Source: Planctomycetota bacterium (GTDB lineage: Bacteria > Planctomycetota > Phycisphaerae > UBA1845). Taken from it: 36,036 nt of DNA. A model generated the notes under the pieces. The model was given only the letters and a program-made list of their open reading frames with translations, searched no databases and was not told the origin of the DNA. Of the stretch, positions 1 to 36,036 are shown piece by piece (within the stretch, counting starts at the first letter, position 1; the number at the start of each line of letters is the position of its first letter). The position numbers were made by a program, and so were the translations under genes. The stretch is taken from NCBI GenBank assembly GCA_030616775.1, contig JAUWWQ010000045.1:1-36036 (forward strand), given 5' to 3'.

Positions 1-29
1 CGGTCGGCAGAACTCACTGAACGTGGGGT

Positions 30-512
30 TTGTCAACACCGGTTGATGGAGCGCAAACGACTGCGATTCGTCGGGAGATTTCAAGACTTCCGCCCGCTAC
101 GAGCTGGGTTTTATGCAACGTGGGGGTGAACTACCGCCCCGGTGGCTTTGTGTGGATTATACTCGAATCAAGCGGACGCCGCGTTCGACTCCATTTGCGA
201 TGCGAGGCGTCCCATATTAGGGTTCCCAACATCTACTACTGGCCTTGGCGAGGAAGTCTAGTAGTTAGCTGCGCCACGTATCTGGCTGACGGACTAGAGC
301 ACAGCGTCGTTGGCATTGGCGTGCATGCGTGGACTTTGTCAGTGCCATTCGCCCTCTTCGCCACCTACCCCACCCTTGCCTTCATCCGCGGCCCAGTGCG
401 TCGCCAGCGTCGGCGTCGGAAGGGGCTCTGCCTCAAGTGCGGGTATAATCTCACCGGCAACGTGTCGGGTGTTTGTCCGGAATGTGGCACGCCGATCGAA
501 CGTACACCGTGA
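30..512 (+). CDS. Membrane protein with C-terminal zinc ribbon
   Basis: Hypothetical protein of 160 residues. The reading frame is closed by TGA at 18-20, so the gene begins inside the window; TTG at 30 is the first usable start, preceded by a weak GTGGGG. One hydrophobic segment lies at about residues 92-116 and is followed by a very basic stretch (RRQRRRRK). The C-terminus has CxxCGYNLTGN...CPECG, a four-Cys zinc ribbon typical of many planctomycete membrane proteins. By inference the ribbon faces the cytoplasm behind the basic stretch. Function is unknown. The N-terminal half matches nothing I recognise, and the true start could lie further in. Confidence 0.6.
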   Translation: MSTPVDGAQTTAIRREISRLPPATSWVLCNVGVNYRPGGFVWIILESSGRRVRLHLRCEASHIRVPNIYYWPWRGSLVVSCATYLADGLEHSVVGIGVHAWTLSVPFALFATYPTLAFIRGPVRRQRRRRKGLCLKCGYNLTGNVSGVCPECGTPIERTP

Positions 513-814
513 CCCGAGCCGGATTCGCGGGGAGCGGGGCTGAGGTTATGCTGACTTGTTTCAATCAAAGTGAGACAATCGCCCGTGGGCATAGATGTGC
601 AAGCCCCTCTACGCGGCGATCTCTGGGTGTCGACTGCATAGCGGATTGTGATTTCGCTTCCGGCGAGCTTGCCGCTTGGCGCCAATGCGGCCTTCCCGTA
701 CGTCGCAGGGCGTGACTGTAGGGTCTGTTCTCCATGCCCGACACTGCGGCCGGCCATTGCGTGGGCCGCCAGACTCCCCTGGTGGAAAGGGTACTCGATC
801 ACCCATCGCGCGAC
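513..814. other. Intergenic, no gene seen
   Basis: About 300 bases between two convergent genes. The open frames here are Arg/Pro/Cys-rich and lack ribosome binding sites or recognisable domains, so I see no convincing gene. No clear hairpin followed by a T-run was found. Confidence 0.4.
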
Positions 815-1030
815 TCACTTTGAACCCCTACCCGACCATCGGCCGGCGTCTTCGTGGGCGATCCCCAGGATCAGGGAGACGCCCACACCAAGGATAGTCA
901 GCACCAACTCCCCACTTACCTTCAAACCGAACTCCGCCGCAAACGCGACGATCACGGTTGCCAGCGCCACACGTACTTTGCGTGATGCCAGCGGCCGCAT
1001 CATTCGCCGTAACACCAGTTGTAAGCTCAT
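815..1030 (-). CDS. Small two-helix membrane protein
   Basis: A 71-residue hypothetical protein. ATG at 1030-1028 is preceded by AGGAG (1039-1043 on the plus strand) with an 8-nt spacer, a good ribosome binding site. After a basic start there are two hydrophobic stretches, about residues 20-34 (VALATVIVAFAAEFG) and 42-57 (LVLTILGVGVSLILGI), followed by AHEDAG. The shape, a short basic head, two membrane helices and a small polar tail, is holin-like. No lysis genes are nearby, so that likeness is only structural. Function is unknown; the strong RBS and clean hydrophobic pattern make it likely to be real. Confidence 0.65.
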   Translation of the reverse strand: MSLQLVLRRMMRPLASRKVRVALATVIVAFAAEFGLKVSGELVLTILGVGVSLILGIAHEDAGRWSGRGSK

Positions 1031-1119
1031 TCACTGAACTCCTGACTCAGTGTGTCGCAGTTGTGACGCTAATCACTCAAACAGACCGGCTTGTTCCCTG
1101 CGACTGACCATAGATCCCT

Positions 1120-1210
1120 GAGCCGCGGGCTTTAGCCCGCGCGGCATTGCGTTCCCCAAGTCCGCGTCAATAGCAGTCGGTAATCCGCGCAGACTTCAAG
1201 TCTGCGGCTC
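1120..1210. repeat. Composite palindromic repeat element
   Basis: Two short palindromes are nested in a larger one. The left arm has GCGGGCT-TT-AGCCCGC, the right arm CGCAGACTT-C-AAGTCTGCG, and the outer ends GAGCCGC (from 1120) and GCGGCTC (to 1210) are complementary. A related CGCGGGCT-GA-AGCCCGCG palindrome occurs at 21745-21762. This looks like a dispersed REP-like intergenic element; its mobility is not shown by the sequence. Confidence 0.6.
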
Positions 1211-1324
1211 GGAAGCGAAAAATCAGTCACTTTGAGTAACCACTAGCCTTCCTCACTGGGACCCCACTACCGGTTGAAAACCGGTGCCATATACGTGGCC
1301 TGGCAGCGGTCATCCGGTGTGACA

Positions 1325-1362
1325 CCCGTCGGAGGCGCGCCAGCGCGTGCACCTCCGACGGG
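1325..1362 (-). terminator. Hairpin downstream of the ABC-GNAT gene
   Basis: A perfect 11-bp stem (CCCGTCGGAGG at 1325-1335 with CCTCCGACGGG at 1352-1362) encloses a 16-nt loop that can itself pair (CGCGC/GCGCG). It lies about 60 bases past the stop of the leftward gene, so it may end that transcript. There is no T-run, so it would be a non-canonical terminator or an RNA-stabilising hairpin. Confidence 0.45.
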
Positions 1363-1423
1363 CGCATCTGGAAGGGAGGAAGGAAGCAAATCCATACACG
1401 ACACGGGCCGTTTCCATTGTGGT

Positions 1424-2842
1424 CTACGAGGCCTCCCCCTTTCTCCAGAGGTAATAAACAGGTCGAGATCCGATCAGACCTCGAAACGTTTGAGCGAGCA
1501 GTTGTGGTGACTGCCTCTCGACACGGCATCCACCACCCCCGGTGGTGGCCGTATACCAGTCGTAGACTATGCCCGAGACGATCTCGCGGACCCGACGCCT
1601 CCGGGAAACGTGCATCACAAACTCACGAGCGTTGGGATCGACGTCCATCGCCCGGAGTGCTTTAAGGGCCGCCTGGCACCTCGGCGAGATATCGTACTGC
1701 CCGATCCGCTTCATTCCCGCCTTTTCGAATACCGGATTGAATTCACCCATTGTGGCCAGGCATTCAACATAGTCAGTGCCAACCAATGGCAGTGTCTTTC
1801 GCACCAGGTAGTGGCCAAGGCCGCACCCGCGAAGGTCCGGGTGAACTACCAGGCGCCGAAGGATGCGTAGCGAGCGATTCACCCGCTTGGGATTGCGTGA
1901 AAACCGTCCATCCGTTGCCTGGTTGCGCAGGGACAGTTCCAGAGGCGGATGGGAGTACACGACGATCCCCACGAGGCGACCGCCGGCACCGTCGCGCATC
2001 ACGAAGACCTTGTCAACGAACCCGAGTTCATCAGTCGCGCGGTAGTGCATCGAAGCGAATCCGTCGTAGTCTCGCTTCGATCCGCGTTCGATCCTCAATC
2101 GCCGTCGAAAACTCGGCGGCTTACCCGGACGGACCGTGCGGTGTTCGGTCTCACAGCGGCCGGCACCTTTGAGCCAGACGATTGTGTCTGGCTGAAGGTC
2201 AGCAATGATGTCTTCATTGCTGCACGCGACCACTGCGGAGAGTTGTCGTTGCACGACAATCTTGCGGAAGCCGAAGCTGATGGCCTTGGCCGCTTGCCGG
2301 TGCAGCGTGGAGCAGAATTCGTCGCACAGCAGTGGCGCTGCTGCGCCCGCCCGGCTGTGCAAAGCGACCGCGCGGGCAAGGCGGGCCCGGAACCTCTCAC
2401 CGTCGGAAAGAGCATCAAACGGACGGACCCAGAGGTGTGCCTCGGCCAAACCGCATCTCGTGAGTATCGACAGTGCTTCCGATAGTGAGGCCCACGGTGC
2501 GATGCGATCGACGACTGCCATGTCCCCGGGGAAACTCACCCGTTGGACCATGCAGCCGCCGGCAAAGCGTCGCTCGATCTGGGCCAGGGAGCTTGACTTC
2601 CCGCTGCCTGATGGCCCCACCAGCAAGACGATCCGACCCGGTCCGATTGGGATCCGGGTGGCCTCCACAATCATGGTTGGAGACCCGAACAGTGGTATGC
2701 CGAATTGCATGCCGACGGCAGCCGTTCGAGGCGAGGGGCGGCCCACCCTGCGTGGACGCACACATGCCAAATCAACGCTGGTTGGGCCGCCCCCCGTCGC
2801 TCCCGAACGGTGCTCCGATCGCCTCCCCGGTGTCACGCTCAT
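1424..2842 (-). CDS. ABC-type ATPase fused to GNAT acetyltransferase (COG2401-like)
   Basis: 472 residues with two enzymatic domains. The ABC ATPase has Walker A GPSGSGKSS (76-84), signature LSDGE (145-149) and Walker B LLCDEF (171-176). The expected switch (H-loop) His is replaced, with ACSNED at 206-211. The GNAT domain follows, with LVVHPDLRGCGLG (331-343) containing the acetyl-CoA-binding R-x-x-G-x-G. This order matches COG2401, predicted ABC ATPase plus acetyltransferase, whose substrate is unknown. There are no membrane segments, so it is not a transporter. ATG at 2842 has GGGGAGG about 12 nt upstream; an internal Met45 just before the ATPase is an alternative start. It stands alone, with its own promoter (2933-2960) and a downstream hairpin. 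Confidence 0.85.
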   Translation of the reverse strand: MSVTPGRRSEHRSGATGGGPTSVDLACVRPRRVGRPSPRTAAVGMQFGIPLFGSPTMIVEATRIPIGPGRIVLLVGPSGSGKSSSLAQIERRFAGGCMVQRVSFPGDMAVVDRIAPWASLSEALSILTRCGLAEAHLWVRPFDALSDGERFRARLARAVALHSRAGAAAPLLCDEFCSTLHRQAAKAISFGFRKIVVQRQLSAVVACSNEDIIADLQPDTIVWLKGAGRCETEHRTVRPGKPPSFRRRLRIERGSKRDYDGFASMHYRATDELGFVDKVFVMRDGAGGRLVGIVVYSHPPLELSLRNQATDGRFSRNPKRVNRSLRILRRLVVHPDLRGCGLGHYLVRKTLPLVGTDYVECLATMGEFNPVFEKAGMKRIGQYDISPRCQAALKALRAMDVDPNAREFVMHVSRRRRVREIVSGIVYDWYTATTGGGGCRVERQSPQLLAQTFRGLIGSRPVYYLWRKGEAS

Positions 2843-2932
2843 CTAACCCCAAGCCTCCCCAAGGCCCGCAGGACTCGTCAGAATGCGGCTCGCCGCCGCA
2901 GGAGCTGAAGGTCTGACCCTAACATACCCCTA

Positions 2933-2960
2933 ACTATACCATGCTATTATTGCTAGTCAA
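2933..2960 (-). promoter_or_regulatory. Predicted sigma-70-type promoter of the ABC-GNAT gene
   Basis: Reading the minus strand, -35 TTGACT (2960-2955) and -10 TATAGT (2938-2933) are separated by 16 bp, inside a locally AT-rich patch (2920-2980). Transcription would start near 2926, giving a leader of about 85 nt before ATG 2842. Confidence 0.55.
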
Positions 2961-3345
2961 TAGAAAAAGCAATATTCTTGTGGGATGACTTGGTGTCTCA
3001 GTACGTTCGATTGCGAGCGCTCGTCAGCTGGGCAGAGGAAAGACGCGGGAGCAAAGGGTAACGGGGTGCGGGCCCTTCTCCGCCAAGGTCCCAGATCCGG
3101 GCATTATGTTGCATTCGCCGTCCGGACTCTGAGCGTCCCGGTATCAGGCTTCTGTTGCGGTGGTTATGGTCTCCTGTTTGAGAGGTCTCTCGCGAGGGTT
3201 TTGAGCTCGTTGCGCAGGAGCAGGAGTTCATTGTACAATGGCCGCAGAGCCGGATCTTGCGGGCTGGAAAATCCCGACCTCGTCCCGCTGCTCACTGGAC
3301 GGAGGCTTGCCCATAGAGGTGTCATCACAGGGAACAGGCCAGTAG
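2961..3345. other. Intergenic region between divergent genes
   Basis: About 385 bases between the leftward ABC-GNAT promoter and the rightward methyltransferase. Apart from a possible 53-codon leftward frame (3164-3325) I see no gene. The long rightward frame across it is rich in Ser, Arg and Gly and has no good ribosome binding site. A CAATATTCT string at about 2972 resembles the S24 repressor direct repeats at 5130-5172. Confidence 0.4.
3164..3325 (-). CDS. Possible small protein, amphipathic helix
   Basis: A 53-codon frame from ATG 3325 to TAA 3164. The C-terminal half reads DPALRPLYNELLLLRNELK followed by TLARDLSNRRP, a regular Leu-rich amphipathic helix that looks more protein-like than random sequence. 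The N-terminal half is Ser/Gly-rich and nondescript, and no clear ribosome binding site was seen. It could be a small coiled-coil protein or the degraded 3' end of a larger gene. Confidence 0.25.
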   Translation of the reverse strand: MTPLWASLRPVSSGTRSGFSSPQDPALRPLYNELLLLRNELKTLARDLSNRRP

Positions 3346-4155
3346 ATGACCACGCAGAATGACAACATATGGCACGGAGCCTACAAGATCCCCTGGCATG
3401 ACCCTGATTTCAGCAGGCGAATGCTGGTCGAACACTTGACACAAGACAGTGATTTGGCCAGTCGCCGTACCGAGTGGATTGACAGGCAGGCTGCGTGGAT
3501 TCATGACCACCTGCTTCACGGGAAACCTTCAAGAATACTAGACTTGGGCTGCGGACCAGGATTCTACTTGCACCGCTTGGCAATGTTGGGACACCGCTGC
3601 CGTGGGATCGACTTTGGTCCAGCGTCCATCGAGTACGCGCAACAGCACAACCCCGACGAATCGCGGTGCGAGTTCATTCTGGGCGACATTCGCCAAGTAC
3701 CGTTCCGTGGTCCTTACGACCTGGCAATGATTCTATATGGCGAACTCAATGTCTTCTCGCCTGCTGAAGCACTGGCGATCCTTCGAGGGGTGCAGGTAGG
3801 CCTCACCTCGCAGGGCTGTCTGATCGTCGAAGTGCAAACGCCGGAAGCCGTGGAACATATGGGACGTGGCGGCCCCTCGGAGCAGCAGTGCGAGTCCGGC
3901 CTGTTTTCAGATCGCCCTCATCGCTGCTACACGGAGAACCAGTGGCTACCTGAGCAGAAGATAGCCATCCAAACGTTTTCCGTCACCGAAGCAACCGATG
4001 GGCAGACGCGGAAGTACCGTAGTACGACTAAAGCCTGGCCAGATGGTGAGATGATCGAGTTACTGACGGGCGCTTGCCTCCGCGAGGTGGTGCGATGTGA
4101 TGAATGGCCAGGCAACACTGACGCCTTGGCGTTGTGGATCGCCCGGAAGAGTTAG
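3346..4155 (+). CDS. Class I SAM-dependent methyltransferase
   Basis: 269-residue cytoplasmic protein. Motif I ILDLGCGPGFYL (64-75) binds S-adenosylmethionine; GIDF with acidic Asp89 ends strand 2; GDIRQVPF (113-120) is the usual post-II motif and YDLAMILYGELN (124-135) is the motif IV region. This is the standard seven-strand Rossmann methyltransferase fold (Methyltransf_25/11-like). The substrate cannot be told from sequence. The N-terminal 60 residues, with HDPDFSRRML, resemble small-molecule rather than rRNA methylases, but that is a weak inference. The gene stands alone between leftward genes and has a poor ribosome binding site before ATG 3346. Confidence 0.85.
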   Translation: MTTQNDNIWHGAYKIPWHDPDFSRRMLVEHLTQDSDLASRRTEWIDRQAAWIHDHLLHGKPSRILDLGCGPGFYLHRLAMLGHRCRGIDFGPASIEYAQQHNPDESRCEFILGDIRQVPFRGPYDLAMILYGELNVFSPAEALAILRGVQVGLTSQGCLIVEVQTPEAVEHMGRGGPSEQQCESGLFSDRPHRCYTENQWLPEQKIAIQTFSVTEATDGQTRKYRSTTKAWPDGEMIELLTGACLREVVRCDEWPGNTDALALWIARKS

Positions 4156-4462
4156 CTCCTGTTCGAAGTTTCGTTTCGACCCACGCGTCTCTGCCACATC
4201 ATAATGTAGGATTGTGAGTCAACTGCCCGGGGGGCCTGAAGCAACCGCTTGATCTTCAACCTCCCCCGCCTGCCGTTGACAGTCTTACATAAAGGATGTT
4301 CGGCAAAACACTCCCGCGGACTCCCCGATTCCCTCGAACCGCTTGTGCGCCCGCCTGCTTTGTGCTAGATAAAGGACGTTATCATCCGCTAACCCAGTTC
4401 GAGGGCGTCCCCGGGCGCAGTCCCGTCTGCAACGGACAGTGCACGATCGGGGCGTTGTGGCT
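4156..4462. other. Intergenic between convergent genes, nothing identified
   Basis: About 300 bases between the 3' ends of the methyltransferase and the S24 repressor. No convincing gene, RNA or T-run hairpin terminator is visible. Confidence 0.4.
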
Positions 4463-5125
4463 CTACAGTTCGCGCGAGACCAGGCGTAGCACGATCCCCT
4501 GGATCGAGAAGTCGCGTGAGCCATCGATCAACATGGGCGCGGCCTCGGGGTTATCGCCACGGAGGATGACGATTCGCTCGCCCCCGCGCCACTCAACGCT
4601 GACCCGCTTGAGGGTCGGTTGACTGTCCACCAGGCAGGCACAGATACGGCCTTGGACGTGCTCGGGGGCCACATCGGGCCGGTAGTGCACCAGAACGATA
4701 TCCCCCGGCTTGAGCGTTGGTTCCATGCTGTCGTAGGACAGCCGCAGGCAGTAATAATCGGGCGACCATTGGTGACGAAGGACGGGGAACATCTCCAACT
4801 GCTCCTGGGACTCGCCGGGCGAGCCCGCTGGAATCGACCCCAACAGGAGCAGCTCGCGGGTCTCCAGCGGTTGTGGCGTGTCGTGGTCAACGCCGCCGCC
4901 GATCAGGACACCCTGCGGCAGGTCGAGTGCCACAGCCAGGGCATCGATCGTGCGGCGCCTCGGTCTGGCCAGCCCGCGCTCGATCGCCGAGATGTACCCC
5001 TGGTTAACCGTAGCAGCGGCTGCGAGCTGGGTCTGGGTCATCCCAAGCTCGCGGCGCCGGCGTTTGATCCGAGCCCCAATCGACTCCTGGGCCCGGACCT
5101 CAACGATTGATGGATTACGCGACAT
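4463..5125 (-). CDS. XRE-type repressor with S24 (LexA/CI-like) peptidase domain
   Basis: 220-residue DNA-binding regulator. A Cro/CI-type helix-turn-helix spans about 17-72 (IKRRRRELGMTQTQLA, then NQGYISAIERG). The C-terminal S24 domain has a candidate Ala100-Gly101 self-cleavage bond (SIPAGSP), nucleophile Ser133 in YDSMEPT and general base Lys173 in TLKRV. The spacings of 33 and 40 residues are close to LexA (34 and 37). In this family a damage signal or RecA triggers self-cleavage and derepression; here that is inferred. The promoter lies 8 nt from ATG 5125, so the mRNA appears leaderless, and direct repeats overlap the promoter, suggesting autoregulation. No phage genes are nearby, so it may be a chromosomal stress regulator. 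Confidence 0.9.
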   Translation of the reverse strand: MSRNPSIVEVRAQESIGARIKRRRRELGMTQTQLAAAATVNQGYISAIERGLARPRRRTIDALAVALDLPQGVLIGGGVDHDTPQPLETRELLLLGSIPAGSPGESQEQLEMFPVLRHQWSPDYYCLRLSYDSMEPTLKPGDIVLVHYRPDVAPEHVQGRICACLVDSQPTLKRVSVEWRGGERIVILRGDNPEAAPMLIDGSRDFSIQGIVLRLVSREL

Positions 5126-5129
5126 CGCA

Positions 5130-5172
5130 CAATATTATGCCGCATCCATTGCCGCTTGTCAATATTCTGCCG
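5130..5172 (-). promoter_or_regulatory. Consensus promoter with paired direct-repeat operators
   Basis: On the minus strand, -35 TTGACA (5162-5157), a 17-bp spacer and -10 CATAAT (5139-5134) form a near-perfect sigma-70-type promoter. Only 8 bases separate the -10 box from ATG 5125, so the start of transcription should fall at or within a base or two of the start codon. Two copies of CGGCAKAATATTG (5142-5130 and 5172-5160) are spaced exactly 30 bp apart, about three helical turns, one over the -10 and one over the -35. They are good operator candidates for the repressor itself. Confidence 0.75.
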
Positions 5173-5267
5173 TTGCGCCCCGTAGCGTAGGCGTGCCATC
5201 TACGAGAGCTGGTGACGCACGGTTGACGGATCGGCCTGGCGGTCCGGACGATCGATGTGACACGCGA

Positions 5268-6917
5268 TCATCGTGGCGGCGCGTAGTGCCGTATGATGGT
5301 ATCGGCGGTCTTTATTCCGTCAACAGCCGTGCTGACGATGCCGCCGGCGTACCCGGCACCTTCGCCGACCGGATATAGATTGGCGACGTTGAGGGCCTGC
5401 CGCGTCGTGTTATCCCGCAGGATGCGTACGGGTCCGCTGGCTCGCGTCTCCGGCCCAGTGATTAGAGCCTCGTCGCCTGAGAATCCGGGAAACTTGTCGT
5501 TGAGCCTGGGCAACGCCCGCCGCAGGGCCTCCGAAACAAGTTCAGGAATGAGCGCAGCGATTTCAGCCCACTGTCCGCCCAACGGATAGCTGGTCTCGAG
5601 CTGTCCGTCGGACCGAGCCCCACGCAGAAAGTCAGACGCACGCTGGGCGGGTACGCGGTAAGACTCGCCCGTTGTCTCAAACGCGATGTGCTCCCACCGC
5701 TCCAAATACGCCAGAGCCTCCACGGCAGGGTTGGGACCCCTCTTTGAGGAGATTGTCTGGGGGTCCAATGTAAGCACCAAGCCGCTGTTGGCGAACGGGC
5801 TGGATCGCCGTGCCCGGCTGGCCCCATTGGTGGCAACCAGTCCGGCGGATTCGTTGGTGGGCAGGATCATGCCGCCGGGACACATGCAGAAACTGAACAC
5901 GTCGCCGCGCTTCCCGGCGGCGTCCTTGACTACAAGGTGGTATTCCGCAGGGCCCAGACGGCGATGACCGGCGGCGGCGCCGTATTGCCACCGGTTGACC
6001 ATCGCCTGGGGGTGCTCGATACGCACCCCAATCTGAAACGGTTTCGGTCCGATCCGCACACCGCGGCGATGCAGCAGACGGATGGTGTCCCGCGCGGAAA
6101 GTCCAACGGCCAGGATGGTCGGACCAGCCTTCAGCCAGCTACCATCGGGCTGAAAGCCGGGACCGCTAACGTGCACGGCCTCAAGCCGCTCATCAGCGAC
6201 TCTGATGTCATTGATGTGGCATTCGAATCGGACTTCCCCACCGAGTGATTCGATTCTCTTTCGGATCCGCGAGCAGATGGTCGGCAAGCGGTCACTACCG
6301 ACATGCGGGCGCATGTCGATGAGAATGTCAGGGTCGGCGCCGTGCTGGTAGAAGACTTCGAGTACCAAGCGGCACAGCGGATCATTGATGCGCGTGTAAA
6401 GCTTGCCGTCGCTGTAGGTGCCCGCCCCGCCTTCGCCGAACAGCAGGTTCGAAGACGGATCAAACACTCCATCGCGGTAAAACCGCTGCAGAACGTCCCG
6501 GTGCCGACGGCGCACCTCCCGCCCGCGTTCAAAGACGACCGGTCTGTAGCCGAATTGGGCCAGGCGCAGGGCCGCAAACATGCCACCGGGGCCGAAGCCG
6601 ATAACCACAGGTCGCTCGCGGAGAGCGTGAGTACCGCACTCCGGCGCAAACGCCACCTGTGGATCGAGCCAGACCACGTTCCGTGCTCGGAGGCGTTTAA
6701 GACGGGCGCGTTGTGCCCGGTGCGACTCATCCAGATCCAGTTCCATCTGGTAGGAAAAGTAAATGTCATCTTTCTTCCGGGCATCGAGGGACCGCCGGAC
6801 AATCGCATACGTACGGATGGCGTTCTTGGATACGCGGAGGCGTTTGGCCACAACCTCCACGAGCCGCTCCTCAGGCTCATCAAGCCCTAGACGGATGTTA
6901 CGGACCAGGATCGGCAT
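5268..6917 (-). CDS. FAD-dependent dehydrogenase, COG2509 family
   Basis: 549 residues, the usual length of this family. The N-terminal domain of about 100 residues (LVEVVAKRLRVSKNAI, later KKDDIYFSYQMELDLD) precedes a Rossmann FAD site, VVIGFGPGGM (104-113) with Glu130 closing the ADP-ribose site. NLLFGEGGAGTYSDGKLYTR is a family hallmark. The C-terminal flavin motif is VGEGAGYAGGIVSTAVDG. It is a soluble flavoprotein oxidoreductase with unknown substrate. ATG 6917 is the start. The gene lies 143 bp upstream of the S24 repressor on the same strand, but the repressor's own promoter in that gap suggests separate expression. Confidence 0.9.
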   Translation of the reverse strand: MPILVRNIRLGLDEPEERLVEVVAKRLRVSKNAIRTYAIVRRSLDARKKDDIYFSYQMELDLDESHRAQRARLKRLRARNVVWLDPQVAFAPECGTHALRERPVVIGFGPGGMFAALRLAQFGYRPVVFERGREVRRRHRDVLQRFYRDGVFDPSSNLLFGEGGAGTYSDGKLYTRINDPLCRLVLEVFYQHGADPDILIDMRPHVGSDRLPTICSRIRKRIESLGGEVRFECHINDIRVADERLEAVHVSGPGFQPDGSWLKAGPTILAVGLSARDTIRLLHRRGVRIGPKPFQIGVRIEHPQAMVNRWQYGAAAGHRRLGPAEYHLVVKDAAGKRGDVFSFCMCPGGMILPTNESAGLVATNGASRARRSSPFANSGLVLTLDPQTISSKRGPNPAVEALAYLERWEHIAFETTGESYRVPAQRASDFLRGARSDGQLETSYPLGGQWAEIAALIPELVSEALRRALPRLNDKFPGFSGDEALITGPETRASGPVRILRDNTTRQALNVANLYPVGEGAGYAGGIVSTAVDGIKTADTIIRHYAPPR

Positions 6918-7154
6918 GATCCGCGTAGCCTAGCGAGGACGGCGTTTTTCAGCCATTGCGTTTAGGTGTTCGAGTACCACGGGGGCGCGCCGGGGCGGAC
7001 TGTCCCGCCCGGGCCCGGTGCTCCGGCCATAAAGCATGATCAGGTCCCCGATCTGTCGAAAACAGCGCACTATACCTCTTGTGAGGCGTCAGAACCCGAC
7101 CTTCCAATGCTGAGACAGGGGCGTGCTCACGGCCCGAAAAATACGCGTGGGCCC

Positions 7155-7183
7155 TTGCTTCCCCGCCGTTTTGCCGGTAAAAT
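7155..7183 (+). promoter_or_regulatory. Predicted promoter of first DUF5678-protease pair
   Basis: -35-like TTGCTT (7155-7160), 17-bp spacer, -10 TAAAAT (7178-7183), 29 bp before ATG 7213. The second cassette has a very similar TTGCTG-N17-TATAAT (13136-13164). Confidence 0.45.
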
Positions 7184-7212
7184 TATATGATAGGTAGGAG
7201 CGTGGGCTACGG

Positions 7213-7506
7213 ATGGCCGATGGTGACTTTGTGGTGAAGGAGGCGGGACGGTCATCCATGGACTTCGAGACTGAACTCCAGTACTTCGAAGAGCATCGCT
7301 CGACGTGGATCGAACACTATGAGGGCAAGTTTGCCCTCGTAAAGGGAAAGGACCTCCAGGGCGTTTACGATACCGCCGAAGCTGCGTATCAGGCGGGTGT
7401 GGAGCTCTGGGGCAATGTTTCATTTCTCATCAAGCAGATTCTTCCCGAGGATCCCATTGAGCAGGTTCCTGCGTTGATGTATGGTCTGCTCAATGCCCAT
7501 ACTTAA
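7213..7506 (+). CDS. DUF5678-type small protein
   Basis: 97 residues. From about residue 17 it shows the compact DUF5678 pattern: HRSTWIEHYEGKFALVKG, then DTAEAAYQAG. The paralogue at 13172 keeps Y-x-GK, V-x-x-GK and DTA at matching places. Function is unknown; such short domains are often found beside retropepsin-like genes. ATG 7213 has TAGGAG 12 nt upstream. Met16 (7258), preceded by AAGGAGG 14 nt upstream, is an alternative start close to where the domain begins. The last 14 nt overlap the start of the protease gene, implying coupled translation. Confidence 0.75.
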   Translation: MADGDFVVKEAGRSSMDFETELQYFEEHRSTWIEHYEGKFALVKGKDLQGVYDTAEAAYQAGVELWGNVSFLIKQILPEDPIEQVPALMYGLLNAHT

Positions 7507-7960
7507 CCAGAGGTTCTACGGTCGGACACTTAAAGGCAAACAGCTCAACCCGATGTACGGGTTGCTGCGCTTCGGTCCGCGTGTTCCTGTCCTGGTCGGC
7601 GTACACTCGGCAGTTGCGAAGTCTCTGGCAGCATCCGAGAAAACGATCCCGTCTCCAGTGAAGGGTTTCGGTCTCATCGATACGGGCGCCTCGATTACAT
7701 CTATAGATCTCAAGGTCGCTGAGCGTCTGGAGCTGCCCGCGACCGGGACGAAGAAACTTGGAACCGCCGGAGGGCCGACGGACGCGCCCACGTACGCGTT
7801 TGCCTTCACACTCGCCAATCTGCCCCCGATCGATTCCGCGCAGGGAGTAGGATGCGAGCTTGGGGCCCAGGGCATCATTGCACTCATCGGCTTGGACTTG
7901 CTCTCCAGGTGTGTCTTCATCTTGAATGGCCCGGATGGGAGCTTCACCCTGTCCCTGTAA
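7493..7960 (+). CDS. Retropepsin-like aspartic protease
   Basis: 155 residues from ATG 7493; an in-frame ATG at 7481 is an alternative. The active-site motif LIDTGASITSID (61-72, catalytic Asp63) is followed by the second hallmark ALIGLDLLSRC near residue 138, as in single-domain retropepsins that act as homodimers. There is no signal peptide or membrane helix, so it is probably cytoplasmic. ATG 7493 gives a 14-nt overlap with the upstream DUF5678 gene, exactly as in the 13374 homologue, which supports this start. Its substrate is unknown; the DUF5678 partner could be a substrate, inhibitor or adaptor, which is inference only. Confidence 0.8.
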   Translation: MPILNQRFYGRTLKGKQLNPMYGLLRFGPRVPVLVGVHSAVAKSLAASEKTIPSPVKGFGLIDTGASITSIDLKVAERLELPATGTKKLGTAGGPTDAPTYAFAFTLANLPPIDSAQGVGCELGAQGIIALIGLDLLSRCVFILNGPDGSFTLSL

Positions 7961-8072
7961 TCCTCCAGAGAGAGTGAGTCCGACACGGTGGACGCCCGTT
8001 TGGGCCTGATCAGTAAAAAAGGTCCATTTGCCAGACAGCCGGAGAGCAGCTTGAATGCCGCTGGAGGACCGT

Positions 8073-9350
8073 ATGGCGGATGAGCAGACCCATTACACCT
8101 TCGATCGCGTCGTGCGGATGGTGCTTGGCGCAGCCACGCTGCTGGTGGTGCTGGCGTTGCTCCGCTACCTGTCCGATGTGCTGCTGCCGTTTGCGGCTGC
8201 AGTGGTGCTGGCCTATCTGCTCAATCCGCTCGTGACCTTTCTTGAGCGAAGAACTAAGCGTCGCGGTGCCGCCGTCGCCATCACCATCGTTGGCCTGGGG
8301 ATCGTCGGGCTTGTGCTTGCAGCGATCGTGGTGCCGTTGATGATCGGTCAGGGGCGCGCGTTCGGCGATGCACTTGAGAAGCTGCGCGATGACCTGGCGA
8401 CGTCCGTCGAGGTGTCGGCAGAGCCGGGCGATGGCTCGACCGAAGCCACGGATGTCTCTGACACGGGTAGGGATCTGATTGAGAAGTCGGCCACCGGGTG
8501 GCGCGAGTTGAAAGAGGGCTGGGCGCAGTACCGCCGGGACGCCGAGGCGCTTTCGCGATCGGAGCGACTCGCGAATCTCCGTGAACAAATGTCCGGGACT
8601 TACATCGGCGATTTGCTCGACAGGATCATTGAGTACACCGAGTCTGAGGAGTTCAACAAGCTGCTGGTCGGCGCGGCCAAGCGCATCGCCATCGGGGGAT
8701 GGACGGTGGTGGCATTCGTGATCAATCTGCTGCTCGGTCTGACCGGGCTGATCATCGTGCTGCTGTACCTGGTGTTCCTTCTGCTCGATTTCCCCGAGTA
8801 TGCCCGCACGTGGCAGACTTTCCTGCCGCCACAGTATCGTGACGGGATTGTCGAGTTTGGGGAGCAATTCAGCATCGCCATGCGGCGATATTTCCGAGGG
8901 CAGGCGGTGGTGGCGCTTCTGGTCGGGATTCTCCTGGCGATCGGATTTACGATCATCGGCCTACCCATGGCGGTTCCGTTCGGGCTGTTCGTCGGTCTTC
9001 TCAACATGGTGCCCTACCTGCAAATGGTGGGGCTGGTTCCGGCGATGTTGCTGGCCGGCATGCGTGCCGTCGAAGGCGATTCGAGTTTCATCGCGTCGGT
9101 GGTCTTGACCCTGCTGGTCTTCGTGGTTGTGCAAGTGATTCAGGATGCAGTCATCACGCCGCGCGTCATGGGCAAGGCCACCGGCCTGCGTCCGGTGGCG
9201 ATCCTGCTCGGTATATTCATCTGGGGCAAGCTGCTTGGCTTCTTGGGATTGCTGCTGGCCATCCCGCTGACGTGCCTGGGCATTGCCTATTACCGACGTT
9301 ATGTGCTGTTGCACGCCCCGGAGACGACGAAACTCACGCCTCAAAGGTGA
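8073..9350 (+). CDS. AI-2E family transporter (UPF0118)
   Basis: 425-residue polytopic membrane protein. Two N-terminal helices (VLGAATLLVVLALLRYL; VLLPFAAAVVLAYLLNPLV) and a third (VAITIVGLGIVGLVLAAIVV) precede a soluble region at about 100-210. A dense hydrophobic C-terminal half follows, containing FRGQAVVALLVGILLAIGF and the family signature VPYLQMVGLVPAMLLAG. The family includes E. coli TqsA and Na+/H+ antiporters, so the substrate is open. ATG 8073 is preferred because GGAGG lies 5 nt upstream; ATG 8055 is six codons longer and has a weaker GGAGAG. Pro-rich loops and length fit the family. Confidence 0.9.
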   Translation: MADEQTHYTFDRVVRMVLGAATLLVVLALLRYLSDVLLPFAAAVVLAYLLNPLVTFLERRTKRRGAAVAITIVGLGIVGLVLAAIVVPLMIGQGRAFGDALEKLRDDLATSVEVSAEPGDGSTEATDVSDTGRDLIEKSATGWRELKEGWAQYRRDAEALSRSERLANLREQMSGTYIGDLLDRIIEYTESEEFNKLLVGAAKRIAIGGWTVVAFVINLLLGLTGLIIVLLYLVFLLLDFPEYARTWQTFLPPQYRDGIVEFGEQFSIAMRRYFRGQAVVALLVGILLAIGFTIIGLPMAVPFGLFVGLLNMVPYLQMVGLVPAMLLAGMRAVEGDSSFIASVVLTLLVFVVVQVIQDAVITPRVMGKATGLRPVAILLGIFIWGKLLGFLGLLLAIPLTCLGIAYYRRYVLLHAPETTKLTPQR

Positions 9351-9479
9351 CAGGTGAAGCGAACGGCCTGTCCACCGCTTGTGGAGCCACCTGCCGTATA
9401 AACCCGGGTCCGCACGTTGTGCAACTCGACGCATTCTTGGGAAGTTGGAATCAAAGCCGCTGCGCTCGGACGGACCTTG

Positions 9480-10226
9480 TCATGGTGCGGGGTCGTTACT
9501 CTTGGTGTACCCCGCCGGTAGTCTGAACTTGAACGGGTCCTTACCGACCTCGGGATCGACGACGACGTCGGTCAGCGTCCACTGCTCTTGGAGCCTCTCG
9601 CCGGACGGACCCGGACGCCTGCGAATCACACCGCGCGGTAGAAAGTCATTTTTGGAGAAGTACCAGGTCGTCTGTAGAAGGCGATTGGTGTAGACGACGT
9701 ACACTTCGTAGCATTCCTCGCCACCGATCTTCTTGCTGCCTTTCAATTCCTGCTTCCTGCCGTTGATCTCATCACGGAAGGGGTTGGGATGCACGAATTC
9801 GCTCATCTGTAGATTCAGGGCGGGGCGTCCGATCGAGCCGAACACTCGGGGAACGAAATCCACGTAAGCCACCTTGGCCTGGTGGTCTATCACATAGAAT
9901 GTCTGGGTGTCACTCCCGGCCGTTATGGTTCTGACTTCGCTGGAACCGGGCTGCTTGACGTTGGCGTCGCACAGGAATTTGTCGGGGGCGTTCTCGAACC
10001 ACCCGTTCATCAGCACGGTTCCCTCGATGGTGGGTGCCTGCGCCCCGGCGGAGCCGCTTCCCTTGTAGCTTACCTTGTACTTTACGGAGTCTACGGATTT
10101 GGCGGCTGCATCGGCTTTTTTGAGAATCTCAACGGGATCAGTCAGCTCGTTGCCCTTGTTCTGCACAGCGTAAGCCGCTGCGGGAATCATGCCCAAGCCG
10201 AGCACAAGACATATCGCGCGTTCCAT
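9480..10226 (-). CDS. Exported LolA-like protein (DUF2092-type)
   Basis: 248 residues with a short Sec signal peptide (MERAICLVLGLGMIPAAAYA, cleaved after AYA). The mature part starts DPVEILKKADAAAKSVDSVK and runs as regular beta-strands (KYKVSYKG, GTVLMNGWF, TFYVIDHQ, CYEVYVVYTN, WYFSKNDFLPRGV), ending FKFRLPAGY. This is the half-barrel fold of LolA/LppX/DUF2092 proteins that bind lipid or lipoprotein. A GGAG lies 8 nt before ATG 10226. It sits downstream of dprA on the same strand, with a 132-bp gap. A specific lipoprotein-carrier role is not shown. A second protein of similar fold is at 24131. Confidence 0.7.
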   Translation of the reverse strand: MERAICLVLGLGMIPAAAYAVQNKGNELTDPVEILKKADAAAKSVDSVKYKVSYKGSGSAGAQAPTIEGTVLMNGWFENAPDKFLCDANVKQPGSSEVRTITAGSDTQTFYVIDHQAKVAYVDFVPRVFGSIGRPALNLQMSEFVHPNPFRDEINGRKQELKGSKKIGGEECYEVYVVYTNRLLQTTWYFSKNDFLPRGVIRRRPGPSGERLQEQWTLTDVVVDPEVGKDPFKFRLPAGYTKSNDPAP

Positions 10227-10358
10227 GATGGGTTCTCCGGATCACAAAGGATAATAGAACCTGTTTTGAGTACAAGCATAACCCAGTTGCCGGAGAAGTC
10301 CCGGCGTTTGCCTGGTCTTCTCGCTGAGCTTCATTGTGCGGGGGAGTCGTGCGCATGG

Positions 10359-11552
10359 TCAACGCGCGGAATGTTCGTTCTTGTCTGATGTGCGGTGGAC
10401 GAAGCGGTGGCCGGGTAGCTGGCGGATCAGGCCCTTGAGCTGCAGCGAGGTCAGCGTGGACATCACGCGGCCCGGGTCCAGGCCGGTCTTGGAAGCTATC
10501 GCATCGGCGTCTTCAGCATCGTCTACAACTGCATTTAAGACCGCCTGCTCGTGGGCGGTCAGCTTGGGCATGGCTGGCACGGCGCCTGCGGATTCGGTTT
10601 CACCCGGCGCCACGGATGTCTGCACCTCCCGGCCCATAATTTCGCCGACCTGGCCGAGCTCGTCGAGCACGTCCTCCAGGCAGGTTACCAACTTCGCCTG
10701 CCCGTCGCGTATCATTCCGTGGACGCCTGCGGTCAGCTCGGGCCTATCCACCCGCCCGGGCAGCGCGAACGCCTCACGGTTGTACTCCGCGGCGAGTCGA
10801 GCGGTGATGAGGGCCCCGCTTCTTTTACCCGCTTCGATCACGAGTACACCGAGTGACAAGCCGGTTATTATCCGGTTACGCCTGGGAAAGTTCTCGGGAA
10901 CAGGCTGGGAATCGATGGGGAACTCGCTAATCACGGCGCCGGCTGCTATGACCTCCTCCGCAAGCGGCTGATGCTCGGGCGGATAGATGGAGGCCAGGCC
11001 GTTGCCCAGTACGGCGATTGTCCGCCCGCCGCCCTGGAGTGCACCACGGTGGGCATGACTGTCGATACCGCGAGCCAGGCCGGAGATGACCGTGAGCCCT
11101 GCGCCGCCAAGCATCTGCCCGAAACGAATGGCCTGTTCGCGGCCGTAGTGCGAGCATCGCCTTGTCCCTACGATGGCGATGGCCACACAATCGGTCGGCT
11201 CGATTCGACCACGGACGTACAAGCAAATCGGCGGGTCGGGTATGTTGCGCAGCGACCGCGGATAATCGTCATCTTCGAAGCAGATAATGCGCACGCCGCA
11301 GGTCGCTGCTCGCTCCATTTCCCGATCCACGGAATCATCGCTGCGCGATCGGAAGATTGACTCGGCTATCCGCGGACCGATCCCGGCAACGCGCTGAAGC
11401 TCCCCCATCGACGCGGAGAGCACCGCGTCCAATGACCCGAAGTGATTGATCAGCTTGCGCAGGCGGATCGGCCCGACCTCTCCTGTAAGATGCAGCTTGA
11501 GGTAGCGGCGGGCAACATCCGAGATGGCCACGTCGAGATCACCGGTTGTCAT
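10359..11552 (-). CDS. dprA: DNA-processing protein DprA
   Basis: 397 residues. An N-terminal helix-hairpin-helix-like region (LQRVAGIGPRIAESIFRS, about 51-68) precedes the DprA Rossmann domain: GTRRCSHYGREQA, SGLARGIDSHAHRGAL, GNGLASIYPPEH, SEFP, NFPRRNRIITGLS and GALITARLA are all family hallmarks. The C-terminal winged helix (SKTGLDPGRVMSTLTSLQLKG region) completes the full-length form. DprA loads RecA onto incoming single-stranded DNA in natural transformation. Its start lies 10 nt after the aldehyde dehydrogenase stop, so the two are probably co-transcribed; no topA or smf-linked competence genes are adjacent. Confidence 0.95.
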   Translation of the reverse strand: MTTGDLDVAISDVARRYLKLHLTGEVGPIRLRKLINHFGSLDAVLSASMGELQRVAGIGPRIAESIFRSRSDDSVDREMERAATCGVRIICFEDDDYPRSLRNIPDPPICLYVRGRIEPTDCVAIAIVGTRRCSHYGREQAIRFGQMLGGAGLTVISGLARGIDSHAHRGALQGGGRTIAVLGNGLASIYPPEHQPLAEEVIAAGAVISEFPIDSQPVPENFPRRNRIITGLSLGVLVIEAGKRSGALITARLAAEYNREAFALPGRVDRPELTAGVHGMIRDGQAKLVTCLEDVLDELGQVGEIMGREVQTSVAPGETESAGAVPAMPKLTAHEQAVLNAVVDDAEDADAIASKTGLDPGRVMSTLTSLQLKGLIRQLPGHRFVHRTSDKNEHSAR

Positions 11553-11562
11553 GCGAGGTGCC

Positions 11563-12999
11563 CTACAATTGCCCGATCCGGTTCATCACCAGAAGCCTGA
11601 TCTCCGTCATATCTTCCATTGCGAAGCGGATGCCCTCGCGGCCGATGCCGGAATCCTTGACGCCACCGTAGGGCATGTTGTCGACGCGGATGCTAGGCAC
11701 ATCGTTGATCACTACGCCGCCGACCTCCAGCTCGTTGAAGGCGTAAAACGCGTGGTCGATGTTCTTGGTGAAGACACCCGCCTGCAGGCCGTAGACGCTG
11801 TCGTTGGCAATCCGGACAGCCTCTTCGAAATCGACAAACGGTTGCATGGTGACGACCGGACCGAAGGCTTCGACGCAACTGATTTTCATGTGCGGCTCGA
11901 CGTTCTCTAACAGCGTGGCGTCGTAAAATACCCCGTCACGCTTACCGCCGCAGATCACCTTGGCCCCACCGGCAACGGCTTCATTGACCCATTCCTCGAT
12001 TCGCTTAGCGTCGTTGAGCGAGATCATCGGGCCCAGGAACGTGTCCTTTTCCATTGGATCACCGGCTTTGAGCTTGGCTATCCGGTCGATGAGCAATTGC
12101 TTGAGATGCTCATAGACGCCGTCGTGGGCGATGATGCGCTGGACGCTGATGCAGCTTTGGCCTGATTGGTAGAAGGCGCCAAGTACGATGCGATCCGCGG
12201 CGTGCTCCAGGTCTACACCGTCGTCGACAATGCAAGCCGCGTTTCCGCCAAGCTCCAGCACGATCTTCTTCTTGCCGGCCCGGGACTTGAGCTTCCAGCC
12301 AACCTCGGGGGAACCGGTGAAGCTGAGCAACTTGAGTCGCTCATCGGTGGTGAACAGGTCTGCGCCGTCGCGCGAACAGGGCAATATGCTGAACGCTCCC
12401 TCGGGCAGGTCCGTCTCGGCCAGGATCTCGCCGAGGATCAGTGCGCCGATCGGGGTCCAACTGGCCGGTTTGAGAATGAACGGGCAGCCCACGGCAATCG
12501 CCGGGGCGACCTTGTGTGCCACCAGGTTCAGCGGAAAGTTGAACGGTGAGATGAAGCTGCACGGTCCAATCGGGAAACGCCGCCAGACGCCCTCATAGCC
12601 TTCGGCGCGCTGGCTGATATCAAGCGGCATGTATTCTCCGGTCATCCGAACCGACTCCTCGGCCGCGATGCGAAAGGTATCGACCAGACGGGTCACTTCA
12701 CCACGAGCGTCGCGGATCGGCTTGCCGGCCTCTATGCACAATGCCCGGGTGAGCTCTTCGTGCCGCTGTGTGACGCGCTCGACGACGTGATTGAGAACAG
12801 CCTGCCGCCGGTAGCCGGGCATCTTGCGGGTGTGCTCGAACGCCTTGACAGCCGAAGCGATGGCGGTGTCGATGGCCTTGGGGTCCGCCAGAGCCACACG
12901 GCAAGCGGGCTCGCCGCTGTACTTGTTGGATACCGCAAGATCCGCATTGGCTTGCACCGGTCTGTTCGCCAGGTAGTAAGGATATGTGTCACGAAGCAT
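11563..12999 (-). CDS. Aldehyde dehydrogenase family protein
   Basis: 478 residues, full length for NAD(P)-dependent aldehyde dehydrogenases. Visible motifs are SPFNFPLNLVAHK with Asn in the oxyanion position, KPASWTP for cofactor binding, FTGSPEVGWKL, the catalytic Glu in LELGGNA, the catalytic Cys in YQSGQSCISVQR and the C-terminal MPYGGVKDSGIGREG. It resembles the succinate-semialdehyde/lactaldehyde/GapN-like branch, but the substrate is not determinable. GGGAG stands 8 nt before ATG 12999, and a promoter is predicted at 13044-13071. It is the first gene of a likely operon with dprA. The pairing with dprA has no obvious functional logic. Confidence 0.93.
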   Translation of the reverse strand: MLRDTYPYYLANRPVQANADLAVSNKYSGEPACRVALADPKAIDTAIASAVKAFEHTRKMPGYRRQAVLNHVVERVTQRHEELTRALCIEAGKPIRDARGEVTRLVDTFRIAAEESVRMTGEYMPLDISQRAEGYEGVWRRFPIGPCSFISPFNFPLNLVAHKVAPAIAVGCPFILKPASWTPIGALILGEILAETDLPEGAFSILPCSRDGADLFTTDERLKLLSFTGSPEVGWKLKSRAGKKKIVLELGGNAACIVDDGVDLEHAADRIVLGAFYQSGQSCISVQRIIAHDGVYEHLKQLLIDRIAKLKAGDPMEKDTFLGPMISLNDAKRIEEWVNEAVAGGAKVICGGKRDGVFYDATLLENVEPHMKISCVEAFGPVVTMQPFVDFEEAVRIANDSVYGLQAGVFTKNIDHAFYAFNELEVGGVVINDVPSIRVDNMPYGGVKDSGIGREGIRFAMEDMTEIRLLVMNRIGQL

Positions 13000-13043
13000 G
13001 ACGAAGCTCCCTGCATGAGTTTAGAACCTCGAACAGTAAGCCA

Positions 13044-13071
13044 AGAATAGCTAAAAACTGCGGGCTCACAA
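13044..13071 (-). promoter_or_regulatory. Possible promoter of aldehyde dehydrogenase-dprA operon
   Basis: On the minus strand, TTGTGA (13071-13066), a 16-bp spacer and TATTCT (13049-13044), about 45 bp before ATG 12999. Moderate match to sigma-70 consensus. Confidence 0.35.
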
Positions 13072-13135
13072 GGCACCCGGTAGGGAGATGAAGCCCTCTC
13101 AGGGGAGAAAGACCCCACGCATAGGCGACTCACCT

Positions 13136-13164
13136 TTGCTGTTGGCGAGGGATCCGCGTATAAT
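13136..13164 (+). promoter_or_regulatory. Predicted promoter of second DUF5678-protease pair
   Basis: -35 TTGCTG (13136-13141), 17-bp spacer, perfect -10 TATAAT (13159-13164). Only 7 bases lie between the -10 and ATG 13172, so transcription should begin at about the start codon and the message would be leaderless. Confidence 0.65.
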
Positions 13165-13171
13165 AACTAGC

Positions 13172-13387
13172 ATGAAAGACAAGGACTTTGCATGGCTAAC
13201 CGAGCACGGTGCGGAGTTGATCCGCCAGTACGCCGGCAAGTGGATTGCAGTGGCCGATGGTAAGATAGTCGGCATCGGCGACACCGCGCCCGAAGCCGCG
13301 CAGCAGGCTACCGAGAAGGTTCCTGCGGGCGAGTTCATTCTTGAACACGTCAATGCCGAAGTGGACGCGATTTATGAGCTTTCATAA
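13172..13387 (+). CDS. DUF5678-type small protein, second copy
   Basis: 71 residues beginning MKDKDFAWLTEHGAELIRQY, then AGKWIAVADGKIVGIGDTAP, and ending in a helix. The pattern Y-x-GK-x-x-x-V, GK-x-x-G-x-x-DTA is shared with the protein at 7213, so the two are homologues. I chose ATG 13172 over an upstream in-frame ATG at 13088 because the TATAAT box lies 7 bp before it, and transcripts would not include the upstream ATG. The final 14 nt overlap the retropepsin-DUF5677 gene. Unknown function. Confidence 0.75.
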   Translation: MKDKDFAWLTEHGAELIRQYAGKWIAVADGKIVGIGDTAPEAAQQATEKVPAGEFILEHVNAEVDAIYELS

Positions 13388-14519
13388 ATGGCGCCGCCTT
13401 CCCACCAAACATTTCGGTGAGGTCTGGGTACCGCTCGCACACATCCAACTCCGAGGCACTGACGGCAAGCTTCACGCGCTGGCGCTGCAGATTGATTCGG
13501 GCGCAGTGGTATCACTACTTGGCCGGTCGGTTGCAGACCTGCTCAAACTCGATCTTGAATCCGGTAACCGGGTTGAACTCAGCAGTGTGGGCGCCCCGCC
13601 AACTGTCGCCTACGTCCATTCGATCGAATCCGTCTTCGCGGAAACCATCCGGTACACGGTTCGCTACGCAATCGCCACGGTGGAGGATGTCCCGAACCTT
13701 CTCGGCCGGCTCGATGTGTTCGATCACCTTCAGGTCGATTTCGACGCGAGCCTTACCGAGACGCGAATCACGCCCCCGTGGCTCCATCCGGACGACCGCC
13801 GAATCTACGAGTTCCTCATCGAGACCGAGCAAGACATCTTGCAGCGTTGGAGCGATTTGGAATTGCCGGACCCTGCACCTGAAGTGATGCGTCGCCTCGT
13901 GAACCGTATGGGGCAGCTATGCGCAGGGGCGGTTGGGATTCTGAAGCTTCATCGCACTTACTCGGGGGCACTTTACGTTCGCACCATGTTCGAACTCTGG
14001 TTGCAAATGGAGTATATCCTGCAGGACCCAGGCGACCGCGCCAAACGCTACCTCGAGTTCGAGCACGTGACGAAATATCGCCATGCGATGGCAATCGTCC
14101 GAAACCCGACCGGGCCCATCGCTCAACGCGTCGCCGCGTCTCCCCGGCGGGCGGAGGGAGAGCAGCGCATCAAACAAGAGTATCAGCGAGTACGGCCGCT
14201 GTTCGAGTATACAACGAGTAAGGGAAAGAAAAAGGTTTCAATCAACTGGTACGGGAAACGAATCAGCGAACTCGCCGAAGAGTTGGGGTACGATGGCGAG
14301 TATCGAGTGGTTTATGCGACGTGCAGTGGCTGGGCACATGCCGATCCATCGCAAAGTAATCAGCCGGGAATACATTTATTCGCCGATCCGAAGATCCTGT
14401 TTATGATCTGCACCGGACTCTACGCCCGTATGCTCAAGAGCATCGCTGACACGGGTCGCATGGTACTCACCAACGAGCAATACGAATTTTTGAGTAAGGC
14501 AGCGAAGCAGTGGCATTAG
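13374..14519 (+). CDS. Retropepsin-like protease fused to DUF5677-like domain
   Basis: 381 residues. The N-terminal domain (about 15-125) is retropepsin-like, with LQIDSGAVVSLLG (38-50, catalytic Asp41) and the second hallmark NLLGRLDVF (108-116). The C-terminal domain (about 145-381) is all-helical and resembles DUF5677: YSGALYVRTMFELWLQMEYI, then DRAKRYLEFEHVTKYRHAM, ISELAEELG, YRVVYATCSGWAHADP. The family is uncharacterised. ATG 13374 overlaps the DUF5678 stop by 14 nt, the same as the other cassette; an in-frame ATG at 13341 would overlap more. The stop overlaps the stop of the facing DUF6504 gene. A two-domain form like this is unusual; a substrate-sensing or effector role for the helical part is speculation. 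Confidence 0.8.
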   Translation: MSFHKWRRLPTKHFGEVWVPLAHIQLRGTDGKLHALALQIDSGAVVSLLGRSVADLLKLDLESGNRVELSSVGAPPTVAYVHSIESVFAETIRYTVRYAIATVEDVPNLLGRLDVFDHLQVDFDASLTETRITPPWLHPDDRRIYEFLIETEQDILQRWSDLELPDPAPEVMRRLVNRMGQLCAGAVGILKLHRTYSGALYVRTMFELWLQMEYILQDPGDRAKRYLEFEHVTKYRHAMAIVRNPTGPIAQRVAASPRRAEGEQRIKQEYQRVRPLFEYTTSKGKKKVSINWYGKRISELAEELGYDGEYRVVYATCSGWAHADPSQSNQPGIHLFADPKILFMICTGLYARMLKSIADTGRMVLTNEQYEFLSKAAKQWH

Positions 14520-14836
14520 CGTCCCAAACTCTCAACGGTGTACAAGAACCATCGCGCTTTTGGACTCCCTGCTCGCGGCGTTTGGCGAATGAAGTACACC
14601 GTCCAAACGGAATCGTCGCTCATACGGAGCCGGTAGTAATGACGACGCAGGTACAGGTCGCCCGCCCCGCCCCCTTCGCGAGAAGACTGTTTCCACGCAC
14701 TGATTTCTTCTACGACATCCAGGGATTCGCCGCGCCACACGAATCCCTCAGGCAGCCCCGGCTCGCCTCGCCCCATGCGCGACGCATCAAACGTACCAGG
14801 GCGGGGTGTAATGGGCTCGCTAATCAGCTCAGCCAT
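14516..14836 (-). CDS. DUF6504-type protein
   Basis: 106 residues from ATG 14836; a longer frame begins at 14875. The sequence MAELISEPI, GLPEGFVWRGESLDVVEEIS, DLYLRRHYYRLR, SVWTVYFIRQ and ARWFLYTVE matches the small beta-rich DUF6504 family of actinobacteria and planctomycetes, in which one such protein often sits near DNA polymerase IV or ImuA-type genes. No such genes are next to it here. It converges on the protease-DUF5677 gene, the two stop codons overlapping by 2 bp. Function is unknown. Confidence 0.75.
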   Translation of the reverse strand: MAELISEPITPRPGTFDASRMGRGEPGLPEGFVWRGESLDVVEEISAWKQSSREGGGAGDLYLRRHYYRLRMSDDSVWTVYFIRQTPRAGSPKARWFLYTVESLGR

Positions 14837-15224
14837 GGGCCAACACAAGAATCGCCGCGCCAAACCGCAACCCAAGCGGCCGCACCGGCCGGATTATATG
14901 CTGCAACCAGGCACACGCCCAGCGGCCTGGAAGCAGAGCCCGTGGGACAGTATAAGCCGCGGACCACCATCTCGTGATGTCGCAGTCCGTGAGCGCAACT
15001 CTGGAGGCAAGAGCCTATATCGTCCTAAGCGACCCGCTTGCTGCCAAGGACCCAGGACGAACGAGAGCCTCGAAGATTCTTCCCTCTGTACCGATGTGGC
15101 CCTTGATGGGATATCGTCTACGACTCTATCCACCGGACATCAAGACGTTATAATACGCCTCCTTCTGGGCACCGTGGCGGCGGCGGGCGACGATGCCGCT
15201 TAACCGAGACTGGGAAGAGTCTTA
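14837..15224. other. Intergenic, no gene established
   Basis: About 390 bases between the divergent DUF6504 gene and oleA. A TATAAT at 15149-15154 could be the -10 of an oleA promoter, but no good -35 is visible. A rightward frame from ATG 14835 (MGQHKNRRAKPQPKRPHRP) is very basic and lacks an RBS; I do not call it. Confidence 0.4.
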
Positions 15225-16274
15225 ATGCTTACGTACGAGCACGTTTGTTTCGAGAGCTTCGGCTACGTTCTTCCGGAGAACGTGGTCACCTCCGTGGACA
15301 TTGAGCGGGAGCTTGCGCCGATATACGAGCGGTTCGGGCTCCATGAGGGCCGGCTGGAGCTGATGACCGGAATCCGCGAGCGGCGGTTCTGGGACGAAGG
15401 TACGCTGCCGAGTGACGCGAGCGCCCGCGCCGGGCGGTGCGCCCTGGACGCCTCAGACGTCTTGCCGGAGGAGATCGAGTGTTTGATCCACACGGCGGTC
15501 TCGCGTGATTTTCTGGAACCGGCCACGGCCTCGGTGGTGCACGACAAGCTGTCGCTATCGCCGAGGGCGCTGGTGTACGATATCTCCAACGCCTGTCTGG
15601 GGTTTCTTGACGGGATCATTTCACTTGCCAACATGATCGAGCTGGGCCAGGTGAAGAAAGGACTCATCGTTGCCGGCGAAAGCAGCCGCAACCTGGTCCG
15701 CACCACGATCAGCCAACTACTAGGCACACCGAAACTGACGCGTCAGCAGTTCAAGGTGGCGTTCGCGTCACTGACCATCGGCTCGGGCGCCGTGGCACTG
15801 GTGATGACCCACGATTCGGTCAGCCATAGCGATCATCGTCTGCTTGGCGGCGTCGTGCGGAACGCCACCGAGCACAACGACCTGTGCCGGGGCAGTGCAG
15901 ATACGGGATTCGATTCGGATGCCGCAATGAGCATGCAGACCCAGGCGGAGACTTTGCTTGTCAGTGGTTGCGAGCTGGCCGCTGAGGCGTGGGATCTGTT
16001 CAAACGAGAACTGGACTGGACGAACGGCGACGTCGCCCGGACATACTGCCATCAGGTCGGAGCAGCCCACCGGGACAGACTGTTGGAAACTCTGAAGCTC
16101 GATCCGGCGAAGGATTTCTCGACGTTTGAGTTTCTCGCGAATGTCGGGTCGGTGTCGCTCCCACTGACGATGGCGATGGGGATTCAGCGTGATCCACCCT
16201 GTCGCGGCGAACAGATCGCCATGCTGGGCATCGGAAGCGGTTTGGGCACCGTGATGCTCGGCGTGCGCTGGTAG
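15225..16274 (+). CDS. oleA: OleA-type thiolase (3-oxoacyl-ACP synthase III family)
   Basis: 349 residues, thiolase fold. The nucleophile Cys124 lies in DISNACLGFLDG, Glu98 in RDFLEPATA, His276 in TYCHQVGAAH and Asn306 in FLANVGSVS. Cys-to-Glu (26) and His-to-Asn (30) spacings equal those of Xanthomonas OleA (Glu117, Cys143, His285, Asn315). OleA joins two fatty acyl-CoAs head to head into a beta-keto acid, the first step of long-chain olefin synthesis. Glu98 distinguishes it from ordinary FabH. The next gene, 8 nt downstream, is OleB-like, strengthening the call. GGGAAGAG precedes ATG 15225. Product chain length is unknown. Confidence 0.88.
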   Translation: MLTYEHVCFESFGYVLPENVVTSVDIERELAPIYERFGLHEGRLELMTGIRERRFWDEGTLPSDASARAGRCALDASDVLPEEIECLIHTAVSRDFLEPATASVVHDKLSLSPRALVYDISNACLGFLDGIISLANMIELGQVKKGLIVAGESSRNLVRTTISQLLGTPKLTRQQFKVAFASLTIGSGAVALVMTHDSVSHSDHRLLGGVVRNATEHNDLCRGSADTGFDSDAAMSMQTQAETLLVSGCELAAEAWDLFKRELDWTNGDVARTYCHQVGAAHRDRLLETLKLDPAKDFSTFEFLANVGSVSLPLTMAMGIQRDPPCRGEQIAMLGIGSGLGTVMLGVRW

Positions 16275-16282
16275 CCGGTCCG

Positions 16283-17161
16283 ATGGCCATCAATCTGTCC
16301 GAGCTGAAGGATCTGTACCCCTTCGACTCGCACTACCTGAATGTCACCGGCGGGCGCATGCATTATGTTGACGAGGGCAGCGGCCCTGTCGTCATCATGC
16401 TACACGGCAACCCCACCTGGTCATTCTATTACCGGGAGCTGATCAAGGGCTTGCGCGACCGGTATCGGGTAATCGCTCCGGACCATATAGGTTGCGGCCT
16501 TTCCGACAAGCCGCCGGAGTATCCGTATACGCTGGCGACCCACATCGACAATGTTGAACAGCTCATAGACCACCTGGGTCTGCGCGACGTCACTCTGGCT
16601 GTCCATGACTGGGGTGGGCCCATCGGGTTTGGGTGGGCCGGCCGCCACCCCGACAGGGTACGCGGATTTGTTGTGTCCAACACGGCTGCCTTCTCGGGTG
16701 GGCGGACTCCGTTTCGGATCCGGATCTGCCGCTGGCCGATCTTGGGCGAGATCGCAGTGGGCGGATTCAACGCGTTCGCCCGTGCCGCCGTACGCATGGC
16801 TTGCCGTAAGCGGGAGCGCATGACGCCCGAGGTGGTAAGAGGCTACCTGCTGCCTTACGACACGCCTGCCAACCGAATTGCGATCCTCTGCTTCGTCCGC
16901 GACATCCCATTGAACTCCAGGGTACCGAGCTTCCGGGTGCTCAGGCAAATCGAATCGGCCCTACCGCAGTTCCGGGATCGGCCGATGCTTGTATGTTGGG
17001 GTATGAAGGATTTTTGCTTCACGGCTTGGTTTTTGGGGCAATGGATCGAGAGGTTTCCACAGGCTATCGTGCATCGCTTTGAGGATGCCGGCCACTACCT
17101 CCTCGAAGACGCCCATGAGCGGATTCTGCCACTCCTATGTGATTTTCTGCGGCGCCAATAG
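16283..17161 (+). CDS. oleB: OleB-type alpha/beta hydrolase (beta-lactone decarboxylase)
   Basis: 292-residue alpha/beta hydrolase of the haloalkane-dehalogenase type. Motifs: LHGNPTWSFYYREL (oxyanion HGNP-W), DHIGCGLSDKP, nucleophile Asp109 in VHDWGGPIG, His271 in DAGHYLLEDAHE. Asp nucleophile plus position right after oleA identifies OleB, which decarboxylates the beta-lactone made by OleC to the final alkene. It starts 8 nt after oleA and is surely co-transcribed. The oleC and oleD genes are absent from this window, so either they lie elsewhere or this pair acts differently. In isolation it would be called a haloalkane dehalogenase. Confidence 0.82.
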   Translation: MAINLSELKDLYPFDSHYLNVTGGRMHYVDEGSGPVVIMLHGNPTWSFYYRELIKGLRDRYRVIAPDHIGCGLSDKPPEYPYTLATHIDNVEQLIDHLGLRDVTLAVHDWGGPIGFGWAGRHPDRVRGFVVSNTAAFSGGRTPFRIRICRWPILGEIAVGGFNAFARAAVRMACRKRERMTPEVVRGYLLPYDTPANRIAILCFVRDIPLNSRVPSFRVLRQIESALPQFRDRPMLVCWGMKDFCFTAWFLGQWIERFPQAIVHRFEDAGHYLLEDAHERILPLLCDFLRRQ

Positions 17162-17346
17162 GTATGCCTATGACATGCCGTGGGGTGGGCGCGACGGCCG
17201 GTTCTCGGGTATGATCCCGCGATGTCCGTTACTCGGGTTACTGGTTGATGACAGACGGACTACGGCCGGCACGGGGGCCGGCCGCTACACAAGAGATCGG
17301 AATGCCCTTGGTTAATTCAGTCTTCGCATCGTAGGGAGATTTTGGA

Positions 17347-17607
17347 ATGGCTGAACAACTCGTAGGAGTAGTCACGCACTATTTCGGTAAGGCCGGGGTC
17401 GCCGCTATCAAGATCACGGATGGTCAGCTTGATGTGGGCGACACGATCCACATTGTGGGGCACACGTCGGACTTCACCCAGAAGATCGATTCGATGGAAA
17501 TCGAGCGTGCGCCCATACAATCGGCCAAGGTGGGTGACGAGATCGGCGTTCAGGTAGTGGAGCACGCACGAGAACACGATGAAGTGTACCGTGTGTCGCC
17601 TGAGTGA
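17347..17607 (+). CDS. EF-Tu domain 2-like mini protein
   Basis: 86 residues. It is a single beta-barrel of the translation-factor domain II type: VGVVTHYFGKAGVAAIKITD, LDVGDTIHIVGHTSDFTQKI, IERAPIQSAKVGDEIGVQV. The GTPase domain is missing, so it cannot be an elongation factor by itself. Stand-alone proteins of this kind occur in bacteria and archaea, often annotated translation elongation factor-like; their job is unknown. AGGGAG lies about 9 nt before ATG 17347. Confidence 0.8.
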   Translation: MAEQLVGVVTHYFGKAGVAAIKITDGQLDVGDTIHIVGHTSDFTQKIDSMEIERAPIQSAKVGDEIGVQVVEHAREHDEVYRVSPE

Positions 17608-17796
17608 CTCGGGCATCGCGAGTGAGTAATTGGCCGATCCGTTGACGGTGGGGACATGCACGGCCGAGAAGCCCGCGCGTGGTGAAGCACGATCCTGTTA
17701 GGAGGTTGGAGAGACGGTACGCCCATCCTCGTCCGGAAGGCCGGGTTTCACGCAGCATAGTGCCGGGAGCGGAGGAATCGGATAAGGGGCCAAGTA

Positions 17797-18153
17797 GTGA
17801 ACGGACAGCCTCGCATCGACACCTATAGCTTCGGCAGCATCGAGATAAACGGCCGTACGTACACGGCCGATGTTATCATCCTACCCGCAGGGGTGCGAAG
17901 CGACTGGTGGCGTAACGAGGGGCACACTCTCAAGCCGGGCGATCTTTCCGATGTGTTGGAGGCTTCCCCACACGTTGTCATCATAGGGCAGGGAGCCCAT
18001 GGACTTATGAGGGTAACGGAGGAGACGCTCACCTGCCTGACGCAGGCCGGAATCGAACCCGTCTGCGTGCCGACGGCGCGGGCCGTGGAGGTCTACAACG
18101 AGCGCTCCCAGCGAGGCGAGAAGGTGGCGGCTGCTTTGCACCTGACTTGCTGA
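17797..18153 (+). CDS. Mth938-like (DUF498) protein
   Basis: 118 residues from GTG 17797. The pattern ISYSFGSIEINGRTY-type start (here IDTYSFGSIEINGRTYTADV), IILPAGVRSDWWRNEGH, LSDVLEASPHVVIIGQGAHG and AVEVYNERSQRGEKVAAALH matches the Mth938/DUF498 family, a small alpha/beta fold related to NDUFAF3 of complex I assembly. Bacterial members have no firm function. AAGGGG precedes the GTG by about 9 nt. It may be in one transcript with the EF-Tu-like mini gene, though 189 bp separate them. Confidence 0.85.
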   Translation: MNGQPRIDTYSFGSIEINGRTYTADVIILPAGVRSDWWRNEGHTLKPGDLSDVLEASPHVVIIGQGAHGLMRVTEETLTCLTQAGIEPVCVPTARAVEVYNERSQRGEKVAAALHLTC

Positions 18154-18369
18154 CCAGTGTCGCCTGGCCAACAGACTCGAGTTCGCAGGCCCAACAACGA
18201 AATGTGACTGCTTAGCCCTCCGTAAACGCGACGTGGATCGACCTGCCCGGAAAGCCTCAGAACGTCCTCAAGTTATGTGGGGGGCGTCCGATATTATCTT
18301 TGAAGAATCCTGCCTGGTGCCGTGATCCGGCATGTGCGACAGGAGGGACTGAAGAAGAAAGGAACCATT

Positions 18370-21300
18370 ATGAGAGACTATCGTTTGCCAACGCTGGTTG
18401 TTGTTCTTCCGCTAACCATTTCGTTGTCAGCAGTCGGGAATCTGGGAGACTCATCCGAAAGCGAGACAGCCAATGACAAGGTGATGTCAGCGGCGACCTT
18501 TGCCGGTCTCAAGCTGCGCTCGATCGGCCCGGCGCTGATGTCCGGACGGATCGGCGACTTCGCCGTGAATCCCCAGGACCCGAATCATTACTTTGTGGCG
18601 GTCTGTTCAGGCGGGGTGTGGAAGACGACCAACGCCGGAACCACGTGGACGCCGGTGTTCGACAAGCAGGGTTCATACTCGATCGGCTGCCTCACCATGG
18701 ACCCGGACAATCCGAACGTCGTATGGGTGGGAACGGGCGAGAACAACAGCCAGCGCAGCGTCGGGTTTGGGGACGGCGTCTACCGCACACGCGACGGCGG
18801 TAAACACTGGGAGAACCTGGGCCTGAAGGAATCCGAGCATATCGGCATGATCCTCATCGATCCGCGCGACTCGGATATCGTGTATGTCGCGGCCCAGGGT
18901 CCCCTGTGGCGTTCCGGTGGCGATCGGGGCCTGTATAAAACGACCGACGGCGGCGCCACCTGGGAACGAATCCTGCACATCAGCGATGACACCGGCGTGA
19001 ACGAGGTCCACATGGACCCCCGCGATCCGGATGTGCTGTACGCGTCGTCCTACCAGCGACGGCGTCACGTGTGGACGCTGATCAACGGCGGCCCGGAATC
19101 GGCGATCTACAAATCCACCGACGCCGGGGCAACATGGCGGAAGCTCACCAAGGGTCTTCCGAAGGGCGACAAGGGCCGGATCGGTCTGTGCGTTTCTCCA
19201 GCGGATCGGGATGTTGTCTACGCGATTGTGGAGGCCGTAGGCGACAAAGGCGGATTCTTCCGATCCACCAACCGGGGTGAAACCTGGGAGAAACGAAACA
19301 AGTATATGACCACCAGCCCGCAGTATTACAACGAGATTGTCTGCGACCCGGTCAAAGTGGATCGGGTCTACACCCTCGACACCTTTATGCATGTTACCGA
19401 GGACGGCGGCAAGAACTTCAAGCGTGCCCCGCGGCGGCACCGCCACGTGGACGATCACGCCCTGTGGATCAATCCCGACAATAACGATCATCTGCTGGCG
19501 GGGTGTGATGGAGGCATATATGAGAGCTTCGATCGCGGGCAGAATTGGCGTTTCATGTCCAACCTGCCCGTAACGCAGTTCTACCGCGTGGGCGTCGATA
19601 ACTCCGCGCCGTTCTATTACGTGTACGGAGGCACCCAGGACAACAATACTCAGGGAGGACCGTCGCGTACCAGGAGCCCGGCGGGCATCACCAACGAGGA
19701 CTGGTTCATGACCGTCGGTGGGGATGGCTATCAGACCAGGGTCGATCCGGAAGACCCCAACATCGTCTACAGCCTGTGGCAGTACGGCGGCCTCGTGCGC
19801 CATGATCGGCGTAGTGGCGAAGTCGTGGATCTCAAGCCGCGCGAGGCACCCGGTGAGGAACCCTACCGCTGGAATTGGAACACTCCCCTGATCATCAGCC
19901 CGCACGACCACAAGCGTTTGTACGTGGCCGCCAACAAGCTGTTTCGGTCTGACGATCGCGGGAACAGTTGGACCGTCATCAGCGACGATCTGTCGCGTGG
20001 CCTCGACCGCAACGCGCTGGAGGTCATGGGGAAGATACAAAGTGCCGATGCGGTGTCCAAAAACCTGCACACGTCAGCCTATGGGAACTGTGTAGCTCTG
20101 ACCGAATCACCGCTTGTGGAGGGCCTGATCTATGTAGGCACCGATGACGGGTTGATCCACGTGACCGGAGACGGCGGCAAGAACTGGCGACGCATCGCTC
20201 TGTTTCCCGGTGTGCCCGACATGACGTACATCAGTCGACTGGAGGTCTCGCAGCACGATCCCGACACCGTCTATGCGGCCTTCGATAATCACAAGAACGG
20301 AGATTTCAAGCCGTACGTCCTGAAGAGCACCGACCGCGGGGAGACATGGGCTTCCATTGCGGGGGATCTGCCCGAGCGCGACTTCGTATATGCGCTGGCC
20401 GAGGATCACGTGAAGCCCGATCTCCTATTCGCGGGTACCGAGTTCGGTGCCTATTTTACGGTCGACGGTGGAACCCACTGGATCAAGCTTGGCGGCGTGC
20501 CCACCATCGCCGTCCGCGACCTGGCCATCCAGAAACGCGAAAATGACCTCGTGCTGGGCACGTTCGGGCGGGGCTTCTACATTCTGGATGATTACATGCC
20601 GCTTCGAGTGGCCGATGAGGAATACTTGGAGGCTGAAGCGGCGGTGCTCCCGGTGAAGGATGCCCTGCGCTACATCCAGACCAGCCGGCTCGGCGGGTCC
20701 TCGGGCAAAGGATCTCAAGGCGCATCGTTCTATGCGGCCTCGAATCCGCCCTTTGGCGCCGTGTTCACATACTACCTGAAGGAAAAGATCACCACGCAAA
20801 AGGAGCGCCGCAGAGAGGCTGAGAAGAAGGCGGAGAAGGCCGGCAAGTCGGTGAGATACCCGACGATGGAAGAGTTGCGTGCCGAGGATGAGGAAAAAGA
20901 GCCCTCGATCCTGCTGATCGTGCGGAATGATGAGGGCGAGATCTTGCGTCGTATCACCGGCCCCCGTACGAAAGGCATCCACCGGGTTGCGTGGGACCTG
21001 CGGAATCCGTCGCCTTCACCTACCAGACTCAAGGCACCGGCAGACCGACCACCCTGGGCGCGGCCCCCGACCGGACCGCTCGCCTTGCCCGGAACTTACA
21101 CCGTTACGTTGGCCAAGGAGGTCGATGGTGAAGTCACGGAATTGGCCGGGCCGGAGTCGTTCGACGTGGTTCCACTAGAGCTGGCTACCTTCGCTGCCGA
21201 GGATCGTGCCGATGTGATGGCATTCCAGAAGAAGGTGGCCCGCCTGCAACGGGCGGTGCAAGGCGCAGTTAGAGCTGCGGGAGAGGCCCGGAACCGCATC

Positions 21301-21672
21301 GACCATATTCGGAAGGCGTTCCTGGACACACCGGACGCGGATCCCGCGCTGCTCGCCGAGATCCACGAGCTCCGGCAAAGACTTAATGGACTTCTCACAA
21401 AACTGCGCGGCGATCGGACCCGCGGCAAGAGGGAGGAGCCTGCACCGCCCTCCATCAGCCGGCGCGTTCGTATGGCAATGCAGTGGTACGTCACTTCGGC
21501 GCCTACACAGACCCAGCGCGAAGCCTATCAGTACGCGGGTACGGAGTTCACGGAACTGCTGGCCGAGCTGCGCAAGCTCATACAGGAGGACCTCACTGGA
21601 TTGGAGGAGAAGCTGGAAGCAGCCGGTGCACCGTGGACGCCCGGGCGCATCCCGCACTGGGAGATGGAGTAA
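18370..21672 (+). CDS. Large exported Asp-box (BNR/VPS10-like) repeat protein
   Basis: 1100 residues from ATG 18370, which has AAAGGA 6 nt upstream; a GTG start at 18322 would add 16 charged residues before the signal peptide. The signal peptide is about 1-24 (LPTLVVVLPLTISLSAVG). Residues about 50-760 hold many Asp-box units (S/T-x-D-x-G-x-T/N-W: TTNAGTTW, TRDGGKHW, TTDGGATW, STDAGATW, STNRGETW, SDDRGNSW, STDRGETW), folding as one or two beta-propellers (COG4447/VPS10 type, often annotated glycosyl hydrolase). The C-terminal third has a Lys/Glu-rich coiled coil and an Ig-like part. There is no visible catalytic site for a hydrolase; binding of extracellular polymers is a guess. Paralogue at 24993. 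Confidence 0.85.
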   Translation: MRDYRLPTLVVVLPLTISLSAVGNLGDSSESETANDKVMSAATFAGLKLRSIGPALMSGRIGDFAVNPQDPNHYFVAVCSGGVWKTTNAGTTWTPVFDKQGSYSIGCLTMDPDNPNVVWVGTGENNSQRSVGFGDGVYRTRDGGKHWENLGLKESEHIGMILIDPRDSDIVYVAAQGPLWRSGGDRGLYKTTDGGATWERILHISDDTGVNEVHMDPRDPDVLYASSYQRRRHVWTLINGGPESAIYKSTDAGATWRKLTKGLPKGDKGRIGLCVSPADRDVVYAIVEAVGDKGGFFRSTNRGETWEKRNKYMTTSPQYYNEIVCDPVKVDRVYTLDTFMHVTEDGGKNFKRAPRRHRHVDDHALWINPDNNDHLLAGCDGGIYESFDRGQNWRFMSNLPVTQFYRVGVDNSAPFYYVYGGTQDNNTQGGPSRTRSPAGITNEDWFMTVGGDGYQTRVDPEDPNIVYSLWQYGGLVRHDRRSGEVVDLKPREAPGEEPYRWNWNTPLIISPHDHKRLYVAANKLFRSDDRGNSWTVISDDLSRGLDRNALEVMGKIQSADAVSKNLHTSAYGNCVALTESPLVEGLIYVGTDDGLIHVTGDGGKNWRRIALFPGVPDMTYISRLEVSQHDPDTVYAAFDNHKNGDFKPYVLKSTDRGETWASIAGDLPERDFVYALAEDHVKPDLLFAGTEFGAYFTVDGGTHWIKLGGVPTIAVRDLAIQKRENDLVLGTFGRGFYILDDYMPLRVADEEYLEAEAAVLPVKDALRYIQTSRLGGSSGKGSQGASFYAASNPPFGAVFTYYLKEKITTQKERRREAEKKAEKAGKSVRYPTMEELRAEDEEKEPSILLIVRNDEGEILRRITGPRTKGIHRVAWDLRNPSPSPTRLKAPADRPPWARPPTGPLALPGTYTVTLAKEVDGEVTELAGPESFDVVPLELATFAAEDRADVMAFQKKVARLQRAVQGAVRAAGEARNRIDHIRKAFLDTPDADPALLAEIHELRQRLNGLLTKLRGDRTRGKREEPAPPSISRRVRMAMQWYVTSAPTQTQREAYQYAGTEFTELLAELRKLIQEDLTGLEEKLEAAGAPWTPGRIPHWEME

Positions 21673-21744
21673 TAGCAATCCCGGTTTGAGTTTGCCGATT
21701 CGGTCCGTATGTAGCAGGAGCGTCCTCCGTTCTGCTCAGCTCCG

Positions 21745-21762
21745 CGCGGGCTGAAGCCCGCG
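21745..21762. repeat. Palindrome related to the 1120-1210 element
   Basis: CGCGGGCT-GA-AGCCCGCG, a perfect 8-bp inverted repeat followed by GCTCGGC, resembling the left half of the element at 1120-1210. It may act as a transcript-end hairpin for the Asp-box gene, but has no T-run. Confidence 0.5.
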
Positions 21763-21785
21763 GCTCGGCAGTGGGGCGATCGCTC

Positions 21786-21842
21786 TGCCGAGAATCCCTT
21801 CTCGGCACGCACCTCAGGACCGAGAAGGGATTCTCGGTCCAG
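21786..21842. repeat. Paired CCGAGAA/TTCTCGG palindromes, left copy
   Basis: Two hairpins in tandem: TGCCGAGAA-TCCC-TTCTCGGCA (21786-21807) and GGACCGAGAA-GGGA-TTCTCGGTCC (21817-21840). The segment 21806-21842 recurs at 22635-22671 with only two mismatches over 37 bases, in the same orientation, so the PEP-CTERM gene is bracketed by direct repeats. Confidence 0.7.
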
Positions 21843-21908
21843 TTAGGTCCCCGTTTAACAACCTGGTACGCACGGCGGACGCCACGCGACTGGGCGAAGG
21901 AGTTTAGC

Positions 21909-22580
21909 TTAGGGGGATTGGCGGCAGGCTGCCCTACTCTTCTCCCCTGCACGCCTACGCCGAAGCATCCCTAGCGCGGCAGGCCCAAAAAGGACGAGAG
22001 TGGCCGGTTCCGGTACGACCGTCACAGTCAGTACAGTATCAAGCACCAGGAAAGTGTCAGGGTCTTGCGTAAAGGGATCGCTGTCAAATCCTGACAGCAT
22101 GCTGAGCTCAATATTGGAAATGGTCATGACGCTTCCGATCTGAGCGGGGGCGAAGGGTGGGGACTCGTCCAAGATTTCGATTCCCCAAACTTCAATCAAA
22201 GGAAGCGAAAGCGACTCTCCGGGGTACAGTGATACCCCAAGATAACCACTGGGCGTCACTATAAACGGGTCACCGGGATAGGTAGAGGGGTTCCAAAAAC
22301 TAAAGGGAACGTCAAGGACCAATGCCGCGCCGTGATGTCCTAGGTGCCGTCCGGTCGGCCCAAGTGCCTCAAACACTTCGCTTCCCGTATTGGTCATCGT
22401 CGCCCCAATGACCGCGCTCTCCCCTTGGGCAGGCAACGCCCACCCCGGGCTAAAGGGAATTGCGGGCTCAACGGTCAGTTCGCTGGGGCCCCGCAATTCG
22501 AGGATTACGCCCGCCGGAACGGGCTCGACCGCGACCGCAAAACCCAGGAGTGATAGCCGTAATGTTGCGCACCTTCGCAT
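21909..22580 (-). CDS. PEP-CTERM sorting domain protein
   Basis: 223 residues from ATG 22580. Signal peptide MRRCATLRLSLLGFAVAV then EPVPA; beta-rich body with SPGWALPAQGESAVIGATMT and PYPGESLSLPL-like strands; C-terminal VVPEPATLVLFGPAALGMLRRRR, the PEP motif, membrane helix and basic cluster recognised by exosortase. A 13-residue tail after the basic cluster is longer than usual. A GTG start at 22637 is possible, but it falls inside the 37-bp repeat, so I prefer the ATG. No exosortase is in the window, as expected since targets are scattered. Probably exported and processed at the cell surface; function unknown. Confidence 0.75.
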   Translation of the reverse strand: MRRCATLRLSLLGFAVAVEPVPAGVILELRGPSELTVEPAIPFSPGWALPAQGESAVIGATMTNTGSEVFEALGPTGRHLGHHGAALVLDVPFSFWNPSTYPGDPFIVTPSGYLGVSLYPGESLSLPLIEVWGIEILDESPPFAPAQIGSVMTISNIELSMLSGFDSDPFTQDPDTFLVLDTVLTVTVVPEPATLVLFGPAALGMLRRRRAGEKSRAACRQSP

Positions 22581-22634
22581 GGCAGTGCCGTAACTTTCTT
22601 TATCGGGCACAGCCCTTCGTCTTCTAAATAGCTT

Positions 22635-22671
22635 CACGCACCTTAGAACCGAGAAGGGATTCTCGGTCCAG
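22635..22671. repeat. 37-bp repeat, right copy
   Basis: Same orientation copy of 21806-21842: CACGCACCT, then ACCGAGAA-GGGA-TTCTCGGT, then CCAG, with mismatches at two positions only. It lies between the PEP-CTERM gene and the end of the pseudopilin gene. Confidence 0.7.
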
Positions 22672-22695
22672 CAAGGTTGGTCCAGCGACCGTGGC

Positions 22696-23640
22696 CTATT
22701 GGGGCTCGGTCCAAGCCTCGTTTGTGTGGTCGATGGAGAACGGGCGGTTATCTCCGTCGAAGGTTACCACACCGTTGTCGTCCACGTCGTAATGCAAGGA
22801 TTCCAGCGTCTCGCCGGAGCAGTGGCCGTCCACCCACAAGACGCTGCCCCTGCCGCCGTGGCGTTCATGGAGTGCGGTGCGGGCCTCCTGGCCGAGTTTG
22901 TGACCGGCCATCTCGCCGTGCTCAGGGTCAACCCGGGGTGGATCGAGGTTGAATCCCTCGTTGCCCAGGGCATTGATCGAACGCCCGCTCTTGCTGTCGC
23001 CCAGGTCGTTGTCCTCGTAAGAGGCTCGTTGAAGTGGTGGAAAGGAGGCTGCGGTTCCCATGCAATCGGCAACGGCCACACACTCTGACGGCGAGCGAAC
23101 CCAGGAAGATTTTACCGGCCAGTTCTTGTAGGAGGTCAGGTTGTCCTCGTCGAGCAGCCTGGAGTTGCCCAGAAACTGGTAATTGTACCCGTAGGAGCCG
23201 TTGCGCTCGTCGACCCAATGGGGGACTTCGGGGCAGACGTAGATCGTGTCGGCGTAATTCTGGCGATCGCCCGGCTGCCCGAACTTGTCGATGGACGTTT
23301 TGCTGGGCTGCGGATCCTCAAAGGGTGGCAGCCCGACCTGGCTGGCCATCATCGCCAGAAAGCTGGGGCGGTATTTGACACCCCCCACGATGCGGGTGCG
23401 CCAATGGTGGTCATCGATCTTGGGTAGTCTTCCCGGGACGAGGACGTCGCTGTAATCGTTTGCATAAAGAACCAAGCCCTGCCCCAAGGTACGCAGACGT
23501 GCGTTACAGACGGTCGCCTTGGCCTGTCTCCGTGCGCTGGACAGGGCAGGCACCAGGATGGCTACGAGCAATCCGATGATCGCGATCACCACCAGTAGCT
23601 CGATGAGCGTGAAGGCTGCTTTGATACTATGCCTCGGCAA
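22696..23640 (-). CDS. Type II secretion-like pseudopilin with H-X9-DG motif
   Basis: 314 residues. A prepilin leader and helix appears at residues 10-30, FTLIELLVVIAIIGLLVAI, with the cleavage site before F. The C-terminal HGGRGSVLWVDG is the H-X9-DG motif typical of planctomycete pseudopilins (DUF1559-like group), which exist in large families and probably form secretion or surface filaments. I start at TTG 23640 because AAGGAG (23653-23648) sits 7 nt upstream and this gives a proper short basic leader (LPRHSIKAA); an ATG at 23727 would put 38 residues before the hydrophobic helix. It is a solitary gene, without other secretion components nearby. Confidence 0.85.
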   Translation of the reverse strand: MPRHSIKAAFTLIELLVVIAIIGLLVAILVPALSSARRQAKATVCNARLRTLGQGLVLYANDYSDVLVPGRLPKIDDHHWRTRIVGGVKYRPSFLAMMASQVGLPPFEDPQPSKTSIDKFGQPGDRQNYADTIYVCPEVPHWVDERNGSYGYNYQFLGNSRLLDEDNLTSYKNWPVKSSWVRSPSECVAVADCMGTAASFPPLQRASYEDNDLGDSKSGRSINALGNEGFNLDPPRVDPEHGEMAGHKLGQEARTALHERHGGRGSVLWVDGHCSGETLESLHYDVDDNGVVTFDGDNRPFSIDHTNEAWTEPQ

Positions 23641-24130
23641 CGACTCGCTCCTTCCGTCTAAAGCTATGTTCCCAAGCACCGTTGCCGTGTGCAAGCGAGC
23701 GGTAGATGAACTGCGGGATTGGCTCAACGAGAAAACCGGGCTGGTGCTCCGTGGTCAACGTTTACGAACCCGAGAGCACTTGCAGGCATTGCACGCAGCT
23801 CAATCCTTTTGTATACTGTCGGCCGTCGTATGATCCGTTTGTATAAAAACGTCACCGTATGTCGATTCCCGTGTCCATGGTGCTGGGCACACCGACTTTA
23901 GGGTAGGATGGCTCCGTGGCGTGGATTGTTTTCCGCGGTCAAGCCCGGCGAGACGGCGTTGCCAGCGTCGAGGTCGGCGGTGAGGGGAGTAGGATGTGTA
24001 CCTGTCCTGGATGATCCCTCCGCGGGCCCGACGAGAAGTTCTTTTGCACGAGGATGAGTCTGATCCGGTGGTTCGGCTCACCGAAATTCGCCTTGCTTAA
24101 GTAGCTTAACACCAATAAGGAGACCAATGT
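23641..24130. other. Intergenic between divergent genes
   Basis: About 490 bases between the pseudopilin and the LolA-like gene. It contains the pseudopilin RBS, AT-richer stretches around 23805-23860 likely to hold promoters (TTTGTATA occurs twice), and no convincing gene or hairpin. The rightward RBS AAGGAG at 24117-24122 serves the next gene. Confidence 0.45.
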
Positions 24131-24943
24131 ATGTTGCGTAAAGCATCCGTATTGATTCTGTTTGGCGTCCTGATGTGCTGGCGAGTTCCAGTTAACGCCG
24201 GCGAACCCAAGACAGCCGACGACGTGATCGCCAAACACATCGAAGCTATCGGCGGGCGCAAAACGATCGACGGCGTCAAGTCGATGCGAATGAGCGGAAA
24301 ATCGCTGGCCGGCGGCGGCATGGAGATCCCCATTACCATCGAGTACAAGAAGCCGAACAAGGTGCGCATGGAGTTTACCTTCCAGGGTATGACCGGAATC
24401 CGGGCTTACGACGGCAAGACGGGTTGGTTCGTCATGCCTTTCGCGGGCAAGACCGACCCTGAGAAGATGTCCGCAGACCAGGTCGAGATGATTGAGGATA
24501 ACGCCGACCCGTTCGGACCTCTGGTGGATTACAAGAAGAAGGGGCATCAAGTCGAGCTGGTCGGGAAGGACGAGATCGAGGGGTCAGAAGTCTATAAGCT
24601 GAAGGTCACGACAAAGAGCGGGAACACCGAATACTACTTCCTGGACACGGAGTACTTCCTGCCTATTCAGACCAAAGGCAAGCGCACGTTCCAAGGGACG
24701 GAGATCGAGTACACGGTCAGTTACGGCGATTACAAGGAGGTCGGTGGTCTGCTTCTTGCCCATTCCATCCAGCAAGGAGGCATGGGCGGTGACATGACCT
24801 TCGAGAAGGTGGAAGTAAACGTAGACATTCCCGATGACCACTTCACAATGCCGAAGGTCGAGAAACAAGAGGCGGAAACTACGGACAAGGAAAAGCCGGC
24901 AACGATAGACAAGCAGGAGCCTCCCACAAAGGACGAGGGTTGA
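24131..24943 (+). CDS. Exported LolA-like lipoprotein-sorting-type protein
   Basis: 270 residues. Signal peptide about 1-23 (LILFGVLMCWRVPVNA); then DVIAKHIEAIGGRKTIDGVK, the standard opening of outer-membrane lipoprotein-sorting-like (LolA/LppX fold) proteins, followed by regular strands (KVRMEFTFQGMTGIRAYDG, GWFVMPFAG, EVYKLKVTTKSGN, YYFLDTEYFLPI). It ends in a Lys/Glu/Thr/Pro-rich acidic-basic tail of about 30 residues. AAGGAG stands 8 nt before ATG 24131. It is 49 bp upstream of the second Asp-box gene and is likely co-transcribed, so it may help its export or folding; this is inference from context. Similar fold to the 9480 protein. Confidence 0.75.
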   Translation: MLRKASVLILFGVLMCWRVPVNAGEPKTADDVIAKHIEAIGGRKTIDGVKSMRMSGKSLAGGGMEIPITIEYKKPNKVRMEFTFQGMTGIRAYDGKTGWFVMPFAGKTDPEKMSADQVEMIEDNADPFGPLVDYKKKGHQVELVGKDEIEGSEVYKLKVTTKSGNTEYYFLDTEYFLPIQTKGKRTFQGTEIEYTVSYGDYKEVGGLLLAHSIQQGGMGGDMTFEKVEVNVDIPDDHFTMPKVEKQEAETTDKEKPATIDKQEPPTKDEG

Positions 24944-24992
24944 ACGGTCAAGTCAATATCACTATGGTGACAATGATTGAGGGAGAGTCGAA

Positions 24993-27900
24993 ATGAGACT
25001 GGCAGCTATATTGATCTCCATTTCAGGTGCTGTTGCCGCCATTGGGTCGGGTGACCAGGCGGCTGCCGAGGTCAAGATCGATTCGTTCACATTTGGCGGC
25101 CTGGAGGCGCGCTCCATCGGCCCGGCAGTCATGGGTGGGCGTATCAGCGCCATGGATGTGATCATACGCGACCGACTCACCATTTACGTAGGGGCGGCCA
25201 GCGGTGGTGTCTGGAAATCCGTCAATGGCGGCACAACGTTCAAAGCCGTGTTCGACGAGTACAACCAATCCATTGGGGCCATCACCATTGATCGTTCCAA
25301 CCCCGACGTAGTCTGGGTCGGGACGGGCGAGCCGTGGACACGCAATAGTGTCTCGATCGGCGACGGGATCTATAAGACAACTGACGACGGTGAGAACTGG
25401 GAGCATATGGGACTCAAAGACTCCGAGCGCATGTCCAAGATCCTGATTGATCCCACGGACGGCGATACGGTGTACGTTTGTGTCACCGGCCATCTTTGGA
25501 ACGCCAATGAACAGCGCGGTGTCTTTAAGACCACTGACGGCGGGAAGAACTGGGAAAAGATATTATACATTGATGAGGACACCGGCTGCGGCGACCTGGC
25601 CATGGACCCGCAGGACCCGCGCATTTTGTATGCCAGCACGTGGCAGTTCCGTCGTTGGCCCTATTTCTTCAAATCGGGCGGGCCGGGCAGCGGCCTGTAC
25701 AAGACCACAGACGGCGGGAAGAACTGGCGCAAGATCACAAAGGGACTTCCTAAGGGAGAGCTGGGGCGGATCGCCATTGCCGTTGCCCCGTCGCGTCCCA
25801 GTGTGGTCTACGCCACAATCGAGGCTGAAAAAACGGGATTGTATCGCTCGGACGATCTGGGTGAGACCTGGCAGTGGGTTGGCACAACCGGCAACGTGGA
25901 AGGACGTCCTTTTTACTTCTCACTGCTGCTGGTCGACCCGACGGATTTCAATCGGGTGTACAAGCCGGGTACTATGACGTCCGTGAGCACCGACGGCGGC
26001 GAGACGTTCTCGGGATTGGGAGGTGGAACGCATCCGGATCACCACGCCTTCTGGATCAATCCGGATAATCCCGACCACCTTCTGGTGGGGACTGACGGTG
26101 GACTATATATTTCCAACAACCGCGGTGTGCACTGGAACTTTCTGCAGGCTCTGCCGATTTCGCAGTTCTACCAGGTAAGCTACGACATGGAGGATCCATA
26201 CAATGTCTACGGTGGGCTGCAGGACAATGGCACCTGGATGGGACCCTCACGAACTCCATCGGGTATTCTAAACAAGCATTGGGATAACATCGGCTCAGGC
26301 GACGGCTTTCACGCCTATGTTGATCCGCAGGATCCTGATATCGTCTATGTGGAGTATCAGGGCGGTCGCATCCAACGTCGCTGCAAGTCTACGGGAGAGT
26401 CCAAAGATATTAAGCCGTTGCCGGGCGAGGGCGACCCCGAGTACCGCTTTAACTGGAACACGCCCATCCACATCAGTCCGAGCCGAAACGATACCATCTA
26501 CATCGGCGGGCAGTTTATGTTTCGCTCGCGCGACCGAGGTGAATCCTGGGAGAAAATCTCCCCCGATCTTACAACGAACGATCCTGAAAAACAGCGCCAG
26601 ATTGAGTCCGGCGGCCTGACACCCGACAACTCCACAGCCGAGAACCACTGCACGATCTATGCAATCTGCGAGTCGTCCTCGGATGGCAACGTGATCTGGG
26701 CCGGCACTGACGATGGCAATCTGCAGGTGACCCGCAACGGCGGCAAAACTTGGAGGAATGTTGTCGACAACGTCCCCGATCTGCCACCGTGTACGTGGGT
26801 CACCCAGATCGAAGCGAGTCACCACGCAAAGGGCACGGTCTACGTCACCTTCGACGGGCACCGCACGGGCGACATGAAGCCTCACGTCTACAAGACCACC
26901 AATTATGGCGACACATGGCAGTCACTCGTCACCGAGCAGATCGAGGGCTATTGCCTCTCCATCCGCGAGGATCTCGTCAACCCGGACTTGCTCTTTCTGG
27001 GGACTGAATTCGGGTTGTACATCTCCGTTGACGGAGGTGCTCAGTGGGCCCGCTTTAAGGAGAAGCTTCCCAAAGTCGGGGTGCGTGCCATGGCCATTCA
27101 CCCTCGGGAGCATGACCTGATCCTGGCAACGCATGGACGCGGCATCTACATTATCGATGACATCACACCTCTTCGTCATTTGACCCGGGAGGTCGTGGAG
27201 TCGAAGGTGGCCCTGCTTACGAGCCGTCCGGCCCAGATGAGGATTCCTGCCAGCGTGCAGGAGTTTCCCGGTAACGACGAGTTCGTCGGAGGCAACCCGT
27301 CGTCCGGAGCACAGGTCGCCTATTACCTCAAGAAGCGCCACATCTTCGGCGACTTGAAGCTCGAGATCTACGATGCTGAAGGCAAGCTCCTGTCCACGTT
27401 ACCCGGCGGCAAGCGCCGCGGGATTAATCGCGTCAACTGGCATATGCGCGGCAAGCCGCCCAAGGTGCCGCCCGCTGCCAGCCTGGTGCCGCAGCGGTTT
27501 TCCTTCTTAGGTCCTCAGGTGCCCGAAGGAACCTACGGCGTCAAACTGATCAAGGGTAAGCAGACGTACGAAGGGAAGTTTGACGTGGTGATGGATCGAC
27601 GGGCCGACTACTCGCCTGAGGGCATGGCGCTTCAGGACAAGACCGTAATGAAGCTCTACGGCATGCTGGAGCGCCTGACCTACGTCGTGGATACGTTGCT
27701 CGACGTACAGGCCCAGGCCCGGGACCGGATCGCCAAGCTTGACGAAAACGAGCCCCTGACCACGAGTCTGAAAGACTTCGTAGATGAGCTGGAGACCTTC
27801 CGCAAGACCCTGGTGGCGACCCGGAAAGGCGGCTTCCTGGCCGGCGAAGTACAACTGCGGGAGAAAATCGGCTCATTGTATGGAGCGGTCAACGGCTACG

Positions 27901-28094
27901 AAGGAAGTCCGACCGATTCACAGGTCAAATACACGGGCGTGCTGGAGAAGCGATTGGACCAGGCCGAGGATCGCCTCGAGTCGCTTCTCTCCTCCCAGTT
28001 GGACGAGTTGAATGCTCAGCTCCGGCAGAAGGAGCTCGAGCCAATCACCAGAATGAGCAGGGAAGAGTGGGAGGCAAAGCAGGCCGGTAGTTAA
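24993..28094 (+). CDS. Large exported Asp-box repeat protein, paralogue
   Basis: 1033 residues with signal peptide about 1-24 (LAAILISISGAVAAIGSG, then AAAE). It aligns along its length with the protein at 18370: ARSIGPAVMGGRI/LRSIGPALMSGRI, GGVWK, VVWVGTGE, GDGIYKTTDDGENW, WINPDNPDHLL, QFYQVSYD, YGGLQDN. Asp-box units recur through residue ~740 and the C-terminus is a helical segment with DTLLDVQAQARDRIAK. The role is probably surface or periplasmic binding rather than catalysis. GAGGGAGAG precedes ATG 24993. The two paralogues are 3.3 kb apart with unrelated genes between them. Confidence 0.85.
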   Translation: MRLAAILISISGAVAAIGSGDQAAAEVKIDSFTFGGLEARSIGPAVMGGRISAMDVIIRDRLTIYVGAASGGVWKSVNGGTTFKAVFDEYNQSIGAITIDRSNPDVVWVGTGEPWTRNSVSIGDGIYKTTDDGENWEHMGLKDSERMSKILIDPTDGDTVYVCVTGHLWNANEQRGVFKTTDGGKNWEKILYIDEDTGCGDLAMDPQDPRILYASTWQFRRWPYFFKSGGPGSGLYKTTDGGKNWRKITKGLPKGELGRIAIAVAPSRPSVVYATIEAEKTGLYRSDDLGETWQWVGTTGNVEGRPFYFSLLLVDPTDFNRVYKPGTMTSVSTDGGETFSGLGGGTHPDHHAFWINPDNPDHLLVGTDGGLYISNNRGVHWNFLQALPISQFYQVSYDMEDPYNVYGGLQDNGTWMGPSRTPSGILNKHWDNIGSGDGFHAYVDPQDPDIVYVEYQGGRIQRRCKSTGESKDIKPLPGEGDPEYRFNWNTPIHISPSRNDTIYIGGQFMFRSRDRGESWEKISPDLTTNDPEKQRQIESGGLTPDNSTAENHCTIYAICESSSDGNVIWAGTDDGNLQVTRNGGKTWRNVVDNVPDLPPCTWVTQIEASHHAKGTVYVTFDGHRTGDMKPHVYKTTNYGDTWQSLVTEQIEGYCLSIREDLVNPDLLFLGTEFGLYISVDGGAQWARFKEKLPKVGVRAMAIHPREHDLILATHGRGIYIIDDITPLRHLTREVVESKVALLTSRPAQMRIPASVQEFPGNDEFVGGNPSSGAQVAYYLKKRHIFGDLKLEIYDAEGKLLSTLPGGKRRGINRVNWHMRGKPPKVPPAASLVPQRFSFLGPQVPEGTYGVKLIKGKQTYEGKFDVVMDRRADYSPEGMALQDKTVMKLYGMLERLTYVVDTLLDVQAQARDRIAKLDENEPLTTSLKDFVDELETFRKTLVATRKGGFLAGEVQLREKIGSLYGAVNGYEGSPTDSQVKYTGVLEKRLDQAEDRLESLLSSQLDELNAQLRQKELEPITRMSREEWEAKQAGS

Positions 28095-28127
28095 AGGCGA
28101 CCTTCGCGGGAGCACTGTGTCGCGTGA

Positions 28128-28168
28128 AACGGGCGTCCCACCGTGACCATCACGGTGGGACGCCCGTT
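28128..28168. terminator. Perfect 19-bp hairpin between convergent genes
   Basis: Bases 28128-28146 are exactly complementary to 28150-28168 with loop CCA (stem starts AACGGGCGTCCC, ends CGTGA). It lies 34 bp after the Asp-box gene and 138 bp before the end of the facing Cys-repeat gene, a position fitting a bidirectional terminator. There is no T-run on the rightward side. Confidence 0.7.
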
Positions 28169-28305
28169 AGCTTATGGAAGACTACCTCTCCCTCGTCGCC
28201 GGTGCTGTTACGGAGAGAACCACTGCGTGCCCCTTCCGTAACGTATGCCAACCAGGCAAAAACCTCTTTAGTTGCGGCTGACGGCCGCCTTAGGCGAAAA
28301 TCCTT

Positions 28306-31300
28306 CTAAGGGTTGCAGTCCGGGTCGGGCTGCGGGCAGAAGGTGTCGCACTCCCCGTCGCCGTACCAGTCATTCTCCTCACAGATGTCGACGGATTCGC
28401 AGTCCGGGTCGGGGTGCGGGCAGAAGGTGTCGCACTCCCCGTCGCCATACCAGCCGTTTTCTGCACAGATGTCGATGGATTCGCAGTCCGGGTCGGGCTG
28501 CGGGCAGAACGTGTCGCACTCCCCGTCGCCGTACCAGCCGTTTTCCTCACAAATGTCGACGGATTCGCAGTCCGGGTCGGGCTGCGGGCAGAAGGTGTCG
28601 CATTCCCCGTCGCCATACCAGCCGTTTTCCTCACAGATATCGGCGGATTCGCAATCCGGGTCGGGCTGCGGACAGAAGGTGTCGCACTCCCCGTCGCCGT
28701 ACCAGCCATTCTCCTCGCAAATGTCGACAGCAACCTCGCAATCCGGGTCCGGTGCGGGACAGAACTCGTCGCACTCCCCGTCCCCATACCAGCCGTTCTC
28801 CTCACAGATGTCGATAAAGTCGCAGTCCGGGTCGGGGTGCAGGCAGATTTCATCGCATTTGCCGTCACCGTACCACCCGTTCTCCTCACAGATGTCCGTG
28901 GATTCGCAGTCCGGGTCGGGCTGCGGGCAGAACACATCGCACTCACCGTCACCGTACCAGCCGTTCTCTTCGCAGATGTCAAAGAAGTCGCAGTCCGGAT
29001 CGGGCTCCAGACAGTACGGATCGCACACCCCGTCTCCGTACCAGCCGTTCTCGGCGCACTCGTCGAAGTCCTTGCAATCGGGATCCGGTGACGGACAGAA
29101 CAGGTCGCACTCACCGTCGCCGTACCAGCCATTGTCGAAGCAAACGTCGAAGGAATCGCAATCCGGATCGGGCCGCGGACAGAATTCATCGCACTCCCCG
29201 TCCCCGTACCACCCGTTCACCTCGCAAATGTCAAAGAATTCGCCCTCGCAGTCGGGGTCGGGATGTGGACAGATGGTATCGCACTCGCCGTCGCCGTACC
29301 ACCCATTTTCGAAGCAGATGTCGTAGAACTCCACGCCGCAGTCGGGGTCGGGCATGGGGCAGAACAAGTCGCATTCCCCGTCACCGTACCAGCCGTTTTC
29401 TGCACACATGTCGAAAAAGTCGCCTTCGCAGTCCGGGTCGGGGTATGGGCAGAAGTCGTCGCATTCCCCGTCGCCGTACCAGCCGTTGATTTCGCAGATG
29501 TCGAGGAAGAACTCGCAGTCCGGGTCGGGGTGCGGGCAGAACTCGTCGCATATACCGTCGCCGTACCAGCGGTTCATCTCGCATTCGTCGAAGCCCAGTC
29601 CACCTACGAAGACTTCGCAGGAAGCGAAAACCTCGTGACCTGTGGAGTCATAGGCCTGGAAGGCCACTTCGTACCTGCCCTCACTGTAGAACTCGGCTAT
29701 GGCATCGTGGACGAACGGATCGGTGCTGGCCACGGACACTACATCAGACGCTCCGCTGGGGTACCGCGGCTGCACATGCTCATATTCCTGGTCCTCGGTC
29801 GCAAGGAAAAAGTCACCGGTGCCGAAGACGAACCAGTCGGGATAGTTGAGTTCGGGGACCATGGAGCCTCGTACGCAGAAATAGCCCGGCTCACCGACAT
29901 TGAGGCCTGGCGGGCACTCCATAGAGAGCCCGTCGGGGGGAGGCTCGTCGCCGACGCCTCCCCGACCGACGTTGATGCCGCACGTGTACACCCCGAACAC
30001 CTGTTCGCTTCCCGACAGGTCGGATACGATGAGGGACATTTCGAGGAAGCCCTCCGCCGTTGCCCGGACCATCGTCGACGGTTGGAAGGGGGCAGCCAAG
30101 AGAAACCCGAAACCGTCGCTGATGAACCAGTCGAAGTCCAGCGAGCCCTCGTCCTGGTTCCGGCCGAACACATACTCGACCGTGAAATCCTCGCCCTCGG
30201 CGACACTACCGGGGCAGACGATGCCGCTGGTGACGTCCTCACCGGTAATCACCTCGCAAGTGAAGATCCGTTCGGGAGGCAGGCTGTTCTGGTCGTGGTA
30301 GCGCAAGCGGCCCAGTTGGACGGCCGGGTTCTCGTCCTGCAAATCGACCAGCACGAGATCGAACTCCACAAGGGCCCCGTCCTCGCTCACGAAGCCGTTG
30401 ATGAACGCGGCGTCGAACAGCTTCTCGGCCGAAGCTTCAGTAACGCCGAACAGATCCACGTCGAATGTCAGATCACCGTGGAAACGCCGCTCGATGGTGA
30501 CGTGGTTGTTGTCGTCCAGTTGCGTTCCGGTAAATACCGGCGTGAGGACCAGTTCGAAATCGGCTTCCTCGCCGGGCGCCATGTTGATCGGCGTTCCCGT
30601 CGAGTAGTTAATGGTGATCCCGGGCTCACCGCCGCCGCCCAGGCTGAAGTCGGGGAAGACCAGATGCCGGTCGAATTCGCTCTGCAGGATTCCGGCCATG
30701 TCGAACGTGAGGCGATTGGCCACCCCGGTCAACTCAATGCAGAACCCTTCCGCGTCAAATAGGATATAGGTGTTCCCCGCCAACCTGCGGACCACTTCGG
30801 GGACCTGGTCCAGCGTTACGTCGTCGCCCAGTTCGTCTCGGTCGACTTCGTCAAGGCCGAAACTCGAAGCAACTCCTGCCAGACGTATGGCCGCTTCCTT
30901 CAACTCCCTCGCCCTGGCGTTGGTTGCCAGTGGAGAGTCCGGGTTCTCGTTCTCGTCGCAGATGGACTCGACGACCTCCTCGAACCTCTCAAGCCCCCTT
31001 CTCAATTCGGCCGGCTTGCCGGACTCGGACCGCTGCATGCGCACGGAATCCTTGGAACGCTTGGCGGCACGCCGCGCCCGGACACGCTCCTTGGCCAGTT
31101 CGTAATTGACCGCTGGTTCCCCCTCGATCAGGCTCCCGTTCTCGTCGGTCAGGCGGATATTGACGCCATCGTCGGTGTAGACCAGGTCGGCGGCCGTGTT
31201 GTCCGACATACGGAAGTTGACGGGCCGCCCTTCGCTGTCCAGCGACGCCTTCAGGGTCGTCCCATCAGACGTTTTGACGTTGGCCTCGGTGATGACGGTC

Positions 31301-31518
31301 TCGCCGGCGTCGTCCTCGCGGGCCCGGAAGGTGTATTCGTTGCCCTGTTCATCCTTGGCCACGGCGTAGTTCCCGCCACTGGAATCGAACGCGATGGTCA
31401 AGGTCCCGCCCGCGCCACCATTACCCGGTCCCACACTGGTGGCACCGCTGCCGCATCCGCAAAACGCCAGTATTACCGGAACATAGAACAATGTCCTTGC
31501 CAAACGAGCTGTCCGCAT
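28306..31518 (-). CDS. Exported protein with 15 C-terminal Cys-rich tandem repeats
   Basis: 1070 residues. An N-terminal hydrophobic segment ends AFCGCGSG, lipobox-like but imperfect, so it is probably a lipoprotein or secreted. Residues about 40-630 are beta-rich with no domain I recognise except possible PKD-like parts (FDVDLFG, DYVFGRN-type segments). From about 642 to 1070 run 15 tandem units of 27-31 residues, C-x10-C-x3-C-x6-C, core WYGDGECDxFCPxPDPDC. The last five are nearly identical, the first ones divergent, indicating growth at the 3' end. AAAGGA lies 6 nt before ATG 31518. The repeats resemble GDGxCD calcium/disulfide motifs; surface adhesion or metal binding is a guess. Confidence 0.85.
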   Translation of the reverse strand: MRTARLARTLFYVPVILAFCGCGSGATSVGPGNGGAGGTLTIAFDSSGGNYAVAKDEQGNEYTFRAREDDAGETVITEANVKTSDGTTLKASLDSEGRPVNFRMSDNTAADLVYTDDGVNIRLTDENGSLIEGEPAVNYELAKERVRARRAAKRSKDSVRMQRSESGKPAELRRGLERFEEVVESICDENENPDSPLATNARARELKEAAIRLAGVASSFGLDEVDRDELGDDVTLDQVPEVVRRLAGNTYILFDAEGFCIELTGVANRLTFDMAGILQSEFDRHLVFPDFSLGGGGEPGITINYSTGTPINMAPGEEADFELVLTPVFTGTQLDDNNHVTIERRFHGDLTFDVDLFGVTEASAEKLFDAAFINGFVSEDGALVEFDLVLVDLQDENPAVQLGRLRYHDQNSLPPERIFTCEVITGEDVTSGIVCPGSVAEGEDFTVEYVFGRNQDEGSLDFDWFISDGFGFLLAAPFQPSTMVRATAEGFLEMSLIVSDLSGSEQVFGVYTCGINVGRGGVGDEPPPDGLSMECPPGLNVGEPGYFCVRGSMVPELNYPDWFVFGTGDFFLATEDQEYEHVQPRYPSGASDVVSVASTDPFVHDAIAEFYSEGRYEVAFQAYDSTGHEVFASCEVFVGGLGFDECEMNRWYGDGICDEFCPHPDPDCEFFLDICEINGWYGDGECDDFCPYPDPDCEGDFFDMCAENGWYGDGECDLFCPMPDPDCGVEFYDICFENGWYGDGECDTICPHPDPDCEGEFFDICEVNGWYGDGECDEFCPRPDPDCDSFDVCFDNGWYGDGECDLFCPSPDPDCKDFDECAENGWYGDGVCDPYCLEPDPDCDFFDICEENGWYGDGECDVFCPQPDPDCESTDICEENGWYGDGKCDEICLHPDPDCDFIDICEENGWYGDGECDEFCPAPDPDCEVAVDICEENGWYGDGECDTFCPQPDPDCESADICEENGWYGDGECDTFCPQPDPDCESVDICEENGWYGDGECDTFCPQPDPDCESIDICAENGWYGDGECDTFCPHPDPDCESVDICEENDWYGDGECDTFCPQPDPDCNP
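28309..29600 (-). repeat. Tandem DNA repeat encoding Cys-rich units
   Basis: About 15 head-to-tail units of 81-93 bp, most 84 bp, encoding the repeat domain of the Cys-rich protein. Units nearest 28306-28730 (protein C-terminus) are almost identical; those near 29600 are diverged in sequence and length. Confidence 0.85.
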
Positions 31519-31853
31519 CGCATTTCCTTTCCAAATGAACCTACTTGGATTTGGTGCACGACCCGAGGCATGTCCGCGCCAACACAGTTACCCTCGAGGT
31601 CTATGCAACCCGAGGATGCCCCGGTCGTTCCCGTTTTTTAAGGTGCCCCATCAAGAAAATGGGTCAGTCAGCCTGGGTTATCGTAGCCTAAGCGGTGGAG
31701 GGTTAAGGTAAAAAAAGTGAGGAAGAGGTGGAGAAGAGGGCGGAGGAACAGCGCCGAGTGGCCCATCTCTTCAGGGGTTGTCGATTTAACCGGGCGTCCT
31801 TGACGAACATCTTGCACGGGCGAGTGGGGAGGCCAAGGGCACGTGGAGGTACC
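31519..31853. other. Intergenic upstream of Cys-repeat gene and transposase remnant
   Basis: About 335 bases. It must hold the leftward promoter of the Cys-repeat gene (AAAGGA RBS adjacent to 31518) and possibly the left end of the insertion element. No clear terminal inverted repeat was identified and no gene is called. Confidence 0.35.
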
Positions 31854-32130
31854 ATGATGCCATACTGGGCCAAGACGCCGATGGATCGGCACCAAGTCGT
31901 GTTCTTTCCACCGACTCTGGATGACAGTATCGAGGCGGATCATCCTGTCCGGCTATTCTGGGAAGTGCTGAAGGGATAGCACTGGACGAGTTACGAGGCC
32001 GGATACCACGGTAGTCGGGGGCAGCCTCCGATTCACCCGCGGATTGCGGCCGGAGCGTTGCTGTAGGCGCTGAGTCAGAGGATATGGTCCAGCCGGGCGT
32101 GGACCTTGGGACGAACGTGGAGGCGGCGTG
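31854..32130 (+). pseudogene. IS1182-like transposase remnant
   Basis: The frame from ATG 31854 reads MMPYWAKTPMDRHQVVFFPP, TLDDSIEADHPVRLFWEVLK, stop, HWTSYEAGYHGSRGQPPIHP, RIAAGALL, stop, ALSQRIWSSR, then loses similarity. The D-HPVR-F-E-L and RG-QPP-HPR-L-Y-L-RI-SSR pattern is the N-terminal part of IS1182/IS5-type planctomycete transposases. In-frame TAGs at 31977 and 32064 and the missing catalytic C-terminus show it is dead. It sits just upstream of the ParA-like gene. Confidence 0.75.
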
Positions 32131-32382
32131 ACAGTATTAATAGGCGGGGTCCAATAATATTCTCAAGATTTTCAGTACTGATATCCGATTCCTTGAGTTG
32201 AGGGATCGTAGGGACTCTCTCGCTAAGTCCGCACCGTGCGGCCAGCGTAGACGTCCCATCGGGGCAAGAATGGACAAGGTGGCCCCAATCCCCCCAGTCG
32301 ACCGGTTCGATGGGCAGCAGGAGGCGGTCCTTCGGAACGGCTAAGCTCCCACGCCTCCCTCATGACAGGTGAGGGTAAACCC

Positions 32383-33759
32383 GTGCGTACAATTACGATC
32401 GCCAACCAGAAAGGTGGGTGCGGTAAGACTACCACCGCCATAAATCTCTCGGCCTCGCTGGCCCGCGAGGGTCGTCGTGTTCTGCTGGTCGATCTTGATC
32501 CCCAGGCGCATTGCGCCCTTGGGATGGCCGTGCCCGAAGAGCAGATCGACTTGTCGATTTTCGATTGCCTGGTGCGCCAGGTTGAGGGGGAGCCGCTTGA
32601 GCTTTCCCGGATTACGTGGCAAATCGCGCCAAACCTCGACCTGGCTCCATCACGATCGAATCTCGCAACGCTGGAGCCGCGGCTGGTGACAGACGAGGAC
32701 GCCGATGCCCTACTCGAACAACTGCTCGAGCTGAATGCCGGCCGCTACGACTATTGCGTCGTGGACTGCCCGCCGCACCTGGGGCTGCTGATGCAAAACG
32801 GCCTGCGTGCGGCAGACGACATAATCATTCCGGTCGACACCGGATACTTCTCGCTCCACGGGCTGACCCAGCAGTTGGCGATGATCGAGCAGGAGGGGGA
32901 GCGGAACGGTTCCAATCCGTCGGTCCGGGTTCTCGCCAACCAGTACGACGTGCGGACCAAGCTGGCCCGGGAGATCCTGGCGGAGCTTCGGAAGCGGTTT
33001 AAGGACGTGGTGTTCGAGACGATCGTCAACTTCAACACCAAGCTCAAAGAAGGGGTGAGCTATGGCCAGCCGATCACCGAGTTCGCGCCGACCAGTATGG
33101 GGGCTCGTGACTTTCAGAAACTCGCCCGGGAGTTGATCGCCGGTGAGCCGCCGAAGGCTGCTACCGGTGAGATTCTCGAGCACGTTGAGCGGCTGGCTGC
33201 CGACGCCGAGCGCTTACTGGCAACAACAACAATCCTGGTCGACAATCGCGAAGGGACGGCAGCGGAACCGGCCACCCACACCGGACCGGCCACCATAACA
33301 CCGACTGACGTACTCTCAGCCGGAGCCATTGTGGAGAAGGCTCCCTGGCAACACGCCGCACGTCAGACACCAAAGGTTTCGGAACCCAGCGTGTCCGGAT
33401 GGAAGCCGGCCGCCACTCGGCCGTCGCCCCCAAGTGAGCCGTCGCCCAGCGCGGAGATCGATCGGAAGATCGAGGCGATCTACGGTGTACGGCAGGAAGG
33501 TGAGCTTATCGTCTTTCGCAGTCACAATCCGGACGCCGGCGAGGTATGCCTGGCGGGGGACTTCAACGATTGGATGCCGCACACCACGCCGATGCGACGG
33601 CTTCCGGCCGGTGATTTCGAAACGCGCCTGCGGCTGCCACAGGGGCGTTATCGTTATCGCCTGGTGGTCGATGGCCGGTGGTCGCACGATCACTTCAATC
33701 CCGCAACCGAGATGAACGAGTACGGGGAGCTCAATTCGATCGTCGAGGTGAAGCGGTAG
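32383..33759 (+). CDS. ParA-type ATPase fused to CBM48-like glycogen-binding domain
   Basis: 458 residues from GTG 32383, which has AGGTGAGG 7 nt upstream; ATG 32362 is seven codons longer but has no RBS. Residues 1-255 are a ParA/MinD ATPase: deviant Walker A KGGCGKTTTA with signature Lys10, LLVDLDPQAH, VVDCPPHLG, LANQYDVRTK. A Pro/Ser/Thr-rich linker (~265-365) leads to a CBM48/AMPK-beta-like module (~375-458): EVCLAGDFNDWMP, LPQGRYRYRLVVDGRW, HDHFNPATEMNEYG. ParA proteins segregate DNA or position cell structures; the fused domain normally binds glycogen-type glucans. No parB is adjacent. Combined role is unknown; polysaccharide-granule positioning is speculation. Confidence 0.88.
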   Translation: MRTITIANQKGGCGKTTTAINLSASLAREGRRVLLVDLDPQAHCALGMAVPEEQIDLSIFDCLVRQVEGEPLELSRITWQIAPNLDLAPSRSNLATLEPRLVTDEDADALLEQLLELNAGRYDYCVVDCPPHLGLLMQNGLRAADDIIIPVDTGYFSLHGLTQQLAMIEQEGERNGSNPSVRVLANQYDVRTKLAREILAELRKRFKDVVFETIVNFNTKLKEGVSYGQPITEFAPTSMGARDFQKLARELIAGEPPKAATGEILEHVERLAADAERLLATTTILVDNREGTAAEPATHTGPATITPTDVLSAGAIVEKAPWQHAARQTPKVSEPSVSGWKPAATRPSPPSEPSPSAEIDRKIEAIYGVRQEGELIVFRSHNPDAGEVCLAGDFNDWMPHTTPMRRLPAGDFETRLRLPQGRYRYRLVVDGRWSHDHFNPATEMNEYGELNSIVEVKR

Positions 33760-33763
33760 GACG

Positions 33764-35305
33764 ATGCTCACACGACTGGTCCTCACGGGTGGGGCGCTCT
33801 TCGCAACGGTGGCTACCGAGCTGCTGGGGCAGTCGGCCCCACCACTGCTTGACCCGCAATCGCTCAATACGAACGCTGACAGTGATGGCCACAGGCGTTC
33901 ATGTCCTCGCTTCACCGCTGACCAAGAACGCTCGTCCGGAACGTGGCCCGCCACTGAGGGCCTCCGTCAGAGATTTGGCACCGATAGGCACGTCTCGACC
34001 GCCCGGCTTGAGCCGCCTGTATGTTGTTGTATGGTCGCCGAACTCGTCGCGAGTGACACCGTGCTTGGCGACGGGTTCGCAGGCTCTTTGTCCCTGGATG
34101 GCAAGTTCCTCCTGGTTGGGGCCCGGGACCACAACGATGGTGCTGGTGCAGCCTATGTTTTCAGACGGGAAGGGGCCAGCTGGACCGAGGAGGCAAAACT
34201 CACCGCAAGCGATGCAGCGGCTGGCCACACCTTCGGGGTGGTAGCGATTAGTGGAGATCATGCGATTGTCGGCGCACCCCAAGTTCACGCCGCCCCACAT
34301 TCGGGAGCAGCTTACATTTTCCGACGTACGAGTACCGGCTGGGTGCAGCAAACCAAGTTGACCGCGAGCGACGCCACCGCGAATGACTATTTCGGAGAGA
34401 AGGTAGCCATCAGCGGGAAACATGCAGTAGTAGGGGCCGTCTTCGCCGACAGTCCAGGCGGGCGATTCACCGGTGCCGCATACGTCTTCAGGCGTAGAGG
34501 CACGACATGGCTTGAGACCGACAAGCTCACGGCAAGCGACGCCGCACCTTTCGATTATTTCCGAGTCGTCTCCATCAGCAGGAATTATATCCTGGTCGGC
34601 GCACCGGGAGACGATGACGCCGGAGATGACTCAGGCTCGGCATACATCTTCCACCGTCGGGGTCGGACTTGGATCGAGCAGGCGAAGCTCCTAGGGAGTA
34701 GCGTTGGGCCGGGTGACTTGTTCGGCCAGCTGGTTTCCTTAAGCGGCGATTGTGCCGTGGTTGCGGCTCCGAACACTCAGCACAACGGTCAGCCTGCGGT
34801 GGCGTATGTTTTCAGGCGTAATGGAACTGATTGGGCGGAAGAGGTCATCCTTGGCGTTGGCGAGGCTTGGGACGTAGTAGTTGATGTCTCAACCAACGGC
34901 GAGTTTGTGCTGATTACGGCGGTCCTCGATAACGCAATCGGCCAAAAGTACTTGTACAAGCGCACTGGTCATACTTGGACCAAAGTAACCAGTTTGCCCG
35001 GTGGGTCGACTGGACACTGCTCCGTTGGCGACAACTTTGCCGCGATTGGAGCCCAGGAATGGGCTGCCTACATCTACTACCTTCCGGTCTGCGCAGCTGT
35101 TTGCGGCGACGGCGTCTGTGATGTGAACGAGGATATGTGCAAATGCCCCGCCGATTGCCGGATACCCTCGGAGTTCGACGACTGCAATGATAACGATCTC
35201 CCCGACGAGTGCGACCAATCTGGCGATGTGGACGGCAACGGACGAGTCAACATTCGTGATTACAGCGGCTTCTGCGCATGTATAACTGGATCCTCCAATC
35301 GGTGA
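33764..35305 (+). CDS. Exported FG-GAP repeat protein, stopped within dockerin-like tail
   Basis: 513 residues, starting 4 nt after the ParA-CBM48 stop. Signal peptide about 1-24 (LVLTGGALFATVATELLGQS). Residues ~30-85 are nondescript and could be out-of-frame remnant. About 88-440 holds repeats of ~50 residues, KLTASDAAAGHTFG-VVAISG-HAIVGAP-...-GAAYVFRR, an FG-GAP beta-propeller. Then comes a Cys cluster CGDGVCDVNEDMCKCPADC, DCNDNDLPDECD and a first EF-hand-like dockerin half GDVDGNGRVNIRDYSGF. Translation ends at TGA 35303 but homologous sequence continues in the same frame to 35422. Probably a surface or cell-wall attached protein; an intact version would be 552 residues. Confidence 0.75.
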   Translation: MLTRLVLTGGALFATVATELLGQSAPPLLDPQSLNTNADSDGHRRSCPRFTADQERSSGTWPATEGLRQRFGTDRHVSTARLEPPVCCCMVAELVASDTVLGDGFAGSLSLDGKFLLVGARDHNDGAGAAYVFRREGASWTEEAKLTASDAAAGHTFGVVAISGDHAIVGAPQVHAAPHSGAAYIFRRTSTGWVQQTKLTASDATANDYFGEKVAISGKHAVVGAVFADSPGGRFTGAAYVFRRRGTTWLETDKLTASDAAPFDYFRVVSISRNYILVGAPGDDDAGDDSGSAYIFHRRGRTWIEQAKLLGSSVGPGDLFGQLVSLSGDCAVVAAPNTQHNGQPAVAYVFRRNGTDWAEEVILGVGEAWDVVVDVSTNGEFVLITAVLDNAIGQKYLYKRTGHTWTKVTSLPGGSTGHCSVGDNFAAIGAQEWAAYIYYLPVCAAVCGDGVCDVNEDMCKCPADCRIPSEFDDCNDNDLPDECDQSGDVDGNGRVNIRDYSGFCACITGSSNR

Positions 35306-35422
35306 CGCCTCGGAGCTTCCCTTAATCCCGATTCCTGTTGTCAGATTGTGGAATTCGACGGCGACAATGACGTTGACCTACAGGACTTCGCCAAGTTTCA
35401 GCTCGTGTTCGTCCAACCGTAA
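35306..35422 (+). pseudogene. In-frame continuation of dockerin-like tail after TGA
   Basis: Directly after TGA 35303-35305 the same frame reads RLGASLNPDSCCQIVEFDGD, NDVDLQDFAKFQLVFVQP, then TAA 35420-35422. FDGDNDVDLQDFAKF is the second EF-hand-like half matching GDVDGNGRVNIRDYSGF upstream, so the TGA interrupts one domain. A nonsense mutation, a read error or readthrough could explain it. Confidence 0.65.
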
Positions 35423-35495
35423 GCCCCACCAGCGTTTGTCGGGCTCTCTTGCGCATGAACCAGGGCAAGAACAGTTCACATTATGAGCCATGGAC

Positions 35496-35591
35496 TCAAA
35501 CGGCCACGCGCTGACGGCGTGAGAGCACGATAGCACCGGCACCGAGAACTAGCACCACCATGACGATCAGGCCGACGCTGCCGATAGCGGC
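35496..35591 (-). pseudogene. Orphan C-terminal membrane-anchor fragment
   Basis: On the minus strand, 31 codons after a TAA read AAIGSVGLIVMVVLVLGAGA, IVLSRRQRVAV, then TGA. A hydrophobic helix followed by RRQR is the typical end of cell-surface sorted planctomycete proteins. There is no gene body upstream (stop at 35592-35594), so it looks like a remnant of a lost protein. Confidence 0.45.
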
Positions 35592-35677
35592 TTAAAGGCG
35601 CTTGACAGGCAGTCCACGTTTACCGAAAACCGCATTGTTGACTATGACGATATAGGAAACCTGGGAAGCAGACGCTC

Positions 35678-36036
35678 ATGCTGGATATCAGATTCATTCG
35701 CGAGAATGTGGAGCTGGTCAAGAAGGCTGCGGTGGATAAGTGCATCGAGTGCAATGTCGATCGGCTGATCGAGGTCGATAAACACCGGCGCCGGCTTCAG
35801 ATGGAACTCGACGGGTTTCGGACCCAGGTTAGGGAGAACGGCCAGCGGGTCGGCCTGCTCAGGAACCCCAAGTCCGAGTGGTACAAAAAGGCTCTCGCCG
35901 GGGGCAAGACCGAGGTCGAAATCAAAGCAGAGGCCGACCGCGTCCAGGCCGAGCTGGCCGAACTGAAACCGAAGGTAAAACAGCTCGAAGACGAGGAGGG
36001 ACCGATCCTCGAAGAGTTCGAGCGGCTGATGCTCAC
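35678..36036 (+). CDS. serS: Seryl-tRNA synthetase, N-terminal part
   Basis: ATG 35678 opens a frame running off the window end. The first 119 residues are MLDIRFIRENVELVKKAA, CNVDRLIEVDKHRRRLQMEL, FRTQVRENGQRVGLL and a Lys/Glu-rich helix: the antiparallel coiled-coil arm of SerRS that contacts the tRNA-Ser variable arm. The MLDIRFIRENVE start is diagnostic. The catalytic domain with class II motifs 2 and 3 lies beyond the window. GGGAAG lies about 10 nt upstream. SerRS is essential and cytoplasmic. Confidence 0.93.
   Translation, partial: MLDIRFIRENVELVKKAAVDKCIECNVDRLIEVDKHRRRLQMELDGFRTQVRENGQRVGLLRNPKSEWYKKALAGGKTEVEIKAEADRVQAELAELKPKVKQLEDEEGPILEEFERLML

Follow-up and report, generated by a model that had tools for sequence, protein, structure and literature searches.

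Organization of the fusion gene

The window (the whole stretch of 36,036 nucleotides analysed here, contig JAUWWQ010000045.1 of a Planctomycetota bacterium of the class Phycisphaerae) contains, on its forward strand, one uninterrupted frame that encodes a ParA-type ATPase joined to a C-terminal module of the AMPK-beta/CBM48 type (Table 1). This arrangement, including the disordered linker between the two parts, had been proposed from the nucleotide sequence alone and is borne out by the frame itself, by Pfam searches and by a structure model built from 31 family members, in which the ATPase core and the module were confident and a disordered region of about residues 289-360, with pLDDT below 50 almost throughout, lay between helices 269-288 and 362-374. 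The gene had been placed at 32383-33759; its end holds, but the frame opens upstream at an ATG, and position 32383 is a GTG located seven codons into the 465-codon frame. Because AGGTGAGGG precedes this GTG and several relatives, L146 and L160 among them, start at the matching residue, the true protein may have 458 amino acids, with AGGTGAGGG as a possible ribosome-binding site for the shorter form.

Table 1. Positions of the features discussed in the text (window coordinates unless a contig or locus is named)
Feature	Position	Strand	Remarks
ParA-CBM fusion gene	32362..33759	+	465 codons from ATG 32362; stop 33757-33759; alternative start GTG 32383
AGGTGAGGG and 7-base spacer, possible ribosome-binding site	32367..32382	+	AGGTGAGGG at 32367-32375, followed after the spacer by GTG 32383; sequence read, putative role
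ParA/Soj-like ATPase domain, residues 9-260	32386..33141	+	Walker A KGGCGKTT, D44/D46, D135; candidate DNA-contact residues R198, K227, K229
Helix 269-288, C-terminal to the ATPase	33166..33225	+	Several nearly invariant residues in 31 relatives
Pro/Ser/Ala-rich linker, residues 289-360	33226..33441	+	Predicted disordered
Helix 362-374, preceding the module	33445..33483	+	DRKIExIYGVR; relatives' alignment and structure model
AMPK1_CBM/CBM48 module, residues 391-464	33532..33753	+	W404, R433, W440, Y454, N458
FG-GAP repeat protein gene	33764..35305	+	Begins 4 bases past the fusion gene
Gene of 1070-aa protein	28306..31518	-	Cys-rich repeats, C-terminal
parS-like sites	3512..3527; 28116..28131		Weak
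Branching enzyme GlgB, window's genome	C69:19705-21555
GT5-type synthase match, window's genome	C69:15729-16238
GH57-type branching-enzyme gene, G415	L153:1062-2795	-	About 4.2 kb upstream of the fusion
Small AMPK1_CBM frames with adjoining synthase and/or phosphorylase matches, other genomes of the class	G341 C1:233130-236765; G346 C1:1041292-1044931; G377 C13; G400 C6

The ATPase domain

Residues 9-180 matched the Pfam family AAA_31 (2.7e-46, 158.1 bits), and the protein also matched CbiA (2.1e-20). The best fold matches of the ATPase were Soj/ParA proteins, with 9a6n first (Z 35.8, 248 residues, 1.6 A), followed by 8ray, 6iub, 8jmj and 2bek; the likeness to Soj/ParA (9a6n, 2bek, 8jmj) covers residues 7-262 and includes the KGGxGKT motif. 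The deviant Walker A motif with its signature lysine and the aspartates of Walker A' and Walker B are present. In an alignment of 126 family proteins, four pairs of which are identical over the ATPase rows used for the tree described below, K17, K22 and D44 were each kept in 125 members and D135 in all 126. Its residues and modelled fold show an intact ATPase with a deviant Walker motif and the fold of Soj, and it looks active. In addition, R198 (110/126), K227 (111/126) and K229 (Lys or Arg in 124/126) align with basic positions of Soj, which we take to be those that contact DNA; these remain candidates, and residues 226-237, holding the two lysines, were poorly modelled. Unlike Soj/ParA, the fusion protein carries the C-terminal linker and module, and its gene has no adjoining parB.

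The putative glucan-binding module

Residues 391-464 matched AMPK1_CBM (1.9e-13, 50.8 bits against a cut-off of 26.8), and the module also matched CBM_48 (2.0e-06, 28.4 bits against 22.4); it was the sole AMPK1_CBM match in the window's genome at an E-value of 0.01. Modelled alone, it reached a pLDDT of 92.5. Its top sequence matches were AMPK beta subunits, and the AMPK domains 1z0n, 1z0m and 4yef, whose PDB titles mention glycogen binding or a cyclodextrin complex, were among its best matches by sequence and by fold. When Foldseek matches were ranked by E-value, AMPK occupied the first rows; by Z score, the CBM48 domains of feruloyl esterase and amylase came first and, with that of the E. 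coli branching enzyme, reached 14.0-14.5, whereas AMPK beta reached 13.3-13.7 at about 37% identity (4yef_C: 13.7, 1.2 A over 79 residues). Since these Z scores lie within 1 or little more of each other, the fold leaves the ligand unfixed.

Excerpts of PMC6274970 state that AMPK beta1 loses glycogen binding with the substitutions W100G and K126Q and binds glycogen less well with W133L, S108E and G147R. We found that W100, K126, W133 and G147 align to W404, R433, W440 and G455, which are kept in 122, 122, 120 and 121, respectively, of the 123 module-bearing members of the 126-protein set (the truncated loci L052 and L065 excluded). N458, the equivalent of N150, is kept in 113/123, while 116/123 have Phe or Tyr at position 454. 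Compared with AMPK beta, K126 is replaced by Arg, L146 by Phe/Tyr and T148 mostly by Glu, and the module is attached to an ATPase rather than belonging to a kinase-binding subunit. The sequence-only reading had named the absence of glucan-contact residues as a result that would speak against it; this absence was looked for and did not occur. Judged from alignment and model, the module is not degenerate, its AMPK glycogen-contact residues being intact, and it looks able to bind alpha-glucan.

CBM48 domains of other specificity exist; those of feruloyl esterases, which match the module's fold, bind xylan-type sugars. The module might accordingly bind no storage glucan and serve instead as a protein docking surface, or recognise an envelope or exported polysaccharide, with the ATPase placing an export machine in the manner of BcsQ. 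The latter is a MinD-type ATPase linked to a polysaccharide that acts with BcsR and BcsE in cellulose secretion, BcsE being a multidomain partner described as a degenerate receiver-GGDEF protein that also has an N-terminal domain (excerpts of PMC7439463). Pfam CBP_BcsQ indeed matched the fusion ATPase above its cut-off (5.3e-15, 56 bits against 21.3), though AAA_31 scored far higher, and the fact that phosphorylase does not track the fusion (see below) would also suit such a role. In five genomes of family f101 (L136, L139, L145, L148 and L156), moreover, the fusion is preceded on the same strand, at a distance of 0.2-2.6 kb, by what we take to be a CapD-like nucleotide-sugar gene. However, the NCBIfam BcsQ model TIGR03371 stayed below its cut-off (89.6 against 157.85 bits), no export genes were recognised among recurring neighbours outside f101, and the positions that contact glycogen in AMPK are some of the best conserved in the module, so that we consider this explanation unlikely. 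No bcs genes were recognised near the fusion among neighbours examined with Pfam or by eye.

Distribution and phylogeny

An independent scan of named genomes found both domains joined in 31 of 33 loci, one of which (L052) ends at a contig edge; of the other two, L065 holds a piece of the module at the beginning of a contig and L066 an unrelated ParA. The 30 complete fusions were 50-92% identical to the window protein. A chance fusion or a chimeric assembly is ruled out by this conservation. The named relatives were mostly labelled Phycisphaerae or Planctomycetota. Two loci, L043 and L060, come from records labelled Alphaproteobacteria and Blastopirellula marina, yet are typical members within the fusion tree, which suggests that these records are mislabelled bins.

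The phylum was sampled evenly with 294 genomes. Of the 22 that belong to the window's class, 20 carry the fusion, G220 and G127 being the exceptions; of the 272 from outside it, 32 had a module match at 1e-7. One match was opened in each of ten of these 32, and a single ParA fusion was seen among them, in G058. Within the class, the fusion occurs in at least 93 of 150 genomes, each seen in an opened locus: in 92 as one open frame and in G381 as two adjacent frames holding ParA and module. G387, whose contig begins with the module and the downstream partner, the ATPase part being cut off, was not counted. Among the 57 genomes without a counted fusion, no module was seen in the seven that were opened (six at the best ParA match, G383 at the second); the other 50 were assessed only by their scores, which makes 93 a floor. 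The distribution check that the sequence-only reading had proposed thus yields a class-wide family.

When 148 ATPase domains were placed in a quick tree, provisional in its root and unsure in the placement of long rows such as that of G058, a branch with SH-aLRT 100 separated the 22 sampled unfused ParAs from the fused ones. The module-less relatives G220 and G374 sit on the fused side, a pattern consistent with one origin of the fusion followed by two losses of the module. The groups of the fusion tree largely match taxonomic families, as would be expected for vertical inheritance.

Neighbouring genes, ParB and parS

As had been proposed, no parB was found near the fusion gene: matches to PF02195 in the whole genome were limited to contigs C32 (1.2e-30), C81 (1.8e-8) and C100 (2.8e-8), with none on C84, the contig of the window. 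Likewise, no inverted repeats were found in the segment 31519-33764, and its direct repeats are all short and present in two copies, in keeping with the claim that centromere-like repeats are lacking nearby. The window does contain two parS-like sites, each with three mismatches to the canonical pattern; 0.05 such sites were expected, and two occurred in none of 100 shuffles.

In the same genome (G000; L071, L072), an unfused Soj-like ParA is encoded on C39, which has no ParB-type match, and the strongest ParB-type gene lies on C32, which has no ParA match; because the two are on separate contigs, parA and parB may not adjoin in this lineage. One could imagine, from the ParB-type protein on C32, the two weak parS-like sites and the fact that Soj/ParA proteins are the closest structures, that the fusion protein partitions a chromosome or plasmid together with a distant ParB, the module being a side feature. 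Against this stand the lack of an adjoining parB, the 57 of 150 genomes of the class in which no fusion was counted, and the separate ParA on C39, which is among the 22 unfused proteins beyond the SH-aLRT 100 branch. Partition as the main role was set aside on account of that ParA and the tree split, and we regard it as very improbable.

No neighbour is general among the close relatives of the window. The commonest, a repeat protein with a signal-like start, occurs in 10/33 loci and in part of the family only; seryl-tRNA synthetase (6/33), phosphofructokinase (4/33) and, recognised by eye, NrdR and dCMP deaminase are similarly limited to parts of the family. A sugar ABC-transporter neighbour, seen at first in 7/33 loci and in 12/79 after wider clustering, was dropped because the wider clusters mixed unlike ABC ATPases at scattered distances. 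In the window itself, the gene following the fusion encodes an FG-GAP repeat protein; in the 92% identical relative L034, no such gene separates the fusion from serS, indicating a lineage-specific arrangement. On the opposite strand, the 1070-aa protein carries in its C-terminal part, by eye, about 15 tandem Cys-rich repeats of the type NGWYGDGECDxFCPxPDPDC, and it had no Pfam match at 0.01.

An FlhG-like protein encoded downstream

In 57 of the 93 genomes with the fusion, we found the gene immediately downstream, on the same strand, to encode a member of an FlhG-like protein family, a pattern that emerges across families more distant from the window. This family was assembled by merging several neighbour clusters with iterated profiles; the partner profile was built from rows of 30 of the 57, the other 27 being found by it in loci outside its build, and the 57 comprise 55 that passed a distance filter together with G034 and G397, in which the overlap of the partner frame with the fusion frame exceeds the filter's limit. 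The partner also adjoins the module-less gene of G374. Two of the 36 fusion genomes without it have less than 500 bases of downstream sequence, and no adjacent partner was seen in the family of the window or in several further ones (f94, f95, f7, f106, f107), nor in the loci of the named-genome scan.

The partner profile matched FlhG 4rz2 (9.3e-14, profile positions 122-249) and FleN 5j1j (1.2e-8). Unlike FlhG/FleN, however, the partner has no P-loop, the pattern KGGxGK(S/T) being found in none of 58 frames; it carries an LxxIxHLFLS-type motif near the N-terminus (47/56, by a pattern written after viewing the alignment), and its C-terminal part had no match. Searches with Pfam and NCBIfam revealed no family that was convincing or common to the members. 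The profile is also matched, at about 1e-8 to 1e-20, by true FlhG frames located elsewhere in the same genomes, so that the assignment of the weakest adjacent partners (G318, G057, G349 and G369; 2e-17 to 2e-23) rests also on position and on the missing P-loop. Described stimulators and partners of ParA/MinD ATPases have a basic N-terminus (excerpts of PMC10241942); that of the present family is not consistently basic, with a mean charge of +0.6 before and -0.8 after the motif. In the window's genome, the profile gave a single match, a 303-aa frame on C1 (3.5e-13), which is most likely FlhG itself; the partner is consequently taken as lost or unrecognisable there.

Perhaps the FlhG-like protein is an ATPase-dead regulator of the ParA; as an undescribed family it constitutes a second lead. 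Since it adjoins 57 of the 93 fusions, ParA is not alone in that part of the family; together with the class-wide distribution, this alters the picture drawn by the sequence-only reading, whose account of the domains stands with the contact residues kept.

A P-loop-less relative of FlhG beside the fusion would also fit a glucan sensor of the AMPK kind, in which the module would register how full or how branched the store is and, on binding, would shift the state of the ATPase or of its partner without any granule being moved. FlhG and FleN act as regulators, FleN structures being titled antiactivator; AMPK beta subunits are the best sequence matches of the module; and two clade members lack the module, one of which (G374) retains the partner, as if the switch outlived the sensor. 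Moreover, glycogen inhibits AMPK activity through this domain (excerpts of PMC6274970). The switch states would then control, for example, division, replication or an enzyme, but no regulated pathway was recognised among the recurring neighbours, and most members retain the residues that are candidates for DNA contact, as in a nucleoid binder. Both the sensor and such control by its states seem to us possible, though on the unlikely side.

Genes of glucan metabolism

The window's genome encodes the branching enzyme GlgB and has a GT5-type synthase match, both on C69 (Table 1), as well as a phosphorylase-family match on C29. In at least four genomes of the class, AMPK1_CBM occurs in small stand-alone frames (109-122 aa) beside synthase and/or phosphorylase matches. 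A branching enzyme of the GlgB or GH57 type was found in 37/93 genomes with the fusion versus 8/57 without (Fisher p 0.0009); the corresponding figures were 15/93 versus 2/57 for GlgB above cut-off (p 0.018), 23/93 versus 7/57 for the GH57 enzyme (p 0.09) and 86/93 versus 46/57 for GT5 at an E-value of 1e-3 (p 0.04). These tests ignore kinship and the number of tests, and being uncorrected they are not what our case rests on. Glycogen phosphorylase does not track the fusion in the 150 genomes; because it is about equally common with (69/93) and without it (44/57), a strict tie of the fusion to glycogen metabolism is not supported. By the models used, 56 of the 93 fused genomes have no branching enzyme and 10 have neither branching enzyme nor phosphorylase, and no glycogen gene was recognised among the recurring neighbours of 33 and 79 loci. 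G415 has a GH57-type branching-enzyme gene upstream of its fusion. Predicted glycogen breakdown in Phycisphaerae is mentioned in excerpts of PMC11266412.

Possible function of the fusion protein

With a probability of about 0.4, we favour a switch of the ParA type that is coupled to alpha-glucan; its most likely task would be to position storage glucan, or enzymes bound to it, on the nucleoid or to tether them there. The idea of a glucan-binding, cargo-positioning ATPase, put forward by the sequence-only reading, is a plausible hypothesis that builds on the residues and modelled folds of both domains. ATP-bound dimers would be anchored to the nucleoid by the basic residues that align with the DNA-contact positions of Soj, and the two linked modules of each dimer would hold glycogen, another alpha-glucan or enzymes riding on glucan. 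ATP hydrolysis would release or redistribute the glucan, and in many members the FlhG-like partner, which lacks a P-loop, would act as the gate; in the window's lineage, where the partner was not found, gating might be performed by another protein or by the glucan itself. The net effect would be that storage glucan or enzymes are spread or tethered along the nucleoid and shared between daughter cells.

A close parallel is McdA/McdB, likewise a ParA-like ATPase system for a metabolic body, the carboxysome. McdA is among the fold matches of the fusion ATPase (Z 29.4); unlike the fusion, it has no signature lysine, and McdB is a separate partner protein, as excerpted accounts describe them. Separate proteins connect ParA/MinD ATPases to their cargo as a rule (excerpts of PMC10241942), so that a cargo-binding domain on the ATPase itself misfits the usual ratchet. 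It is doubtful, though conceivable, that all the parts come together in a polysaccharide-cargo machine in which ParA's own domain holds glycogen, the FlhG-like gate is ATPase-dead and the nucleoid shares out the energy store; if true, this would be a ParA system with a sugar polymer as cargo and the cargo hook on the ATPase itself. Among the matches listed for literature on ParA with glycogen, Planctomycetes or Phycisphaerae, the titles and abstract openings describe no fusion of ParA to an AMPK1 CBM/CBM48 module, and those on glycogen granule positioning and the nucleoid describe no ParA-CBM fusion either.

Class-wide conservation and the partner make the finding stronger than first stated, while its tie to glycogen metabolism is weaker. 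According to excerpts of PMC10241942, ParA/MinD ATPases position chromosomes, plasmids, carboxysomes, flagella and chemotaxis arrays; a large number of these ATPases, whose partners are unknown, go by the name of orphans. For the present family, the cargo or signal may be encoded within the fusion protein itself; if so, bacterial positioning, sharing or sensing of storage glucan would become directly testable, with point mutants at W404, R433 and W440.
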